In this document: positions 1 through 64,000 of the stretch, one piece after another
Numbering within the stretch: the first letter of the stretch is position 1
How the letters are laid out: each line of letters starts with the position of its first letter
From: Anaerolinea sp.
GTDB lineage: Bacteria > Chloroflexota > Anaerolineae > Anaerolineales > Anaerolineaceae
NCBI GenBank assembly: GCA_029975965.1
Contig: JARKOV010000145.1
Coordinates: 1 to 64,000, forward strand
Reading direction: 5' to 3'
DNA length: 64,000 bases
Translations under genes and position numbers: made by a program
Notes under the pieces: generated by a model
What the model was told of the DNA's origin: nothing
What the model saw: only the letters and a program-made list of their open reading frames with translations
The model's database searches: none

Positions 1-459
1 CGGGGCGGCCAGGGCGATCCCGCGGCCGGCGAAACGCTCAAACTCGGCCTCAGCGGCAACCACATCCTGCACCTGCACCGCGTCGGCAGCCGAGTTGTCG
101 GTGGTCAGGTTGCCGCCGCTGCCATCCGGGTAGAGGAAGCAAAACGAGAAAAGCGTCGGGTGGTCGGGGTCAACCGCCAGGTAGCGCAGATCCAGGCCGG
201 CGCTCTCCATTTCGCGGCGCAGGCGCTGCCCTGCCTCGTCGGCTCCGGTCTTGCTCAACGGGAAGGCGCTGAAAGAATCCCCCAGCAGCGTTTTTGCGTA
301 ATGAGCGATGATATGCAATTTGCAGTAATCCCGGCGGTCCAAAAAGCGCCCGCTGCGGCTTTCCTCCCGTCCCAGGGTATGGTCGCCGGTCAACTGGAAA
401 AACTGGCCGGTTCCCACCCCGCCCACGCCGATCATCGCCTGGAATTTCAACGGCAACAT
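1..459 (-). CDS. PfkB-family carbohydrate/nucleoside kinase, N-terminal part
   Basis: The reverse strand is open from an ATG at 459 to the window edge (153 codons, C-terminus missing). A Shine-Dalgarno stretch AAGGTGA lies about eight bases upstream of the ATG, which fixes the start. The translation opens with a hydrophobic beta strand followed by GVGGVGTG, where ribokinase-type enzymes have their glycine pair, and continues with the LGREESRSGRF segment and an alternating alpha/beta pattern typical of the substrate lid region. The ATP-binding and catalytic Asp motifs lie outside the window. Family knowledge: PfkB enzymes phosphorylate sugars, nucleosides or related alcohols in the cytosol. 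It is divergent from the LacI/ADP-ribosylglycohydrolase gene at 837, so it may phosphorylate the sugar released by that enzyme; this is inference. Confidence 0.75.
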   Translation of the reverse strand, partial: MLPLKFQAMIGVGGVGTGQFFQLTGDHTLGREESRSGRFLDRRDYCKLHIIAHYAKTLLGDSFSAFPLSKTGADEAGQRLRREMESAGLDLRYLAVDPDHPTLFSFCFLYPDGSGGNLTTDNSAADAVQVQDVVAAEAEFERFAGRGIALAAP

Positions 460-758
460 CGCTCGATCACCTTTTCCCTTTCATTGGTTTGCCGATCTGC
501 AGTTATCACACCCCTCCACTTGCCCGGGGCAATTGCCGCAGGCGCATGGACGCCAATCCGTGCTGGCAACCCTCAAGCAACATGGCAAAAACCGTCTCGG
601 TTATTTTAGCAAGGATGGCTGTCATTGGCTCGATTTCTCGCTGCGCAAGCCTCGAACACGGATACGTCAGAACCCCTTAACCACAGGGAAAGAAATGCTG
701 GGATTTTCTCCTTGAGCCGGTCGGTTCCACAAAGTGATATTTGTCATTGATAAATCGC

Positions 759-786
759 TTGACTATTTCATTTTTTGCGCGATAAT
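759..786 (+). promoter_or_regulatory. Sigma70-type promoter of the LacI-fusion operon
   Basis: TTGACT (759-764) and GATAAT (781-786) are separated by 16 bases in an AT-rich island, close to the housekeeping consensus. The predicted transcript start is near 793, giving a leader of about 44 bases before the ATG at 837. Confidence 0.65.
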
Positions 787-798
787 AAATGTGATAAA

Positions 799-810
799 AC
801 GCTTAAGCAA
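799..810. promoter_or_regulatory. Candidate LacI-type operator
   Basis: A perfect 8-base palindrome GCTTAAGC (801-808) sits just downstream of the predicted transcript start of a gene that itself encodes a LacI-type helix-turn-helix. The location suits autorepression. The core is shorter and less CG-centred than classical LacI-family sites, so this is tentative. Confidence 0.35.
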
Positions 811-836
811 TATTATAACAACAGAATCGAAAAAAT

Positions 837-2435
837 ATGGCAGAGAATCGGCGGGTTACTTTAGGGGACATCGCCAAAAGAGCCGGGGTATCCGTCCCCA
901 CCGTCTCACAGGCGCTGGCAGGTAAAGGCCGCATCGCGCAGGCTACCCGCGAGCGTATCCTCCAGGTGGTGGACGAGTTAGCTTACAGGCCAGACCCGAT
1001 CGCCCAATCGCTGGCGCGCCGCCGATCGGACGAAGTGGTGCCAGGTGCCCGGAGGTTGAACAAGAAATTCATGAAGCAAGCCAACTTTTTAGATTACGTT
1101 CCCGACTACGAGTTGCGCCTGGCTCTCCAGATCGAGCAACGACAACGCGAAGAAGAGGGCTACGATATGTCCGGCGTTCGCCTCGACCCGGACACGCTCG
1201 GCAACATGCCCCGCTGGAACCTCTACCGGCTCTACCGGCAGATGCTGGATACCCCGCCGTGCGAAAATTACCCCTACCATGAACCGGGCAGCCTCGAAGC
1301 CATCCGCGCAGCCCGCCCCACCCCGCCGGGCGATTCTCGGCTGGTGGTCACCACCGCCGGCCTGTACGACCGCATCTACGGCGGCTGGCTGGCGCGCGTG
1401 GTCGGTTGCGTGTTGGGAAAACCGATCGAATCTGGCTGGTCGAAAAGCAAGGTGATCCGCTACCTCAAGCTGGCGAACGCCTATCCATTGAGCAATTACA
1501 TCCCGCGGATCGTTCCACTGCCTGCAGAATTCGATCTCAACGCCGAGCCAGATGGGACGTTCCTGGGCGAGATTCACGGCGCGCCGCCCGACGATGACAC
1601 CGACTTCACCTTCCTTGCGTTGCACATCCTCGAATCCTATGGGATCGATTTCACCACCACCCAGCTCGCCACCGAGTGGGTGACCCACCTGACCTACTTC
1701 CGCATCTACACCGCGGAGCGCGTGGCGTACCGCAACTTGATCTGCAACATCCACCCTGAAGAAGCCGCCAATTACCTCAACCCGGTGCGCGAATTCATCG
1801 GCGGGCGAATCCGCGCCGACCTGTACGGTTTCGTCGCTCCCGGGCGCCCAGAGCTGGCGGCAACACTCGCCTACAAAGACGTCACCCTTTCGCATACCAA
1901 GAACGGCCTTTATGGGGCCATGTTCTGGGCCGCCATGATCGCCTGGGCCTTCGTCAGCCAGGACATGCGCGAGATCATTCAGGCCGGGCTGGCGCAGATC
2001 CCGTCCAACTGCCGGCTGGCGGAAGGTGTGCGCGACACGCTGGAGATTTCGGCTGAAGTAAACGATTGGGAAGTGGCCTACGACCGCTTGTTGCTGAAAT
2101 ATGGCGGTTATCACCCGGCGCACACGATCAACAACACGCTCTGGTGCCTGCTGGCGCTGCTGTACGGCAAGAACGACCTGACACAGACCTTCTCCATTGC
2201 CGTCACCTGCGGCATGGACACCGACTGTAACTGCGCCAACGTTGGGTCGGTCATTGGGGTCGTGCTGGGCAGCGCCGCCCTCCCCGAACAATGGACGGCC
2301 CCTTTGGAAGACACACTCTTCACCGCCGTCTCGCAGTTTCACCGCTTGCGCATTTCCGACCTGGCCCAACGCACCAGCCGAATCGCGGAAAGCGTGTTGA
2401 ACCAACCGCCGGCGATGAAAGAGCCGGCTGAATAG
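837..2435 (+). CDS. LacI-type HTH fused to ADP-ribosylglycohydrolase-like domain
   Basis: 532 residues. Residues 6-65 form a LacI-family DNA-binding unit (VTLGDIAKRAGVSVPTVSQA, then the hinge-helix region AYRPDPIAQSLARRR). Instead of a periplasmic-binding-like effector domain, a linker of about 100 residues leads to an ADP-ribosylglycohydrolase (DraG-like) domain at about 176-505. The acidic metal ligands typical of the family are visible: D252-D-D-T-D256 and, near the C-terminus, GMDTD (D461, D463). Family knowledge: such enzymes hydrolyse N- or O-glycosidic bonds to ribose using two metal ions. The start at 837 is the only ATG before the HTH; its ribosome site is weak. It is the first gene of a run leading to a solute-binding protein and two permeases (nine bases to the next gene). 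I infer a regulator that senses its ligand with an enzyme domain, or a self-regulated hydrolase. Confidence 0.85.
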   Translation: MAENRRVTLGDIAKRAGVSVPTVSQALAGKGRIAQATRERILQVVDELAYRPDPIAQSLARRRSDEVVPGARRLNKKFMKQANFLDYVPDYELRLALQIEQRQREEEGYDMSGVRLDPDTLGNMPRWNLYRLYRQMLDTPPCENYPYHEPGSLEAIRAARPTPPGDSRLVVTTAGLYDRIYGGWLARVVGCVLGKPIESGWSKSKVIRYLKLANAYPLSNYIPRIVPLPAEFDLNAEPDGTFLGEIHGAPPDDDTDFTFLALHILESYGIDFTTTQLATEWVTHLTYFRIYTAERVAYRNLICNIHPEEAANYLNPVREFIGGRIRADLYGFVAPGRPELAATLAYKDVTLSHTKNGLYGAMFWAAMIAWAFVSQDMREIIQAGLAQIPSNCRLAEGVRDTLEISAEVNDWEVAYDRLLLKYGGYHPAHTINNTLWCLLALLYGKNDLTQTFSIAVTCGMDTDCNCANVGSVIGVVLGSAALPEQWTAPLEDTLFTAVSQFHRLRISDLAQRTSRIAESVLNQPPAMKEPAE

Positions 2436-2443
2436 GAGGAAGC

Positions 2444-3169
2444 ATGCAACCAAAGACCGTCGCGCCCTTGTTTAAGAAAAGCCACCTGCCTCTCACCCTC
2501 CTGGCGTTGGTGATGATCGGCTATGGACTGGTAACGGCCCTGGTAGGAAGCTGGTTCTCAAACCAGGCCATGCGCGGGCTGATCACCGCCGGCGCCTACC
2601 GCAACCGCCTGGCGGCCTTCGACCAGGCAGCCGGGCTGATCGCCGGCATCGTGTTCCTCGCCCTCTTCGTCTGGTGCGCCATCCAATCGTCCGGCATCGT
2701 GCGCACCGCCTTTGCGATCGGCGCGGTGGCGTCGCTGGCCCCAATCCTCACCGGACGAGTAGAAAGCTTATTGTTCGGCAGGCTCGGTCTTCCCACCATG
2801 GGAGCTGGCAGTGTGCTGGCGGGCGCGGTGAACACCCTCTTGTTCGCCCTGCCGATGATAATCTTGTTCATCCTGCTGGCGAGCGGGCGCGCCGTCCCGC
2901 GCGGATGCCGCTGGTTGTCGCTGGCGTCCATCTTCATCGTGCTGGCAACGGCCTTTTTCCCGATCTATGTGACCGTGCTGGCTTTCCTGCTCAAACCTGG
3001 CGATCCGGCGGTCGGGCGGATGATCGAGGTCAGCTCGCAGGTGATCAAGCTGCGCTACTTGCTGCCCGGGCTCAGCTTCCTGTTGCTTTCGTTGCTCAGC
3101 ATGCGCGCGCGGCTGCCGGTCGCTCAGGATGGCGCGAGCCTGGCAGGCGCTGCGCAAGCTGGACGGTAA
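2444..3169 (+). CDS. Six-helix membrane protein of unknown function
   Basis: 241 residues, almost entirely hydrophobic, with about six predicted transmembrane helices (roughly 17-37, 62-82, 88-106, 121-146, 157-180, 205-222). A strong ribosome site AGGAGGA precedes the ATG by four bases, and only eight bases separate it from the upstream stop, so it is translated from the same message as the LacI-fusion gene. The C-terminal tail is polar and Ala-rich. No family motif is recognisable. Its place between the fusion gene and the solute-binding protein suggests a membrane function in the same uptake system, but nothing in the sequence shows what that is. Confidence 0.75.
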   Translation: MQPKTVAPLFKKSHLPLTLLALVMIGYGLVTALVGSWFSNQAMRGLITAGAYRNRLAAFDQAAGLIAGIVFLALFVWCAIQSSGIVRTAFAIGAVASLAPILTGRVESLLFGRLGLPTMGAGSVLAGAVNTLLFALPMIILFILLASGRAVPRGCRWLSLASIFIVLATAFFPIYVTVLAFLLKPGDPAVGRMIEVSSQVIKLRYLLPGLSFLLLSLLSMRARLPVAQDGASLAGAAQAGR

Positions 3170-3210
3170 CCGGTGACAGGCAGATGTGAATGGCTTTTGA
3201 GGAGGATCGA

Positions 3211-4899
3211 ATGACACCGATGGCCGAAAAGAAACGCCTATACCGCCCTTTCGTTGGGCTCCTGGTAGGCATGTTTATTTTAGTGTCCTGTAATGGCGGG
3301 GCCCCCACCCCAACGATGGAAGCCGCGGCAGTCACCCCTGCTGCCGATCCGTTTTCCGGGCTGAACCTCGTGGTGCCCGACGTTTACCAGCCGCCGATCG
3401 AGATGAGCTCCGTCACCTCGGTCAACGCGACGGTCAAATTCCTCGGCGACGACGACATTCACAACAACATCTGGACGCGCACTTACCGCGATGTGCTGGG
3501 GATCAATCTCACCTACAAGTGGGTGGTCGACGGTTCGATGTATGACCAGAAACTCGGCCTGTCGATCAACTCGGGCGATATCCCGGATGTGTTCATCGTC
3601 AGCGCTTCCCAGATGTTGATGTACCAGGAAGCCGGCTTGCTCACCGACCTGACGGACGTGTACGAGGCGGAGGCATCCGCCAACACGCGCGACATCCTCA
3701 CCCAGGACCCTGTCGCCCTCAAAGCCGCCACCATCGACGGGAAATTGTGGGGCATACCACTCACCGACGCCTCGGTCACCTCGGCATCGGTGCTGTGGAT
3801 CCGCCAGGATTGGATGGACAAACTGGGCATCGACGCGCCGCAAAGCATGGCGGATGTGCTTGAAATTTCGCGGCGCTTCACCCAAGAGGACCCGGACGGC
3901 AACGGCGTCGACGACACCATCGGCCTGGCGGTCGACAAAGGCTTGTGGGGCTCCATCGCCGGACTGCAGGGCTTTTTCAACGGCTACCATGCCTACCCCG
4001 GCATCTGGTACGAGCGCGACGGCAAGCTGGTGTACGGGTCGGTTCAGCCCGAGATGCGCGCGGCGCTGCTCGCCTTGCAGGCAATGTACGCCAACGGCGA
4101 GATCGACCGCGAGTTCGGGGTCAAAGATATCAACCAGATCACCGAGACCATCGCACAGGGCAAATGCGGCATGGAATTTGGCGTGTGGTGGAATCCCTAT
4201 CATCCCCTCAACCTCAGCCAGCAGAACAACCCCGACGCCTACTGGTCTGCCTTCGCCATTCCTTCGGTCGACCAGACCCCCGCCAAGAGCCAGTACAGCT
4301 CGGCCATCTGGTCATTCCTGGTCGTCCGAAACGGCTACGAGCACCCCGAGGCCTTGATCCGCATGGTGAACTTTTGGACGGATAACATCGTCCGCTCGCA
4401 AGACGACAACATCCGCAAAACGTTCCTCGGCGACATCAACGCGCCGGACGTGGTGCTCTATAAATACACGCCGGTGGTCCTGTGGGAGCCGAACGCAACC
4501 ATCGAAGGCGGCCGCAAGCTGCGCGAAGCCCTCGCAAAGCACGATCCGTCCGGCTTGAACCTCGATATGCAATGGCGCTACCGCATTATTCAGGCTTACT
4601 TCGAGCAAGGCATCAAAGAAGCCTGGGTGGAGGTGGCTACCAACGGTCCCAACGGCGCGGTGCCCATCCTGGAGAGCATCCTGGAAGATCGCGGCATGCT
4701 CAACCGCTTTTACGGCACGCCCACGCCCACCATGGCGGAAAAACTGCCCACGCTGCAGACGATGGAAACAGAAGCCTTCACGAAAATCATCATGGGCGGG
4801 TCGATCGACCTGTTCGACCAGTATGTTCAGCAGTGGCACCAGTTGGGCGGGGCACAAATGGTCGAGGAGGTAAACCTCTGGGCTGCCAGCAATCCTTAA
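3211..4899 (+). CDS. ABC transporter solute-binding lipoprotein (LplA-like, family 1)
   Basis: 562 residues from the ATG at 3211, chosen because GGAGGA (3201-3206) lies directly upstream; an in-frame ATG at 3190 lacks such a site. The N-terminus has positive residues, a hydrophobic core and a lipobox LVSC, so the protein should be an acylated extracytoplasmic lipoprotein. The body has the alpha/beta pattern of large oligosaccharide-binding proteins used with LplB/LplC-type permeases, including a DPDGNGVDDTIGL loop that resembles a calcium site seen in several of these proteins. Length (about 560) fits the LplA/LipO group rather than the 400-residue MalE group. It is followed at 18 bases by the first permease. 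Substrate is unknown; a glycoside or oligosaccharide is likely. Confidence 0.88.
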   Translation: MTPMAEKKRLYRPFVGLLVGMFILVSCNGGAPTPTMEAAAVTPAADPFSGLNLVVPDVYQPPIEMSSVTSVNATVKFLGDDDIHNNIWTRTYRDVLGINLTYKWVVDGSMYDQKLGLSINSGDIPDVFIVSASQMLMYQEAGLLTDLTDVYEAEASANTRDILTQDPVALKAATIDGKLWGIPLTDASVTSASVLWIRQDWMDKLGIDAPQSMADVLEISRRFTQEDPDGNGVDDTIGLAVDKGLWGSIAGLQGFFNGYHAYPGIWYERDGKLVYGSVQPEMRAALLALQAMYANGEIDREFGVKDINQITETIAQGKCGMEFGVWWNPYHPLNLSQQNNPDAYWSAFAIPSVDQTPAKSQYSSAIWSFLVVRNGYEHPEALIRMVNFWTDNIVRSQDDNIRKTFLGDINAPDVVLYKYTPVVLWEPNATIEGGRKLREALAKHDPSGLNLDMQWRYRIIQAYFEQGIKEAWVEVATNGPNGAVPILESILEDRGMLNRFYGTPTPTMAEKLPTLQTMETEAFTKIIMGGSIDLFDQYVQQWHQLGGAQMVEEVNLWAASNP

Positions 4900-4917
4900 G
4901 GCGCTCAGGAGCGCGGC

Positions 4918-5820
4918 ATGATCTCGCAGCGTAAGTTTTCCAACCAGCTCCCTCTCCTCCTGATGCTGGCCCCGGCTGTGGTGCTGGTGCTGATCTATTC
5001 GTACACGCCCATGGTGGGGGTGGTGATGGCCTTCCAGCGCGTCTTGCCGGGCAAGGGCATCTTCGGCTCGCCCTGGGTGGGATTGGAAAACTTCAAATTC
5101 GTGTTCGAAATGCCCACCATCTGGCAGGTGATCTGGAACACCATCCGCATCGCCGGGCTGAAGGCGATCGCGGGTGTGGTGGTGCCGGTGAGCGTGGCGT
5201 TGATGCTCAACAACGTCACCAGCCACCTGTTTAAACGCACCGTTCAGACGGTCATTTACCTGCCCCACTTCCTGTCGTGGATCATCATGGCCGGCATCCT
5301 GGTCGACATTCTCTCCCCCTCGGAGGGCGTGGTCAACAAGCTGCTGGGGCTGGTGGGCATCCGGCCGATATTCTTCCTCGGCGACGATAAAATCTTTCCC
5401 TGGACGATGGTCGTCACCGATGTCTGGAAATCCTTTGGCTTCGGCACGATCATCTACCTGGCGGCCCTGACGGATATCGACCCGACGCTGTATGAAGCCG
5501 CCGTGGTAGACGGCGCCACCCGGGGGCAACAAACCTGGCATATCACCCTGCCGGGAATCTCCGGGACCATCATCATGCTTTCGACGCTCAGCCTGGGCAA
5601 CATCCTCAACGCCGGTTTCGACCAGATCTTTAACCTGTACAGCCCGCTGGTGTACAGCACCGGCGACATCATTGACACGCTGGTGTACCGCACCGGCATC
5701 CTCAACAACCAGTATGGCGTGGCCACGGCGGTCGGGCTGCTCAAATCGGTGGTGTCGTTGCTGTTGATCGGCATTGCGTACAGGCTGGCGGCCAGGTGGG
5801 CCGATTACCGTCTCTTCTAA
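4918..5820 (+). CDS. ABC transporter permease, LplB type
   Basis: 300 residues with about six transmembrane helices, beginning LLLMLAPAVVLVLIYSYTPM as LplB-type permeases do. The binding-protein-dependent transport signature that docks the ATPase is visible as EAAVVDGATRGQQTWHITLP near residue 195-214 (EAA-x3-G). A ribosome site AGGAG stands six bases before the ATG. It follows the solute-binding protein by 18 bases and precedes the second permease by 48, so the three form one cassette. No ATPase gene is present here; as with other LplABC-like systems a shared MsmX/UgpC-type ATPase elsewhere in the genome is the usual solution. Confidence 0.9.
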   Translation: MISQRKFSNQLPLLLMLAPAVVLVLIYSYTPMVGVVMAFQRVLPGKGIFGSPWVGLENFKFVFEMPTIWQVIWNTIRIAGLKAIAGVVVPVSVALMLNNVTSHLFKRTVQTVIYLPHFLSWIIMAGILVDILSPSEGVVNKLLGLVGIRPIFFLGDDKIFPWTMVVTDVWKSFGFGTIIYLAALTDIDPTLYEAAVVDGATRGQQTWHITLPGISGTIIMLSTLSLGNILNAGFDQIFNLYSPLVYSTGDIIDTLVYRTGILNNQYGVATAVGLLKSVVSLLLIGIAYRLAARWADYRLF

Positions 5821-5868
5821 GGTCCGGAAAGGGGTTGCGTTTCTATTACACAATCCGGAAAGGCACGC

Positions 5869-6753
5869 GTGAACAGCAAGATCGTCAAGCTCCCATTTCT
5901 CGAAAACCTGCTCAACCTGCTGGCGCTGGCCCTGCTCGCCCTGCTGTGCCTGTTTCCCATCCTGCATATCCTCGCCCTGTCCTTCTCGTCAGCCACCGCC
6001 GCGGCCAGCGGGCGGGTGACCATCTGGCCGGTCGAGCTCACCACCCAGTCTTACCAGTTCGTGCTCGACAACATCGCCTTCGCCAAATCCTTTTTGATCT
6101 CCCTGCTGCGCGTGGCGGTCGGCACGCCGGTGAACATGATCCTGACCATCCTGGTCGCCTACCCCCTTTCCAGGTCGCGCAAGGAATTCGCCCTGCGCGA
6201 CTTCTTCGCCTGGTTCTTCGTCATCACCATCCTGTTCTCGGGCGGGCTGATCCCCTGGTACATGGTCATCCGGCAGACCGGCCTGATCGACAAATTCTGG
6301 GCGCTGATCGTCCCCGGGGCACTGCCAGTGTTCAACGTGATCCTGCTGGCCAATTCATTCCGCACGATCCCCAAGGAGCTGGAAGAAGCCGCCGCCATGG
6401 ACGGCGCCGGGCATTGGACCGTGCTGCTCAAAATCCTGCTGCCCATGTCGCTGCCTGTGCTGGCGACCGTGACGCTCTTCGTGGCGGTGGGACACTGGAA
6501 CTCCTGGTTCGACGGGCTGATTCTGATGAACTCCACCGACAAGTACCCGTTGCAAAGTTACCTGCAGACGGTGGTCGTCAGCCCCGACCCGCGCATGCTC
6601 ACTGAGCGCGACCTGGATTTGTTGAAGGTGATCTCCAACCGCACCACCCGCGCCGCCCAAATCTTCATCGCCATGGTGCCGGTGCTGCTGGTGTACCCTT
6701 TCCTGCAGCGCTACTTCACCACCGGGATCAAGCTGGGCTCAGTCAAGGGGTGA
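5869..6753 (+). CDS. ABC transporter permease, LplC/YtcP type
   Basis: 294 residues read from a GTG at 5869 preceded by GGAAAGG; the encoded N-terminus MNSKIVKLPFLENLLNLLAL fits the LplC pattern. About six transmembrane helices are predicted, and the ATPase-docking loop EAAAMDGAGHWTVLLKILLP lies near residue 171-190. The C-terminus FTTGIKLGSVKG is characteristic of this permease group, whose members typically end TxGI..GAVKG. It is the last gene of the uptake cassette. It is the heterodimer partner of the permease encoded at 4918 and should move the solute captured by the lipoprotein at 3211. Confidence 0.9.
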   Translation: MNSKIVKLPFLENLLNLLALALLALLCLFPILHILALSFSSATAAASGRVTIWPVELTTQSYQFVLDNIAFAKSFLISLLRVAVGTPVNMILTILVAYPLSRSRKEFALRDFFAWFFVITILFSGGLIPWYMVIRQTGLIDKFWALIVPGALPVFNVILLANSFRTIPKELEEAAAMDGAGHWTVLLKILLPMSLPVLATVTLFVAVGHWNSWFDGLILMNSTDKYPLQSYLQTVVVSPDPRMLTERDLDLLKVISNRTTRAAQIFIAMVPVLLVYPFLQRYFTTGIKLGSVKG

Positions 6754-6809
6754 TGGCGGTCGCTGCCAGGTCGTCAGAGAACCGAAACGGAAGAATCCGG
6801 GTAAACTTA

Positions 6810-6839
6810 TTGCACTTCACCTTTCCACGCTCGTAAGAT
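6810..6839 (+). promoter_or_regulatory. Possible promoter of the nucleotidyltransferase gene
   Basis: TTGCAC (6810-6815) and TAAGAT (6834-6839) are 18 bases apart, 23 bases before the ATG at 6862. The match is moderate. Confidence 0.35.
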
Positions 6840-6861
6840 CCCTGATCGATAAGGAAAGCCA

Positions 6862-7698
6862 ATGTGCATCGAATCGCTGATGGATGAGATCGTCTCCTGC
6901 GTCAAGGGCGTTGCCGGGGTAAAAGCGATCGTGTTGGGCGGGTCGCGGGCCAGGGGGACCCATTCGCCCTCCTCTGACATTGACCTGGGAATCTATTACG
7001 ACCCCCTCAAGCCCCTTGACCTGGATGAATTAAGCAGGGTGGCCGAGCACATTGACGATGAGCACCGCAAAGGGTTGGTCACGCCCATCAGGGGCTGGGG
7101 GCCATGGATCAACGGCGGCGGCTGGCTCAAAGTGAAATCGCAGGCAGTGGATTTCCTCTACCGCGACCTGGCCCAAGTGGAAGCGATCATCACCGACTGC
7201 CTGGACGGCCGCGTCGACATCGCTTACCAGCCCGGGCACCCATTCGGATTCCCCACCTCCATCTACCTGGGAGAGGTTGCGGTCTGCCAGTCACTTTGGG
7301 ATCCGCACGGCGTGCTGCAAGCGTTGAAAGATCGCGTCATCCCCTACCCCAAGCCTTTGCGGACGGCGACCATCGAGAAATTTGCGTGGGAGATCAATTT
7401 CTCGATCGACATCGCCAGGAAAAGCGTCGAAAAGGCCGATGTGAGCTACGCCTGCGGGTGCTGTTTTCGCAGCGTGATGTGCATGCTGCAGGTGTTGTTT
7501 GCCCTCAACCGGGAGTACTGGCTGAACGAAAAAGGCGCGGTGGCGATTGCCAGCCGGTTTGCGATCCAACCGGCGCAGTTTCAAGAGCGTGTCAACCGGG
7601 TTTTCAGTCTCTTACAACCTGCTGCCTCCTCGATCCAAGAGGCGCTGCATATTCTCGGCGATTTAAGCCTGGAAATCGACCGGTTACGCGCGATGTGA
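6862..7698 (+). CDS. Nucleotidyltransferase-domain protein (pol-beta superfamily, DUF4037-like)
   Basis: 278 residues. The N-terminal third carries the minimal nucleotidyltransferase signature: VLGGSRARGTHSPSSDIDLG, i.e. GGS followed 11 residues later by the metal-binding D-x-D (residues about 26-43). A possible third acidic ligand is D95 in QAVDFLYR. The rest is mostly helical. Family knowledge: proteins of this type transfer nucleotides to small molecules (for example aminoglycosides or lincosamides) or to proteins; a chromosomal copy without a partner HEPN gene argues against a MNT/HEPN toxin-antitoxin pair. The ribosome site AAGGAAA lies upstream of the ATG. It stands alone between the ABC cassette and an MFS gene in the same direction. 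Substrate cannot be told. Confidence 0.8.
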   Translation: MCIESLMDEIVSCVKGVAGVKAIVLGGSRARGTHSPSSDIDLGIYYDPLKPLDLDELSRVAEHIDDEHRKGLVTPIRGWGPWINGGGWLKVKSQAVDFLYRDLAQVEAIITDCLDGRVDIAYQPGHPFGFPTSIYLGEVAVCQSLWDPHGVLQALKDRVIPYPKPLRTATIEKFAWEINFSIDIARKSVEKADVSYACGCCFRSVMCMLQVLFALNREYWLNEKGAVAIASRFAIQPAQFQERVNRVFSLLQPAASSIQEALHILGDLSLEIDRLRAM

Positions 7699-7766
7699 AT
7701 GTACAATGAGCGCAAGGGCGCCTCGCCCGAATAAAGCCGGTTCCAGCCATTGGATGACCAATCGAG

Positions 7767-9092
7767 ATGCAGGCGATGTTGTACCAGTTTGACAACGCCC
7801 GGCTGGGCAAATTTCACCTGACCTTGATCTTGCTGGCGGGATCCTGCTGGGCACTGGCGGCGTACGGGGTCACGATCATCGGATTCGCCCTGCCCGCCCT
7901 CCGGGCCGAATGGCAGGTGTCGGCCGGCGAGCTGGGCCTTGTCGCAGGGATGGGAATGGTCGGCATGCTGGTCGGGTCGATTGTGGCGGGCAGCTTATCC
8001 GACCGTTTTGGCAGGCGGACCATGCTGAGTTGGGCGCTGCTCTATCTCGGAATCGCCTTCCTCGTCTCCGCAAGCGCATGGACTTACCACGCGCTGCTGG
8101 CGCTGCGCTTCCTGACCGGAGTCGGCCTCGGCGCGATCCTGCCCACTTCGTCAACCCTGGTGACCGAATTTTCCCCCGCCAGATACCGCGGCAGCCTGTC
8201 GGTGCTGCTGAATGCCTGCTGGGGCCTGGGCGGGACGGTCGCCGCCCTGGTCGGTTACAGCCTGGTGCTCAAGCTCGGCTGGCGCCCGGCCATGCTGGTC
8301 GGCGGGCTGGCGCTGGTGATCGGACCTCTCATCCGTTGGCTGCTGCCCGAATCCTTGCGCTACCTGCTCGGCAAAGGCCGGCTGGCTGAGGCGGAAAGAG
8401 AAGTTTCACGGCTCCGTTTGCATCCCGCCGCGCCCCCACAACCCAATGACTCCGACCCTCTCTCGACGGTGGTCTCAACCGGTGCGCAAGGCGGAATGTG
8501 GTCCTCGGGCTACGCGCGCATCACCGTCGCCCTCTGGTCCCTGTGGATTTCCTTGAATTTCCTCTACCAGGGCGCTTTCCTGTGGTTGCCGACCCTGCTG
8601 GCTGCCGCCCAACAGTCCGACAGCCGCTCCTTCCTGTTCACCACGATCATCAGCCTGGGCCAGATCCCCGGCACGCTGATCGTCGCCTACCTGGCAGACC
8701 GGATGAGCCGCCGGAAGCTGATCCTCGCCTCGCTGCTGCTGCTTTCCGGCGGCACATTCCTATTCGGCGTATTCCAGAAGGACGCCTGGGTTTTGGTGCT
8801 GGGCTTTCTGCTGATGGTTTTCAACGGCATGGCCTGGGGATTGGCGTACCCCTTCTCGACCGAGCTCTACCCCACCCGCATGCGCGGCTCAGCGACCGGT
8901 TGGGCCACCGGAATCGGCAGGCTCGGCGGCGTGATCGCCCCAATCGTCGTGGGGTGGGTGGTGCAATCCGGGGGCAGCATCTTCCACGTCTTCGCCATCC
9001 TCGCCTGCGCCCCGTTCCTGGCCGCCTTGGTTCTTTCGGGGATCCAATTAGAGACCACCGGCCGGGCGCTGGAGGATATATCCGCCCGTTAA
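7767..9092 (+). CDS. MFS transporter, sugar-porter/aromatic-acid-type
   Basis: 441 residues and about twelve transmembrane helices in two six-helix halves separated by a cytosolic loop near residue 210-245. The conserved loop 2-3 motif GSLSDRFGRRTML (about residues 77-89) and its repeat YLADRMSRRKLIL in the second half identify the Major Facilitator Superfamily; the PESLRYLL motif at the end of helix 6 is typical of sugar porters and the related acid/H+ symporters. A second ATG nine bases downstream is a possible alternative start because neither has a strong ribosome site. It is 68 bases after the nucleotidyltransferase gene and convergent with the PadR operon. Substrate is unknown. Confidence 0.88.
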   Translation: MQAMLYQFDNARLGKFHLTLILLAGSCWALAAYGVTIIGFALPALRAEWQVSAGELGLVAGMGMVGMLVGSIVAGSLSDRFGRRTMLSWALLYLGIAFLVSASAWTYHALLALRFLTGVGLGAILPTSSTLVTEFSPARYRGSLSVLLNACWGLGGTVAALVGYSLVLKLGWRPAMLVGGLALVIGPLIRWLLPESLRYLLGKGRLAEAEREVSRLRLHPAAPPQPNDSDPLSTVVSTGAQGGMWSSGYARITVALWSLWISLNFLYQGAFLWLPTLLAAAQQSDSRSFLFTTIISLGQIPGTLIVAYLADRMSRRKLILASLLLLSGGTFLFGVFQKDAWVLVLGFLLMVFNGMAWGLAYPFSTELYPTRMRGSATGWATGIGRLGGVIAPIVVGWVVQSGGSIFHVFAILACAPFLAALVLSGIQLETTGRALEDISAR

Positions 9093-9168
9093 GGTAAAGG
9101 GCAAATTCCCCAAATCCCCCTGCGCACGGCGACCGCTACGGCAGCCAGAGCGGCGGCGAAACGACGAA

Positions 9169-10230
9169 TTATATTTTGTTCGTCCGGGCATATTTTCGCC
9201 GGTTAAGCCACTCCGCTATCCCGCCGACCGCGAGCATGATCGCCGCCATAATGCCCAGGAAGATCCCCGAGACCAACACGCTGCGCAGCGGAGACGATGG
9301 CGCAAACCCGTAATAAGCCGCCGCATCCCAGGTCAACTCGCTCCACACGCTGAGCACAACGACCAGCGCCAGCCCGCCGATGAGGGCGAGTGCCCGGCGC
9401 AGCGGAGAGGCGGCGCGGAAATAAGCCCAGGCGCCCAGGGCGGCAGCCAACGCGGTGCCCGCCATGAAGTAGAGCAGCGCCGGGTGGTGGTTTTCATCGA
9501 AGATAATGTACACCGACGCGTACAGGATGTAAACCGCCAGCGGCAGCAGGGTCAGGTCGCGCCATTGACCGCTCACCAGTTCCTTGCCGGGGTTGGCCAG
9601 TCGGCGGGCAAGAAGCGCTCCTCCCACCACCAGGAACGCGGGCAGCCAGATCCAGTTGACCACCTGTCCGTAAAAGCTGGTGTTCGCCCACCAGAAGGCG
9701 TCCAGCACTGCCCAGCCCAGGTAAGAGAACGTCCAGCGCGGAAAACCGCGCAAGATGCCGGCGGCCAGACCCAAGAGGATGAGCCAGTTGAACACAAAGT
9801 AAGGGTGCGTCACCAGCATCTCCCAAATGGAAGCTCTACCGGGCGGGAATTGAAACACATCCAGCTCGCCGGCGATGTTGGCCAGGCCAAATAAAAGGAA
9901 AGGCAATGCACCCAGCAGGGCCTGCCCCGGACTTAATGGCTCAACGCCGTCTTTGTTTTCCAGCGGATTGGGACCCATACCCACCCCCTTTCTCTTCGTG
10001 ATCTGCTGTGCCCACTGCACCAGCGCGCCTGAGAGACCATCCCAGAGGGCGCGCAGCCACAGGCGGAACAACCCGCCAGCCCCGGCTTCAAACGCCACCC
10101 GGCGCGCGAGCGCGCGGTACACCTGCAGCATTTCGCCGCCAAAACGCGCGCGGAACGCCGGCGGGTAAGCGAACAGCAGGCAGCGCAAGGTGGTCTCAAA
10201 AAATGCCTGCAACGCGGCGCTCATCCTCAA
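9169..10230 (-). CDS. Membrane protein with permease-prefix-like N-terminus
   Basis: 353 residues. The N-terminal 80 residues (LFAYPPAFRARFGGEMLQVY with a following amphipathic helix and WLRALWDGLSGAL) match the short soluble prefix often seen in membrane proteins encoded beside PadR regulators. Eight or so hydrophobic helices follow, up to the tail LNRRKYARTNKI. Its start codon overlaps the stop of the PadR gene by four bases (ATGA), so the two are translationally coupled. Family knowledge: such PadR-linked proteins are often subunits of drug or antimicrobial-peptide responses, but no ATPase or FtsX/MacB domain is present here. The function is not established. Confidence 0.78.
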   Translation of the reverse strand: MRMSAALQAFFETTLRCLLFAYPPAFRARFGGEMLQVYRALARRVAFEAGAGGLFRLWLRALWDGLSGALVQWAQQITKRKGVGMGPNPLENKDGVEPLSPGQALLGALPFLLFGLANIAGELDVFQFPPGRASIWEMLVTHPYFVFNWLILLGLAAGILRGFPRWTFSYLGWAVLDAFWWANTSFYGQVVNWIWLPAFLVVGGALLARRLANPGKELVSGQWRDLTLLPLAVYILYASVYIIFDENHHPALLYFMAGTALAAALGAWAYFRAASPLRRALALIGGLALVVVLSVWSELTWDAAAYYGFAPSSPLRSVLVSGIFLGIMAAIMLAVGGIAEWLNRRKYARTNKI

Positions 10231-10592
10231 CGCTCCACCAGGCTCGTCAGCCCCGACTGGCGGGCGAACATCACAAGATTTTCCAGCCGGCGGTACTCCT
10301 GGTTGAGCACCCGCTCACCCAACCCACTCAGCCGGTAGTAGCGCCTGCGCTCGTCGTCCATTGCCGGGTCGGGTCGCTCGTCCAACTCCTCGATCCAACC
10401 GTCTTCCAGCATGCGCTTGAGCAGGTTGTATAGGGTGCCCGGCAGCAATTTGATCTCCCCGCCGCTGCGCTCTGCCACCTCGCGCAGGATCAGGTAACCG
10501 TGCTTCTCACCGTCTCTTAATGCCACCAGGATGGAAAAAGCCGCCGGTGAGAGTGGGGCAAAGCCGTTGGAGAGGTTGGTTTCATCTACCAT
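10227..10592 (-). CDS. PadR-family transcriptional regulator
   Basis: 121 residues with the PadR winged-helix pattern: LSPAAFSILVALRDGEKHGY (helix 1-2, residues 14-33), LPGTLYNLLKRMLEDGWIEE (recognition helix and wing), then RRRYYRLSGLGERVL and a short C-terminal dimerisation helix. It is the short form of the family that uses one C-terminal helix. The start at 10592 follows an AGGA ribosome site about ten bases upstream. The membrane-protein gene overlaps its 3' end by four bases. The promoter region contains a perfect inverted repeat listed separately, consistent with autoregulation, the usual mode for PadR proteins. Confidence 0.92.
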   Translation of the reverse strand: MVDETNLSNGFAPLSPAAFSILVALRDGEKHGYLILREVAERSGGEIKLLPGTLYNLLKRMLEDGWIEELDERPDPAMDDERRRYYRLSGLGERVLNQEYRRLENLVMFARQSGLTSLVER

Positions 10593-10615
10593 AATATATT
10601 TATCCTAAATATATT
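10593..10615. promoter_or_regulatory. Inverted repeat, probable PadR operator
   Basis: AATATATTT and AAATATATT form a perfect 9-base inverted repeat around ATCCT, directly abutting the PadR start codon. The spacer contains the AGGA ribosome site of padR on the other strand, so a bound repressor would cover the translation start region. The block lies in the 134-base gap to the divergent peroxidase gene. Confidence 0.55.
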
Positions 10616-10726
10616 TTATAGGAATATAGTAGCAGGTTATGGCCATCGAGTCAAGAGGCAGATCCTCTATCCAATTCACGTTTTTCACATACAATGGAAT
10701 CACCCACACACCCAAGGAGGCCCGCA

Positions 10727-11203
10727 ATGTCGATCTACGCATTCACAGTAAAGGACGCTCGCGGCGGGGAAAAAAGGCTCTCCGACTGCCAGGGAAAGGT
10801 CTTGTTGATCGTCAACACCGCCAGCCAATGCGGCTTCACGCCCCAATATGCCGGTCTCCAGCAACTGTACGACACCTATCGCCATCAGGGGTTGGAGATC
10901 CTGGCTTTCCCATGCGACCAGTTCGGGCACCAGGAGCCGGGCTCCGACGAGGAGATCCAACAATTTTGCCAGCTCAATTATGGGGTGACCTTCCCGGTTC
11001 TGGCGAAAATCGAGGTCAACGGCTCAGGCGCCGACCCATTGTTCCAGCACCTCACCCGGCTAACGTCCAGCCCCAAGGGCAACGACATTCAATGGAATTT
11101 CACCAAATTCCTCATCGACCGGGAAGGGAATGTCGTCGAGCGCTTTGAACCCGCGGTGAAACCAGAGCAGATCGCTCCGGCGATCGAGAACCTTTTAGCC
11201 TGA
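10727..11203 (+). CDS. Glutathione-peroxidase-family thiol peroxidase
   Basis: 158 residues from the ATG at 10727, chosen for its AAGGAGG site; an in-frame ATG at 10694 has none. The family hallmarks are clear: VNTASQCGFT with the peroxidatic Cys (C36, cysteine rather than selenocysteine), FPCDQFGHQEPGS with the conserved Gln and the CxxF-type Cys, and WNFTKFLIDREG with the catalytic Trp and Asn. Bacterial members of this type usually take electrons from thioredoxin rather than glutathione and reduce hydrogen or lipid peroxides. It stands alone, divergent from the PadR pair and convergent with the kinase operon (11 bases between the two stops). Confidence 0.93.
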   Translation: MSIYAFTVKDARGGEKRLSDCQGKVLLIVNTASQCGFTPQYAGLQQLYDTYRHQGLEILAFPCDQFGHQEPGSDEEIQQFCQLNYGVTFPVLAKIEVNGSGADPLFQHLTRLTSSPKGNDIQWNFTKFLIDREGNVVERFEPAVKPEQIAPAIENLLA

Positions 11204-11214
11204 GCGAGGTGCGC

Positions 11215-13491
11215 TCAAGGCCCGGCGGCCGGGCGCAGCACCGCCTGCGGGGCTTCGCGCGGGTTGGTGAACTCAGGAATGGGCAGCGGCTTGTAGCTGG
11301 TACCGGTGTTCAGGCTGCCAACCGGGATGTAGTACAGTTGCGTTGTGCTGCTCGCGCCCAGGGTGATGTCTTGGAAGGCAAACAGCAGGTAGTTGCCGTC
11401 CGGGCTGAATTGCGGGTCGCGGTAACAGCACACCCCTTTGATCGGGTTGATGTTGTTGGTCGCCAGGTAAGTCTCGCGGTTGAACAGGTGCAGATCGCCG
11501 AACCCCTCGTTGCGGGTGATCCCGTTCATGATGAACAGCGCCTCTCCGTCCCAGGTGAAGCCTGCCAGGGTCGGGTTGCGGTTGTATGCGCCAAAGGTAA
11601 AATGCGGTTGGGGGAACTGCACCTTTATGTAGGGATTGTCGACACAGCCATCCACATCGAACACGTTGACGATCTCGCCGCGCCGACCATCTTCCAACAC
11701 GCCCACCGTGATCGCTGCGATGGACTTCCCGTCCTTCGACCAGCGCGCCGAAACGACCGCGTTGCGCTGGTAGGGCGCCATCGCAGGGCAATCGCCCAAG
11801 GCGGCCAAATCCGGGTGCGTGTCGGCAGTCGCTAGGCTGGCCAGGTCGTAGGGCAGCAAGTACAACTGGCGGTCCACGCTGAGCGCCACCCGCGCGCCAT
11901 CCGGCGACACCTCGAACGAATCGACGTAGGTGGCGTTGTTGAAACAGGTGACGGTCGACACCGCGCCCTGCAGGTCGGCGGTCTGGACGCACTTTCCGCT
12001 GATGTAAGATAGACTCTGACCATCCGGGAGCCAGCGCAGATAGGTTTTTGCCGCGCCATCCGTAGTGACCTGCTGCACCTGGCTGCCATCGATGTTGGAC
12101 ACCCAGATGTTGTTCTGGAACAGGTAAGCGATTTTATCGGCCCCGCCTTCGACGATCGCCGGCGGAATTGTGTTGGTGGGGGTCATCTCCGGCGTGTCGG
12201 TGGGCGCCGGCGTGAAGGTGGCTTCCGGCGAAGGCTCCAGCGTGGCAGTCGGCGGTGTCGTCGCGCTGGGCGCCACGGTCTCGGTCGGCAGTGCGGCTTG
12301 CAGCGCGGTGGCGGTGGATACCAACCCGGCCACCCGGTCTGCGGTGGGCGTGGCCTTCGGGCCGAATTGCGCAAAGGCGTAAAATCCCCCGCCCGCAAGA
12401 GCCAGCAGCAGGACGGCGATCACCCCGCCGACAACCCATTTCTTCGCCGAGGGCGGTCGCGATACCTGCGGGAGCGGTTCGCTCGCGGCAGCCCTGGCTT
12501 CGACGGCCGTCGCCTCGCCCACCCTGGCACCCGGCAGGGTGACAGCGGGTTCCACGATCGTCTTGAGCGAGCTTGCTTTTGGGGCTGGTTCGATCACCGT
12601 GGCCTGCGAAGCAGGCGCTTCCACGGCTTGCTCTGCCTCATCGCCCAAAGTGGACAGCGCTTTTTGGAGGGCGGCAGCCATTTCGGCACAGGATTGGAAA
12701 CGATTGGCGCGGTCCTTTTCCAGGGCGCGGTTGACGATGCGCTTCACCTGTTCTGGGACGCCGGGGTGCAACTGGCTCAGATCTGGCACCGGGTCGTGCA
12801 GGTGCATCATCATCAGCGTCATGGCCGAATCTGCCTCGAAGGGCGGTCGCCCGCCGAGCATCTCGAACAGCGTCACCCCGATGGAGTATATATCCGAGCG
12901 GGCATCCGGATGCAACCCCTGGATCTGCTCCGGGGACATGTACAGCGCCGTACCCAGCACGGCGCCGGTGGCGGTATGCTGTTGGGTGTCCATGATGCGG
13001 GCGATGCCAAAGTCCATCAGGATGGCGTTGCCGTTAACGTCCAGCATGACGTTGGCCGGCTTGATATCGCGGTGGATCATTCCTCGCTGGTGGGCGTAGT
13101 CGGCGGCGGTGCAGATTTCGGCGGCGCACTTCAGCACTTCGCGCATGGGCAGGCGCCGACCGGCTTCGTTCATCCGCTTGATGCGGTGCTGCAATGTCTC
13201 GCCTGCCACGTACTCCAGCACCATGTAGTACAGGTCGCCGTCGTGGTTGAAGTCGTAGACCTGGACGATGTTCTGGTGGCGAAGCTGGGCGATGGCGGTC
13301 GCCTCCGAGCCGAAGCGGCGGACGAACTCCTCGTTGTTAGACAGGTGCGGGTGGATCAGCTTGATCGCCACCGTGCGCTTCAAATTCGGATCCCTGGCCT
13401 TGTAAACAGAGGACATGCCGCCCGCCCCGAGCAATTCCTCGATCTGGTAACGCCCTCCCAGAGCCTGCCCTACCCAACGATCCACTGCCAT
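11215..13491 (-). CDS. Transmembrane Ser/Thr protein kinase with extracellular propeller
   Basis: 758 residues from the ATG at 13491, preceded by GGAGAGAG. Residues 14-275 are a PknB-type kinase: glycine loop LGAGGMSSVY, VAIK lysine K44, helix-C glutamate E63, HRD at 140-142 with DIKPAN, and DFG at 160-162, so it should be active. A Pro/Ala-rich linker, one transmembrane helix (about 352-374) and a Thr/Pro-rich stalk follow, then an outer domain (about 450-758) with repeated WD40/TolB-like blades such as LRWLPDGQSLSYIS and PQFSPDGNYLLFAF. The layout (cytosolic kinase, outside propeller) suggests sensing of an extracellular ligand. It is the last gene of an operon with a lipoprotein and a triple-FHA ABC transporter; FHA domains bind phosphothreonine, so that transporter is its likely target. 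Confidence 0.93.
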   Translation of the reverse strand: MAVDRWVGQALGGRYQIEELLGAGGMSSVYKARDPNLKRTVAIKLIHPHLSNNEEFVRRFGSEATAIAQLRHQNIVQVYDFNHDGDLYYMVLEYVAGETLQHRIKRMNEAGRRLPMREVLKCAAEICTAADYAHQRGMIHRDIKPANVMLDVNGNAILMDFGIARIMDTQQHTATGAVLGTALYMSPEQIQGLHPDARSDIYSIGVTLFEMLGGRPPFEADSAMTLMMMHLHDPVPDLSQLHPGVPEQVKRIVNRALEKDRANRFQSCAEMAAALQKALSTLGDEAEQAVEAPASQATVIEPAPKASSLKTIVEPAVTLPGARVGEATAVEARAAASEPLPQVSRPPSAKKWVVGGVIAVLLLALAGGGFYAFAQFGPKATPTADRVAGLVSTATALQAALPTETVAPSATTPPTATLEPSPEATFTPAPTDTPEMTPTNTIPPAIVEGGADKIAYLFQNNIWVSNIDGSQVQQVTTDGAAKTYLRWLPDGQSLSYISGKCVQTADLQGAVSTVTCFNNATYVDSFEVSPDGARVALSVDRQLYLLPYDLASLATADTHPDLAALGDCPAMAPYQRNAVVSARWSKDGKSIAAITVGVLEDGRRGEIVNVFDVDGCVDNPYIKVQFPQPHFTFGAYNRNPTLAGFTWDGEALFIMNGITRNEGFGDLHLFNRETYLATNNINPIKGVCCYRDPQFSPDGNYLLFAFQDITLGASSTTQLYYIPVGSLNTGTSYKPLPIPEFTNPREAPQAVLRPAAGP

Positions 13492-13518
13492 AGACTCTCT
13501 CCGCACCTTGATCTGGTT

Positions 13519-14547
13519 TTATTTTGTATCAATTTGCCACAGCCAGGCATCGCTGAACGTGCAAACCGTCCGGCCCGATTCCGAGGCGGCGATCATCGCT
13601 AAAAAGCCCTCTTCGAAGACGGGCGCGCTCTTCATATAATTCCCCATCGCCACCTGGTACGAATTTTCGCTCTGCTTGACAATATCCTCATATTCCTTGA
13701 GCTGGTCTTCATATGCGCTCACCAGGTCCTGGTTGGTCTTGTCGGCTGGCGGGCGCGGCTTGGGAGGGGCCGGCAGACGGCTCGGCGGCTGGGAGGTGTC
13801 CACTTCGCCGATTTTGACGCCGTTGGTGTAAATCTCGATCAACGCACCCCTCGCCACCACCGCCAGGCGGTTGGTCGTGCCGTTCTCCCACTGGAAGGAC
13901 TGGTCTGCGGACTTGGGGTAAAAATCGTGAATGTTGGCGATCTCCCCTTCCGCCAGGGCGGTGAAAATGACGTGCCCATTGCCGAAGCGGGTCGCGATCA
14001 CCATGTACTGGTTGGGCTTGTTCTTGTCCCCATCCGAGCGGAACATGTAGCCGCAGCCCGAGGAACCGTACTGGGTATCCCAGGTGATATCCGCCGCCAG
14101 CGCGAAATCGGCCGCGGTCACCTCGGGATGGTCGTTGCCGTAGGTGAACTGCTGGTAGCCGGTGATCTCCAGGGTGAGTGGATCGTGCACCCAGCCCACG
14201 TGCCCGCCGCCCGGCTCCAGCCCGTATTGCGGCAGCTCCGCGACGATCGGGGCTGCGACCGTCGCCTCAGCCAGTTGCGCTTCGCTGCGCGTGGAGGCGC
14301 GGGCCGTCTGGGTAGCCTCGATCGCCAGGCTTTTCTCGGTCGCTTCGGCCTGCGCGGTGCCCAGCGTGTTCGTCGAGTTGCCCCCCAGCGCGACTGCCGT
14401 CGCAGTCCCGGCAACCGACGCGCGCAAAGCGGTCAGGGTCGCGTTGGCGTTATCCGCCCCGGCGTCAGGCGAGCACCCCGGCAACACCGCCAGCCACAGC
14501 ATGACTGCCAGCCAGGTGCAGATTTTTCTAGCGGTCACCTTACCCAT
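13519..14547 (-). CDS. Lipoprotein with lectin-like (laminin-G/DUF1080-type) domain
   Basis: 342 residues from the ATG at 14547, with AAGGGG upstream. The N-terminus is a lipoprotein signal ending LPGC, so the mature protein is membrane-anchored outside. An Ala/Thr-rich coiled segment (about 25-85) follows, then a beta-rich region (about 110-245) with FALAADITWDTQYGSSGCGY and NRLAVVARGALIEIYTNG, the pattern of concanavalin-like jelly rolls related to DUF1080. A charged helical region ends the protein; its sequence DLVSAYEDQLKEYEDIVKQS resembles the coiled tail of the neighbouring ABC protein. It lies between that gene and the kinase, with a gap of only 27 bases to the kinase, so a shared complex at the outer face is plausible. 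Ligand is unknown. Confidence 0.8.
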   Translation of the reverse strand: MGKVTARKICTWLAVMLWLAVLPGCSPDAGADNANATLTALRASVAGTATAVALGGNSTNTLGTAQAEATEKSLAIEATQTARASTRSEAQLAEATVAAPIVAELPQYGLEPGGGHVGWVHDPLTLEITGYQQFTYGNDHPEVTAADFALAADITWDTQYGSSGCGYMFRSDGDKNKPNQYMVIATRFGNGHVIFTALAEGEIANIHDFYPKSADQSFQWENGTTNRLAVVARGALIEIYTNGVKIGEVDTSQPPSRLPAPPKPRPPADKTNQDLVSAYEDQLKEYEDIVKQSENSYQVAMGNYMKSAPVFEEGFLAMIAASESGRTVCTFSDAWLWQIDTK

Positions 14548-14619
14548 TTCAGCCACCCCTTTCTGCTCCTGCCCGCGGCATTCGTCAAGCAAGCCCTTTC
14601 GCCAGACACCCGTGCGGGT

Positions 14620-17600
14620 TCAGATAATATCCTTGCGCTTGATCAGGACCAGGATAATGAGGATGAACACGCCGATCAGAATGCCCTGGGCGCCCCACAC
14701 CTCAAACAACCAGGCGCGGAAAGCGACCGGGTCGGATTTGTCCACCCAGCCCCAACCAAACGACTTTTTCACGCTTTCGATCACGCCCTCAGCCCGCTGC
14801 ACGGCGGAATTTCTCGCCGACTCGTATTCCAGCACCTTTTTTTGGTATTCCTCCATCTCGGCCTGGAACACTTTCGCCTGGGCTTCGTACAGCTCCATCT
14901 GGTTCTTGTATTCGCTCTGGATCACCTCAACGTCATCCTGGTAAGCTTGCAGCGCGTTGAGATACTTGACCATCTCCACCTGATCGTTCTGGTCCTCCGG
15001 CGGTTGCGGTGCAGGTGGGATGATCGGCTCAGGCGGCTTGGGACCCAGTTCGGCGGGTTTGGCCACTTCCGGCAGATCGAGCTCCATGACATAGTACTGA
15101 CCCACCCCAGGGAAATTGCAGGATCCCGGGGTGAAGATCGCCACTCCCATGCAGCGGCAGCCCATCGCGGATTTATCCTTGAGCGTCATCCCTTCGCGCA
15201 GCTCTTCGGGCAATTCCCAGCAGGGATCCGCCGCGACGTCCGAGCCAAACCCGACGATGCCAATCAACCCCTCAAACGCCCAGCGAGTGGACGCCACCGC
15301 GCTGATGTTCTCCGGCACGGGCGCAAGCGCGCCGCTGAGCACGATCTGCGGCACGAGCAGCAGGATCATGATCATCGGCGCGGAGGAAGCCGCCGGGGCC
15401 AGGGCTGAGGCGAGCAGACCGCAGACCATGCCCGCCATGGCTGCGAGGACCATGGTGACATACACCAGACCGAACTCGACCGTCCCGCCGGGCATATCGA
15501 AGGCCAGGAAGTGGATGATGGTGTAAGCCGCAGCGTGGTAAAACGCCAGCAGCAGGGCCACCCACACTTTGGAAGCCACGTAGGGGATAATCTTGAGGTT
15601 CACCAGCCGCTCGCGCTTGTAAATATCCTCTTCTTTGACAAACTCGCGCATTTGCGACAGGCCAGCCACCAACAGGCAGTAAATCGTCATCAAGAAGAGG
15701 GTGATGGCGCCGTTGGCGGCGTCGCCCGTGTTGAAGTCGAACGCGGCCTTGCCCATCAGCGGGGCAATGATGAAGTCCAGGGCTGCGACCAGCGGCGCAG
15801 CCAGCAACATCAAAATCAGGCTGGAGCGGTCGCGCACCAGGATGCGCAGATTGCGCGCCGATAGCACCAGGAACTGGTTGAGCCCGGAAGCCTTGCGCCT
15901 GGATTTTACTTTCGGCGCGACCGGCTTGCTGCCCGGTGATGCGCCCGGGCCCGGCTGCAGGGCAGCGGTCGTGACGCCTTTCAACGCCTCGACGATGTAC
16001 GCCTGGTAAGCCGGGCTCTCCGCGTAACGCTTGGCCCATTCCTGCGCAGAACCCTTGGAGGGGTCGTCCAGGATGGCGTAGATCTGGTCGAACTCCATCT
16101 CACGGGCGCGGCGCTCGCGCTCCGAGCGGAACTGGTCGAAATATGCCAGCGCCTGGTCCGGCGGACCAAACCATGCCAGGTATCCCCCTCTGGCGAGGAA
16201 GACCACCTTGTCGGCCAGCATCACGTTTTTGGTGGCGTGCGTGACCATGACGATGGTGCGCCCCTGGTCGGCCAGGCGGCGCATCAGGTGCATGAAAGCG
16301 GTCTCCGTTCCCGGGTCCAGCCCGGAAGTGGGCTCATCCAGGAAGAAGAGACCAGGCGATGTGAGCAGCTCGACGCCGATCGAGACGCGCTTGATCTGCC
16401 CGCCGCTCAGCTTGTTGATCGGGCTGTCCTTGCGATGCAAAAGGTCGAGGTCTTCGAGCACTTCGAGGATGCGCTTGTGGCGCTCCTCTTTGCTGGTGTC
16501 GCGTGGCATGCGCAAGCGGGCGGTGTAATCGAGCGCCTGGTAAACCGTCAGGCCGGTGTGGATGATGTCGCGCTGGGGGACGAAGCCGATGTCATTGCGC
16601 ACCGCATCGAAGTTGCGGTACACGTTGGTGCCGTTGACCAGTACCTGCCCGTGGGTAGCCGGGCGGTACCCGATCATCGCATCGATCAGCGTCGATTTCC
16701 CCCCGCCGCTCTGACCGACCACCACGATCAGCTCGCGCGGCTGGAAGCACAGCGAGATGTTCTGCAAGATGTTCAGGTCTTTGCGCACCCATTTGTTTAG
16801 CCCAACCGCTTCCACCTTCATCCCGCCCGTATCGTCGAAGCGGTCCAGTTGATCTTGCTTCATCACGAAGCGGAAGCGCCCAATGCGCACGCTGTCGTCG
16901 GAGTTCAACCAGGCTTCTTTCTCGATGCGTTGGTCGTTGACGAAGGTGCCGTTGGCGCTGCGCAGATCGCGCACCAGGGTGCGGTGCCCGATGCGCTCCA
17001 ACTGGGCGTGAAAACGCGACACGGTAGGCGAAGCCAGCACCACGTCGTTGGACGGATCGCGCCCGATCTGGATCAGCGTCTTCTCTCCGAAACGGATCGG
17101 CTGCAGCTCGCCCGCCTGGGCGGTGGACACCTGGCTGTACACCAGCGTGACCATCAAACCGGGGTCAAGGCTGCCAATGCGCAAAAGGTCACCGTTTTGC
17201 AGCTTGCGCGCCGCCGAGAGAGGGCGGCCTTCCAGCAGGACAGGGTTGCTGGCTTCGGGCAGCACCACCAACTGGTAACCGGTGGGCGATTTTTCCAGCC
17301 GGGCATGGTAACGGGACACGATGCGCGAGTCGATGACGATGTCGTTGTCTTCCGCGCGCCCGATGCGGATTTCGGGCCTGGTCAGGGGGTAGTCGCGCGG
17401 CGCCTGCCCCGCCACGGTGACGGTCAGCTTCGGCGGGGTGGCCTGCAGCGCGAAGAGCGAGTCGTCGCCCATCACCGTGGCTGCCACCCCGGAGACCACC
17501 TGCTCCATCAGAGTCGCCTGTGGTGAGCCACCAACCCCTTCCACCATCGTGGCGGTGACCTGCGGCAACTGGAAGCGCAAGGCCACCGATTGACCCAGTT

Positions 17601-17868
17601 TGACCTCATCCCCCGATTTGAGCCGGCGTGGGGCAGCGAGGCGCTCGTCATTGACGAAGGTGCCATTGCTGCTGCCCAGATCCTCGAGCACATACCCATC
17701 ACCCTCTTGGGTCAGGCGGGCATGGCGCCGGGAAACCCCCGGCGAGTCGAGCAGGATGTCGCAAGACGGGTCGCGACCGAGGATATACTCACGCCTTTCA
17801 AGTGGGAATTGCTTGTGCCCGGTCGTTCCCTCGACCAGGATGAGCGCAGGCAGGTTGGTAGCGTTCAT
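14620..17868 (-). CDS. Triple-FHA, ABCG-like ATP-binding and membrane protein
   Basis: 1082 residues. Three forkhead-associated domains stand first: about 25-100 (G31-R32, S46, H49, N68-G69), 150-245 (G170-R171, S185, H188; its N-G turn is altered) and 255-335 (G269-R270, S284, H287, N306-G307). An ABC domain of the ABCG/White type follows: Walker A GQSGGGKS at 385-392, LSGGQ at 487-491, Walker B FFLDEP at 508-513 and the switch H544. The ABC2-type membrane region (about 680-880) has five or six helices. An outer region with a long charged coiled coil precedes a last helix and the tail KRKDII. One polypeptide thus holds ATPase and membrane parts, so a homodimer would form a whole transporter. 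FHA domains tie it to the kinase encoded two genes downstream. Substrate and direction are unknown; export is usual for the family. Confidence 0.92.
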   Translation of the reverse strand: MNATNLPALILVEGTTGHKQFPLERREYILGRDPSCDILLDSPGVSRRHARLTQEGDGYVLEDLGSSNGTFVNDERLAAPRRLKSGDEVKLGQSVALRFQLPQVTATMVEGVGGSPQATLMEQVVSGVAATVMGDDSLFALQATPPKLTVTVAGQAPRDYPLTRPEIRIGRAEDNDIVIDSRIVSRYHARLEKSPTGYQLVVLPEASNPVLLEGRPLSAARKLQNGDLLRIGSLDPGLMVTLVYSQVSTAQAGELQPIRFGEKTLIQIGRDPSNDVVLASPTVSRFHAQLERIGHRTLVRDLRSANGTFVNDQRIEKEAWLNSDDSVRIGRFRFVMKQDQLDRFDDTGGMKVEAVGLNKWVRKDLNILQNISLCFQPRELIVVVGQSGGGKSTLIDAMIGYRPATHGQVLVNGTNVYRNFDAVRNDIGFVPQRDIIHTGLTVYQALDYTARLRMPRDTSKEERHKRILEVLEDLDLLHRKDSPINKLSGGQIKRVSIGVELLTSPGLFFLDEPTSGLDPGTETAFMHLMRRLADQGRTIVMVTHATKNVMLADKVVFLARGGYLAWFGPPDQALAYFDQFRSERERRAREMEFDQIYAILDDPSKGSAQEWAKRYAESPAYQAYIVEALKGVTTAALQPGPGASPGSKPVAPKVKSRRKASGLNQFLVLSARNLRILVRDRSSLILMLLAAPLVAALDFIIAPLMGKAAFDFNTGDAANGAITLFLMTIYCLLVAGLSQMREFVKEEDIYKRERLVNLKIIPYVASKVWVALLLAFYHAAAYTIIHFLAFDMPGGTVEFGLVYVTMVLAAMAGMVCGLLASALAPAASSAPMIMILLLVPQIVLSGALAPVPENISAVASTRWAFEGLIGIVGFGSDVAADPCWELPEELREGMTLKDKSAMGCRCMGVAIFTPGSCNFPGVGQYYVMELDLPEVAKPAELGPKPPEPIIPPAPQPPEDQNDQVEMVKYLNALQAYQDDVEVIQSEYKNQMELYEAQAKVFQAEMEEYQKKVLEYESARNSAVQRAEGVIESVKKSFGWGWVDKSDPVAFRAWLFEVWGAQGILIGVFILIILVLIKRKDII

Positions 17869-18260
17869 GGATCGATCCTCTCATCGGGCAACCAGGTGGA
17901 AGGGATGCAACTGGCTTCGAGAATCCTTGGGCAGGTGTTGCTTGGCCCCCCAAATCCCCACACCCCAGAGGTGAGGGGTAAGCGATTAAAACAATCGATT
18001 CATCCAAAATCCACGAGACCTTTTGATGATTATACAATCAATCAAATCGTCAAAATCCGCTTTGCACAAAACTGCAAATAAACTGTACGTTTTCCTATGA
18101 AAATGCGATGGTATTCACCGGTCAGCTATAGAATTGTTTGAAAATTATTATGATAAGATTATGAAATCATCGTTTAAGCCTGCGCAAACTCTCGTCTGAT
18201 ATTGAATGTGCCTGATCCTGCTTTTGATTGATCTCACATTCCAATTGGAAAGCTTGGTTC
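17869..18260. other. Divergent promoter region between FHA-ABC operon and permease-USP gene
   Basis: This 392-base AT-rich gap separates two divergent genes. A TATAAT on the minus strand (18034-18029) with a TTGACG-like element upstream at a short spacing could drive the FHA/ABC/kinase operon with a leader of about 150 bases. On the plus strand TTGTTT and GATAAG-like boxes lie around 18135-18160. No open frame in the gap looks like a gene. The run CACCCCAGAGGTGAGGGGT near 17960 can form a small hairpin of uncertain meaning. Confidence 0.4.
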
Positions 18261-20633
18261 ATGGCCCACGTCTCCCATAAACTCAAAAATTCGTTGGAAG
18301 GCGCTCTTGCCGGCGGGGGTGACCCAGCGACCTCGCCGCTGTATGTGTTCGGCCCGTTTTTGAGGCTGGTTTTCACCGCCGGCCTGGCCGAAATCGCCTT
18401 CGGTGGCGCCGTCTGGCTGGCCGTGCTCACCATCGCCATTGTGTCCGCCATGTACCGCTTGGTGATGCAATGGGTCACCGATGGCAGCGGCGGAAGCGGA
18501 TTGAGCGAGGAGGAGTTTGGCGGTTGGGCCGCCAAAGTAAACGCGGCTATCACGTTCATCGAGTACACCCTGACCTTCCTGGTGAGCATGTCGGCCATGG
18601 TCACCTTCATCGCCGACCGTTTTCCCATTCTGAATGAGCAGGTGCTGAACATTCAGTACCGCACCTTCCTTGCCATCCTCCTCAGCATCCTGACCGGGTG
18701 GCTGGTCAACCGGGGACCCCGCATGGCCGCCCGCGCCTTCGGCCCGGCCACAGCCGGCGTGCTGGCATTGTTGTGGATCATGATCATCGCCACTCTCATC
18801 CAGCATGGCTTTCATCTGCCGGCATTTTCCTTGCAAGCTTTCGTGCCACCCAACCTGCATTACACCATCGGAGGCTATGTGCGCATCCTCGCGGTGATGA
18901 CCGGCATCGAGGTTTTTGCTAACCTGGTCGCCGCTTACAGCGGCACCCCGGAACAACAGAGCCGCAAGGCTTTTGGTAGCCTGGCGATCATCATGGGAAC
19001 CACCGCAGTCACCATGTTGATTGTCGGACCGGCGATTTTCGATCTTTCCGACCCTTCGATCACCACGGTTTCCGTGTTTACCCAGACCATGGACCGGCTC
19101 TTGCCCGCTCCACTGCCGTATTTTGGCACCCTGGTTGGCATCTTCGTGCTCATGTCGGCATCCGCTGCCAGCGCGCAAGGTTTGCAGAACCTGGCATTGG
19201 GGATGAAAGAGCGCAACTACATCCCGCCCGTGTTCGGAGCGCGGAATGCCTATGGGGTGGCGGATAAACCGGTCTGGCTTGAGGTGGGGATTGTCGGCCT
19301 GTGCTTTCTGTTGATCGGCACTCACGAGGAGCTCTACCTGGCCCTCTACGCAGCTGGTGTGTTTGTGCTGCTCAGCCTCACTGGATGGGGCGTGTCTAAA
19401 CGCCTGATGCGCGAAGTGCGTGAGCGTTTCAACTTTCGAACCTACGTTTTGCTGATCGGCACCAGTCTTGCCTCGTTGCTGACGAGCGGTGCGACACTGA
19501 TCATTTTTGAGGAGCGTTTCTTTGAAGGAGCCTGGTTCTATCTGATCCTCGTCCCGCTGCTATACGGAATGTTCACTTACTTCCGTAAGCGCATCGGCGC
19601 GCCTTCGCCCGAAATGGACTACCTGGGACGCATTGACGCTAACCTTCTGGCCGGCTTCGGGTTCAGCCAAGCCGCCCCAATGCTGAACGGCTCATCGAAC
19701 GGCGAGCAGACGATTCCGCGATTGACCTGGACCCCTGAGCCGCATGTTGAAACCAGGTACCGCACGCAACAGGCCAAAATCCGGCATGTTCTCACCTTGC
19801 TGGACGGATCAGCCAACGCCGCGCAGGCCGTGCCGATGGCCCAGTTCATCTGCGAGACTTTCGGTGCGCACTTAACCCTTTTGTCGGCGCGGCGAGACTA
19901 TGGTGAGAATCCCGAAGCGAAAACTGCCATCGAGAACCACCTGGTTGAGGTTTCAGAAAAGATCCACAGCGCCGGCGTTCAGGTCAACTGCGTGATCCGT
20001 TCCGGCTCCCCGGCGCAGGTGACCAGTGAATTGGTCGTCGAAAAAGATGTTGACCTGGTGATCGTGACGACCTATGGGCGATCCGGCGAGAAAAACTGGC
20101 TGCATGAAGGGCTCTCCAGCAAGCTGGTGAACCTGCTCGATATCCCGGTGCTGCTGGTACAGGTATTTGAAAGTGGACCTGCGCAGGCGCCTCACATCGG
20201 CCGGATCCTGGTCGCCCTCGACGGTTCGGCGTTCTCCGAGCAGGCCCTCCCATACGCGCGAACCTTTGCGCGGGCATTCGACAGCGAACTGATGCTCCTG
20301 TGCGTCCCCGCGGTTCCGGAGAGCAACAAATATCGGGCCCCAGCCAGTGTGATCAACTCGATCCGCAGGCAGGCCGAATTGAGCATGCGCAAATTTGCCG
20401 AAACCATCGCCGACACGTTGCGCAAGGACGATTTCGCGGTGCGCAGCATCGTCACAGGCTCTTATCCTGCGCGCACCATTGTGGATGTCGGCAAGCGCGA
20501 AGCGGTTGACCTGATCATGATCACATCGCAAGGTCGCGGCGGGCTGGATTTGCTTTTCATGGGCAGCGTCGCCCAACAGGTGGTCCAGCTCAGCGACAGC
20601 CCGATTTTAATCATCCCCATTCACCACGAGTGA
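18261..20633 (+). CDS. APC/KUP-like permease fused to two universal stress domains
   Basis: 790 residues from the ATG at 18261 (GGAAAG eight bases upstream). Residues 1-450 form about twelve transmembrane helices of the APC superfamily. The N-terminal motif GGDPATSPLYVF (19-30) closely resembles the GD-x-GTSPLYV signature of KUP-type potassium transporters, hence potassium or another cation is as likely a substrate as an amino acid. Two USP domains follow: about 510-640 (start IRHVLTLLDGSANAAQAVPM) and 650-790 (start IGRILVALDGSAFSEQALPY). The second keeps the nucleotide-loop G-x9-GS pattern (GRGGLDLLFMGS); the first is degenerate there. USP domains bind ATP or related nucleotides, including cyclic di-AMP-linked systems in other APC transporters, and probably gate transport. 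It is monocistronic and divergent from the FHA operon. Confidence 0.85.
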   Translation: MAHVSHKLKNSLEGALAGGGDPATSPLYVFGPFLRLVFTAGLAEIAFGGAVWLAVLTIAIVSAMYRLVMQWVTDGSGGSGLSEEEFGGWAAKVNAAITFIEYTLTFLVSMSAMVTFIADRFPILNEQVLNIQYRTFLAILLSILTGWLVNRGPRMAARAFGPATAGVLALLWIMIIATLIQHGFHLPAFSLQAFVPPNLHYTIGGYVRILAVMTGIEVFANLVAAYSGTPEQQSRKAFGSLAIIMGTTAVTMLIVGPAIFDLSDPSITTVSVFTQTMDRLLPAPLPYFGTLVGIFVLMSASAASAQGLQNLALGMKERNYIPPVFGARNAYGVADKPVWLEVGIVGLCFLLIGTHEELYLALYAAGVFVLLSLTGWGVSKRLMREVRERFNFRTYVLLIGTSLASLLTSGATLIIFEERFFEGAWFYLILVPLLYGMFTYFRKRIGAPSPEMDYLGRIDANLLAGFGFSQAAPMLNGSSNGEQTIPRLTWTPEPHVETRYRTQQAKIRHVLTLLDGSANAAQAVPMAQFICETFGAHLTLLSARRDYGENPEAKTAIENHLVEVSEKIHSAGVQVNCVIRSGSPAQVTSELVVEKDVDLVIVTTYGRSGEKNWLHEGLSSKLVNLLDIPVLLVQVFESGPAQAPHIGRILVALDGSAFSEQALPYARTFARAFDSELMLLCVPAVPESNKYRAPASVINSIRRQAELSMRKFAETIADTLRKDDFAVRSIVTGSYPARTIVDVGKREAVDLIMITSQGRGGLDLLFMGSVAQQVVQLSDSPILIIPIHHE

Positions 20634-20634
20634 C

Positions 20635-20704
20635 GATTGTGTAATTTATTTTCTGTAAAATGTGGGCTTAGCCGCACATTATACAGAAAAATTGAAACAC
20701 AATC
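20635..20704. repeat. Dispersed palindromic repeat A, copy 1
   Basis: A 70-base imperfect hairpin begins right after the stop codon of the permease-USP gene. Outer arms GATTGTGT (20635-20642) and ACACAATC (20697-20704) flank a core TTCTGTA...TACAGAA (20651-20688) with ATGTG/CACAT inside and the loop GGCTTAGCC. The core recurs at 35421-35454. No T-run follows on either strand, so it is not a typical terminator. Confidence 0.7.
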
Positions 20705-20732
20705 CGAGTGACCCCCACCTTGCAGAAACATA

Positions 20733-20784
20733 GCTGGAGGGTGTCGTTGGGGGCAGCTTTCGCCGCCCGACGACACCCTCCAGC
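20733..20784. terminator. Long stem-loop between convergent genes
   Basis: A perfect 15-base stem (GCTGGAGGGTGTCGT at 20733-20747, complement at 20770-20784) with a 22-base loop lies 21 bases past the stop of the minus-strand propeller gene. It can stop transcription of that gene, or of both converging units, but the T-tract is weak (TATGTTTC on the minus strand). Confidence 0.5.
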
Positions 20785-20805
20785 ATCTACCCCTGCTCGA
20801 CCGTG

Positions 20806-21816
20806 TTACCGCTTCGAAAAACGGATTGTGTACTTCGACTCGCCGTGAATGTAAAGCCGTGAAACGGCCCCCGCCTCGCGCTCCGTCTCCTGCCTCGAGC
20901 GATCCAGGCCGACCACCTGCGGGTACCAGCCTGGTTCGTCGAGCAGCTTCAACGGCTCGGTCCAGCTCTTGGGATCGGAGAGGTCGGGGGTCAGGCACAC
21001 GTAAATGCCCTCTTGCTTCCAGCGCGGGTCGATCGCCCGGTTGAGCAAGATCACATACTGCTCGATTTCCGTGTTCCAGTGCACCGATGGACCCCAAAAG
21101 GTGTCCAGGTTTGGGCTGTACCAATCCGTCATCACCGGCAGCACCGGCGTGACCGCCCCGTTGAGACCCGGCTCGCGCCAGGCGCCGTTATGCCACTTGC
21201 TTACCTTCCCCACCGGGCCGAACCGGTCCGCGTAGCGCATGCGGGCGAGGGAAATCCCTTGTTGGGCCACGTCCCGGTAATACGTGCCCACCAGGAAGTA
21301 AAAATATTCCTTCTTCTGGTCGAGGATCACCGAGAAATCCCCGTTGCCGCCCGCAAACCAGTAATTGTGGTTCTCCAGATTCAGCGAATCCGGGCCGCCG
21401 GTGATGACCAGCCCCAGGTCGTCCCAATTCACCCCGTTGTCGTAAGAGACCACCGCGCCGATGAACGGGGCCGTCAGCGGGAACTGGCGACCCTTTTGCC
21501 ACTCTTCCGGGAGAAAATGCGCCGGCTCGTTGTGGTACCAGCCAAACAATGTGCCGTCCGGGTCCTGGTGAACCGACTCGATCCAGCGCCCACCGTCGCG
21601 CCAGGCGGTGTAAACCACCGGCTCGCCGCGCTGCATCGTCTCCAGGCTCTCGCCCCACGAGCGGGTTGGGTGCCCGGTGGAATTCAGAATGTACATCTTC
21701 CCGTCAGACCACCAGATTGGGCTGTTGCAATCGGTATCACTGGGGAACTTGAGCGGTGGAGCATCTTCGATCTCGATCATCACCTTATCGATCCTGTACT
21801 GCCTGTGGTTTGACAT
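20806..21816 (-). CDS. Predicted beta-propeller protein, glycosidase-like
   Basis: 336 residues, no signal peptide, with GGAG before the ATG. The sequence is rich in Trp, Tyr and Asp-turns arranged as repeated blades: NSPIWWSDGKMYILNS (about 31-46), SYDNGVNWDDLGLVI, GDFSVILDQKKEYFYFLVGT, SPNLDTFWGPSVHWNTEIEQ and WTEPLKLLDEPGWYPQV. The pattern resembles GH43-type five-bladed or sialidase-type propellers, with an Asp-box-like S-x-DNG-x-NW motif. I cannot assign catalytic residues with certainty. It is a single gene, convergent with the permease-USP gene and divergent from a decayed gene, and may act on intracellular glycosides. Function is not established. Confidence 0.7.
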   Translation of the reverse strand: MSNHRQYRIDKVMIEIEDAPPLKFPSDTDCNSPIWWSDGKMYILNSTGHPTRSWGESLETMQRGEPVVYTAWRDGGRWIESVHQDPDGTLFGWYHNEPAHFLPEEWQKGRQFPLTAPFIGAVVSYDNGVNWDDLGLVITGGPDSLNLENHNYWFAGGNGDFSVILDQKKEYFYFLVGTYYRDVAQQGISLARMRYADRFGPVGKVSKWHNGAWREPGLNGAVTPVLPVMTDWYSPNLDTFWGPSVHWNTEIEQYVILLNRAIDPRWKQEGIYVCLTPDLSDPKSWTEPLKLLDEPGWYPQVVGLDRSRQETEREAGAVSRLYIHGESKYTIRFSKR

Positions 21817-21882
21817 GCCGATCTCCTGAATGGGTTAGGTCGAAAACCGGAGGTTCACCGCCGGCCTTCAAAAGGTGTAGAA

Positions 21883-22349
21883 TTGCAGTACATTATAAGG
21901 GAAAGAGCCTGGGGCAAGCCAGGGTGTCACCGGATGGAGAACTCAACCCATTTAAGGTTTTGTGCTGGAATGATCGGGGGCACCAATCGGCCCGCCTCCG
22001 GTTACCTCACCCGTCTCATCTTCTTGCAACGCAACCTGCCCCCTCTGGACCAGATCGATCTCGTCACCTTCTCGAACAACCCGCAAGTTCACGCGTTTGA
22101 CAACATCTCGATCGTCGAGACGCTGGAGGCTCAACCACAGGCTGTTGCCACCGCCCAGATTCGTGCGAAAGGGCTGCCGGTCATGGTCAGCCCGGTCACG
22201 CTCAAGATGCGCTTCAACCCTTACGCCACCGGGCAAATGCTCAACAGCCGTCAAAGCGAGTTACCCCCAGCGGAGCGATCGTGCTGGATTCTCCTGACCC
22301 ACAGCCGATCGAGTTGCTCCCTTACGCATTGACCTGGTTGGACGAGTAG
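21883..22349 (+). pseudogene. Remnant of a large enzyme gene, apionolactonase-like
   Basis: The stretch encodes protein-like sequence in two frames. The first frame reads PPLDQIDLVTFSNNPQVHAF then DNISIVETLE, a polar helix, and LPVMVSPVTLKMRFNPYATG, which resembles the C-terminal half of D-apionate-lactonase-like proteins as I remember them. After ELPPAE it loses sense, and the other frame takes over with IVLDSPDPQPIELLPYALTW ending at a TAG (22347-22349), which looks like the true C-terminus. The catalytic N-terminal region and the middle are missing. Hence an internal deletion with frameshift left about 450 bases of a gene that should be over 1.5 kb. The parent family is recalled from motifs only, so the name is tentative; the decay itself is clear. 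Confidence 0.6.
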
Positions 22350-22426
22350 CTGACATTTCGCCCTGGGTTGAAAGAAGGGCATATCGAAAGGTACACAATC
22401 GCACAGCGTGACCGGCCCAAGCTTCG

Positions 22427-22807
22427 TCAAATCACCTGGTAGAACCAGATGCGCAATCCATCCGGGTCGTCGACGCCGAACCGGCGATGCCCCCAGGGCA
22501 TGTTTTCCGGTCCACGCATCACCATGATCTCTCGTTGCAGCAACTCTGTATGCCAGGCATCCGCGTTGTCCACCTCGATGCTCAAATCGACGTTGACCGG
22601 TCGCGCGCCCGGCACGGCTTCTTCGCCCCATTCGAGGATCTCGATTTCGAGCTGCCCGATTTTCTCGCGGAAGGCGAGCAGCGTCCCGCGATTGTGAGGC
22701 TCGTCCCAGGCGCGCGTCACCTTCATCCCCAGGCTGTCGCGATAAAACGCCAGCATGTCGACATAATTGCGGGTATGCCGGACGATGCGGATATGCTTGA
22801 TCTCCAT
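22427..22807 (-). CDS. VOC (glyoxalase/bleomycin-resistance-like) protein
   Basis: 126 residues from the ATG at 22807, with AGGAG eight bases upstream. It shows one complete vicinal-oxygen-chelate module pair: IKHIRIVRHTRNYVDMLAFY (strand-helix, residues 3-22) then RDSLGMKV, an LEIEILEWGEE strand, and the second half VDLSIEVDNADAWHTELLQR ending in FGVDDPDGLRIWFYQVI. The family binds a metal with H/E ligands; in this protein H5 and E48 are candidates. It starts four bases after the stop of the GH65 gene, so both are probably on one message. Substrate unknown; lyase, isomerase or binding roles all occur in the family. Confidence 0.82.
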   Translation of the reverse strand: MEIKHIRIVRHTRNYVDMLAFYRDSLGMKVTRAWDEPHNRGTLLAFREKIGQLEIEILEWGEEAVPGARPVNVDLSIEVDNADAWHTELLQREIMVMRGPENMPWGHRRFGVDDPDGLRIWFYQVI

Positions 22808-22811
22808 TGGG

Positions 22812-25106
22812 TCAGCTCCTGCCTGCCAGGTGCACCTGCTTTCCACCTACCTGAATCTCCAACGGGTCGCCTTCCAACAGCTCGAACTGGGCGCCGTCCG
22901 CTGACATCCGCACCCCGACCAGCCGCCCGCGGTAGCGCACCTTGAACGCATACGCCTGCCATTCTGCTGGGATGACCGGATTGAAAGAAAGCCCATCTTT
23001 GGCGCGCATCCCGGCGAACCCATAAACGATGCCCTGCCACGCGCCTGCCATGTTGGCGGCGTGGATGCCGGCCTCCGTGTTAGCGTGCTTGTTCTCCAGA
23101 TCCAGGGTGGCCGTCTCGGCAAAATAGCGGTAAGCTTTGGCGGTATCGCCCAACTCCGCCGCCACGATGCCGAAGATGGCCGTCGAGAGCGAAGAATCGT
23201 GGGTGGTCAGCGGCTCGTAGTAGGTGTAATCGCGCCTTTTTTGAGCATGGTCGAACTGGTCGTGGAGCAGGAATTCGGCCAGCACGGTGTCTGCCTGCTT
23301 GCATACCTGGTAGCGCATCACCACCAGCGGGTGATAGTGCAGCAGCAGCGGGTAGTTCTCGCGCGGGGTGTTGGCAAAATCCCACACTGCTTTGCTCAAG
23401 AAGGTGTCGTCCTGTGCGATCACGCCGAGAGAATCATGGTAGGGAACGTACATGCTCGCAGCCGCCTGCTCCCAGGTCGCCGGCTCGCTCTCCCCCAGCC
23501 CGATCTTAGAGGCGAGGTCGGCGTAAGCTCCGGGATCGCTGCGTTTCATCCAGGCGACCGTCTCTACGGCGAAGCGTAGATTTTCACGTGCCATCAGGTT
23601 GGTGTAGGCGTTGTTGTTGACCAGGATCTGGTACTCATCCGGGCCGGTGACGCCGTTGATGCAAAAGCGCCCGCCCTGGGTTGGGATGTAAGCCCCCACG
23701 TCCATCCACAGGCGCGCCGTCTCGCACAGGATCTCCGCACCGCAGCGCAGCATGAAATCGGCATCCTGGGTCGCGTCGAAATAGCGCCGGATGGCGAAAG
23801 CGATGTCGGCGTTGATGTGATACTGCGCCGTCCCGGTGGGGAAATTGGCCGAGCACTCCTCGCCGTTGATCGTTCGCCAGGCGTAAAGCGCCCCCTGCCC
23901 ATGCGACATCTGCCGGGCGCGCTCGCGGGCCTTGTCCAGGATGTGGTAGCGGTATTCGAGCAGCTTGCGGGCGATCTCAGGCCGGGTGTAGAGGAAAAAA
24001 GGCAACACGTAAATCTCGGTGTCCCAGAAGAAATGGCCTTCGTATCCCAGGCCGGTCAACCCCTTGGCGGCGATCGCAGTGCGACCGTCGCGCCCCGCCG
24101 ATTGCAGCAGGTGAAACAAGTTAAAGCGAATGCCGCGTTGCAACAGATCATCGCCTTCGATGAGCACATCAGCCGTCTCCCAGAAGCCCGCCAGGAATTG
24201 CCGATGCTCTGCCAACAGGCCTTCGTACCCGGTCGAAGCCGCCTCTTCCAGCTCATCCAGCACCGCAGAGGTTAACCGTGCTTCCTCCGTATCCAGCGAG
24301 GTCGCGTAGGCGATGAACTTATCCAGCGTCAACGGCACCTCTTCGCGCGCCTGGACGGTGAACTGAAAACCTATCGCCTGTCCCTCCTGGTAGGGCGCTC
24401 CCACATCGCCCTCGTGCGCATTGTGTCGGATGCCGCAGGCCGCCGCCAGTTGGGTGGTGACGGTGCGATGGCGCATCAGAGCCACCTCACCCGAGAATGC
24501 CTTTTCTTCGAGGTGCAACACCTCGCTGCGGAACTGGGTGCCCAGGCGAGGGTCGTCTTCGGCGTGCTCAGACTGCCGGATAGCGCCGTCGATGACCGAG
24601 GAAAGCGTCAGGGAACCAGAAAAATTGAGCGGCTTCACCCGGTAACGGATGGCAGCCACATGCCGGCGAGACTGGTGGACACAGCGCTCCACCTCGACCT
24701 CAACCTCTTTTCCGCCCGGCGATTGCCAGCGGAGGCTGCGGCGAAGCACCCCATCGCGCAGGTCGAGGGAGCGCCGGTAGGCGAGAATTTTCCCGCCGCG
24801 CAGATCGAACGGCTCGTCACCAATCCACAACCGGATCACTTTGGCGTTGGCCAGGTTGAGGATCGTCTGCTTGTTCTCGGCATATCCGATGAATTTCTCG
24901 CCATAGACGATGGGGGCGCTTTCATAGAATCCATTGATGAACGTGCCCTCCGTACCCACCCCGCTCAATCCTTCTTCGAACGTGCCGCGCATGCCCAGGT
25001 AGCCGTTGCCCAACGCGAAAAGAGTCTCGTAGAGGGCTGCATGGGTAGGGTCAAAATTATTCTCGACGATTTGCCAGTTGTCGACGGTCGATTGAGCGAA
25101 TGTCAT
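22812..25106 (-). CDS. Glycoside hydrolase family 65 disaccharide phosphorylase
   Basis: 764 residues from the ATG at 25106 (AAGGAG six bases upstream; an in-frame TTG at 25112 overlaps the ribosome site). The three-part GH65 layout is present: N-terminal beta-sandwich with FALGNGYLGMRGTFEEG (about 31-47), the alpha/alpha barrel with GHFFWDTEIYVLPFFLYTRP, and the TGPDEY motif whose E491 is the expected general acid, followed by NNNAYTN. A small jelly-roll C-terminal domain ends the protein. Family knowledge: members phosphorolyse alpha-linked disaccharides such as maltose, trehalose, kojibiose or nigerose to beta-glucose 1-phosphate. Specificity cannot be read here. The usual neighbour, beta-phosphoglucomutase, is absent; a VOC gene follows directly. 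Confidence 0.93.
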   Translation of the reverse strand: MTFAQSTVDNWQIVENNFDPTHAALYETLFALGNGYLGMRGTFEEGLSGVGTEGTFINGFYESAPIVYGEKFIGYAENKQTILNLANAKVIRLWIGDEPFDLRGGKILAYRRSLDLRDGVLRRSLRWQSPGGKEVEVEVERCVHQSRRHVAAIRYRVKPLNFSGSLTLSSVIDGAIRQSEHAEDDPRLGTQFRSEVLHLEEKAFSGEVALMRHRTVTTQLAAACGIRHNAHEGDVGAPYQEGQAIGFQFTVQAREEVPLTLDKFIAYATSLDTEEARLTSAVLDELEEAASTGYEGLLAEHRQFLAGFWETADVLIEGDDLLQRGIRFNLFHLLQSAGRDGRTAIAAKGLTGLGYEGHFFWDTEIYVLPFFLYTRPEIARKLLEYRYHILDKARERARQMSHGQGALYAWRTINGEECSANFPTGTAQYHINADIAFAIRRYFDATQDADFMLRCGAEILCETARLWMDVGAYIPTQGGRFCINGVTGPDEYQILVNNNAYTNLMARENLRFAVETVAWMKRSDPGAYADLASKIGLGESEPATWEQAAASMYVPYHDSLGVIAQDDTFLSKAVWDFANTPRENYPLLLHYHPLVVMRYQVCKQADTVLAEFLLHDQFDHAQKRRDYTYYEPLTTHDSSLSTAIFGIVAAELGDTAKAYRYFAETATLDLENKHANTEAGIHAANMAGAWQGIVYGFAGMRAKDGLSFNPVIPAEWQAYAFKVRYRGRLVGVRMSADGAQFELLEGDPLEIQVGGKQVHLAGRS

Positions 25107-25158
25107 GGGCAACTCCTTGCCGGTTTGGGATCACGGGTAGGCCACATACGTTAAAAGC

Positions 25159-25185
25159 ATTATAACGATGAAACCCATCCATCAA
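25159..25185 (-). promoter_or_regulatory. Promoter of the GH65 gene with overlapping inverted repeat
   Basis: On the minus strand TTGATG (25185-25180) and TATAAT (25164-25159) are 15 bases apart, about 50 bases before the GH65 start. CGTTA (25149-25153) and TAACG (25163-25167) form an inverted repeat that overlaps the -10 box and could be a repressor site. Confidence 0.45.
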
Positions 25186-25248
25186 GATATGGGATTTTCG
25201 GCGTAATCACAACCAGGACCGATGCGAAACGGTACGATGATCCCTATT

Positions 25249-26643
25249 TTAAGGCCCGCTCGACCACAGCGATACATTATCCAGATAGAAGTGGGTGGTG
25301 TAGGTAGAATTGGTGGTCGCCTTGACGTTGAGCCGCAAGGTCTGCCCCTGGTAGGCGCTCAGGTTGCCCAGGTTCCTCTCCCGCTCGATCCACTGGTTCT
25401 GCGGCGAGAAGGTATTGCTGAGCATCTCTTCCCACAGCACCGTCCCATCTGTTTTGCGCAAGCGGATGTAGAGGTAATCCTGCGCCCCGCCCGCTTCGGC
25501 GGTGCTCACGCGCAAGGCATAACGCAACACACCCCCGCTGACTCCGTTGGGGACGACGAAATCCTGGTCAAGCACGTCCAGCGCATCGGCCCGCCCGCCC
25601 AACCAGGCCAGCCAGTCCCCGGAGAAGGGCGAGACGGGGAGGTTAGGCTCGCTGCGATGGACGATGATCATCACTCCCTGCTCGTTCCAGACCGTATGCC
25701 CCGCTTCAAACCCGCCGTTTTGGAGAAGCTCACCGCACTGATCGCAGGACGGCGGATCCTTTCGCACCAGCGGGATGTGGAGAAAATTGGTGAAGACCAC
25801 ATTGGGCCGGCGAAACAGGTAAACGTTTTGGTAGGGCCAGGGATCGCTGCCCTGTCCCTGCCAGCCATATGGGTCAACCGACCAGTTGGTCGTCTGGAAA
25901 TTATCGCTCGAACGCTGCACCTCGAAATGCAGGTGGGGCGAGGAGGAATAACCGGTGGAGCCGCCCAGACCCAGGTACTGTCCCTCGGCTACGATCTGCC
26001 CGGCCGTCACCGCCAGGGCATTGGCGGTGAAGTGCAGGTAGACAGAGCGGAAGTTATCATCGTTGTAGTTGCCGTTGCCGTTCAAATCGTGCTTGAGGCG
26101 AATATGCCAGCCGTTGGCCGGGCGGTTGGGGTCCGTGCCCGCCATCAGCACCTGCCCGGCGGCGGGAGCGTATATCTGCCGGGTGATACCGGCGAACCGC
26201 CCTGGATCGCACACCGCGCCGGTGTGCCAGTTGGCTGAAAATTCGTAATCGATGCCCTTATGGCCGTCGTACCACAATTCCCGGTTGTTGCTGCAGGCGC
26301 CTTCGCCCGACACCCCGTCTTCGCAGCCAACCCAATCATACATCGAGGGATTCGAGCAGGAGAAGTAAAAACCCGCTCCGGCGTTGGACTTTCGCCCGTT
26401 ATAGAAGGTGACCAGGCCACCGCTGGGCTGGTGATCGAAGTACCCGCTGATCACCGCGTCGGGGACGACCGGGAAGCGGAAAACCGGTTGGTCGGCTTGC
26501 AACGGCGAGGGTTGGTGGTCGGAAATTTCCCCAGCCGGATCATCCTTGGCGCTCGCAGCAGGGAGGGACTCCTGGGCAAAGGAGCCCAGAACAAGCAGAC
26601 CGATCAACACGAGGGCTGGCAGCAAAATGCGGGATGTTCGCAT
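25249..26643 (-). CDS. Secreted M23 metallopeptidase with C-terminal beta-sandwich
   Basis: 464 residues with an N-terminal signal peptide (hydrophobic LLPALVLIGLLVLGSFA, cleavage likely near residue 24). The LytM/M23 zinc peptidase domain spans about 60-300: the first ligand pair is in GHKGIDYEF (H and D) and the second in SPHLHFEV (H-x-H), interrupted by long insertions containing several Cys (CSNP, GCEDG, GACSNN) and a calcium-like DLNGNGNYNDD loop. A C-terminal domain (about 315-464) reads as a galactose-binding-like jelly roll, with NGGFEAGHTVWNEQG and the final YLDNVSLWSSGP. M23 enzymes cleave peptide cross-links in cell walls or elastin-like proteins; here the enzyme should act outside the cell. 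A TolB-like lipoprotein gene lies 30 bases upstream in the same direction. Confidence 0.88.
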   Translation of the reverse strand: MRTSRILLPALVLIGLLVLGSFAQESLPAASAKDDPAGEISDHQPSPLQADQPVFRFPVVPDAVISGYFDHQPSGGLVTFYNGRKSNAGAGFYFSCSNPSMYDWVGCEDGVSGEGACSNNRELWYDGHKGIDYEFSANWHTGAVCDPGRFAGITRQIYAPAAGQVLMAGTDPNRPANGWHIRLKHDLNGNGNYNDDNFRSVYLHFTANALAVTAGQIVAEGQYLGLGGSTGYSSSPHLHFEVQRSSDNFQTTNWSVDPYGWQGQGSDPWPYQNVYLFRRPNVVFTNFLHIPLVRKDPPSCDQCGELLQNGGFEAGHTVWNEQGVMIIVHRSEPNLPVSPFSGDWLAWLGGRADALDVLDQDFVVPNGVSGGVLRYALRVSTAEAGGAQDYLYIRLRKTDGTVLWEEMLSNTFSPQNQWIERERNLGNLSAYQGQTLRLNVKATTNSTYTTHFYLDNVSLWSSGP

Positions 26644-26673
26644 GCGTAGACTCCAAAAATTTCACAACGCCGG

Positions 26674-27837
26674 TTACGGTAAAAAGAATACGGTGGTCAG
26701 CTCGGGATGCAAAGACGGCCCGGACGCCTGCCAGGTTTCCCCAGGCTGGGTCAGGTCGACCAGTTGAACCTGCCCGTCGCCCGTGACGTAAGCCAGCACC
26801 CGGGAATTGGCCGCCCAGGTGGGACTGCGCACCAACCCATCCGCGAAAGTTACCTGGGTCTCCTGTTGGTCGGCCAGCGAGACCACCCACACGTTGCCGC
26901 GCTCCTCTTGCAAATTGCTATCTTTGGCAGTGAAAGAGGGCGGAGGGCCTTGCCGGCGCACAAAGGCAATTGCCCGACCATCCGGCGACCACTCCGGGAC
27001 GGTCATCGCCAAATCGCCATCCGCCAGCAGGCGGGTCTCACCGCTGCCGGTGGAGAGGAGGTGAATCGCGTACTCCAGGCCGGGATCGGGCTGCCCGGTT
27101 TGCACCAGATAGGCGATGCGCTCCTGGTCTGGAGAGTAGCGCGGGTTCGATAGCACGCCTTGCGCGTAAGGCTGGTGCAGCCGATCGAGAATCTCGCCCG
27201 TAGCGAGGATCATTTCAGCCATCACCTGATCGCCCGCAGAGTCGTCGCCGATGAACAGCAGGCGGCTGCCGTCAGGCGCCAGGTCCACAAACATGCGCCC
27301 GCCCCTGCCCCCGCCGGGGAATGGGATGAAGCGGGATTCGAAGGTGTTCAGATCCACCAACACGACCAGGCTGAGATCCACCGGGCCGATTGCCAACCCC
27401 GACCCATCGGGAAGCCATCCGATCACGTCCCAGAGATGGTCGTAAGCCAAAGGGAGGGCGCCTTCCGGCAATCCGGCGTTGATCTGCTCGATCAGGTTGA
27501 CCCATTGACCCGATGGCACATTGTTCAAGAATACCGGCCCGCCAGTTTCGTTGCCCACGCTGGTGTACGCCACCCAGTTCCCATCCGGGGACGGGCTACC
27601 GGTATCGATCTTCCAGGGCAGGTCCGCCATGGATTGGGAACGCGACAGGGATGGCGCAGCCTGCGGTCCACCGGGCTGGCCATCCTGCGAGATGACCAGG
27701 CTCGCGCAGGCGGGCAGGTCGCAGGATTGGCTTTCGCCAGCTTGCTGCGCGATCCCGCTGGCGGGGGTCTGGGTGGCGCAGGCAATGATGAGCGCGCCGA
27801 GGAAGAATACAAACACGAGATGCCATCTTCTTGTCAT
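26674..27837 (-). CDS. TolB/WD40-like propeller lipoprotein
   Basis: 387 residues beginning with a lipoprotein signal ending IIAC (C20). After a short linker the protein consists of repeated PD40-type blades: SPDGNWVAYTSVGN, APDGSRLLFIGDD, YSPDQERIAYLVQTG, WSPDGRAIAFVRR and the degenerate final blade WAANSRVLAYVTGDG. It should be a six- or seven-bladed propeller held at the outer face of the membrane. It is the first gene of a probable two-gene unit with the M23 peptidase (30-base gap). Such proteins usually bind peptides or proteins; no catalytic motif is seen. Confidence 0.85.
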   Translation of the reverse strand: MTRRWHLVFVFFLGALIIACATQTPASGIAQQAGESQSCDLPACASLVISQDGQPGGPQAAPSLSRSQSMADLPWKIDTGSPSPDGNWVAYTSVGNETGGPVFLNNVPSGQWVNLIEQINAGLPEGALPLAYDHLWDVIGWLPDGSGLAIGPVDLSLVVLVDLNTFESRFIPFPGGGRGGRMFVDLAPDGSRLLFIGDDSAGDQVMAEMILATGEILDRLHQPYAQGVLSNPRYSPDQERIAYLVQTGQPDPGLEYAIHLLSTGSGETRLLADGDLAMTVPEWSPDGRAIAFVRRQGPPPSFTAKDSNLQEERGNVWVVSLADQQETQVTFADGLVRSPTWAANSRVLAYVTGDGQVQLVDLTQPGETWQASGPSLHPELTTVFFLP

Positions 27838-27928
27838 AGAATCTTTTTCCGTTTAAGCATGAGATGGTTGCAAATGCGAAATACGGCCGGTCAACCACCG
27901 GTATCTCGAAGGATCGCAAAGTAAACGC

Positions 27929-27964
27929 GACTCGTCATACCGGCGCTATCATTATTGACGAGTC
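27929..27964. other. Inverted repeat in divergent gap
   Basis: GACTCGTCA (27929-27937) and TGACGAGTC (27956-27964) form a perfect 9-base inverted repeat with an 18-base spacer in the 220-base gap between the propeller lipoprotein and the DUF1801 gene. It could be an operator or a small stem-loop; nothing else in the gap looks coding. Confidence 0.35.
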
Positions 27965-28057
27965 TGATCCGGTTTTGGTTCCAAACTCGGTTATTATGAG
28001 CATCATACACTATCATCGACCCAGGTGCGCCAGCCCAAGAGACGAAAGGAGAACACG

Positions 28058-28420
28058 ATGGACATCAAGCAAAGTCGCCCCGAAACGGTGGAGGAGTACA
28101 TTGCCCGGTTTCCGGAGCATGTGCAGCAAATCTTGGTGAAGATTCGCGCCGTGGTCAAAGAAGCCGCCCCAGCGGCGGAGGAAAGAATCAGCTACAACAT
28201 GCCGGCCTACTTTTTGAAGGGCCGCCTGATCTATTATGACGCCCACAAACACCACGTCGGCTTTTATCCGTTGACACCCGCCATGGAAGAGGCGCTGCCG
28301 GAACTGGCAGCTTACAAGGGGACAAAATCCTCGCTGCACTTCCGGCTGGACCAGCCCATTCCATACGATTTAATCGCCAGGCTGGTCAGAGTGAGGGTGG
28401 TTGAAAACACGAAGAAATAA
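28058..28420 (+). CDS. DUF1801 (YdhG-like) family protein
   Basis: 120 residues from the ATG at 28058, with AAAGGAG six bases upstream. The family pattern is clear: TVEEYIARFPEHVQQILVKI (residues 9-28), then PAAEERISYNMPAYFLKGRL, the aromatic segment YYDAHKHHVGFYPL and the tail GTKSSLHFRLDQPIPYDLI. This is a small single-domain cytosolic protein related to the frataxin-fold-like DUF1801 group; biochemical function is unknown in general, with some members linked to iron handling. Repeat B begins at the base after its stop codon. Confidence 0.88.
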   Translation: MDIKQSRPETVEEYIARFPEHVQQILVKIRAVVKEAAPAAEERISYNMPAYFLKGRLIYYDAHKHHVGFYPLTPAMEEALPELAAYKGTKSSLHFRLDQPIPYDLIARLVRVRVVENTKK

Positions 28421-28498
28421 TTTGCCTACTCAGCCAGAGGTGTAAGAGACCCGAATTTGAGGACTTCTCCTCTACCCGCTGAGCAGTTACGGCAAATC
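28421..28498. repeat. Dispersed palindromic repeat B, copy 1
   Basis: A 78-base element that can fold on itself: TTTGCC (28421-28426) pairs with GGCAAA (28491-28496), CTCAGC (28429-28434) with GCTGAG (28478-28483), and an inner hairpin GAGGA-CTTC-TCCTC lies at 28459-28472. A related copy without the inner hairpin lies at 33231-33289. It sits immediately after the DUF1801 stop codon. Confidence 0.7.
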
Positions 28499-28620
28499 TT
28501 GAACCAAAGATCAACTTGCCCGGCTACACATCCCCTACCCTCCATACGTTACACCAGGGTTATATAATCAAGATAGGCAGCGATTTCACCTCTACCCACA
28601 CGCTGACCAACGGGTTACCC

Positions 28621-31158
28621 ATGACTGACCGAATCATCATCCGCGGCGCGCGCCTGCACAACCTGAAAAATATCTCCCTGGAAATCCCCAAGAACCAACT
28701 GGTGGTCTTTACCGGGCTCTCCGGGTCGGGCAAATCCACCCTCGGTTTCGATATTTTGCTCAAAGAGGGCCAGCGGCAGTACCTGGAATCGCTCGGATAT
28801 ATCCCAATGGGCATGGCCAGTCCCCCGGTCGACTCGATCAGCGGGTTATCCCCGACCCTCAGCGTGGACCAGCATCTCACCCACCACAGCCCGCGCTCCA
28901 CGGTCGGGACGGCCAGCAACGTCTATACGTACCTGCGCCTGTTGTTCGCTCGCCTCGGTCACCGCCCCTGCCCGGCTTGCGGGATGGATATTCCACCTTC
29001 CCACGCCGCAGCCGGGATGGAATGGGAGAGCGATTCCGGCGTGGATGAAGCTACCTCCGAAAGCGAAGAAACCTTCCCCTGCCCGCACTGCGCCGCGCCC
29101 GTCCCGCAGCTCAGCATGGGCAGTTTCTCCTTTAATAAACCCGCCGGCGCCTGCCCGGCCTGTACCGGCCTGGGGGTCATCCAGCAGGCCAACCTCGCCT
29201 TGCTGGTCGACGAGCAAAAGAGCATCGAAGGTGGCGCCGTGCTGGCCTGGAATCGCCCGCTCAGCGACTACCACAGCACAATCCTGCGGGCGGCCGCCTC
29301 GTATTACGGCTTCGCCTTCGACCCGTCGCTCCCCGTGCGGGATTTCACCCCGGCACAGCGCGACTTGCTGTACTTCGGCGTCGAAAGCGCGCAATTTCGC
29401 CGCCATTTTCCTCAGCGCCAACCGCCACCCACGGCCCGCCAGGGACGTTTCGAGGGCGTTGCCACCAACTTGCTGCGCCGTTACGCCCTGCGCATTCAAG
29501 AGGCCGAAAACCGCGACCGCCTGGAAGAATTCATCGTCACCCGGCCCTGTCCAGACTGCGCCGGCACGCGCCTGCGGCCTGAGATCCGCGCAGTGACCCT
29601 CCATGGGCAGTCCATCACCGCGCTTGCTCGCCTGCCGCTCACCGCCCTCGGCACCTGGTTGAATGAGCTGCCGGCGATTTTCAACCCCGAAGAGATGCGC
29701 ATCGCCGCGCCGGTCCTGGCGGCGATGAATGAGCAGATTGCCCGGTTGGTCGAGGTCGGCGCCGGATACCTGGCACTGGAACGGTCTGCGCCCTCGCTTT
29801 CGGCCGGTGAAGCCCAGCGCCTGCGCCTCGCCTCGCTGCTCGGTTCGGGCCTGAGCGGCGTGCTCTACGTTTTCGACGAGCCAACCATCGGGCTGCACCA
29901 GCGTGACACCCGCCGCCTGATCGGTTTCTTGCGCCGACTGCGCGACCTGGGCAATACGGTGATCGTCATCGAGCACGACCTGGAAACAATCGCCGCCGCC
30001 GATATCGTGGTCGACTTCGGCCCGGGTGCGGGGACGCACGGTGGGGAAATTGTGGCAATCGGCACCCCAGCCGAGATCGCAGCCCACCCAACCTCAATCA
30101 CTGGCGCTTACCTGTCCGGTCGCGCCGCAATCCCCATCCCAGTGCGTCGCCGTAACCCTGGCGCTGCCGCCCTGGTGATCCATGGCGCCCGCCACCACAA
30201 CCTGAAAAATCTCACCCTGCGCTTGCCCCTCGGCCTGCTGGTCGCCGTGACGGGCGTATCCGGCTCGGGGAAATCCTCGCTGGTCTTCGATATCCTCGCC
30301 CGCGCCTTGCGCCGGAGGTTGGATGCAGCCAGCGACGAGCCAGGAGAGCACGATGCCATCGAAGGGATCGAAAATCTTAAGCGGGTGATCATCATCGACC
30401 AAAGCGCCATCGGTCGCGTGCCGCGCTCGAACGCGGCGACCTATTCCGATGTGTTCACCGCCATCCGCACCGCCTTCGCCGCCACCCCAGAGGCTCGCCG
30501 CCGTGGGTATGCGGCGCGTTATTTTTCCTTTAACATCCCGGGCGGGCGCTGCGAACGTTGTGAAGGAAGCGGGGTATTGCCCGTCCAGATGCACTTCATG
30601 CCCGACGTGGAGGTGCGCTGCCCAGCCTGCCGCGGCCGCCGCTTCACGCGTGAAACCCTCGAGGTGCGCTACCGCGACCATGATATTGCCCAGGTCCTTG
30701 AGCTGACCGTCGAAGAAGCTTTGGCGCTTTTCGCTGATGTCCCCGCTGCTCACTCGCGCTTGCAGTTGCTGTCCGATGTCGGGCTGGGCTACTTGCAACT
30801 GGACCAGCCCGCCTCGACCCTCTCCGGCGGCGAAGCCCAGCGCATCAAGCTGGCCAAGGAGCTGGGGCGCCGTGTCGCCGGGCGCGCGCTCTACCTGCTC
30901 GATGAACCCACCACCGGCCTGCACCTGGCCGACATTGCTCGCTTGCTGGCTGTGCTGCAGCGCCTGGTGGAAGCCGGAAATTCGGTGGTCGTCGTCGAGC
31001 ACAACCTGGAGCTGGTCAAAACCGCCGATTGGGTCATTGACCTCGGGCCGGAAGGCGGGGAAGAAGGAGGACGGCTGGTCGCTGAAGGCACCCCCGAGCA
31101 AATTGCCCGGGCAGCGCAGTCCTTTACCGGGCAGCACCTCCGCGGCAGACTGGATTAA
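28621..31158 (+). CDS. Short UvrA-like ABC ATPase (UvrA2 type)
   Basis: 845 residues from the ATG at 28621; no strong ribosome site is seen. Both UvrA ATPase halves are complete: Walker A FTGLSGSGKS near the N-terminus and VTGVSGSGKSS in the second half, signatures LSAGEAQRLRLAS and LSGGEAQRIKLAK, and Walker B FDEPTIGLH and LDEPTTGLH. The zinc modules are CPAC/CPHC, then CPDC, and CERC with CPAC. The UvrB-binding domain, normally about 110 residues between the first Cys pair and the SFNxPxGACP motif, is missing: only about 35 residues lie there. This matches the short UvrA2 class, thought to act outside classical UvrBC repair, for example in resistance to DNA-binding drugs. It stands alone with its own terminator. 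Confidence 0.9.
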   Translation: MTDRIIIRGARLHNLKNISLEIPKNQLVVFTGLSGSGKSTLGFDILLKEGQRQYLESLGYIPMGMASPPVDSISGLSPTLSVDQHLTHHSPRSTVGTASNVYTYLRLLFARLGHRPCPACGMDIPPSHAAAGMEWESDSGVDEATSESEETFPCPHCAAPVPQLSMGSFSFNKPAGACPACTGLGVIQQANLALLVDEQKSIEGGAVLAWNRPLSDYHSTILRAAASYYGFAFDPSLPVRDFTPAQRDLLYFGVESAQFRRHFPQRQPPPTARQGRFEGVATNLLRRYALRIQEAENRDRLEEFIVTRPCPDCAGTRLRPEIRAVTLHGQSITALARLPLTALGTWLNELPAIFNPEEMRIAAPVLAAMNEQIARLVEVGAGYLALERSAPSLSAGEAQRLRLASLLGSGLSGVLYVFDEPTIGLHQRDTRRLIGFLRRLRDLGNTVIVIEHDLETIAAADIVVDFGPGAGTHGGEIVAIGTPAEIAAHPTSITGAYLSGRAAIPIPVRRRNPGAAALVIHGARHHNLKNLTLRLPLGLLVAVTGVSGSGKSSLVFDILARALRRRLDAASDEPGEHDAIEGIENLKRVIIIDQSAIGRVPRSNAATYSDVFTAIRTAFAATPEARRRGYAARYFSFNIPGGRCERCEGSGVLPVQMHFMPDVEVRCPACRGRRFTRETLEVRYRDHDIAQVLELTVEEALALFADVPAAHSRLQLLSDVGLGYLQLDQPASTLSGGEAQRIKLAKELGRRVAGRALYLLDEPTTGLHLADIARLLAVLQRLVEAGNSVVVVEHNLELVKTADWVIDLGPEGGEEGGRLVAEGTPEQIARAAQSFTGQHLRGRLD

Positions 31159-31224
31159 CGAGCCGGATCGCGAGCAGGCAACCTTACTGCATGATTGCAA
31201 TTTAATTTCAATTCACAAATATTT

Positions 31225-31243
31225 GGAGTGACGACTCCTTTTT
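31225..31243 (+). terminator. Intrinsic terminator of the UvrA-like gene
   Basis: GGAGT (31225-31229), loop GACG, ACTCC (31234-31238), then TTTTT. A short stem, but placed correctly 67 bases after the stop. Confidence 0.6.
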
Positions 31244-31262
31244 CTGGTATACTTTTCCAGGG

Positions 31263-31303
31263 GGGTAAACGTGCCAACCTCTTTGGTTTTACCCTTTTAA
31301 TTT
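31263..31303 (+). promoter_or_regulatory. Leader stem-loop with T-tract before the BY-kinase gene
   Basis: GGGTAAA (31263-31269) pairs with TTTACCC (31288-31294) and CCAA (31274-31277) with TTGG (31283-31286); TTTTAATTTTT follows. Because the uvrA-like gene already has a terminator and this hairpin lies about 40 bases before the next ATG, it may be an attenuator in the leader, or simply a second terminator. Confidence 0.45.
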
Positions 31304-31344
31304 TTCCCTTTGGTTTCATAACTTGAATTTCACCGGGTAAGCGT

Positions 31345-33126
31345 ATGGACACATTTGAGGGAAACGGGGCATTTGAATCAACCTCGAGCGCCGACTTGAG
31401 GAAGTATCTCTGGCTGCTCTGGCGCTGGGCCTGGTTGATTGTGTTGACCTCCGTTGTCACTGCCGTCGGCGTTTTCATATTCAGCCAGTTCCAGACCCCG
31501 GTTTACCAGGCGGAGACGACCATCCTGGTCAACGAGTCGCCGTCTGCCCAGGCGAGCAATTATGCCGCGATCTATTACACCAACCAGCAATTGACCAAGA
31601 CCTACGCCGAGATGCTCACCAAAAAGCCGTTGATCGATGAGGTTCGCCAGCGGCTGGGCCTGGATGACAGCGTGCCGTTAACGGTGAGTGTCAACGCGAT
31701 CCGTGACACACAACTGCTGCGTCTGGTCGTTGAAAACCACGATCCATTCCTGGCGGCCAACGTGGCCAACGAGCTGGTGGTGGTTTTCATCGAAGAGATC
31801 CAGAACATGCAGGAATCGAAATACCTCTCTTCAAAAGAAAACCTGCAATCGCAACTGACCTACCTCGAAAAGCAGATCGAAGAAAACGCCCAGGCGCTGG
31901 ATACGCTGATCCAGAACAACATCAACCAGTTAAAAACGACCGGCGAGAACGGACAACCCATCCCGACCTCCGCCCTCGAAGAGCAGGCGCGGCAGATCAA
32001 CCAGGCCGAGATCGACCGCCTGGAAACGCGCATGACCCAATACCGCCAGATCTACGCCTCGGTGCTGGCCAGTTACGAACAGATTCGCCTGGCCGAAGCG
32101 CAGACCTCGACCAGCTTCATCCAGGTGGAGAACGCCGTCCCCCCACAGGCGCCCATCCGACCGCAGATTTTCCGCAACACGTTGCTGGCTGCGATTGTCG
32201 GCGCGATCCTGGCGATCGGCGGCATCTTCGCCATCGAGTTCCTGGACGACTCGATCCGCGATCCTGAAACCATCACCAGCCTGTCCAATTTGCCCATCCT
32301 GGCGACCATCAGCCGGCACGAGGCGAAGAACAACGAGCCGATCACCCAATCTCAACCGCGCTCGCCCATTTCCGAGGCGTTCCGCTCCCTGCGCACCAAT
32401 GTGCGCTACACCAGCGTGGACCGGCCCATCCGCAAGCTGATCGTCACCTCGCCCACGCCGGAAGACGGCAAAACCACCGTGACCGGCAACCTCGCCGTGG
32501 TGATGGCGCAAAGCGGGGCCAACGTGGTCCTGGTGGATGCCGACCTGCGCCGCCCACGCCTCCACAAGGTTTTCGGGCTGGACAACAAGATCGGGTTGAC
32601 CTCGATCTTCATCTCGCCGAGTGACCGCTTCGAGCCGATAGCGCAGACGGTGCGCACCGAGGGCTTGAAGGTGATCCCCAGCGGCGGTACGCCACCGAAC
32701 CCCTCCGAGTTGCTCGCCTCGCGCAAGATGAGCGATTTTTTGAACCAGGTAGCCGAAACCAACGACCTGGTACTGATCGACACCCCGCCTGTCCTGACCG
32801 TCACCGATGCGGTTGCGCTCTCGCACTCCTGCGACGGCGTCCTGCTGGTGGTCAAGATGGGCCAGACCAAACAATCCGCCTTCACCCAGGCGGTCGAGAA
32901 TCTTCGGCAGGTCAACGCCAACATCATCGGCGTGGTGGTCAACGATGTGGACGTGCGCAGCGCCCGTTACCATTATTACTACCGCAACTATTATTACAAC
33001 TACACCAAGTACTACGCCGACGATCCGAACACCGCGGCGCTCAAGAAAAAATCCAACGGCTCGCACGGCGCAGCCAGAAACGAGCCGGTCTCCCGCCCAA
33101 TCCCCGACCGCCCGCGCACCAAATAA
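31345..33126 (+). CDS. Wzz-type polysaccharide co-polymerase fused to BY-kinase
   Basis: 593 residues. Residues 15-300 form a Wzz domain: a first transmembrane helix (LLWRWAWLIVLTSVVTAVGV, about 29-48), an outside coiled-coil region, the Pro-rich PPQAPIRPQ motif and a second helix (about 275-298). A cytosolic BY-kinase follows: Walker A' EDGKTT with K376-T377, Walker A-prime VVLVDADLRRPR with D398 and D400, and the Walker B-like VLIDTPP. The C-terminal autophosphorylation region has ten tyrosines within residues 542-557. Having both modules in one chain follows the proteobacterial Wzc plan. It should set chain length and control export of an exopolysaccharide, but no glycosyltransferase or Wzx/Wzy gene lies nearby. 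A strong terminator follows the stop. Confidence 0.92.
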   Translation: MDTFEGNGAFESTSSADLRKYLWLLWRWAWLIVLTSVVTAVGVFIFSQFQTPVYQAETTILVNESPSAQASNYAAIYYTNQQLTKTYAEMLTKKPLIDEVRQRLGLDDSVPLTVSVNAIRDTQLLRLVVENHDPFLAANVANELVVVFIEEIQNMQESKYLSSKENLQSQLTYLEKQIEENAQALDTLIQNNINQLKTTGENGQPIPTSALEEQARQINQAEIDRLETRMTQYRQIYASVLASYEQIRLAEAQTSTSFIQVENAVPPQAPIRPQIFRNTLLAAIVGAILAIGGIFAIEFLDDSIRDPETITSLSNLPILATISRHEAKNNEPITQSQPRSPISEAFRSLRTNVRYTSVDRPIRKLIVTSPTPEDGKTTVTGNLAVVMAQSGANVVLVDADLRRPRLHKVFGLDNKIGLTSIFISPSDRFEPIAQTVRTEGLKVIPSGGTPPNPSELLASRKMSDFLNQVAETNDLVLIDTPPVLTVTDAVALSHSCDGVLLVVKMGQTKQSAFTQAVENLRQVNANIIGVVVNDVDVRSARYHYYYRNYYYNYTKYYADDPNTAALKKKSNGSHGAARNEPVSRPIPDRPRTK

Positions 33127-33142
33127 GATCAACTGCCTGCCC

Positions 33143-33182
33143 CATCACCTCCCACCTATATCCGAGTGGGAGGTGATGTTTT
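33143..33182 (+). terminator. Intrinsic terminator of the BY-kinase gene
   Basis: A perfect 13-base stem (CATCACCTCCCAC at 33143-33155, complement at 33166-33178) with a 10-base loop, followed by TTTT, 17 bases after the stop codon. Confidence 0.85.
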
Positions 33183-33230
33183 AATCCCTTTTCGTCCGAC
33201 TTTCCGGCGGGATTGAAAAGGCAAGCGCAA

Positions 33231-33289
33231 CTACTCAGCCATAGGGCCAAGAGACCCCTCCTCCACTCGCTGAGCAGTTACAGGCAATC
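33231..33289. repeat. Dispersed palindromic repeat B, copy 2
   Basis: This 59-base element matches the copy at 28421-28498 at both ends (CTACTCAGCCA, AAGAGACCC, CTCCTC-ACTCGCTGAGCAG, TTAC, GCAATC) but lacks about 14 bases in the middle, including half of the inner hairpin. CTCAGC (33234-33239) pairs with GCTGAG (33269-33274). Confidence 0.68.
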
Positions 33290-33303
33290 TCGCAACATCC
33301 TGC

Positions 33304-33338
33304 TTGAATTGTTCTATTGTTATAGTACAATATAACAA
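33304..33338 (+). promoter_or_regulatory. Leaderless promoter with overlapping operator of the AraR-like gene
   Basis: TTGAAT (33304-33309) and TACAAT (33326-33331) are 16 bases apart; the expected transcript start coincides with the ATG at 33339. A perfect inverted repeat TTGTTATA (33317-33324), six bases, TATAACAA (33331-33338) covers the -10 box and ends at the start codon. No Shine-Dalgarno site exists. The arrangement fits autorepression and a leaderless message. Confidence 0.65.
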
Positions 33339-34469
33339 ATGGATGTATTCGACCAGTTGATTGTACAGCCTAATCACAATACAACCCTCGCCCACCAATT
33401 GCGACAGCAGTTGACCTGGATGATTGCCAATGGGCAGCTCAAGGCAGGTGACAGGCTGCCCACGGTTCACCAGATGGCAGAACGCCTGGGCATCAATTTG
33501 CACACCGTTCGCAAAGCTTACCAGAATTTACAGGCGGTTGGGTTGATCGAAACGCGTCGCGGTCGTGGAACCCACGTGCTGCCCTTTGATTTGCATCGAT
33601 TCGCACAGGCCACACGAGCGCAGCGCACCCACACCGTTGGGGTCATCGTGCCTTCGTGGAGCAACCCCTTCTATCACGCTTTTCTCCAGGGGGTGGAGGA
33701 GATTGCCGGAGAAGACCAGACCTTGATCTTTCTGTGCAACACGCATGACGATCCAGATGCTGCCTGGCGCGACTTTGCCCGCCTGTCGGCAAAACAGGTG
33801 GACGGAATCCTGATCGCGTCGCATGATATCGCCGAGGCGCTCACACCCGTCCAGCCAGACAGCCCGCAGCCCCATGAGCTGCCCTATGTCACCGTGGATT
33901 GGCCCGGTTGCGCCGGCTACTCGGTGCAAATCGACCTGGAATCTGCCGGGTACCTGGCTACCCGGCACCTTCTCGACCACGAGCGCCACCGCCCCGGCCT
34001 GATCACCTTCGCGCTGAATTCCGCCAACATCCAACCGGTCAATGCGGGATACGAACGCGCCCTGAGAGAGAGAGGGCTGCCGGTCGATCCAGACCGGATC
34101 ATCCGGGTGCCGGCCTTCGACCCGGCGGCAGGCGCGGAAGGCGCGCGCCGCCTGCTGGAATTAAAAATACCTCCCGACGCCATCTTTGCCATCTCCGACA
34201 CCCTGGCTTTAGGAGCCATGCAGGCGATCAAAGCGGCAGGGTTCCGCATCCCAGGCGATATCGCCCTGGTGGGCTTCAACGATATCCCCATTGCAGCCCT
34301 CGTCGAGCCTCAACTCACCACGGTCGCCGCCCCGACCGTCCAATTGGGCCGGGAGGCGATGAAAATGCTCCAGACCTTGATCGAAGGCAGGCGGCCGCCT
34401 CGCCGGAGCATCACCCTGCCAACCTCACTGATCATCCGGCAAAGCTGTGGCGAGCATCCACAGCATTGA
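33339..34469 (+). CDS. AraR-like regulator: GntR-type HTH with LacI-type sensor
   Basis: 376 residues. Residues 1-75 are a GntR-family winged helix (LAHQLRQQLTWMIANGQLKA, then LPTVHQMAERLGINLHTVRK and ETRRGRGTHV). Residues 95-370 are a type 1 periplasmic-binding-like effector domain as in LacI: VGVIVPSWSNPFYHAFLQGV, DGILIASHDI, the DxxxAGYLATRHLLDHERHR strand-helix, AIFAISDTLALGAMQAIK and LVGFNDIPIAALVEPQLTTV. This domain pairing is that of AraR, the arabinose repressor of Bacillus. The protein should release DNA when a sugar binds. The perfect palindrome directly upstream is its likely own operator. The sugar-oxidation operon at 36002-39487 is a nearby candidate target, though no copy of the palindrome was seen before it. 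Confidence 0.88.
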   Translation: MDVFDQLIVQPNHNTTLAHQLRQQLTWMIANGQLKAGDRLPTVHQMAERLGINLHTVRKAYQNLQAVGLIETRRGRGTHVLPFDLHRFAQATRAQRTHTVGVIVPSWSNPFYHAFLQGVEEIAGEDQTLIFLCNTHDDPDAAWRDFARLSAKQVDGILIASHDIAEALTPVQPDSPQPHELPYVTVDWPGCAGYSVQIDLESAGYLATRHLLDHERHRPGLITFALNSANIQPVNAGYERALRERGLPVDPDRIIRVPAFDPAAGAEGARRLLELKIPPDAIFAISDTLALGAMQAIKAAGFRIPGDIALVGFNDIPIAALVEPQLTTVAAPTVQLGREAMKMLQTLIEGRRPPRRSITLPTSLIIRQSCGEHPQH

Positions 34470-34551
34470 ACAAAGCGCCTTTCCAGTTCCCTTATGAAGT
34501 ACCGGTAAATGAAATCTTGCAGGCTCAATGACCGTTTCTTCAGGAGGGAGC

Positions 34552-35349
34552 ATGTTTACGCAAAAAAACGTCCGAATATTTGGCCTGGGATGCATCCTTC
34601 TCACCCTGCTGGCAGGTTGCGCCGCGCCAAAAACGCTACCCGAAGGCCCTGAGGCAGAATGGAACCTGGTGGTGATCGGTGATTCGAGCATGTGGGAATT
34701 GGGCGAAGCCCTCGCCAGCCAGATCGAAAAAGATCGCGGGGTGAAGGTCGTCCTGAACGATTTCGCCCTGCCCTCTTTGAGCGCCGGAAAGGTGCTGGAA
34801 GCCCTCGAAACCGGCAAATCGGCCAACGCCCGGCTGGAGCAAATGCAGGCTGCGGTGAAGGAGGCCGAAATGGTGGTGATATTTCTCAATCCCCTGGACT
34901 CGGTCGACCCCACAAACCCGCTGGATTTATACGGCTGTTTCACCGTAAGCCAACCTAAGGCGTGCGGGATGGAAACCTTCGCCCGGTACACCGCCGATTT
35001 GCAGGCAATCTGGGGGAAGATTATCGAGCTGCGCGCCGGCCAGCCCACCATCCTGCGCGCTACGGACATCTATAACCCCCTCGTCGCCGACTGGGAGCGG
35101 GTCGGTATCTACGAGGCGTGCAATGTGTGCTGGGAAAATATGTCTGCGGCTGCGCGCCAGGCAGCCGATGCCCACGGCATTCCATTCCTGAGCCGTTATG
35201 ATGCATTCAACGGCGCAGATCACCGGGAAGACCCCAACCAGAAGGGGTACATCGATGAAGACGGCGAACACCCCACCCCAATGGGTAGTCAGGCTACTGC
35301 CGAGCTGCTCATCAAGATCGGATACGAGCCAGATATTCCGCAAAAATGA
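34552..35349 (+). CDS. SGNH/GDSL-family hydrolase lipoprotein
   Basis: 265 residues from the ATG at 34552, with CAGGAGGGAG directly upstream. The signal ends in the lipobox LAGC (C21). The SGNH hydrolase core is recognisable: block I VVIGDSSMWELG with the nucleophile Ser, a conserved FLNPLDS segment near the block III position, and the C-terminal catalytic pair in YIDEDGEHPTPMGSQ (D-x-x-H). The fold acts on esters of carbohydrates or lipids; here the enzyme is membrane-anchored outside. Four Cys (two in the insert YGCFTVSQPKACG, two in EACNVCWE) could form disulphides. It follows the AraR-like regulator by 82 bases and may share regulation. Confidence 0.83.
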   Translation: MFTQKNVRIFGLGCILLTLLAGCAAPKTLPEGPEAEWNLVVIGDSSMWELGEALASQIEKDRGVKVVLNDFALPSLSAGKVLEALETGKSANARLEQMQAAVKEAEMVVIFLNPLDSVDPTNPLDLYGCFTVSQPKACGMETFARYTADLQAIWGKIIELRAGQPTILRATDIYNPLVADWERVGIYEACNVCWENMSAAARQAADAHGIPFLSRYDAFNGADHREDPNQKGYIDEDGEHPTPMGSQATAELLIKIGYEPDIPQK

Positions 35350-35420
35350 TCCGCTTCACCCTCATCCGGCGTCGGCAGAACGCGGGGTACTCGATCCAAT
35401 CCGATTATGGATCTTGTTAT

Positions 35421-35466
35421 CTGTAAAATGTGGGCTTAGCCCCACATTTTACAGAAAAATTAAAAA
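35421..35466. repeat. Dispersed palindromic repeat A, copy 2
   Basis: A perfect 14-base stem (CTGTAAAATGTGGG at 35421-35434, complement at 35441-35454) with the loop CTTAGC, followed by AAAAATTAAA as in copy 1 at 20635-20704. It lies in the gap after the SGNH lipoprotein gene and has no T-run, so it does not look like a standard terminator. Confidence 0.72.
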
Positions 35467-35520
35467 AATCTCCAATCCCGTGTCGCGACCAGGCTCAGCC
35501 TGGTCAAGAAGGGAACTAAA

Positions 35521-35970
35521 ATGAGTAAAAAGATCGCCTGGGCTATGATCGGCTGGTGTTGCCTGTTCGCCCTCTGGCTGACCGTGGGCTGCGGTGGCAT
35601 GCCCGTGGAGCCAACCCTGACGTTCAGCAATGACGCCTGCAGCTATTCCGGGCCTACGAAAATTCCATCCGAGTTCCAAATCACCTGGGCCGTCGAGGAA
35701 AATGAACACCCGGCAGCCATCTATGCAATCGTCACCCTCGATCCAGGCAAATCGGTTGAAGAGCTCTCCAAAATACTGGCTGAGGAACCACCTCCCGCAT
35801 GGGTGCACAAGTTGAGTTATGACACCGCATTGACGACCGGCACATTCACGAAGTCATTCGATCTGGGCTCCAACGCTTCCTTTCAAGGCGGCCCTATCTA
35901 CATGGTCTGCTTCTACGCCGATCAAAGTGCCGCTTTTGGGGCAGTCGGGCCGATCGAGGTGCGAGATTAG
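35521..35970 (+). CDS. Small lipoprotein of unknown function
   Basis: 149 residues with a lipoprotein signal: charged MSKK, hydrophobic AWAMIGWCCLFALWLTV, lipobox VGC (C24). The mature part is beta-rich (TLTFSNDACSYSGPTKIPSE, FQITWAVEENEHPAAIYAIV, GGPIYMVCFYADQSAAFG) and reads like a small immunoglobulin-like domain with one possible disulphide (Cys at about 40 and 133). The segment LDPGKSVEELSKILAEEPPP is helical. I do not recognise a family. A GGAACT-like weak ribosome site precedes the ATG. It is a single gene between repeat A copy 2 and the convergent dehydrogenase operon. Confidence 0.72.
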   Translation: MSKKIAWAMIGWCCLFALWLTVGCGGMPVEPTLTFSNDACSYSGPTKIPSEFQITWAVEENEHPAAIYAIVTLDPGKSVEELSKILAEEPPPAWVHKLSYDTALTTGTFTKSFDLGSNASFQGGPIYMVCFYADQSAAFGAVGPIEVRD

Positions 35971-36001
35971 GCAGGCGATATCGCGCGCCAGGGCACGCGG
36001 A

Positions 36002-37588
36002 TCAGGCAATATCCCGCTGCGACCACTCGCCGTCGATCAAGCGCCACATTGTCCCGGTGGGGTTTGGATCCTTTAACTCGGGCGGCAGGCGATGAGCGCG
36101 GACGTTGTCGTAGCAGTGCAGCGCGGCGAAACGCAGCAGAGAAGCCGGGATGCCCACCGCGGTGAAACCCGGGTGCCCGGTGGCGGGAAACGGCCCGCCG
36201 TGATTCATCGAAGGCACCACCGCTACCCCGGTCGGCATCTTGTCGTTGAGCAGGCGGCCCACCTTCTGGCGCAGCACTGGTTCGAGCAGGTCGTACAGCG
36301 CGTCATCCTCACCGCCGGTGTGGCTGTAGATGCAGCCGGTCAGGTTCCCCTCCAGGCGGTCGGCGATCTCCAGCAGTTGCTGGGCGTCACGGGCCAGGAC
36401 CGTCAGGTTGACCGTGCCAAATGCTTCCGTCTGCAGCGCGTGGGGGTGCTTGAGGAACGCCTCACCCGATGCCCGCAGCAGCGTGTTGTCAAAACAGAAA
36501 CCCGTCCCTTCCACCGGGTTGCCCCCGGTGACGATCTCGGCGCCGTGTTCCACCAGCACCTTGACCCCCTCCGAAATGCCCTTCACGCCCCCTGCGCCCA
36601 ACAAGATACCGGGCGGCCTGCTGGCGAACAAGGCCCTCACCTGCTCGAGGAATGCCAGGCCGTCCGCATTTTCCACCAGGATGGTCAGGCCGGGATTGGT
36701 GCAAAACTGTCCGGCGCCCAACGAGCAGGAATTGAACAACTCGGCGGCCACCTGGGCAAAGCGCTCGCGCAGCGCCCCCGGCAGCACGAAGATTGGGTTG
36801 ACGCTGGACATCTCCAGGTAGATGGGCTTGCCGGCTTTATCCGCCGCAGCCTTCAGCTCCAGACCGGCGGCGCGGCTGCCGGTGAAGCCGGTCGCCCCCA
36901 CCAGCGGGTGCGACACCAGTTGCAGCCCCACCTCGCGCGGCGTGCGGTAGAGCAGTTGCACCATCCCGCCCGGCAATCCGCTCTCCTGCACGGCTTCGAA
37001 GGCCAATTCGGCAAACAGCTTCGTCGTCCCGGGATGACCGGTGTTGGCCTTGGCGATCACCGGGTTGCCAGCGGCGATTGCCGCGGCGAAGTCACCCCCG
37101 GCCGCCGAATTGAAAGCAAAAGGGAAGTTGTTCGGTCCGAAAACGACCACCGCCCCACCCAGGGGGGCGTACATGGAGCGAATGTTGCTGGCCGTGTCGA
37201 TCGTCGCCTTCTTCCAGGAGCGTTCGCGAGCGGCATGGGCGGCCTGGCGAAGCTGGTTGGTCGTCCGTGGGAGCTCGCTCGAGCGCAGGCGAGGCTCGAC
37301 CGGCAAAGCCGTTTCGAGGCTGCCCAGCGCCGACAGGCCGTCGGCATGCGCGTCGATTTTGTCCGCGAAGAGCTCGAGAAAATGGGCGATATCTTCGGGG
37401 GAATGCGAGCGCAACGCGACCACAGCCTCTTGTGCGCTGTGCAGCGCCATCTCCACCTCCTCCAACCCTGAGACAGGGTACTGGGCGGGGAGCGGCGCTT
37501 TGGTCGAGGGATCGTACGCTGAAAAGGACCCGACCGGGCACAGGGAGGCGCGCCATTCGCCGGCAATGAGCACGGGTTCTAGAGCCAT
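36002..37588 (-). CDS. Alpha-ketoglutarate semialdehyde (2,5-dioxovalerate) dehydrogenase
   Basis: 528 residues, full length for this aldehyde dehydrogenase subgroup. The catalytic Cys is C296 in GAGQFCTNPGL, the general-base Glu lies in IYLEMSSVNPIFVLP (about 262), and the cofactor region has GNPVIAKANTGHPGTT and the GFTGSRAAG loop. The motifs FGPNNFPFAFNSAAGGDFAA and the C-terminal NHGGPFPATG are typical of NADP-using 2,5-dioxovalerate dehydrogenases. The reaction converts alpha-ketoglutarate semialdehyde to alpha-ketoglutarate, the last step of non-phosphorylating pentose and uronate oxidation. It is the last gene of an operon with an AraD1-like dehydratase and a sugar dehydrogenase, which supports this assignment over a general aldehyde dehydrogenase. 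Confidence 0.9.
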   Translation of the reverse strand: MALEPVLIAGEWRASLCPVGSFSAYDPSTKAPLPAQYPVSGLEEVEMALHSAQEAVVALRSHSPEDIAHFLELFADKIDAHADGLSALGSLETALPVEPRLRSSELPRTTNQLRQAAHAARERSWKKATIDTASNIRSMYAPLGGAVVVFGPNNFPFAFNSAAGGDFAAAIAAGNPVIAKANTGHPGTTKLFAELAFEAVQESGLPGGMVQLLYRTPREVGLQLVSHPLVGATGFTGSRAAGLELKAAADKAGKPIYLEMSSVNPIFVLPGALRERFAQVAAELFNSCSLGAGQFCTNPGLTILVENADGLAFLEQVRALFASRPPGILLGAGGVKGISEGVKVLVEHGAEIVTGGNPVEGTGFCFDNTLLRASGEAFLKHPHALQTEAFGTVNLTVLARDAQQLLEIADRLEGNLTGCIYSHTGGEDDALYDLLEPVLRQKVGRLLNDKMPTGVAVVPSMNHGGPFPATGHPGFTAVGIPASLLRFAALHCYDNVRAHRLPPELKDPNPTGTMWRLIDGEWSQRDIA

Positions 37589-37624
37589 GTTTCCTCGTCT
37601 TGGTCAGACCAAAATAGGTTCCAT

Positions 37625-38476
37625 TTAATCCGAAGGTCGATCTTTGCCCGCTGCGGCCAGCGCCCGTTCGTTGCTATCGAGGGGCACAAATCCCAGCACT
37701 TGCCGGGCATGATCCAGATCCACCCAGCGATAACGATTGTCGGACACCCCGTAACAGACTTCGAAGACCGGACGGGCGGTCGCCGCCAGGGCAAGATCGA
37801 TCAGGTTGACACAGTCGCGCTGGCTGAACCAGAAGGACTGCGCGTAGGGGTACTGGTCGCAAAGGTCCTCTTTATTGACATACCCGATGCGCAGGCAAAC
37901 GGTCGAGATGCCGTAGGCGTCGGCATAAGTGCGGCAAATCGCCTCGCCAAACACCTTGCTGGCGGCATAGGGCTCGGTCGGGCGCGGCTCGTCCCGGTGG
38001 GTGATCAGCGGCAGCGGATTGGGGACATCTGCCAGCCGGCCCTCGTTGATCGAGAGATACGGCTCGGAGAAGCTGTAATAACCATAGCTGACGCGGATCG
38101 AGCTGGCATACACCAGGCGCTTGACGCCGGCCAGGCGGCAGGCTTCGAGGACGTTGTAGGTGCCGATCATATTGCTGTGCAGCACGCTCTCAAAAGAAGC
38201 TTCCGGCCCGGGGGCGGCGCCGATATGCAGCACCGCGTCCATGCCGTCGATCGCCTCCCGAACGGCGCGCGCATCGCCCAGGTCGGCCAGGGTGAAATGG
38301 TCGTCGGGAAGCTGTAAGACGGCGTCCCGATCCGCGCGCGCAGAGCCGGCTTTCCTCCGGCTGCTGCCGTAAACGTCGTACAGGTCGGGCCGGCGGCTCA
38401 GGTGAGCGTACATCAGATTGCCGATCAGGCCGTACACGCCGGTGATGTGGACTTTCAATGGCACGGGTGCGCTCAT
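37625..38476 (-). CDS. NAD-dependent epimerase/dehydratase family, uronate-dehydrogenase-like
   Basis: 283 residues, an extended short-chain dehydrogenase. The dinucleotide-binding start is HITGVYGLIGNLM (G-x2-G-x2-G pattern, residues 11-23), followed by HIGAAPGPEASFESVLHSNM, YASSIRVSYGYY and the catalytic YAASKVFGE (Y-x3-K). These segments match the uronate dehydrogenase group, which oxidises galacturonate or glucuronate to the aldarolactone with NAD, better than the nucleotide-sugar epimerases. It sits 12 bases after the AraD1-like gene and 36 bases before the semialdehyde dehydrogenase. A pentose dehydrogenase role is an alternative given its partners. Confidence 0.82.
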   Translation of the reverse strand: MSAPVPLKVHITGVYGLIGNLMYAHLSRRPDLYDVYGSSRRKAGSARADRDAVLQLPDDHFTLADLGDARAVREAIDGMDAVLHIGAAPGPEASFESVLHSNMIGTYNVLEACRLAGVKRLVYASSIRVSYGYYSFSEPYLSINEGRLADVPNPLPLITHRDEPRPTEPYAASKVFGEAICRTYADAYGISTVCLRIGYVNKEDLCDQYPYAQSFWFSQRDCVNLIDLALAATARPVFEVCYGVSDNRYRWVDLDHARQVLGFVPLDSNERALAAAGKDRPSD

Positions 38477-38488
38477 CGGTTTACTCGC

Positions 38489-39487
38489 TCACAGCGCCCT
38501 GATGGATACCATCCCAGACGGCTCACTCGACTGCGTGAGCGTGTTGCGCAACGGGCGGCCGAACTGCGGGGCAGAGATCACGAAGCGGTCGCCGGGTTGG
38601 GTGACAATCCCCGCGTTGCGGCTCAACGTGGCGGTGCCAAAGAAATGGCAGTGGGCATCGCCGGGCTGCCGGAAGAGGTCGTACTTGAAATGGTGGTGCT
38701 CCAGGTTGGCGATGGTGTACGACATGTGCTCCTCGCCGCTCAAGAAGGGCGCTTCCCACAGCGTTTTGCCGTCCCGCTGGATGCCAACCAGGCCGGAGAC
38801 CCGCGCGGGTGGCGCGCCGGTGATCAGCTCGGGGCCAAAGGAGCACGGCCGGAGCTTGGAATGGGCCAGGTAGAGGTAATTTTGCGCCTCCATCACGTGG
38901 TCCGAAAACTCGTTGCCCAGCGCAAATCCCAGCCGCAGAACATCGCCTGTCTCGTTGACCACGTATAACCCGACCAGCTCCGCCTCTTCGCCGCCGTCGA
39001 GCGCAAACGACGGGCTTTCGATCGGGCGCTCGGGGGCCACGATGTTGTAACCGTTGCCTTTGTAGAACCACTCCGGCTGCACGCTGATCTGGCCGTCCGG
39101 GGGCTTTCCACCCTGGATACCAAGCTGGAACAGGCGCATCGAATCGGTCAGCGGCGCGCTCGATTCGGGCCTGGCGTGCATCGAGTCGCGCGCCTGGGCG
39201 CTGCCCAGGTGGGTCAGGCCGGTGCCGGTCACCAGAAAGTGCGCCGGGTCTGGGTGGTCGAGGGGCGGCAGCAGTCGGCGGTCGGCGACGACCTGGTCGT
39301 AATCGGCCCATTCGCCTCCGGTGCGCTCCCCAGCCAGGTCTTCCAACGACACGCCTTTGCGACCGGCCTCGAGCGCCAGGTCGTACAGGCGCTTCACGCC
39401 CGGCAATACCACCAGATGCCGTTCGTCGGCGCTGACCGTTGCTACCCGCCGGTCGCCGTTTTCACTAAAAAACTGCACAAAGCGCAT
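38489..39487 (-). CDS. araD1: AraD1/GguC-like fumarylacetoacetase-fold dehydratase
   Basis: 332 residues from the ATG at 39487, with AAGGAGGA upstream. The protein matches the AraD1 (GguC) group of the FAH superfamily: GTGLTHLGSAQARDSMH near residue 95-111, PEWFYKGNGYNIVAP, a metal-binding acidic trio in DGGEEAELVGLYV with the later NEFSDHV, and GTATLSRNAGIVTQPGDRF near the C-terminus. Members are predicted to dehydrate 2-keto-3-deoxy-L-arabonate to alpha-ketoglutarate semialdehyde, a role supplied here by genome context of the family rather than by this sequence. It is the first gene of the sugar-oxidation operon; a TATAAT on the minus strand (39546-39541) lies 54 bases upstream. Confidence 0.83.
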   Translation of the reverse strand: MRFVQFFSENGDRRVATVSADERHLVVLPGVKRLYDLALEAGRKGVSLEDLAGERTGGEWADYDQVVADRRLLPPLDHPDPAHFLVTGTGLTHLGSAQARDSMHARPESSAPLTDSMRLFQLGIQGGKPPDGQISVQPEWFYKGNGYNIVAPERPIESPSFALDGGEEAELVGLYVVNETGDVLRLGFALGNEFSDHVMEAQNYLYLAHSKLRPCSFGPELITGAPPARVSGLVGIQRDGKTLWEAPFLSGEEHMSYTIANLEHHHFKYDLFRQPGDAHCHFFGTATLSRNAGIVTQPGDRFVISAPQFGRPLRNTLTQSSEPSGMVSIRAL

Positions 39488-39553
39488 GCCGTCCTCCTTC
39501 ACACCGACCCATTTTCCCACCGGGCAATCCAGCCGTCTTCATTATAGATGGCC

Positions 39554-40276
39554 TCAGCGCAGATCGGCCAGGATGCCGCGCCAATCCGCCGTGCGGATCA
39601 ACTCTCCTCGCCGCATGGCTTCTCGCTCCACGCTGTGGAGGATCTCCCGTTTACGTTGGCGATCTGCCTCGCCGAGCAGGCGAACCGCATTTTGCCAGAC
39701 AGACTCGCGCCAGTGCGTGATCAAGCGGCTGATCAGCCTCTCGTCCGCGCGACCCAGCAACTGGTCGACCACTGCAAGGACCGGCATGGCAGGCTCGAGG
39801 ACTTCGTCCTGCACGGCGTCGATGGTGCTGCCAATTACCTCGTTGACCCGGCAATGATCCAGGTAACGCAGCTCGCGCTGGCGGGGTGAATCGGCGGCCC
39901 ATTCCGGCTCGAGCAAGTCGACCAGGGTCAGCACCAGGTCATAATTGATGTGCGCGTTGACCCCCAGCAGCAGTTGCTGCAGCGCCCACGCCTTCGGGTC
40001 GCGGGTCGCGCCGTGCGCCAGCAACCAGACCTGCGGCGCCTGGTCTGGGTCGCGCTCGAAGTCGTCCAGGGCCACAAAGTAATAATCGGCGAAACGGTGC
40101 AGCAAGCGGTTGACCCAGGCGCAGTCGGCAAATTCCTGCCGCTCGATTGCCCCGAGCATGTTGCTCGTCATCATCGCATAACAGCGCAAGAAGATAAAGC
40201 GCTGGTCGGCTTGCGTTTGCCAGCGCTCAGCGAGCTGCCGCATTCGGTTCACCACGGGTGCATCTCTCTCCACCAT
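39554..40276 (-). CDS. DUF5995 family protein
   Basis: 240 residues, mostly helical, no signal peptide. The family signature is the segment LLLGVNAHINYDLVLTLVDL (about 120-139), together with WVNRLLHRFADYYFVALDDF upstream and IGSTIDAVQDEVLEPAMPVL downstream. His and Asp residues within these helices could bind a metal, but no activity is known for the family. The start at 40276 was taken as the first ATG. It lies 66 bases upstream of araD1 in the same direction, so co-transcription is possible, though araD1 also has a -10-like box in the gap. Confidence 0.75.
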   Translation of the reverse strand: MVERDAPVVNRMRQLAERWQTQADQRFIFLRCYAMMTSNMLGAIERQEFADCAWVNRLLHRFADYYFVALDDFERDPDQAPQVWLLAHGATRDPKAWALQQLLLGVNAHINYDLVLTLVDLLEPEWAADSPRQRELRYLDHCRVNEVIGSTIDAVQDEVLEPAMPVLAVVDQLLGRADERLISRLITHWRESVWQNAVRLLGEADRQRKREILHSVEREAMRRGELIRTADWRGILADLR

Positions 40277-40432
40277 GCTCGTCCCCTGTTATCCGCCACG
40301 ATTCACCCAATCGACTGCTTAATTGTAAAGGAAAATGCAACCTCGCAGGCGTTAATTCGTTATATCGATCAGCAAGACCATCCCTCTGGCTCATTTTCCT
40401 GTTCCCTGGCCGCGTGGAGGCAAAACAGCGCC

Positions 40433-41800
40433 TTGGCAACCTCATCCAGACCCGCACCTTCACGCCCCCAAGGGATGCTTGGCTTCAGCATCGTCTGGGC
40501 GGGACAAATCATCTCGGTGCTTGCCTCGAGCATGACCCAATTTGCCCTGACCATCTGGGCGTATCAGGAGACCGGCAGCGCCACCGCGCTTGGGGCACTG
40601 AACACCACCTTCATCCTGCCTTTCCTGCTCCTCTCGCCCATCGCCGGGGTGATGGTCGATCGCTACAACCGCAAGCTGATGATGATGGTCAGCGACCTGA
40701 CCGCGGTCGTGGCAACCACCGGCATCTTGATCATCCAGGCTACCGGCGAGTTGCAGATCTGGCACCTGTACATCGCGTCCGCGATCAACGGCCTGGGCAA
40801 CACCTTTCAATGGCCGGCCTATTCAGCCGCGATCAGCACCATGGTGCCAAAAGCGAATTACAGCCGCGCCAACGGCATGATGTCCCTGATCGAATCGGGC
40901 CCCGGCGTGCTGGCGCCCATGCTGGCTGGCGCGCTGCTGCCCATCCTGCGCCTGCAGGGCATCTTAATCCTGGATGTGGTCACCTTCTTCCTGGCGATCG
41001 GCGCTCTGTTGATCGTCCATGTGCCCCAACCCCCGCGCACCGTCGAGGGGCAGGCCGAGCGCGGCGGCCTGGTCCGCGAAGCCGCATACGGATTTCGCTA
41101 CATCTTCGCCCGCCGCGGCCTGCTTGGCCTGCTGGTTTTCTTCATCACCCTCAACTTCATCATCGGACTCTCGGCCTCGCTGTTCGCGCCGTTCATCTTG
41201 TCCCGCACCGGCAATAACAGCGCCGCCCTCGGCGCGGTGCAATCGGCGTACGCCATCGGCGCTGTGGTGGGCGGGTTGTTGATCAGCCTATGGGGCGGCT
41301 TCAAACGGCGCATGACCAGCATTTTCATCGGTGAAGCGCTCACCGGTCTGTTCGCGCTGGTGCTGTTTGGACTCGGGCAAAGCCTGCCGGTCTGGATCGC
41401 CGCGGCGATCGTGGGGGCCATCTTCCCGGTCTTCACCAACGGTGCCAGCCAGGCCATCTGGCAGGCCAAGGTCGCCCCCGACTTGCAGGGTCGGGTCTTC
41501 TCCGCGCGCCGCATGATCGCCTGGTCGATCACCCCGATCACGCCCTTGCTGGCCGGGGCGCTGGCCGATTTCGTCACCGAACCCGCCATGCTGTCCAACA
41601 CCTGGTTATCTGCTACGTTCGGCGGATTGGTCGGCGCCACGCCCGGCTCGGGAATGGCGCTGCAGTTCGTGTTGACCGGCTTGGCGTACATGGCCGTCGC
41701 GGGCATCACCTTTTTGCTCTTCCCGGTCGTGCGCGACCTGGAGGATCACCTGCCCGACCATGACCAGTTGGAACGCGCAGAGGACCAGACGGGGCAATAG
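40433..41800 (+). CDS. MFS exporter of the enterobactin/macrolide-efflux type
   Basis: About 455 residues. Twelve transmembrane helices are predicted; the family pattern is clear: FSIVWAGQIISVLASSMTQF near the N-terminus, the loop SPIAGVMVDRYNRKLMMMVS, QWPAYSAAISTMVPKANYSR, and RVFSARRMIAWSITPITPLL in the second half. This fits the MFS_3/EntS-like drug or siderophore exporters. The start is uncertain: a TTG at 40433 has a GGAGG 12 bases upstream and gives a normal-length N-terminus, whereas the first ATG (40475) has no spacing for its AAGGG and would shorten helix 1. It is a single gene divergent from the DUF5995 gene. Confidence 0.83.
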   Translation: MATSSRPAPSRPQGMLGFSIVWAGQIISVLASSMTQFALTIWAYQETGSATALGALNTTFILPFLLLSPIAGVMVDRYNRKLMMMVSDLTAVVATTGILIIQATGELQIWHLYIASAINGLGNTFQWPAYSAAISTMVPKANYSRANGMMSLIESGPGVLAPMLAGALLPILRLQGILILDVVTFFLAIGALLIVHVPQPPRTVEGQAERGGLVREAAYGFRYIFARRGLLGLLVFFITLNFIIGLSASLFAPFILSRTGNNSAALGAVQSAYAIGAVVGGLLISLWGGFKRRMTSIFIGEALTGLFALVLFGLGQSLPVWIAAAIVGAIFPVFTNGASQAIWQAKVAPDLQGRVFSARRMIAWSITPITPLLAGALADFVTEPAMLSNTWLSATFGGLVGATPGSGMALQFVLTGLAYMAVAGITFLLFPVVRDLEDHLPDHDQLERAEDQTGQ

Positions 41801-42069
41801 CCAGACTTGTACACTGTTTGTAATGGTTTTGTAATCGCCCAATTGGTTTTCTATTCGCTTTCCGGCATATAATAAATTTGCTATCCGTGAAATTCGCACC
41901 CATTACCGGTTTTCCTATCCGTACCAAACAACCGAGCAATGGGCATCGCTCAACCACGCGCCCCTGAGCAGCGGGCACACCCCTGAAGCCACGCGGTCCC
42001 CATCCTCCAGACAATTCGCACCAGGCGCAGCCGCATAGTGCGGCTGGCGCGGACGACAGGAGCGTGCTC

Positions 42070-42726
42070 ATGAAGCGTCACGATCTGCGTATTTTGCTCC
42101 TTATTCTGACCTGCCTGCTGGCCGCATGCGCCGCCGTACCCACCCCATCGCCCACGCTGCCCCCGCCGACCAGTTCACCCACCAGGCCACCGGCGTCGAC
42201 CAGCACCCCCCGCCCCACGGCGACGTTGACCGCCACCACCGAACCCACCGCCGACCTGGCGCTGGCGCGTGAAAAATGGCTCATCCCCATTGGCGGCACG
42301 TATGCGATCTATTCAGCCTGCGTCAACGCGCCGAAAGTCGTCGAAGACTACCAGGCGAAACGGATCACCGATGAAGGGTTCTTAAGCAGGGATTTGGCCA
42401 TAGCGTGCTGGGGCATTGGGGTGGGTTTAACCAGGTTGAATGACTGGGACCCGCCGGAAGAACTCGAGGGGCATAAGAAGGTGCTGTACGACCTGATGAA
42501 GCAATTCGGCAGGGCGAACGGTCAGTTTTTGGTTTCAAAAGATGCCGTTACCTACCTGGCAACGATCGCCGAAACTTGCCTTGCCAACGAAAAATTCACC
42601 AATGAAGTGACCAACCAGTCCATGAAAGACGGGCTCACGATGCAGGATTCTCTCGACCTCTTCGAGCTTTTCATGACCCTGCCACTCGACACCTCGACCC
42701 CCACGCCGGATGTTCAACACCCATGA
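42070..42726 (+). CDS. Lipoprotein of unknown function with Pro/Thr-rich stalk
   Basis: 218 residues from the ATG at 42070, preceded by AGGAG nine bases upstream (an in-frame GTG at 42064 is too close to it). The signal ends in LLAAC (C20), followed by a stalk of about 45 Pro, Thr and Ser residues, then a compact helical domain (about 75-205) with three Cys (SACVNAPKVV, IACWGIGVG, AETCLANEK). No family is recognised. Its stop overlaps the start of the WD40 lipoprotein gene by four bases (ATGA), so the two are coupled and probably work together at the outer membrane face. A 269-base leader region with a TATAAT at 41868-41873 precedes it. Confidence 0.75.
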   Translation: MKRHDLRILLLILTCLLAACAAVPTPSPTLPPPTSSPTRPPASTSTPRPTATLTATTEPTADLALAREKWLIPIGGTYAIYSACVNAPKVVEDYQAKRITDEGFLSRDLAIACWGIGVGLTRLNDWDPPEELEGHKKVLYDLMKQFGRANGQFLVSKDAVTYLATIAETCLANEKFTNEVTNQSMKDGLTMQDSLDLFELFMTLPLDTSTPTPDVQHP

Positions 42727-44918
42727 AACTCACCCATTTGCTCATCTCCCTCACCCTCTGCCTGACGCTGGTCGCCTGCGCCGCCTCCCCCGGCGGGCGG
42801 AACGGCGGGTCAGCCGATGTGCCGGTTGTCACGGCTCTCCCCGAATCGGTCGCCACCCCGACCCCTGCGCCCACGGATACCCCGCCGCCCACGGTCACTC
42901 CCACCCCCATCCCGTTGCCCACCGGCATACCCCTCTCGTTGGTTGGGACGCCACAGATCCCCAATGACCAGCCCATCGACGCAACCCATGCGCTTCGTCT
43001 GCGAGAGGTGGCGCGCTGGGGCCAGGGAGCGATCACCGGCGCGGTGCAATCCCCCGATGGCAGCGTGATCGCCGTGCTGCGCACCCAGGGGGTGTACTGG
43101 CTCAGCGGAGCGGGTTACGGGGTCACCTCAGGCGTCTACACGCCTTTCGAGGTCAATTTCGTGGCCTTCAGCCAGGACAGCGAACTGGCCGCCATCGCCG
43201 GGCGCAACGGCGACATCTGGCTGTGGGACCGCATGAACGCGACCCTCCTGCAGTCATTCTTTTACCCCGAACACATCGATGCGCTGGCGCTCTCACCCGG
43301 CGGCGACCTGCTGGCGGTTGGCTCCTACGGCTGGGTCTACCTGCAGCCCACCGGCGGCGGACAGCCGGTGCAGTTGACCCGCACGGAGGACTGGAGCAGC
43401 ATCACCAGCCTGGCTTTCTCCGCCGATGCGAGCCGGTTGGCGGCAGGCATGCCCTCCGGCGCCGTCGAGATCTGGGACGTGAACAGCCAGAGCCGCCTCA
43501 GCGCGATCGGCAGCGATCTGATGATCACCCGCCTGGAGTTCTCCCCCGACGGAACTCGGCTTGCCGGTGCCACCTCGAACAACGAGCTGGTCGTCTGGAA
43601 CCTGGCAGATGCCTCAACCTGGGCGCGCCTCCAGGCAGATTTCAGCCTTTTGCACGGCCTGCAGGCCGAGCCGGTGTTTGCCGACATCCTGCCGGACTGG
43701 AACAAAGCCGCGCTGCTCACCGTGCAAGGTGGGATGCGGGCGCTGCGCGTGCATGCGCTGCCCTCCGGCGAAGCGCTCGACCAGATTCTCCTGCCCGAAG
43801 AAGGGTATTTTTACCCTTATTTCCTCGCTTTCACCCCGGATGGCTCGGGCCTGGTCACGCTGGCCGCTGAACCGGACGGCCTGACCACCGCTTTGAGCGC
43901 CTGGACCCTGGCCGACGCGACCGTCGCCGCGCAGTGGGCGCTGGACCCATCCGTCACCAGCCTGAGCGCCTCGCCGGAGGGTCGATCCCTCGCGGTTGGC
44001 CTGAGCGATGGGCTGGTATATCTGCGCGATGCCTCCAGCGGGCTGGTGACCAAATCGCTGGAGCGCTGGCACGCCCAGGCCGTCACGGGTCTGCAATTTA
44101 TCGAGGATGGAACTGGCCTGGTGAGCCTGTCGAACGGGGCCCATGTGCTGCAGACCTGGCATGCGAATCCAGCCAAAAAGACCTTGAATATTGTCCACGA
44201 AGATCCAGAAAGTGCGAACACCCGATATTATCTTTCACCGGATGGAACACGTTACGTTCAGGTTCCAGTCTCCCGTTGTCCTTTATTGATGCGAGATGAC
44301 TGCTTACTACCGGCGATGAACAGCGCAGAAGATGGCACCATTGTGTTACCACTCGAGCTTGAAAAGAAGATGGTCATCCTCGCGGCGATATCCTACGACA
44401 GCCAATCGGTGGTGGGATACGCCGACGGTGCGTACTACCTCTGGTCGGTCGCGAACCCGACCCCCCAGCCTATCTTCACCGACGAAGCCGTGCCAGACCG
44501 GATGACATTTTCCCCAGATGGTCGCTGGCTGGCCGCGGTCGACCGCGCCGGGACGATCCAGGTGTGGGATACCCAGACCTGGCAGTTGGTCGCCCAGATG
44601 GATCACAAACGGACCGAACCGGTCGAATCATTCCCGAGCCTTCCATTCAACCCGCCCGCCGAGGTCAGCGCGTTGCTCTTTTCACCGGACGGGACCTTGC
44701 TGGTCTCCGCCGGGCGAGATGGGCAGGTCCGCCTCTGGCAAATACCGGGGGGCAGGCTGCTCACCGCCCTGCTGCCCACCGACCTGCGCGAGACAGTGCG
44801 TTTCCACGAGGAGAGCCACCTTTACCCGCCCGTCACTGCCCTGGCCTTCGCGCCGGGTGCCACCCGCCTGTACGCGGGGGACATCTACGGGCAGGTGCAC
44901 GTGTACGCCGTGGAGTAG
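42723..44918 (+). CDS. WD40-repeat lipoprotein
   Basis: 731 residues. The signal ends LVAC (C19) and a Pro/Thr stalk follows (about 35-65). The rest is made of WD40-type blades: VNFVAFSQDSELAAIAGRNG with IWLWD, DALALSPGGDLLAVGSYG, SLAFSADASRLAAGMPSG with VEIWD, RLEFSPDGTRLAGATSNN with LVVWN, then later MTFSPDGRWLAAVDRAG with IQVWD and ALLFSPDGTLLVSAGRDG with VRLWQ. At least ten blades are visible, enough for two propellers. The start overlaps the upstream lipoprotein gene by four bases. Such outer-face propellers are protein-binding platforms; no enzymatic motif is seen. Confidence 0.87.
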   Translation: MKLTHLLISLTLCLTLVACAASPGGRNGGSADVPVVTALPESVATPTPAPTDTPPPTVTPTPIPLPTGIPLSLVGTPQIPNDQPIDATHALRLREVARWGQGAITGAVQSPDGSVIAVLRTQGVYWLSGAGYGVTSGVYTPFEVNFVAFSQDSELAAIAGRNGDIWLWDRMNATLLQSFFYPEHIDALALSPGGDLLAVGSYGWVYLQPTGGGQPVQLTRTEDWSSITSLAFSADASRLAAGMPSGAVEIWDVNSQSRLSAIGSDLMITRLEFSPDGTRLAGATSNNELVVWNLADASTWARLQADFSLLHGLQAEPVFADILPDWNKAALLTVQGGMRALRVHALPSGEALDQILLPEEGYFYPYFLAFTPDGSGLVTLAAEPDGLTTALSAWTLADATVAAQWALDPSVTSLSASPEGRSLAVGLSDGLVYLRDASSGLVTKSLERWHAQAVTGLQFIEDGTGLVSLSNGAHVLQTWHANPAKKTLNIVHEDPESANTRYYLSPDGTRYVQVPVSRCPLLMRDDCLLPAMNSAEDGTIVLPLELEKKMVILAAISYDSQSVVGYADGAYYLWSVANPTPQPIFTDEAVPDRMTFSPDGRWLAAVDRAGTIQVWDTQTWQLVAQMDHKRTEPVESFPSLPFNPPAEVSALLFSPDGTLLVSAGRDGQVRLWQIPGGRLLTALLPTDLRETVRFHEESHLYPPVTALAFAPGATRLYAGDIYGQVHVYAVE

Positions 44919-44989
44919 AAGAGGTTTCACACGTCGGTTCTCGCCGGCCTGTTCGGTCGGCTGCTCTCGCGCCAGGTGGGTGGCTCTGC

Positions 44990-46012
44990 TCAGACAACCG
45001 GACCTTCCACCTGCACCGGCAGCTCCGCCGCGTACTGGTAGGTGGGGTCTTCCTTCTGCTTTTTCAAAATGGCGATGATCAGCTTCCACGCCTCCCACAA
45101 GCCCACCGGGCAGTAGGGCAAATCCGTCCGGATGTGCTCGTGGAGCTTCTTCAGGTGGTAACACGGCACCGCGGCGTACATGTGGTGCTCGGTGTGAAAG
45201 TTCATCCGCCAGTAAACAAAAGACAGGAACGGGTTGAGGATCACCGTCCAACAGCACAGGCGGTAATCGGAGACGTTGTCCTGTAGCCCGGCGTGCTGGG
45301 TGTTGTTGACCAGGTAAAGCAGCCAACCCCCATAAAAAGGCGCCAGAGTGATCACCACCGGGAGCATCCACAGCCCCAGCGCGAGCGAGATCGCGACGAG
45401 TAAGCCGTGCCCAACCAGCAAAATGCGCGACCAGTTGAACAGCTCGCGGCGCAGCTCCGCTTCAGCAGGCGGGAACAGGATGTGCTCCCACTCGCCTTCC
45501 AGCCTGCCAAAGCTCAGCCGCAGGCACGACCTGATCCGGCTGTACAGGCCAAACGGGTTGACCACGGCGCACTGCAAGAAGGCCTTGAACGACAGCTCGA
45601 CCGGCAGCATCACCTCCAGGTCGTCCGGCGGATGCAGCGTGTAACGGTGGTGGCGCTGGTGGCTGGTCCAGAAGCGGACAGGGTTGTTCCAGCTCAGGAA
45701 GCTGATCACGTAGAGGAAAATGGTGTTGAGCGCCTTGGTTTTGAAAACCGTCTTGTGGCACAGCTCGTGGAAACCGTTCAACAGGAAGGCGTAGAAGGTG
45801 CCGTGGATGAACAACGCCAGGAGAATCCAGGGCCAGGTCCAATTCATCGCCACGACCCATGCCGTTGCGCCGGTGACCAGCAGCAGACCAAGATGCCCGG
45901 ACACTTGCAGCAGCCCCTGTAAATCGCTGCGCTGGTTCAAAGCCGCCAGAGTCTCGCGGTCGAGTGGCGAGCGGTACCAGTTAATTTTGCGTTGAACCGG
46001 TTCATCAGGCAT
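44990..46012 (-). CDS. Membrane fatty-acid desaturase
   Basis: 340 residues. The three histidine boxes that bind the di-iron centre are all present: H82-ELC-H86, H118-QR-HH (121-122) and H-TE-HH near residue 277, with the extra conserved NNTQHAGLQDN before it. Four transmembrane helices in two pairs (about 40-80 and 200-240) and the YWRMNFHTEHHMYAAVPCYH segment fit the FA_desaturase family, acyl-lipid branch. The enzyme introduces a double bond into membrane lipids, or hydroxylates a related substrate, using oxygen and an electron donor. The GGAG ribosome site is four bases before the ATG. It is monocistronic; the oxygen need suggests an organism at least tolerant to oxygen, in line with the peroxidase. 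Confidence 0.9.
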   Translation of the reverse strand: MPDEPVQRKINWYRSPLDRETLAALNQRSDLQGLLQVSGHLGLLLVTGATAWVVAMNWTWPWILLALFIHGTFYAFLLNGFHELCHKTVFKTKALNTIFLYVISFLSWNNPVRFWTSHQRHHRYTLHPPDDLEVMLPVELSFKAFLQCAVVNPFGLYSRIRSCLRLSFGRLEGEWEHILFPPAEAELRRELFNWSRILLVGHGLLVAISLALGLWMLPVVITLAPFYGGWLLYLVNNTQHAGLQDNVSDYRLCCWTVILNPFLSFVYWRMNFHTEHHMYAAVPCYHLKKLHEHIRTDLPYCPVGLWEAWKLIIAILKKQKEDPTYQYAAELPVQVEGPVV

Positions 46013-46119
46013 GGGCTCCGTCCCCTTTCAACAATAAATCTCTCCAGCCGCCCTTCAGCGAGCGACTGGACTCTATTGTATACTGTTCCGGTAAACTGAG
46101 GAATATTAAAAAGCAAATC

Positions 46120-46548
46120 TCAGAACCGGCTTGCCACCCGCAGCGCCAGTAGGCGGCGGACGTCCGCCAGGTCGGCGGCAGATTCGACCGGGGTGAAGAT
46201 CCAGCGCCCTTCCGGGTAGGGGAAAGCTCTCTCGATGGCCTGGCGGGCGTTGGCGGCGAGCTCCCAACGCAACGCTTCCTGCGCCGCCGTCTCCGGCAGG
46301 TTGATCTGCGCCACAAAGCGGCCCTCCGCCGGGTAGAGGTTGATCAGCATCTTGCGGTTCAATTCGAAGTGCTGCGCCCAGCCGTACTTCTTGCCGTACA
46401 TGAATTTCAACTCTTCCGCCGGCTCAAACTCCTCGTGGACAAACTCGATCAACGCCTGCCAGAGCGGGAAAACCGCCGGGCCAATGGACTGTTGAATGGA
46501 CGCCTCATCCGGCGGCTGCTTTTTATCGGTGAAGGTGCCGACGGCCAT
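46120..46548 (-). CDS. DUF3788 family protein
   Basis: 142 residues from the ATG at 46548 (AGGA nearby). The segments PPDEASIQQSIGPAVFPLWQ, LKFMYGKKYGWAQHFELNRK and MLINLYPAEGRFVAQINLPE followed by a helix match the DUF3788 pattern, a small cytosolic domain related to the YdhG/DUF1801 fold. An open frame extends further upstream but overlaps the GNAT gene in another frame, so the internal start was chosen. It lies 23 bases after the GNAT gene stop and is the last of a three-gene run with the GNAT protein and the GPH transporter. Function unknown. Confidence 0.75.
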   Translation of the reverse strand: MAVGTFTDKKQPPDEASIQQSIGPAVFPLWQALIEFVHEEFEPAEELKFMYGKKYGWAQHFELNRKMLINLYPAEGRFVAQINLPETAAQEALRWELAANARQAIERAFPYPEGRWIFTPVESAADLADVRRLLALRVASRF

Positions 46549-46571
46549 CGCATCCTGCCTTTCTGTCTCGC

Positions 46572-47702
46572 TCAAATGGCTTTGCGATACACCCGGTAAC
46601 GCTTGTACAGTTGCGCGCCAAAGCGCTCGGCCAGCGCCGGCGTGCGCGGGTTGTCCGCCGAGGTCAGCGACGCGTCGATCCAGCGGTAGCCCTTGGCGCG
46701 AGCGCGGCGCGCCATCTCGTCGAACAGCAAAATCACCACCCCGCTGCCCCAATGCTCCGGCGGCACCAGCACGCTCTTCACCGCCAGGCAATCCGGCCGT
46801 CGGCGCAGGTGCCACCACAGCTTGAGATAATCCCAGGGATGGCGCAGCCCGTCCGCGTGGATGAACGCTTCGTTGAGGTTGGGGATGCCCGGCAGCCAGC
46901 CAATCGTCTCGTCGCCATCCTCGGCAAACAGGATCAGCTCAGGGTCGGCTATTTTGCGAAACGGCTCCAGCTCACGGATGAGCAGCTCGCGCTGCCAGCC
47001 GCGGAAATCCGGCAGGTGCGCCAGCGCCACGTTCAACAGACCGTGTACCCTGTCAAGCTCCTCGTCCCACCGTTCAAAGCGGGCGGAGCGGATGGTGAAA
47101 TGCTTGCGCGCCTTCACCCGCTCGGCCATGCGCGGAAGTTCCCCCAGGGCACGGTTGTCGCCGGTCAGGTCGAGGGCAAAGGCGATGTTGTCGCCACGCG
47201 CCGGCTCGAATCCGTAGCGCTCGACAAAGTCCAGGTAGTAGGGCGGGGTGTGACCGCACAGCAGCGCCGGCGGGCGGTCGCGCCCTTCGACCAGGATGCC
47301 GTAGCTGTCCTCGTAGTCGAGGTTGAACGGCCCGACCAGCGTATCCAGGCCGCGCGCCCTCCCCCACTCGCCGGCTCTGGTGAGCAGGCACTCCATCACC
47401 GGGTAAGACTCGATGAAATTGAAAAATCCGAAGTTGCACTCGCGCGTGCCAGACTCCTGGTTGAGCTTGCGGTTCTCCGCGGCGCAGATGGTGCCCACCG
47501 GTCGCCCGCCCTGCCAGGCAATAAAGAATTCCGCCTCGCCCAGTTGAAAGAAAGCGCCTCGCTGCGGATCGATGCGCTCGGCCCAATCGGGGATTAAGGG
47601 CGGCACCCACAGCGGATCGCCGCGGTAGACCTGCCAGGGGAAGTGCAAAAAAGCCTTGCGCTCAGCCGGCGTGCGCACCGGCAGCACCCTGATCTCGCTC
47701 AC
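46572..47702 (-). CDS. GNAT-fold N-acyltransferase-like protein
   Basis: 376 residues. The N-terminus RKAFLHFPWQVYRGDPLWVP (about 14-33) begins a well-known group of two-domain GNAT-like proteins of unknown substrate; FIAWQGGRPVGTICAAENRK is the first acetyltransferase strand pair and the second domain has a further core ending in PPEHWGSGVVILLFDEMARR (the CoA-loop region, Q/R-x-x-G-x-G/A altered to WGSG) and ALAERFGAQLYKRYRVYRK. The ATG overlaps the stop of the upstream GPH transporter gene by four bases. Co-translation suggests that it modifies or is needed for the substrate of that transporter, but this is inference. Confidence 0.8.
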   Translation of the reverse strand: MSEIRVLPVRTPAERKAFLHFPWQVYRGDPLWVPPLIPDWAERIDPQRGAFFQLGEAEFFIAWQGGRPVGTICAAENRKLNQESGTRECNFGFFNFIESYPVMECLLTRAGEWGRARGLDTLVGPFNLDYEDSYGILVEGRDRPPALLCGHTPPYYLDFVERYGFEPARGDNIAFALDLTGDNRALGELPRMAERVKARKHFTIRSARFERWDEELDRVHGLLNVALAHLPDFRGWQRELLIRELEPFRKIADPELILFAEDGDETIGWLPGIPNLNEAFIHADGLRHPWDYLKLWWHLRRRPDCLAVKSVLVPPEHWGSGVVILLFDEMARRARAKGYRWIDASLTSADNPRTPALAERFGAQLYKRYRVYRKAI

Positions 47703-49063
47703 GCCACCTCCTCCTTAGCCGCGCTGCGCCGCGCCTCCAACTCGGCCACGATGCGCTGGTGGCTCTCGCGGCTGAGTGGGTAGAGCAGGGCAAAAAAGAT
47801 TCCACCCATCAAGAGAAGCGCCGGCAGCGGGCCGATCACCACGCGGATGCCAACCAGGGCGCTGCCGGGTTGGAATTCCGCCGTTGGGGCATAACCGGTG
47901 GCCTGCAACATCAGCAGCACCAGCGGGATGGTGATCGAAGAGGCCACCTTTTGCGCCAGCGTCACCAGGCTGTAAAACATGCCTTCGTGGCGCTCGCCGG
48001 TTTTCCACTCGTCCCACTCGATCGCATCCGGCATGATCGACCAGGGCAGGACGTGCGCCGCGCTCACCCCGATGCCCGCCAGCGCGCACAGCCCGACGAT
48101 GAGCGGCAGCGCGGTGCCCGCGTTGAGCGTGATCAAAATCAACTGGACGACCACCCAAAAAGCGATCCCCGCCGCATAGGCCAGGCGCTTGTTCCAACGG
48201 CGCGAGGTCCACTCCCAGAAAGGCAGCACCAGGATGGCGGTGACAAAGATCACCGCCATGATCAGGTCGCTGTCTGCCTCGCGTTGAACGACGTACTTGA
48301 TGAAGTACAACAGCGACACCTGCAGCAGGTCGATGGCCACCCAGGTGAGCAGGAAGATGACCATGCCAAAAACAAACGGACGGTTTCCGACCGCCGCGCG
48401 CAGCGACTGGCGCAGGCTGGGCTGTTTGAGCTCCTGGTATTCCCGGCGCTCTCGCGTACCCAGGAACACCACCAGCAGGGGCAACGCGCTGGCGACGGCG
48501 AAAATCGCGCCCATCAGCATCACCCGCGGGGCGTTCTCCGGGCGGAAGGTGCCCACGATCATCAAGGGAATGGTGAAGGCCACCAGGCTGCCCAAAATCG
48601 AGAAGAACATGCGATAAGCCGTCAGCGAGGTGCGCTCATCGTAGCTGGAGGTGAGCTCCGGGGTCAGCGAGAAATAGGGCATGTAGACGAAGGTCGCCGC
48701 TGATTCGAACAGCACGTAGGCCAGGGCGTAGTAACCCGCCAGCAGCGCCTGGCTCTCGAGCGGTGGGCGAAACCACAACAGCGCATACGACAGGGCAAAC
48801 GGCAGCGCGCCAAAGAGCAGAAAGGGGCGGCGCCGTCCCCAGCGCGTGCGGGTGCGATCGGAGAGATGGCCGATCAGCGGGTCGTTGATATAGTCCCAAC
48901 TGCGCCCGATAAAGATGGCGATGGCCGCCGTTCCGGGGGCGATGCCGACCACATCGGTGAGGAAGATGGCAAAATAAGCCCCGATGATCGTCGTCGTCAG
49001 GCTAAAGCCCGTGTCGCCGAAGCCGTAGAGGATTTTGGTCAACCGCGAAAGCCGCTCGCTCAT
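47699..49063 (-). CDS. GPH-family (MelB-like) MFS sugar transporter
   Basis: 454 residues from the ATG at 49063; a TTG nine bases upstream is possible but less likely. Twelve helices are predicted. The opening LTKILYGFGDTGFSLTTTII and the loop WDYINDPLIGHLSDRTRTRW GRRRPF (residues about 54-80) are the hallmark of the glycoside-pentoside-hexuronide:cation symporters, as is the later IMPDAIEWDEWKTGERHEGM. The essential Asp residues of helix 2 (MelB D55/D59 equivalents in SWDYINDP) are kept, so sodium- or proton-coupled sugar uptake is expected. It heads a three-gene unit with the GNAT and DUF3788 genes. Confidence 0.92.
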   Translation of the reverse strand: MSERLSRLTKILYGFGDTGFSLTTTIIGAYFAIFLTDVVGIAPGTAAIAIFIGRSWDYINDPLIGHLSDRTRTRWGRRRPFLLFGALPFALSYALLWFRPPLESQALLAGYYALAYVLFESAATFVYMPYFSLTPELTSSYDERTSLTAYRMFFSILGSLVAFTIPLMIVGTFRPENAPRVMLMGAIFAVASALPLLVVFLGTRERREYQELKQPSLRQSLRAAVGNRPFVFGMVIFLLTWVAIDLLQVSLLYFIKYVVQREADSDLIMAVIFVTAILVLPFWEWTSRRWNKRLAYAAGIAFWVVVQLILITLNAGTALPLIVGLCALAGIGVSAAHVLPWSIMPDAIEWDEWKTGERHEGMFYSLVTLAQKVASSITIPLVLLMLQATGYAPTAEFQPGSALVGIRVVIGPLPALLLMGGIFFALLYPLSRESHQRIVAELEARRSAAKEEVA

Positions 49064-49242
49064 GGGAATCAATCCAGGGTCAATAAATGAGGAAGACTCC
49101 TATTATTATATGGAGAACCGGGAAAGGATTTCAAAATTTCGGCTTCATTTATCTGCCTTTAATAATTGTTCGTTACAATAACCTTACTGCAACTGCTCCG
49201 GCAGGTGTGAGCCACGACTGCCGATTTTTTTTGTCTATCAAC

Positions 49243-50667
49243 ATGGAGTTTGTTTTGAACTTTAAACCTCAGCGCGGATTCATCGTGTGCCTGCTGGCGA
49301 TCGCCTTGATCGGCTGCACGGCGATCCCTCAGCCAACCAGCACACCCACGGCAACCCTGCCATCCGCAACGGCGACCAGCGCGCCCTCCGCCACGCCGCC
49401 GCCGACCGAAACGCCCGTGCCGCCGACGCCCACCTCACAGCCGACCGCCACGCCGACCGAAGCTCTCTCCGCCAACCTGGAAGGCCTGCCCCTGATCGAA
49501 GCCATGCGCGGCGGCGGCTTCACCGTTCTGATCCAGCACGCCGCGACCGGACCGGCGCAAACCGATGCAGCGTCCGAGAATATCCTCGATTGCACCACCC
49601 AACGCACCTTGAACGACCTGGGCCGCGAAGAAGCGCGCGCCATCGGGCGAGCCTTCTTCACCCTCGATATCCCGGTCGGCCAGGTGTTCAGCGGCGCCAC
49701 CTGCCGCGCGCGAGAGACCGCTTTGCTGGCCTTCGGCAATACCCGCATCACCACCGAGCTGACCGGTTTCCCGATCGAATTGAGCGAGGAGCGCGTCAAA
49801 TCGCTGCGCGACCTGCTTTCAGAGCCGCCGGCGCCCGGCACGAACACTGTGCTGGTTTCAGACGGCGCGAACATCGCCGACGCCACCGGCATCACCCTGG
49901 AAGAGGGCGAGTCAGCCATCTTTTTCCCCGAGGGCAGCGACGGCTACACCCTCGCTGCGCGCGTGACGCCTCAGGAGTGGGTGGACTTTGAGCAGGTTTC
50001 TGCCCGGCTAAGCCGCGAAGAGCTGGCCGAGGCCACCGACCTGCTGCTGCCCGACCTGTTCTCCCAGACCCCGTCGAACCTGTTGATCCTGGCCAATTCC
50101 GAGCTCGGTACGAAGCAACTGCGCTTCACCACCTCGATCCAGAACGACGGGCCGGGGCCGATCGAGATTTGGGGCTTTTCGGATGACGCGGTCGAGGTCA
50201 CCACCGTCGTCCAGCATATCTACACCGTCGGCGGGGCGACCAAAAAGGTGGTGGTGGGCGATTTCATCTTCCATCCCACCCACGACCACTGGCATTTGAG
50301 CAACTTCGCCCGCTATGAATTGTGGACGCTCAACGCCGAGGGCGGACTCGAAACCCGCGTCGCCGTGACCGACAAGGTCAGCTATTGCCTGCGAGACGAC
50401 TCGCGTTCCGACAACTCGGATCCAAACGTCAAGCAGACCTACATGGGCTGCAACGCTGAAAGACAGGGCATCTCGCCGGGCTGGGTGGATGTGTACCGTT
50501 ACGAGCTGCCCGGCCAGGAGTTGGACATCAGCGGCCTGCCAGACGGCACCTACGCCCTGGTCACCCACGTCGACCCGGACAACCTGCTCTGGGAGCGCGA
50601 CCGCGAAAACAACGCTACCGCCGCTTTCATCCAGATCGAGGGCATGCGCGCGCGCTTCGTGGATTGA
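49243..50667 (+). CDS. Lipoprotein: degenerate histidine phosphatase fused to lysyl-oxidase-like domain
   Basis: 474 residues from the ATG at 49243; a TTG at 49255 with GGAG upstream is an alternative. The lipobox is ALIGC (C26) and a Pro/Thr stalk runs to about residue 75. Residues 80-260 have the histidine-phosphatase layout (FTVLIQHAATG, LNDLGREEARAIGRAF, VFSGATCRARETALLAFG, TVLVSDGANIADATG), but the catalytic Arg of the RH motif is Gln (Q98 before H99) and the second His is Asp (D207), so catalysis is doubtful. Residues 300-470 match bacterial lysyl-oxidase-like domains with the copper-type cluster FHPTHDHWHLSNFARYELW (H344, H347, H349, H351). Fused in one outer-face protein, the first half may bind a phosphorylated ligand while the second oxidises amines; this is inference. 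Confidence 0.85.
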   Translation: MEFVLNFKPQRGFIVCLLAIALIGCTAIPQPTSTPTATLPSATATSAPSATPPPTETPVPPTPTSQPTATPTEALSANLEGLPLIEAMRGGGFTVLIQHAATGPAQTDAASENILDCTTQRTLNDLGREEARAIGRAFFTLDIPVGQVFSGATCRARETALLAFGNTRITTELTGFPIELSEERVKSLRDLLSEPPAPGTNTVLVSDGANIADATGITLEEGESAIFFPEGSDGYTLAARVTPQEWVDFEQVSARLSREELAEATDLLLPDLFSQTPSNLLILANSELGTKQLRFTTSIQNDGPGPIEIWGFSDDAVEVTTVVQHIYTVGGATKKVVVGDFIFHPTHDHWHLSNFARYELWTLNAEGGLETRVAVTDKVSYCLRDDSRSDNSDPNVKQTYMGCNAERQGISPGWVDVYRYELPGQELDISGLPDGTYALVTHVDPDNLLWERDRENNATAAFIQIEGMRARFVD

Positions 50668-50771
50668 GCCCACCGGTTTTCCGGTTCCTTCACCAGCCAG
50701 CAATAGCAGGTCGCACGCCCGGATCTTCTTGACATTCGCAACTGCCCTGACCCGGCGATGAATAACAAAAC

Positions 50772-50804
50772 GCGGGGCAAGTCGATTAACACGACTTGCC
50801 CCGC
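50772..50804 (-). terminator. Intrinsic terminator of the clostripain gene
   Basis: A perfect 13-base GC-rich stem (GCGGGGCAAGTCG and complement) with a 7-base loop, followed on the minus strand by GTTTTGTTATT. It lies 14 bases past the stop at 50818 and probably also ends the converging gene. Confidence 0.85.
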
Positions 50805-50817
50805 ATCGAGTCTGGCT

Positions 50818-53361
50818 TTAGCGCACGCGCAGGGTGCCGAAGACCTGTTGCTGGTTGCCGTCCAGGTCCGAGACGACAAAACCCAGCACATACTGCCCGG
50901 CTGAGGCGTAGAGCTCTTGCCAGGTCAAGGTTTCGGCGCCGAAGGTGAGCGTTTCGCCCTGCTCGGTCACCTGCCGGTAAGCGTTGCCGGACTGTTCGAG
51001 CCAGGTCTGGATGAGCGTCACCTGGTCGCCGGTCTGGGGGATGACCTCGCGCGGAGCCCCGGTCTGGCCCTCGTCGGTGAAGGTAAACACCTGCTGGAGT
51101 TGCCCGTTGCTGAAATACAGCCTGGCGTAGCGCGACTCGCCGCTGGCGACGAAGGTGTAAATGCCCTCGGTGGTGTAGACGGCTTCCTCGGCCGTAGCGC
51201 CGTAGCGCGTCGGCTCGAGCAGCGCCACCACCGTCTCCTCGCCGTCGGAAATGGCAAACACGGTGGGCAGCCACTCGAATTCCAGGTTAAAGGTCTCGCC
51301 GTCGCTCCACTGGGGGTAGAAGGTGTCGCCCACCCGGCGGGTGGTGGGGCTTTCGAGATAATCTTTATCCGCCACCAGGATGGAGTTGCTGCCCGGGTCC
51401 AGGTAGCCGACAAACAGATACACGTAACCGATGTTCTGCCCGCTGATCGTGGCGCGCATCAGCACCGGCTGGTCGTAGTCCGTCTCGGTGGACGAAAGCT
51501 GAAGCGGCGATACCTGCAACTGCCCCACCCCTGGCCCGCTCACCCGCACGCCAGCCCCCGGCACGACCACGTTTCCGCGCGTCTCAAGCTCGAAGGATTG
51601 CTTGGTGTAGTGATACGCCAGGAAATCGTCCCACAGCGAGCCTTCCGCAAAGCGCGCGGAGGCGATGGTGTAAGACTGGGCGCCCGTCAACGGGCTGCGG
51701 TAGAGCTGGGAATTGGGGAAATAAATCGAAACGCCGGTGGAGCCGGGTTTTTCAGGGCCGTGTTTCTCGGCGATCACCACCCGCCCGATCTGGTCGATCA
51801 CCTCCTGAGCCGCGGAGCGCACCGCGGCATTGCCGCTTTCCTGGCGCAGCAGCGCGGCAAAATCGCCCAGGTCAATGTAGGAAGCCGGCACCTCCTTGCC
51901 GAAAATGCTGGTGAACGACTGGGCGTAGGTGCGCACCCTGGCGACAACCGACTGGTTGTCGGATTGCATGGCGTAAGCCAGCCGGTCGACGCTCTCGATC
52001 AACCCCGGCAGCGCGTCCAGGTCAGCCGCGGTCAGGGTGATCGTGCGCCCAATCTGCCGCGAAAGCTGGCGGGGATCCACATCGGCGGGACGCCCAAACA
52101 GGCTCTGCATGGGCGAGCCCTGGCGCAAGAATTCGGCGCGCGCCTCGTCGTCCAGGATGCGCTCATCTTCCACAATATAGCTGGAAACAATCAACTCGCC
52201 CAACTGGGCGCCGTCCATTGCCGGGTTTTTCTCCAGCGCGCCGAGGAAGCTGGAGTAAGCCCAGCCGAGGGCAGGCTCGGTCTCTTGCGAGGCGAGCAGG
52301 TAGCGCGTGTGCGGCGCCATCGCGCTGAACACCTCCAGGTGCGCCATCAGGCAGGCGTCCATGCCGATCATCTCGAAGCGATCGATGCCGGTCTGGCGGC
52401 GGATTTGCTCGAGCGCCTGGTCGATGTCGTGGGTGTAGAGCATGTTGCCCTTCAGGCCCTGGGCAAGCGGAATATTCACGTTGCGCGGCGTGCTCGGGCG
52501 CGGGTCGGTCCAGCCGCCCGGCCAGCCCATGCCATGATCCGAGAGGATCAAGGCATACTTATCGGCCGGGTAAGCTTTGACCGCCCAGGTGACGAAGTCG
52601 ACCAGCGTCTGCGGGTCGGCCATGCTCACTTCGCCCAGGTCCTCGACCAGCTCCGAGTTGATCCGGTTGAGGTCGCGGTCCTGGGTCAGGTAGTATCGCC
52701 GGGTGGAGCTCCAGTTGCCGTCGCCGTCGAATCCGCCGGCGTAGCGGTCGATCTGCGCGACGATGTTGACCTTGTCACTCGAGCCGACCCGCTCGGCTTC
52801 GTTGAAGTCGAGGAAGATGTCCTGTTCGAGCACTTCATCGTCAGCGTCCTGGTAAAGCAGCACCGTCCAGGTGTCGCCGCCCGAGGTACCCGCGCCGGGC
52901 GTGCGGGTCGGCCTGGGCGTGTTGGTGGCGACCACCTCCGTCGGTTGCTGAACCTCGCCGCCGGACAGGTCGGTGTCGGAGGACTGGTCCTGGAAATTTT
53001 GCTGGTCGAACGAGCCGCCCTGCTCGCCAATTCCCCCCGAGAGAAGCTGGATAACGAAGTAACCGATGATCACGAGGATCACCAGGCCAATCGGCAGCCG
53101 CGCCCTCCCCCCACCGGAGGTGCCGCCCCCATAGGACGGAGGTCGGCTGCCTCCGGGCTGGGCAGACGGCCGGGATGGCATCTCGGCGCGCCCGCTGGGA
53201 CCTGAACCTTTGCGGCGGCGCTGAGCGCGCACCGTTTCGTCGTCGTCTGCGAACAACCACCTACCGGGAGAATGTTGGGTTCGAGTTGATGGGACCGGTT
53301 GTAGGTGAGCTTGCTGGAAAGCGAATTGCCTTGCGAAAGGGAACGGTTTCTTTTGGAACAT
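50818..53361 (-). CDS. Membrane-anchored clostripain-family (C11) cysteine peptidase
   Basis: 847 residues from the ATG at 53361. An N-terminal cytosolic Arg/Pro-rich region (1-85) precedes one transmembrane helix (RLPIGLVILVIIGYFVIQLL, about 88-107) and a Thr/Pro stalk, then the C11 domain (about 165-600): VLLYQDADDEVLEQDIFLDF, the catalytic His H276 in LSDHGMGW and the catalytic Cys C337 in GMDACLMAHLEV. Family knowledge: these calcium-dependent enzymes cut after Arg (or Lys) and mature by self-cleavage. The C-terminal 250 residues are beta-rich sandwich domains. The active site faces outward. It is monocistronic with a strong terminator and no obvious inhibitor gene nearby. Confidence 0.9.
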   Translation of the reverse strand: MFQKKPFPFARQFAFQQAHLQPVPSTRTQHSPGRWLFADDDETVRAQRRRKGSGPSGRAEMPSRPSAQPGGSRPPSYGGGTSGGGRARLPIGLVILVIIGYFVIQLLSGGIGEQGGSFDQQNFQDQSSDTDLSGGEVQQPTEVVATNTPRPTRTPGAGTSGGDTWTVLLYQDADDEVLEQDIFLDFNEAERVGSSDKVNIVAQIDRYAGGFDGDGNWSSTRRYYLTQDRDLNRINSELVEDLGEVSMADPQTLVDFVTWAVKAYPADKYALILSDHGMGWPGGWTDPRPSTPRNVNIPLAQGLKGNMLYTHDIDQALEQIRRQTGIDRFEMIGMDACLMAHLEVFSAMAPHTRYLLASQETEPALGWAYSSFLGALEKNPAMDGAQLGELIVSSYIVEDERILDDEARAEFLRQGSPMQSLFGRPADVDPRQLSRQIGRTITLTAADLDALPGLIESVDRLAYAMQSDNQSVVARVRTYAQSFTSIFGKEVPASYIDLGDFAALLRQESGNAAVRSAAQEVIDQIGRVVIAEKHGPEKPGSTGVSIYFPNSQLYRSPLTGAQSYTIASARFAEGSLWDDFLAYHYTKQSFELETRGNVVVPGAGVRVSGPGVGQLQVSPLQLSSTETDYDQPVLMRATISGQNIGYVYLFVGYLDPGSNSILVADKDYLESPTTRRVGDTFYPQWSDGETFNLEFEWLPTVFAISDGEETVVALLEPTRYGATAEEAVYTTEGIYTFVASGESRYARLYFSNGQLQQVFTFTDEGQTGAPREVIPQTGDQVTLIQTWLEQSGNAYRQVTEQGETLTFGAETLTWQELYASAGQYVLGFVVSDLDGNQQQVFGTLRVR

Positions 53362-53583
53362 GAGGACCTCTCTCTGCAGCAATCGGCGCACAGGATGATG
53401 ATCGGGATATCCTCATTGTACTCCGCCGCCATCAATATGAATCCATCTCCGCAGAAATTCATCCCACAATAAGATCGCTGCGGCATGGCAGAGACCCCCT
53501 CGGCCTGCCAAGGTCCTGTTTGGTCTGCTTGAGAGAATCAAGCTAAAGGTTCTCTTGCAAGAAATCCAATGGGAAACGCCTAT

Positions 53584-56058
53584 TCATTGGTTGATTTCGA
53601 CCTGATCGGCTTGTTTATGAATCAATTGTGCCGCACCGGCAGAATCCAACGGCCTGGAGAAGAGATACCCCTGTCCATATTTACAGTTGAGTGAAACCAG
53701 CTTCTCGAGCTGTTCCTTTTGTTCGATCCCTTCCGCCACCGTATCGATTCCCATGCCGTGCGCCAGGTGCGTGATCGCCTTGATGATTTCATAGCCCCGT
53801 TGACCGTGGAGCATGTCGTCGATGAAGGATTTATCAATTTTTAAAATGTCGACCGTAAGATTGCCCACCGATCTGAGCGATGAATAACCCGTGCCAAAAT
53901 CATCCATCAAGACTTTCACCCCCAGGTCGCGCAGGCTGCTCACCAGCTCGTTCACCAACTCAAGGTTCCCGATCATCACCGTCTCGGTGATTTCCAGGTG
54001 CAATGCGGACGGCTTTAAGCCCGTCACCTGTAAGGTCCGTTTCACCTTATCGATAAAATCCATCTGGCTGATCTGTTTGGCTGACACGTTGACACTGATC
54101 GATAAATGACCCATGTGAGGGTATTCGGCATGCCATTTCTTCATCTGTTCGCTGGCTTCGAGCAGCACCCAATCGCCCAGTTCCACGATCAGTCCCGTCT
54201 CCTCAGCAACTTGAATGAACGCGGATGGCATCAACAACCCTTTCTTTGGGTGAAGCCAACGCACCAGGGCTTCGAAGCCAGCGATGGTATGACTCTCCAG
54301 GACGTAGATTGGCTGGTACTGTAAAAACAATTCGCGGTTGCTGATGGCATGGCGCAGGTCGTTCTCCATCTCAAAACGGGACAAGACGTAATCCCCCAAT
54401 GACTCGTTGAATATCTCATAGCGGAATTTTCCGTTCGATTTCGCCTGGTGCAATGCGATATCCACATCCCGCAAGATATCTTCCGGGTTCGAATAACCCG
54501 ACAGCCCCTGGAGAATCCCGACGCTGCAGGTCAGCTGAAGCTCGAAGCCTTTAATATATATGGATTGTGACACCGTTTTTAAAACCCGTTCCGCCACGAG
54601 AATGGCCGATTGGTGGTGATCGGATGTGTTCTCCAGAAGAATGATGAATTCGTCCCCGCCAAAGCGCACGACGGTGTCCATTTCTCTGGTGCATTGCTTG
54701 ATGCGCTGGCCGATCTCGCATAACACCGCGTCGCCAATGGTGTGACCAAACCGATCGTTGATCAATTTGAAATTATCAATATCGAGGAAGAGGATGGAGA
54801 AGGAATAAGCAACCCCCCGTTTGACGATTGCAAGGGCATGTTCCAGGCGGTCCATCAGCAGGATCCGGTTGGCCAATCCGGTCAGGCTGTCGTGAATCGC
54901 ATCGTAAGCCAACTGCCTTTGAATGCGCTGGCGCTCGATGATCTCCTCCTGGAGCGCCAGGTTACGCTGGTCCAATTCTTTGGCCTGGTGCTCTACCCGG
55001 TTGAGCGCCAGTCGCAGCGACCCTAACAGGCTGCTGTTCTCGTTTATCACCATCAGTTGGCGGATGATCACGATCGCAAAAACGTAACCCACAACCAGGA
55101 AAAGCAGCTCTTCGTTGACCGAATACTGCTCATGCTTATAAAAATACAGCAGCAAGTAAGCGGCGACCACCCAGAGATACGGAACATACCCAAAGACGCG
55201 AGACAGCTTTCTCACGATCAAAACGACCTGTAACGGCAGCGTGTCCTCCGTCCGGTAATATCGGACAGAGATCGATTGCGCTATTCCCGCCAGGGCAAAC
55301 AGGATATACGAAAGAATCCAGCCAAAATCCAATAGACTACCGGTGACATAGGTTTCCATGAGCGCCTGGTGACTATAAATGCTGTCCGCCAGGATCATCA
55401 CCACCGTCCCAAGCGCCAGGATCCACAGAGGCACCGGGTTGATATCGACCGACCGGTGATAGAGGATGATCAGCAATGCAAAAAGCAAGATCAAGTCGCC
55501 AGCCGGATAGGCGACCGTCAAAATCTTTTCCATGGTAGGAATTGCTGCGCTGGAATGGACAATCGGGGCGATCAGGAAAATCCAGTAAGACAGGGACGAA
55601 ACGACCAGGATGATGCTGATATCAATCGCTTTCTTGATCCACTCGATCGCGTTTTGCTTGCGCGAGATGAAAAAGGAGATACCCACGAGAAACAAGGGGT
55701 AAAACAGGAGGTATAACCCGTCGGCAATCGATGGAAAGGTGGGGCTTTTTAGAACCAGCTCCAGATAGGACCATGTCAAATCGCCCAACGTGAACGACAA
55801 TTGCGCCGCGGCCACTACGCCCCAACCGGCCGCCAGCCGCGCGGACACCTTTTTCGTGTCGTATGCCGCAAGGATTAGGATGATCGTGGCGAGGATATTA
55901 ATTCCGGGCGAAAAGATATCGGAGATGATAACCCGGGAAGTTTCTGCGCGGTATAAGGCGGTCAGCAGAAAATAAGCCACCGGCAAGATCAAAACGAGAA
56001 ATACCCCAACCCAAAAATGGTGGGGGCTGTTTTTCTGCAAATGCCGGATATAGACCAC
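53584..56058 (-). CDS. Membrane GGDEF-EAL cyclic di-GMP enzyme
   Basis: 824 residues. The first 350 hold about nine transmembrane helices (a MASE-like sensor, e.g. VGVFLVLILPVAYFLLTALY), a coiled-coil linker follows (EHQAKELDQRNLALQEEIIE), then GGDEF and EAL domains. The cyclase signature is intact (GGDEF at 467-471) and the product-inhibition site R-x-x-D (458-461) lies exactly five residues before it. The phosphodiesterase half has E596-A-L in GFEALVRW, the metal motif DDFGTGYSSL, LEITET and ILKIDKSFID, so it should also be active. Both activities in one protein imply switching by the membrane sensor. It is monocistronic, upstream of the STAS/anti-sigma pair on the same strand with a gap of 190 bases in between. 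Confidence 0.93.
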   Translation of the reverse strand: MVYIRHLQKNSPHHFWVGVFLVLILPVAYFLLTALYRAETSRVIISDIFSPGINILATIILILAAYDTKKVSARLAAGWGVVAAAQLSFTLGDLTWSYLELVLKSPTFPSIADGLYLLFYPLFLVGISFFISRKQNAIEWIKKAIDISIILVVSSLSYWIFLIAPIVHSSAAIPTMEKILTVAYPAGDLILLFALLIILYHRSVDINPVPLWILALGTVVMILADSIYSHQALMETYVTGSLLDFGWILSYILFALAGIAQSISVRYYRTEDTLPLQVVLIVRKLSRVFGYVPYLWVVAAYLLLYFYKHEQYSVNEELLFLVVGYVFAIVIIRQLMVINENSSLLGSLRLALNRVEHQAKELDQRNLALQEEIIERQRIQRQLAYDAIHDSLTGLANRILLMDRLEHALAIVKRGVAYSFSILFLDIDNFKLINDRFGHTIGDAVLCEIGQRIKQCTREMDTVVRFGGDEFIILLENTSDHHQSAILVAERVLKTVSQSIYIKGFELQLTCSVGILQGLSGYSNPEDILRDVDIALHQAKSNGKFRYEIFNESLGDYVLSRFEMENDLRHAISNRELFLQYQPIYVLESHTIAGFEALVRWLHPKKGLLMPSAFIQVAEETGLIVELGDWVLLEASEQMKKWHAEYPHMGHLSISVNVSAKQISQMDFIDKVKRTLQVTGLKPSALHLEITETVMIGNLELVNELVSSLRDLGVKVLMDDFGTGYSSLRSVGNLTVDILKIDKSFIDDMLHGQRGYEIIKAITHLAHGMGIDTVAEGIEQKEQLEKLVSLNCKYGQGYLFSRPLDSAGAAQLIHKQADQVEINQ

Positions 56059-56248
56059 GCTAAAACACCTTTAATCGACGAATGCCCGTGGAACGCCCAC
56101 GAAAAGCGCACGCATAGCGCATTATACAAAGGTTGAATGCGCTCCGGCAGAATTGGATTAAGTTGTAAAGCAAATGAAAATAGAGCGTCGGGATCAGCGG
56201 TCGCGGCGCGGGTGACCCGCGCCGCGCCTGACAAGGGTTGGTTGGTCG

Positions 56249-56599
56249 CTACGCCTGATCACCCATCAGGCTGGCTTCGTCCGGGTAGAGGGTGATGTAA
56301 TCGGTCAAACGGGTGATCGCGAAGATCTCGCGGTAATGTTCGCTGAGACCACAGGCGGCCAGCTTGCGCCCGCCCTGGCGCGCCCTGGCAAGCAGGCTGA
56401 CGATATGGGCGATCCCGGCGCTATTGATGTAGCTGACCTGGGTGAAGCCAAGCGCGATCAGCTCGCAGCCGAGCATCTCGGCCTGGCTGTAGGCGGTCTG
56501 CAAGGCCTCTAGCGCGGAATCGGTCAACACGCCGCTCATCTCCAGCACGCCGGTGTTGCCCTGGCTGCGCACGTGGACGGAAAAGGTTTCCTCAGCCAT
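56249..56599 (-). CDS. STAS-domain anti-sigma factor antagonist
   Basis: 116 residues, a single STAS domain. The strand-helix core is GNTGVLEMSGVLTDSALEAL then LIALGFTQVSYINSAGIAHI, where the Ser in INSAGI corresponds to the regulatory phosphoserine of SpoIIAA/RsbV (usual D-S-S-G; here N-S-A-G keeps one Ser). LARARQGGRKLAACGLSEHY follows, as in other antagonists. Its ATG overlaps the 3' end of the anti-sigma kinase gene by eight bases, so the pair is coupled. In the known partner switch the unphosphorylated antagonist binds the kinase and frees a sigma factor or another target. No sigma factor gene lies here. Confidence 0.9.
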   Translation of the reverse strand: MAEETFSVHVRSQGNTGVLEMSGVLTDSALEALQTAYSQAEMLGCELIALGFTQVSYINSAGIAHIVSLLARARQGGRKLAACGLSEHYREIFAITRLTDYITLYPDEASLMGDQA

Positions 56600-57035
56600 C
56601 GCGATCTCCTTCCAGCCGCATCGCCAGCTCCAACGTGTGCGAGTCGCCGTCCGTTGTATGGCGTAGCTCGTCGACCATGTTTTCGATCAAGAAAATCCCC
56701 CACCCCCGCGGTGACTGCAACCCGGCCAGCTTGGCGTCCAGGTCGGGCGTCTCTTGTTGCTGGGCGCCGGCTTCGCCTCCATGGTCGGTCACGCGCACAA
56801 TCAAGCGACCCGGAATGACCAGGGCAACAATGTGGGCCGGGATCTCAGCCTGGTAGCGGTTGCCGTGCTCCATGGCATTCATCGCGGCCTCGGCGACGGC
56901 GGTCTTCAATCGCGCGAGGCGTTCGGGCGGAAGCAGCTCCCCAACTGCTTCCGCCACGCGATTCATCGCTTCCACCTCGTTGCCCGGCAAACTGGGCAGC
57001 GAAAACTCGACCAAAACCGACTCAGGTCCCTGCAT
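56592..57035 (-). CDS. RsbW-like anti-sigma Ser/Thr kinase (GHKL ATPase)
   Basis: 147 residues from the ATG at 57035, directly after GGGAGGGG; a GTG one codon upstream is possible. The GHKL fold is shown by the N-box helix LKTAVAEAAMNAMEHGNRY (E and N residues that bind magnesium-ATP), the G1 box IVRVTDHGGEA, and the G2 region LQSPRGWGIFLIENMVDEL. This is the HATPase_c_2 type that phosphorylates STAS partners. It is the first gene of a two-gene unit with the STAS protein and lies 46 bases after the cytochrome gene on the same strand. The usual third member, a PP2C phosphatase or sigma factor, is not in the window. Confidence 0.9.
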   Translation of the reverse strand: MQGPESVLVEFSLPSLPGNEVEAMNRVAEAVGELLPPERLARLKTAVAEAAMNAMEHGNRYQAEIPAHIVALVIPGRLIVRVTDHGGEAGAQQQETPDLDAKLAGLQSPRGWGIFLIENMVDELRHTTDGDSHTLELAMRLEGDRDG

Positions 57036-57081
57036 CACACCCCTCCCTTTGCAGCATTGCCTGGCTCATGCCGTGCAACCC

Positions 57082-57978
57082 TTACTGGTTGTCCGCGCGT
57101 GGCTCCAACCCGGAAAGGTACAACCACAATGCCTGCAGCTCCAGGTCGCTCATCTCGCGATATTTTTTCCAGGGCATTTCGTCGTTGAGCAGCCGTCCGG
57201 AAGGAATCTTCCCGGTGCGGAAGGTAGCCACGAAGCCGGCTTCATCCCAGCCGGCCAGGTCGCCGCCCGGTGTCAGGTTGGGGCCTTGCGGAAGGTCAGG
57301 GACGGCGGCGTTGCCCGACAGGTTCATCCCATGGCAATCGCGACAGGAGCCGATATACGACAAATACTCGCCGTATTCGCTGCTCAAAGCGGGTGCCACC
57401 TGCATCGGCTTCCTCTGCATGTCCTGGATCTGCGCCGCGACCGGCTTAGGGAACATCCCCGTCCCGACGCCAAAGCGGCCCATCAGGCCCCAGCGCCGCT
57501 CAGGAAGGTTGTTATCGACTGGGGGCAGGCTCTTAAAATAGGCGATCACCGCGCCCAGGTCGGCGTCCGAATAGGCGCTGTAGAACTGCGCCGGCATGAT
57601 GTTGACGCTGGTGCCGTCCGGGCGGACGCCGTACCGCAACAGGCGCACCCAATCGGCGTCGGTGTAGGTGCCGGCAACGCCGCCCTTGCCGCTGGTCAGG
57701 TTGGAAGCCACCAGCGTCCCCAGCATGGGATCATCCAAAAGGACGCCACCTTCCAGGTTTTCGCCGTGGCAGTCGATGCACAGGCTGATCGCGTGGACAA
57801 TATGCTCGCCGCGCTCGATCGACGCCGCGTCCGTCGGTACGGTAATCGATTCGACCTGCACATCATACTTCCGGTTAATCGTGCCGGAGCCAACCAGCAC
57901 CAGGACGACCGCCACAACCACGGCCAGTCCGACCAGTCCTCCCAATCCAATCCCAATCCATTTCAGTACCTTGATCAT
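57082..57978 (-). CDS. Membrane-anchored dihaem cytochrome c
   Basis: 298 residues from the ATG at 57978, with AAGGGG six bases upstream. An uncleaved N-terminal helix (LKWIGIGLGGLVGLAVVVAV) anchors the protein. Two class I cytochrome c domains follow: the first haem site C67-ID-C70-H71 and the second C212-RD-C215-H216. Candidate axial Met ligands are in VNIMPAQFYSAYSDADL (M127) and RLLNDEMPWKKYREMSDLEL (near the C-terminus). The two-domain plan, with the downstream MPxxxY.xxSDxD..ALxAYLxSLPP pattern, resembles the cytochrome subunits of membrane alcohol or aldehyde dehydrogenases. No dehydrogenase gene lies next to it. It may pass electrons to a terminal oxidase. It is divergent from the BTAD regulator, with 153 bases between. 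Confidence 0.9.
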   Translation of the reverse strand: MIKVLKWIGIGLGGLVGLAVVVAVVLVLVGSGTINRKYDVQVESITVPTDAASIERGEHIVHAISLCIDCHGENLEGGVLLDDPMLGTLVASNLTSGKGGVAGTYTDADWVRLLRYGVRPDGTSVNIMPAQFYSAYSDADLGAVIAYFKSLPPVDNNLPERRWGLMGRFGVGTGMFPKPVAAQIQDMQRKPMQVAPALSSEYGEYLSYIGSCRDCHGMNLSGNAAVPDLPQGPNLTPGGDLAGWDEAGFVATFRTGKIPSGRLLNDEMPWKKYREMSDLELQALWLYLSGLEPRADNQ

Positions 57979-58077
57979 GGTTTCCCCTTTGGTTTGAATG
58001 ACGTTCAACGGATTTTCGCAGGCCAATCGAATCCAGACAACAATGGCGCGAGTAGAGATCCTTTATCAATATACATC

Positions 58078-58125
58078 GTTACCGTAACGAAACCGTTACC
58101 ATTTTCGTTACGAAAGGTGTACAAT
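58078..58125 (+). promoter_or_regulatory. GTTAC-repeat promoter of the BTAD regulator gene
   Basis: Pentamers GTTAC at 58078, 58095 and 58107 and the inverse GTAAC at 58084 crowd the region; CGTTACCGTAACG (58077-58089) is a perfect palindrome. The last GTTAC ends eight bases before a TACAAT box (58120-58125). SARP-type activators bind direct repeats at this distance from the -10. The expected transcript start falls on the ATG at 58132, so the message would be leaderless. Confidence 0.6.
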
Positions 58126-58131
58126 CTAAGC

Positions 58132-61038
58132 ATGGTATCGCTGTTTCTGTTCGGTTCTCCGCGCCTGGTGCAGGCAGGGCGGGCGGTGGATCTGGACACG
58201 CGCAAGGCGCTTGCCCTCCTCGCCTACCTGGCGGTGACCGGCCAGCCGCACGAGCGAATGGTGCTGGCCACCCTGTTTTACCCCGAATACAACCCCGAAA
58301 ACGCCCGCGCTGGTCTGCGCCGCACGCTCTCCTCGCTGCGCTCGGTGATCGGTGAAGACGTGCTGGACGTCCAGCGCAACACCATCGGCCTGCAAGAGCG
58401 GCCCGCTTTATATGTCGACCTGCTCGAATTCCGCCGCCACCTGGCGGAGGTCGGCTCCCACAGGCATCCCCCCGCCGAGTTTTGCCCGCGCTGCCTGCCG
58501 GTCCTGGAGCAGGCCGTCAGCCTGGTCAAGGGTGAGTTTATGGCCGGCTTCTCCCTGCGCGACAGCCCAGGTTTCGACGACTGGCAGTTCAGGCAGGCCG
58601 AACAGGTGCAGCGAGAGCTATCGGCCTCGCTCTTTTCCCTCGCGAACGGATTGGCTGCCTCCGGAGACAGCCCACGCGGGCTGCAGTACGCCCGCCGCCT
58701 GGTTTCGATCGATCCCTTGAGCGAGTCGGCCCATCGTCTGTTGATGCAGCTTTACACGATGAGCGGCGAGCGCAACACGGCCGTCCAGCAGTACCGCGAA
58801 TGCGTGCGCATTTTACAGCAGGAACTGAATGTGTCGCCCCTACCGGAGACGGTCGCGCTTTACCAGGCAATTATCGAAGGCAGGCCGCAAGCCTCCCCAG
58901 GCGAGCCCTCCCCCACCCGCCGCACGCCCGCGCAACCGAAGGCGAGCGCCGGTGCAGCCAGGCTCGCTCCCATGGTCGGCCGCGCCTCTCACCTCCAACA
59001 CATCCTGCGCGCATACCGTGCAGGTGCCCCGCAGGGATCTTTTCTCTTAATCGAAGGTGAGCCCGGCATCGGCAAGACTCGCCTAGTGGAGGAATTTCTG
59101 CGCGCCCACCTGGCGGGAGATGCGCGCGTGTTGCGCGCGCGCTGCTACGAAGGCGAGAGCGACCTGGCGTATGCCAGCCTGGCCGGCATGTTGCGCTCGA
59201 TGATCGACCAACCCAGCTTCAACAAAGCACTGGCCGGCTTGCCGGCCGCCTGGGTCGCCGAAGCTGCCCGCCTCGCCCCCGAGCTGGCGGTCAACCGGGC
59301 CGGCGTCCTGCGCCTGCCGCCTCTCGAAGGGATGGGTGCGCGCACCCGCTTCTACGAGGGCCTTCTCCAGGTGGTTCTCGGCCTGGTTTGCGGCGAGCCG
59401 CCGGGAGTGTGGTTCATCGATGACCTGCATTGGGCAGACGCAGCGACCATCGAATTTTTGGCTTACCTGGTGCGCCGGCTCCCCGGTCACCCTATGTTGA
59501 TCCTCGCCACCACCCGCCCCGACGCCCTCGCGAGCGTGGAGGCACTCCATCCGCTGCATGCCGCCTTGCAACTGGCCGGTTACGGCGCGAAACTGCGCCT
59601 TGACCGCCTGACAAAGGGTGAGGTGGACGAGCTGGTGTCTGTGCTGCCAGAATGGGCGCAGCTCACCGGAGAGATGCGCGAGCGCCTCTACCTCGAGTCG
59701 GAAGGCCTGCCCTTCTTCATCGTCGAGTACCTCGCCGGTTTACGGACAGAGGGCGGGCGCCCTCCTGTGGAAGGCTGGCGTATGCCAGGCTCTGTCAAGG
59801 CACTGCTGGGCGGTCGCCTGGCGGCTTTAGATGAAACCAGCCGGCAGTTGATTGGCGCAGCCTCCATCCTGGGGCGTTCTTTCGAGTTTGAGCTGGTGCG
59901 CGAGATCAGCGGCCGCAGCGAAGATGAAACCGTGACCGGCCTGGAAAATTTGCTGGCAGCCGGGTTGATCATCGAGCGGGCAGACAGCCGCGCATTGAGT
60001 TACGATTTCAGCCACGAGAAGATCCGCGAGCTGGTCTACGAGCAACTGAGCCTCACCCGCCGGCGCCTGCTCCACCGCCGTGCCGTCGAAGCCCTGGTCA
60101 CCCAGGCCCGTTCCCACGCAACGGGAAGCGGTGAGCTCGCCAGCCAGATCGCCCGTCACGCCCAGTTAGCGGGTCAGGAAGAACTGGCGGCTGAATACCA
60201 CTGGCAGGCCGGTTTATACACGCGCAGACTGTTTGCGAACAGCGACGCGATGCAGCATTTCCAGCATGCCCTCGCCCTGGGATATCCCAACCCGGGCGAC
60301 GTGCACCAGGCCATCGGCGACCTGCTCACGCTGCAAGCCGATTACGCGTCTGCCATCACCAGTTACGAGACCGCCGCCTCCTTCTGCGCCGTGGGGTGCC
60401 TCCCCGAAATCGAGTTCAAACTGGGCAGCGTCTACCTGCGCAACGGCGACCGGGAGATGGCCATCGCCCATTTCCGCACCGCGGAACAGTTGCTCCGGTC
60501 ACGGCAAGCGCCCGATGCGCTTTCGCGGCTGTACGCCGAATGGAGCATCGCGACCTACACAGCGGGCCAACCGGCGCAGGCGATAGAATACGCTCGTAGC
60601 GCCTTGCGCCTGGCAGAAGAAACCGGCTCGCGGCCCAGTCTGGCTCGCGCCAACAATGTGCTGGGCATTCTGGCGCGCAACCAGGGAGATACACAATCGG
60701 CCATCCGCGCCTTCGAAAGCAGCCTGCACATCGCCGCCGAATTGGACGATCTGGCTGCCCAGGCCGCCGCGCTCAACAACCTGTCGCTCACGTTTGCCGA
60801 CTGTGGAGACTGGCAACAAGCCATCGAGCTGGCTCAGCGGGCATTGAGCCTGTGCGTCCGCCAGGGCGACCGCCACCGCCAGGCAGCATTGAATAACAAC
60901 CTGGCCGACCTGTTTCACAAGGCGGGCGACGAAGCGTCAGCCATGCTGCACCTGCAAGAAGCGGTGGCTATTTTCGCCGAAATTGGCGTCCAGGCAGGAC
61001 GTCCCAGGCCCGAAATCTGGATGTTGACCGAATGGTAG
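58132..61038 (+). CDS. BTAD (SARP-like) transcriptional regulator with AAA ATPase and TPR
   Basis: 968 residues from the ATG at 58132. Residues 1-90 form the winged-helix DNA-binding part (VSLFLFGSPRLVQAGRAVDL with YNPENARAGLRRTLSSLRSV), 95-250 the bacterial transcriptional activation domain (SARP type), and 285-600 an AAA/NACHT-like ATPase with Walker A GEPGIGKT (K315) and Walker B VWFIDDLHWADAA (about 424-436). The C-terminal 300 residues are TPR-like helices (ALALGYPNPGDVHQAIGDLL, LSLTFADCGDWQQAIELAQR). The layout equals that of AfsR/GutR-type regulators that bind a ligand or protein through TPRs and activate transcription on ATP binding. Although the frame is open far upstream, that part overlaps the cytochrome and STAS genes and is not coding. 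Probable targets are its own promoter and the divergent cytochrome gene. Confidence 0.9.
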   Translation: MVSLFLFGSPRLVQAGRAVDLDTRKALALLAYLAVTGQPHERMVLATLFYPEYNPENARAGLRRTLSSLRSVIGEDVLDVQRNTIGLQERPALYVDLLEFRRHLAEVGSHRHPPAEFCPRCLPVLEQAVSLVKGEFMAGFSLRDSPGFDDWQFRQAEQVQRELSASLFSLANGLAASGDSPRGLQYARRLVSIDPLSESAHRLLMQLYTMSGERNTAVQQYRECVRILQQELNVSPLPETVALYQAIIEGRPQASPGEPSPTRRTPAQPKASAGAARLAPMVGRASHLQHILRAYRAGAPQGSFLLIEGEPGIGKTRLVEEFLRAHLAGDARVLRARCYEGESDLAYASLAGMLRSMIDQPSFNKALAGLPAAWVAEAARLAPELAVNRAGVLRLPPLEGMGARTRFYEGLLQVVLGLVCGEPPGVWFIDDLHWADAATIEFLAYLVRRLPGHPMLILATTRPDALASVEALHPLHAALQLAGYGAKLRLDRLTKGEVDELVSVLPEWAQLTGEMRERLYLESEGLPFFIVEYLAGLRTEGGRPPVEGWRMPGSVKALLGGRLAALDETSRQLIGAASILGRSFEFELVREISGRSEDETVTGLENLLAAGLIIERADSRALSYDFSHEKIRELVYEQLSLTRRRLLHRRAVEALVTQARSHATGSGELASQIARHAQLAGQEELAAEYHWQAGLYTRRLFANSDAMQHFQHALALGYPNPGDVHQAIGDLLTLQADYASAITSYETAASFCAVGCLPEIEFKLGSVYLRNGDREMAIAHFRTAEQLLRSRQAPDALSRLYAEWSIATYTAGQPAQAIEYARSALRLAEETGSRPSLARANNVLGILARNQGDTQSAIRAFESSLHIAAELDDLAAQAAALNNLSLTFADCGDWQQAIELAQRALSLCVRQGDRHRQAALNNNLADLFHKAGDEASAMLHLQEAVAIFAEIGVQAGRPRPEIWMLTEW

Positions 61039-61051
61039 AGGGGGAAATTGT

Positions 61052-61087
61052 AAGGGCGCTGTAAACCTACGGCGATGAGCCCTTTTT
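61052..61087 (+). terminator. Intrinsic terminator of the BTAD regulator gene
   Basis: AAGGGC (61052-61057) pairs with GCCCTT (61079-61084); inside, CGCTGTA and TACGGCG pair around the loop AACC; a run of five T ends at 61087. It lies 14 bases after the stop. Confidence 0.72.
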
Positions 61088-61097
61088 CTGCCAGTTA

Positions 61098-61134
61098 TAT
61101 AATAATGGTAACAGCTATCGGTTTACCGTTAACC
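61098..61134 (+). promoter_or_regulatory. Promoter and GTTAC-like sites before the PAS-GGDEF gene
   Basis: TATAAT (61098-61103) has no clear -35 partner. GGTAAC (61107-61112), GGTTTACC (61120-61127) and GTTAAC (61129-61134) follow in the short leader and resemble the GTTAC pentamers before the neighbouring BTAD gene. Confidence 0.4.
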
Positions 61135-61139
61135 AATCG

Positions 61140-62720
61140 ATGACGACATTGCAGTCTTACCTCCTGGTGGTCCCCTACATCCTATCGGCTTTGATCTCGA
61201 TTGGCGTCTCAGCCTACGCCTTCCGCCGGCAACGCACGAGCGGCGCGCTCGCTTTTGGGTACCTTGCCCTGGCCGAGACGGTCTGGATCACCGGGTACAT
61301 TCTGCAATCGATCGCCCCGACCCTGGAGGCGAAACTGTTTTGGAACGACCTCCAATTTCTCGGCGCGGTCGCGACCCCAGTCGCGTTTTTTGTCTTTAGC
61401 CTGACCTACACCCGCCATTACCCGCGCATTCCATGGAGCTGGCGCATCACCTTTGGCGTTTCGGCGGCGCTGGTCGCCTTCATCTGGACGGACCGCTTTC
61501 ACCACCTCTTCCGCACCGGACCGCACCTGGTGTTTGACGGCGTTGCCCAGCGCCTGGTCTTCACCAACGGCCCGCTCTTTCACCTGTATCCTCTCGTCGC
61601 CTACTCCTTGCTGATCCTCGGCGTATATGCGGTGGTGGTCAATTACATCACCGCCGCGCGCGTCTATCGCCTGCAAATCGCCACCGTCCTGGTCGGCATC
61701 CTCATCCCCTGGGTCACCACCATCATCACCTGGTTGGAATGGGTGCCGCTCAAATTGCACGAGGTCACCCCACTGACTTTTGGAGTCAGCAACCTGATCA
61801 TCGCCTGGGCGCTGTTCAAGTTTGGCCTGTTCGACCTGGTGCCCGTGGCATACGTCTCGCTGGTGGAGCGCATGGAAGACGGCGTCATCGTGCTGGATAA
61901 CAGCGGGCGCATCCTCGACATCAACCCCGCCGCGCAGCGAATCCTCGACCTCAACTCGGCCAGTTGGCTCGGAAAACCGCTGGCAAATCTGCGCCCACCC
62001 TTCCTGGCGCTCTTTGCCGGGGCAGACGAGACGCCGGTTTCACTTGAAATGGAGTTCTCCGTCGAAGGCGCAGTGCGGTATTTCGAAGCGCAGATGACCA
62101 ACCTGCACGACAATCGCAAGCAAACCAACGGTTACCTGGTATCGCTGCATGATATCACCCAGCGCAAGCACGTGGAAAATCGCCTGCGCGAGATGGCGAT
62201 CACCGATCCGCTCACCGGTATTTTCAACCGGCGCCATTTCTTCGAGCTGGCGGATGTGGAATACGCACGCGCCTCTCGTAGCCAGCGCTCCATGGCGATC
62301 ATCCTGTTCGACATCGACCATTTTAAACAGGTCAACGACACGCTGGGGCATGCCGCGGGCGACTGGGTGTTGACCGCGCTTACCCGGCGCTGCAAAGAGA
62401 ACCTGCGCCCTTACGACACGCTGGCCCGTTACGGGGGCGAGGAGTTCATCGTCCTCCTCCCGGATACCGGCCTTGACCAGGCCTACCAGATCGGCGAGAG
62501 GCTGCGCTCATCGATCGCGGATGAGGAATTCCAGACCCAGGCCGGCGCGGCCGCGGTGACCATCAGCCTCGGGATCGCTGCGCTCGAGACCAGCCAGGTT
62601 GACTCGCTCGATCATCTGATCGACTGCGCCGACAAGGCGCTTTATGCGGCCAAGCAGCGCGGCAGGAACCAGGTTTACCTCTCCGAAGCCGAGCCTCACA
62701 GTTCACCTGTGTTTGGGTAA
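61140..62720 (+). CDS. 7TM-PAS-GGDEF diguanylate cyclase
   Basis: 526 residues. Residues 1-230 contain seven or eight transmembrane helices of the histidine-kinase N-terminal 7TM type (YLLVVPYILSALISIGVSAY, FWNDLQFLGAVATPVAFFVF). A PAS domain follows (about 240-355; ERMEDGVIVLDNSGRILDIN) and ends in SLHDITQRKHVENRLREMAI, then a GGDEF domain begins TDPLTGIFNRRHFFELADVE. The signature is GGEEF (432-436) with the product-inhibition site R423-x-x-D426 five residues before it, so the enzyme should make cyclic di-GMP and be feedback-inhibited. No EAL domain is present. The gene lies 102 bases after the BTAD regulator and shares its GTTAC-like upstream motif. With the GGDEF-EAL gene at 53584 it brackets the STAS/cytochrome/BTAD block. 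Confidence 0.93.
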   Translation: MTTLQSYLLVVPYILSALISIGVSAYAFRRQRTSGALAFGYLALAETVWITGYILQSIAPTLEAKLFWNDLQFLGAVATPVAFFVFSLTYTRHYPRIPWSWRITFGVSAALVAFIWTDRFHHLFRTGPHLVFDGVAQRLVFTNGPLFHLYPLVAYSLLILGVYAVVVNYITAARVYRLQIATVLVGILIPWVTTIITWLEWVPLKLHEVTPLTFGVSNLIIAWALFKFGLFDLVPVAYVSLVERMEDGVIVLDNSGRILDINPAAQRILDLNSASWLGKPLANLRPPFLALFAGADETPVSLEMEFSVEGAVRYFEAQMTNLHDNRKQTNGYLVSLHDITQRKHVENRLREMAITDPLTGIFNRRHFFELADVEYARASRSQRSMAIILFDIDHFKQVNDTLGHAAGDWVLTALTRRCKENLRPYDTLARYGGEEFIVLLPDTGLDQAYQIGERLRSSIADEEFQTQAGAAAVTISLGIAALETSQVDSLDHLIDCADKALYAAKQRGRNQVYLSEAEPHSSPVFG

Positions 62721-62724
62721 GCGA

Positions 62725-62754
62725 TTGGTTATTCCGACCGCAATGTGCTACAAT
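62725..62754 (+). promoter_or_regulatory. Promoter of the F420-type oxidoreductase gene
   Basis: TTGGTT (62725-62730) and TACAAT (62749-62754) are 18 bases apart. A second possible pair, TTGAGT (62787-62792) and TATAAT (62812-62817), with a 19-base spacer lies closer to the ATG at 62849. Confidence 0.45.
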
Positions 62755-62848
62755 CCGGCATTTCCGGCTCAAACGCCCCTGAGTCGTTGAGTCGATCGGT
62801 TAACTTGCCTTTATAATGAATCGTACAAACCATTGGAGGAAGACGCAC

Positions 62849-63787
62849 ATGACCGCCACGATACAATTCGGCTGGAGGACCCCCGATTGGCCGCTTCCCG
62901 GTAGCAACGGACGCGAATTACGCGACCAGTGGTACGCCTACATGGACGCGATCGAAGAGCATTTCGACTCGGTTTGGGTCGCCGACCACTTTTTCCCCTG
63001 GATGTCTTCTCTCGACCAGCGCCTGGACGTATTTGAGGCCTGGACGACGATTTCTTACCTGCTCGGACGCTATTCGAAAATAAAACTCGGCAGCATCGTC
63101 TTGTCCCAATCTTACCGCCGGCCGGCGCTGCTGGCCAAAAGCGCCGCCACCCTGCAAGAGCTCTCCAACGGGCGCTTCATCCTGGGCATTGGCGCAGGCT
63201 GGAAGGAAAACGAGTATCTGGCTTACGGGTATAAATACCCGCCCGCGTCCGAACGCATCGCGCAACTGGAGGAAGCCGTGCGCGTCATCCGCGCCATGTG
63301 GACGCAAAGCTCGCCCTCTTTCCACGGCAAGTACTACAACATTGAGGCCGCCTACTGCTCACCGAAACCCAACCCGATGATCCCCATCATGATCGGCGGC
63401 GGCGGGCGAAAATTGACCCTGCGCGTGGTGGCCAAGTACGCCGACTGGTGGAACTTCCCCGGCGGCACCCTGGAGAACTACGCCAGCCTGCTCGATACGC
63501 TGCGCGAGCACTGCCGGGCCGTGAGGCGCAATTACGACAGCATCGTTAAAACCTGGGGACACGATTGCGTTGCCGTGGCCGACACCCACGAAAAAGCCGA
63601 GCAAATTGCCCGCGGCAGCCAGTTGTGGGGCGAAAGCGCCGTCTATGGCACCCCGGACGAGGTCGCCCAGAAGATCCAGGCTTTCGCCGACCTCGGCGTG
63701 AAGCATTTCATCTTTCGCTTTGCCGATTTCCCCAAAACGGACGGGGCGCTGCTCTTTGCGCGCGAGGTGATGCCGCGTTTTTCCTGA
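62849..63787 (+). CDS. LLM-class (F420- or flavin-dependent) oxidoreductase
   Basis: 312 residues from the ATG at 62849, with GGAGGA about nine bases upstream. The luciferase-like TIM barrel is recognisable: FDSVWVADHFFPW (about 42-54), IKLGSIVLSQSYRRPALLAK, LQELSNGRFILGIGAGWKEN (the family hallmark around 100-119), SERIAQLEEAVRVIRAMWTQ, the phosphate-site strand PIMIGGGGRKLTLRVVAKYA and YGTPDEVAQKIQAFADLGVK. The spacing fits the F420-dependent group better than FMN monooxygenases, but the cofactor cannot be proven from sequence alone. It is a single gene; substrate unknown. Confidence 0.9.
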   Translation: MTATIQFGWRTPDWPLPGSNGRELRDQWYAYMDAIEEHFDSVWVADHFFPWMSSLDQRLDVFEAWTTISYLLGRYSKIKLGSIVLSQSYRRPALLAKSAATLQELSNGRFILGIGAGWKENEYLAYGYKYPPASERIAQLEEAVRVIRAMWTQSSPSFHGKYYNIEAAYCSPKPNPMIPIMIGGGGRKLTLRVVAKYADWWNFPGGTLENYASLLDTLREHCRAVRRNYDSIVKTWGHDCVAVADTHEKAEQIARGSQLWGESAVYGTPDEVAQKIQAFADLGVKHFIFRFADFPKTDGALLFAREVMPRFS

Positions 63788-63832
63788 GCACCGCTCAACC
63801 ATTCGCCAAAGCCAGTAGTCAGTCAAACTGAT

Positions 63833-63879
63833 TTTGATGGGTTATTTTGGGGACTTCTCCCCCAAAATAACCCATCAAA
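63833..63879. repeat. Perfect 20-base-pair hairpin
   Basis: Left arm 63833-63852 and right arm 63860-63879 are perfectly complementary over 20 bases, with the loop ACTTCTC. The tip GGACTTCTCC is the same as the tip of the inner hairpin of repeat B copy 1 at 28461-28470. No T-tract follows on the plus strand (ATTACATTTG), so it may be a repeat element, a factor-assisted terminator or a structured RNA. Confidence 0.75.
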
Positions 63880-63902
63880 TTACATTTGACAGAGTGCTAG
63901 AC

Positions 63903-63930
63903 TTGACTCTGGCAATTAACCTCCTACAAT
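63903..63930 (+). promoter_or_regulatory. Sigma70-type promoter of the gene entering at the right edge
   Basis: TTGACT (63903-63908) and TACAAT (63925-63930) are 16 bases apart, matching the -35, spacing and -10 used by other genes here. The leader before the ATG at 63993 is about 56 bases. Confidence 0.7.
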
Positions 63931-63992
63931 AGAATCGTCGATTAGATTGATCGATTTTGTTCAGATTGGCGATCATCCGCCAGGAGGTTGAC

Positions 63993-64000
63993 ATGGCTGA
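63993..64000 (+). CDS. Start of a further gene, cut by the window
   Basis: AGGAGG (63982-63987) stands five bases before ATGGCTGA at the very end of the window. With the promoter upstream this is very probably a translation start, but only two full codons (Met-Ala) are visible and nothing can be said of the product. Confidence 0.55.

Follow-up and report, generated by a model that had tools for sequence, protein, structure and literature searches.

What kind of system is encoded where an FHA-bearing ABC transporter, a lipoprotein and a Ser/Thr kinase lie side by side in an anaerolineal genome, and has it been described before? We addressed this in a window of 64,000 nucleotides, the whole stretch of Anaerolinea sp. 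contig JARKOV010000145.1 that was analysed. A sequence-only reading had proposed a three-gene unit at 11215..17868, and our analysis confirms one compact minus-strand unit transcribed in the order transporter, lipoprotein, kinase; all features of the unit given below lie on that strand. Promoter and terminator scans gave values near the shuffled means. We consider it probable (roughly 60%) that the unit belongs, as a Chloroflexota variant, to the PknF-Rv1747 type of phospho-regulated ABCG exporter, with a lipoprotein partner that docks on the outer stalk of the transporter.

The first gene (14620..17868) encodes a 1082-residue ABCG-type half-transporter with three FHA domains, an ABC ATPase and an ABC2 membrane domain. 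FHA1 (aa 28-92; 17593..17787) is the best Pfam FHA stretch and holds the signature residues. FHA2 (about aa 167-233; 17170..17370, limits approximate) has G170, R171, S185, H188 and N208 and lacks NGT. FHA3 (about aa 266-332; 16873..17073, limits approximate) is matched by the solved FHA domain of Rv1747 (6cah) at E 2.6e-9. Across a comparison of 20 transporters, 19-20 keep the Gly-Arg, Ser, His and Asn signature positions of all three (L008, L010, L023 and L024 were excluded from the linker and FHA-residue counts), so that the three FHA domains read earlier from the letters are borne out. The ATPase domain (aa 368-515; 16324..16767), in which Walker A, LSGGQ and Walker B are present, precedes the membrane domain (aa 665-853; 15310..15876), the arrangement of ABCG transporters, and all 50 of the Foldseek matches listed have the ABCG fold. 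In the AlphaFold2 model the ATPase part is poor, many blocks having pLDDT below 50.

The kinase gene (11215..13506, likely start ATG at 13491) encodes a protein with a kinase domain (aa 20-271; 12694..13449) whose nearest solved relatives are PknB and for which the presence of catalytic residues is supported. A juxtamembrane region (about aa 281-355; 12442..12666) carrying TVIE, TIVE and TAVE motifs leads to a single TM helix (aa 357-375; 12382..12438) and an outer TolB-like propeller (about aa 455-745; 11272..12144, limits approximate) with five blade motifs seen. The kinase domain and single TM helix are shared with PASTA PknB/Stk1 kinases, whereas the TolB-like propeller stands in place of their PASTA repeats: the Pfam scan found no such repeats in the kinase, which scores 388 bits against the PASTA PknB/Stk1 model NF033483, below the NCBIfam cut-off of 450. 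In a check for a defence system, PADLOC kinase models also match it, as would be expected of a Hanks kinase; the lipoprotein has no PADLOC match and the transporter is matched only in its ATPase part.

Between these genes lies the lipoprotein gene (13519..14592, likely start ATG at 14547), with a lipid-attachment Cys40 and a jelly roll of lectin type whose closest counterpart is CBM66. Its score against the 3-keto-disaccharide hydrolase family PF06439 is 17.4 bits, below the curated cut-off of 26.8. It is likened by fold to the CBM66 fructan-binding module, from which it differs in its lipid anchor and in an insertion described below. The two outer domains that had been proposed as sensors, propeller and jelly roll, are thus both supported.

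The inner half of this unit has a clear precedent. According to PMC3908365 and PMC9312465, the kinase PknF of the mycobacterial pknF-Rv1747 operon phosphorylates the FHA-ABCG half-transporter Rv1747, and PMC5549992 proposes that Rv1747 exports a cell-envelope component. Hence the claim that the combination of kinase and FHA-ABC transporter is undescribed does not hold (PMC3908365, PMC9312465). As in mycobacteria, N-terminal FHA domains are fused to an ABCG half-transporter, a Ser/Thr kinase gene shares the operon, judged here by adjacency and strand, and the linker between FHA domains carries candidate phospho-threonines. The two differ in that Rv1747 has two FHA domains against three here, and in that the kinase gene lies upstream there and downstream here. 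We favor an Rv1747-like exporter because FHA-ABCG and kinase genes are known as a regulated operon, because 6cah matches FHA3, and because the membrane fold is that of ABCG. Beyond pknF-Rv1747, the unit has a propeller ectodomain, a lipoprotein gene and an outer stalk bearing a module that is also found in the lipoprotein. To our knowledge Rv1747 lacks such a stalk. It is the outer half, the lipoprotein together with the matching segment that it has in common with the exporter, that looks new; we found no description of the three-gene unit or of the common module in the open-licence literature.

The putative phosphorylation sites follow a recurrent pattern. Short motifs of threonine, two hydrophobic residues and an acidic residue recur in the juxtamembrane region of 13 of 14 operon-type kinases, the strict form occurring 41 times against 0.93 in shuffles, and related motifs (TMVE, TLME and TVMG in the window) mark the FHA1-FHA2 linker (about aa 97-148; 17425..17580). 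Linkers of the 20 transporters hold 17 strict motifs (in 11/20; 1.27 in shuffles) and 32 relaxed ones (in 20/20; 2.58 in shuffles). Among other kinases from four of the same genomes the strict motif was found only six times, in 4/19, and the relaxed form seven times, in 5/19, against 44 in 13/14 for the operon kinases. These counts concern a motif picked after inspection of these sequences, which are related to one another. The L002 and L019 kinases, cut by the contig, were excluded; the one operon kinase without the motif is that of genome G063, where the contig ends. For the controls, 30 of 51 matches were given as loci, of which five are operon kinases and 19 of the other 25 were usable, five having no TM helix within 300 residues and one no kinase motif.

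The second recurrent element joins transporter and lipoprotein. A transporter segment lying in the extracytoplasmic loop that leads to the last TM helix (aa 944-999; 14872..15039) aligns without gaps over 53 columns (hhalign, E 5e-15) with one inserted before the last jelly-roll strands of the lipoprotein (aa 268-323; 13624..13791). Blastp also detects the similarity in some transporter-lipoprotein pairs, and in 12 of 14 whole genomes the lipoprotein profile, through its module positions, also matched a large ORF (E 7.5e-8 to 3.8e-5). The sequence-only reading was thus correct in seeing a common segment; its description as a charged coiled coil fares less well. Judged from sequence, the segment is better read as a module resembling the PP-alpha fold: prolines with period three, a loop and a helix with aromatics (tyrosines) at +12 and +7, as in PPa-Tyr and the pancreatic polypeptide family, although here the module would be common to two different membrane-associated proteins. 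The register is weaker in some lipoprotein lineages, and its tyrosines are kept in 20/25 and 17/25 of the wider lipoprotein set.

Profile searches of the PDB place the designed miniprotein PPa-Tyr first for both modules, at an E of only 0.02 for the transporter and at 7.5e-4 for the lipoprotein, where the type III needle protein 2g0u scores equally well. Further needle proteins come lower in that list, starting at E 0.0028, and an unrelated match to Gsp1 stands at 0.0035; we do not read the needle proteins as kin, because they match in short pieces or in the helix part only, and the helix part of the module alone is not specific. With a profile of the full loop none of the matches was significant: a streptococcal-type surface adhesin led the list (E 0.044), followed by several NUF2 coiled coils, and PPa-Tyr ranked sixth (E 0.19). 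The stalks of antigen I/II adhesins have a PP-alpha fold. Block-permuted module columns reached the real score in 0/150 cases for each of three targets with each of two profiles; as these targets were earlier hits, the result shows that the register matters and leaves PP-alpha as best fold short of proof. A plain coiled coil was rejected on the PPa-Tyr ranking and on the far lower scores of permuted columns. Single-sequence Pfam matches to families of PP-alpha type (Hormone_3 in 4/25 and 1/24, Strep_SA_rep in 3/24, Adhesin_P1_N once in each set) are weak and carry little weight because many unrelated families score similar or better E-values.

Conservation in relatives supports the pairing of transporter and lipoprotein more than the complete unit. 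Among genomes with Chloroflexota or Anaerolineae titles, scanned with two peptide patterns, the transporter gene is directly upstream of the lipoprotein gene in 24 of 27 lipoprotein loci. Counts from the class and phylum surveys are lower bounds, because first-look candidates were scored only in part in many genomes. Of the 25 loci that can be judged for the kinase, 12 have its gene directly downstream and 13 do not, and all three genes occur together in 11/27, so that the expectation of three-gene co-occurrence held for the first pair and much less for the kinase. In seven genomes with a kinase-less lipoprotein locus, 26 juxtamembrane regions of high-scoring kinases (30 of 78 matches given as loci, 26 regions readable) held eight strict motifs in 6/26, and none pointed to a clear partner acting in trans. 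In the tree, L006 and L023 are unlabelled; L008 proved too short to be kept, and L004, L020, L022 and L025 are absent from it.

In mycobacteria Rv2623 binds Rv1747, and a universal-stress gene (18228-20633) neighbors the unit. Among ORFs of at least 80 aa at L001-L027 and L051-L057, searched with a positive control, neither the universal-stress nor the glutathione-peroxidase neighbor had relatives at E 1e-5; the universal-stress adjacency therefore looks incidental, and we set aside a functional link of this kind.

The alternative that survives best, though we think it unlikely, is an ordinary Rv1747/PknF-type operon in which the lipoprotein is an unrelated passenger and the segments are convergent or copied proline- and tyrosine-rich spacers that do not bind each other. 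Kinase-FHA-ABCG pairing is already known, the wider FHA-ABC relatives L052-L055 have other proline- and tyrosine-rich outer stalks and no lipoprotein, and G063 encodes a transporter that keeps the module, with a kinase and with no lipoprotein across the whole genome. Against this stand the adjacency in 24/27 loci, the strength of the ungapped match and its register-specific likeness to PP-alpha peptides.

Less probable still is a mechanotransmitter resembling MacB or FtsEX, in which ATP cycles would move a long outer helix beside the last TM helix and thereby act on the lipoprotein, cargo playing little part or none. The transporter module heads a predicted 78-residue outer helix (aa 963-1040; 14749..14982; AlphaFold2, block pLDDT 77-90). 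Only six residues separate its end from the final helix (aa 1047-1081), which holds the last TM segment; this geometry and the matching module of the partner lipoprotein would suit such a device. MacB and FtsEX, however, have a membrane fold other than ABCG, and the fold found in every listed match belongs to a family known for transport. That the jelly roll instead captures sugar on the outer side and passes it on to the transporter is the least likely reading: its CBM66-like fold, lipid anchor and gene adjacency would befit an importer receptor, but a fused ATPase-membrane architecture is taken as a strong exporter sign, and Rv1747 is read so in PMC3908365.

Returning to the phospho-regulated exporter, its domain content suggests that the kinase would sense an outer signal through an ectodomain that varies between relatives. 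Judging by the motifs and the Rv1747 precedent, it may phosphorylate threonines of its own juxtamembrane motifs and of the FHA1-FHA2 linker; the FHA domains would read these phosphothreonines, bringing the kinase to the transporter and clustering or switching half-transporters. The cargo exported by the ABCG dimer would be a component of the cell envelope, perhaps a glycolipid or glycan in view of Rv1747 and the lectin-type partner. At the far end of the stalk, the outer-leaflet lipoprotein may dock module on module, a docking that we infer because the modules match and the genes adjoin; the docked jelly roll could retain the glycan after export or act as a wall sensor. A bolder and rather doubtful extension is that the module was copied between stalk and lipoprotein and that its pairing or strand exchange couples the kinase-controlled ABCG motor to the outer lectin, so that phosphorylation inside would yield movement or capture outside.

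Taken together, our findings indicate that FHA-ABC exporters linked to a kinase also occur outside mycobacteria, and Longilinea arvoryzae (L001) offers an example of a non-pathogenic setting in which to study them. The recurrent threonine motifs provide a concrete prediction of what the FHA domains read. To this type of exporter the unit adds an outer half, made up of a long stalk and a partner lipoprotein; should the two PP-alpha-like modules prove to bind one another, they would constitute a simple docking device.

Relatives of the minus-strand unit at 11215..17868 were collected by scanning a genome collection (described as covering 84,980 species) with the lipoprotein alignment, and by protein searches with the lipoprotein (464 relatives, best 120 of 464 listed) and the transporter's extracytoplasmic loop (300 relatives, best 120 of 300 listed). 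The 27 loci yielded by the scan bear Chloroflexota, Anaerolineae-type or Longilinea titles. The three-gene co-occurrence expected by the sequence-only reading held for the transporter, which lies directly upstream of the lipoprotein on the same strand in 24/27 loci (cut by the contig end in L008, L010 and L025; lacking there in L004, L020 and L022), but only in part for the kinase, which lies directly downstream in 12 and is absent there in 13 of the 25 judgeable loci, L006 and L022 being left out because their sequence ends too soon. The full trio occurs in 11/27 loci and in the separately found genome G227. Mapped onto a 23-transporter tree, the presence or absence of an adjacent kinase requires three changes, which is consistent with, without proving, an old three-gene unit with later losses.

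In two overlapping samples, the loop profile matched at least 9/298 genomes (the class of G001) and at least 3/301 (its phylum), with a full lipoprotein in at least 3/298 of the former. With all candidates scored, the genomes G027, G286, G273, G243 and G188, all five of which have more distant loops, yielded no lipoprotein, and in G063, which has transporter and kinase, the only match was its own transporter module. Several loci depart from the common layout. The CP070764.1 genome has the unit split between L004 (lipoprotein and kinase, without transporter) and L009 (transporter and lipoprotein, without kinase), where the lipoprotein match ends before the PP-alpha-like module. Two neighbouring lipoprotein relatives at L020:8554-11651 have neither transporter nor kinase nearby; another, at L022:6168-7370, has no transporter nearby, and L022 ends shortly after the gene. 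At L024:6534-8825, an ORF of the triple-FHA transporter family has an open frame without FHA domains. In the window, a divergent neighbour (18228-20633, plus strand) carries two universal-stress domains; no relative of it lies near the unit in L001-L027 or L051-L057.

Kinase ectodomains vary between relatives, making the sensor part exchangeable. A propeller is carried by the window kinase, the L003 kinase and the second of two tandem L001 kinases, the first of which bears a periplasmic-binding-protein domain; the L026 ectodomain gave a FecR match below cut-off, and no ectodomain could be recognised in the remaining six of the ten kinases scanned. The tandem pair, following the lipoprotein at L001:10561-15592, places different sensors within one operon.

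Kinase and FHA-ABC transporter had been thought known only separately; this is not borne out, since mycobacteria pair both in the two-gene pknF-Rv1747 operon, where Rv1747, an FHA-containing ABCG half-transporter, is an in vitro substrate of PknF (PMC3908365). A review describes condensates of the Rv1747 FHA part, whose formation is promoted by PknF and reversed by the phosphatase PstP (PMC9312465); phosphatidylinositol mannosides are the proposed export cargo of Rv1747 (PMC5549992). The window FHA3 is matched by the solved Rv1747 FHA domain 6cah (E 2.6e-9). Gly-Arg, Ser, His and Asn are kept in all three FHA domains in 19-20/20 transporters, the Arg following the Ser being less strict (16-19/20). 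The strict motif T-[VILMFA]-[VILMFY]-[ED] occurs 41 times in juxtamembrane regions of 13/14 operon-type kinases (13 adjoining the lipoprotein, plus that of G063) against 0.93 (sd 0.97) in shuffles, and 6 times in 4/19 other kinases from four of the same genomes against 0.57. FHA1-FHA2 linkers contain it 17 times in 11/20 (shuffles 1.27) and, with Gly also allowed at the last two positions, 32 times in 20/20 (shuffles 2.58). Shuffles overstate this significance, because the motif was chosen after viewing the sequences and the sequences are related; comparison with the other kinases is fairer. Such Thr sites may be read by the FHA domains.

Outside the membrane, transporter and lipoprotein share a module (aa 944-999 and 268-323, respectively). 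When 14 whole genomes were searched with the lipoprotein profile, it also matched a large ORF in 12/14 (E 7.5e-8 to 3.8e-5), at profile positions of about 253-319, and in those 12 the ORF adjoining the lipoprotein is the transporter; a further matched ORF of 534 aa lies at G003:C1:743488. Comparison of the two full profiles gave E 3.7e-11, and of the modules only E 5e-15 across 53 ungapped columns. Transporter prolines 945, 948, 951, 954 and 957 are kept in 23-24/24 sequences, and positions 969, 976 and 987 after them are mostly tyrosine; 34 close lipoproteins have prolines 270, 276, 279 and 282, then mostly tyrosine at 294, 301 and 312, with identical spacing (+12, +7, +11). Across 25 wider lipoproteins, the first of these tyrosines is retained in 20 and the second in 17. 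The transporter's module stands at the head of a predicted helix of 78 residues, which stops six residues short of the final, TM-bearing helix; the lipoprotein's module is an insert before the last jelly-roll strands.

Against 177,635 PDB sequences, the designed PP-alpha miniprotein PPa-Tyr tops the list for both module profiles (E 0.02, transporter; 7.5e-4, lipoprotein, tied with a type III needle protein), closely followed by pancreatic polypeptides and other PP-alpha designs. The full loop profile gave a weaker, mixed list, headed by a surface adhesin (E 0.044) and including NUF2 coiled coils, with PPa-Tyr sixth (E 0.19). Real scores of 16.6-22.9 bits fell to means of 0.6-1.8 (maximum 10.1) when columns were shuffled inside the proline and helix blocks, and 0/150 permutations reached the real score in each of six tests.

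The jelly-roll part is distantly matched in L057 and L089 of genome G193 (profile positions 88-248, E 9.4e-13) and L033 of G177 (147-248, E 8.4e-4); the module is unmatched in all three. Wider FHA-ABC relatives (L053-L055) carry other long outer segments, that of L053 being proline-rich with, by eye, an apparent 11-residue tyrosine periodicity; no lipoprotein of the CBM66-like partner family was found in their genomes. L052:1-18001 holds a more distant FHA-ABC transporter amid several ORFs with FHA domains, a fragment of a kinase gene and, by eye, an ORF resembling a PP2C phosphatase, possibly a phospho-signalling island without the lipoprotein.

The three-gene unit is a variant of the known kinase/FHA-ABCG kind with a new outer half. 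Its inner half most likely works like PknF-Rv1747; the interesting part, and one open to direct test, is the outer half, made up of a lipoprotein plus a stalk that both bear the same PP-alpha-like module.
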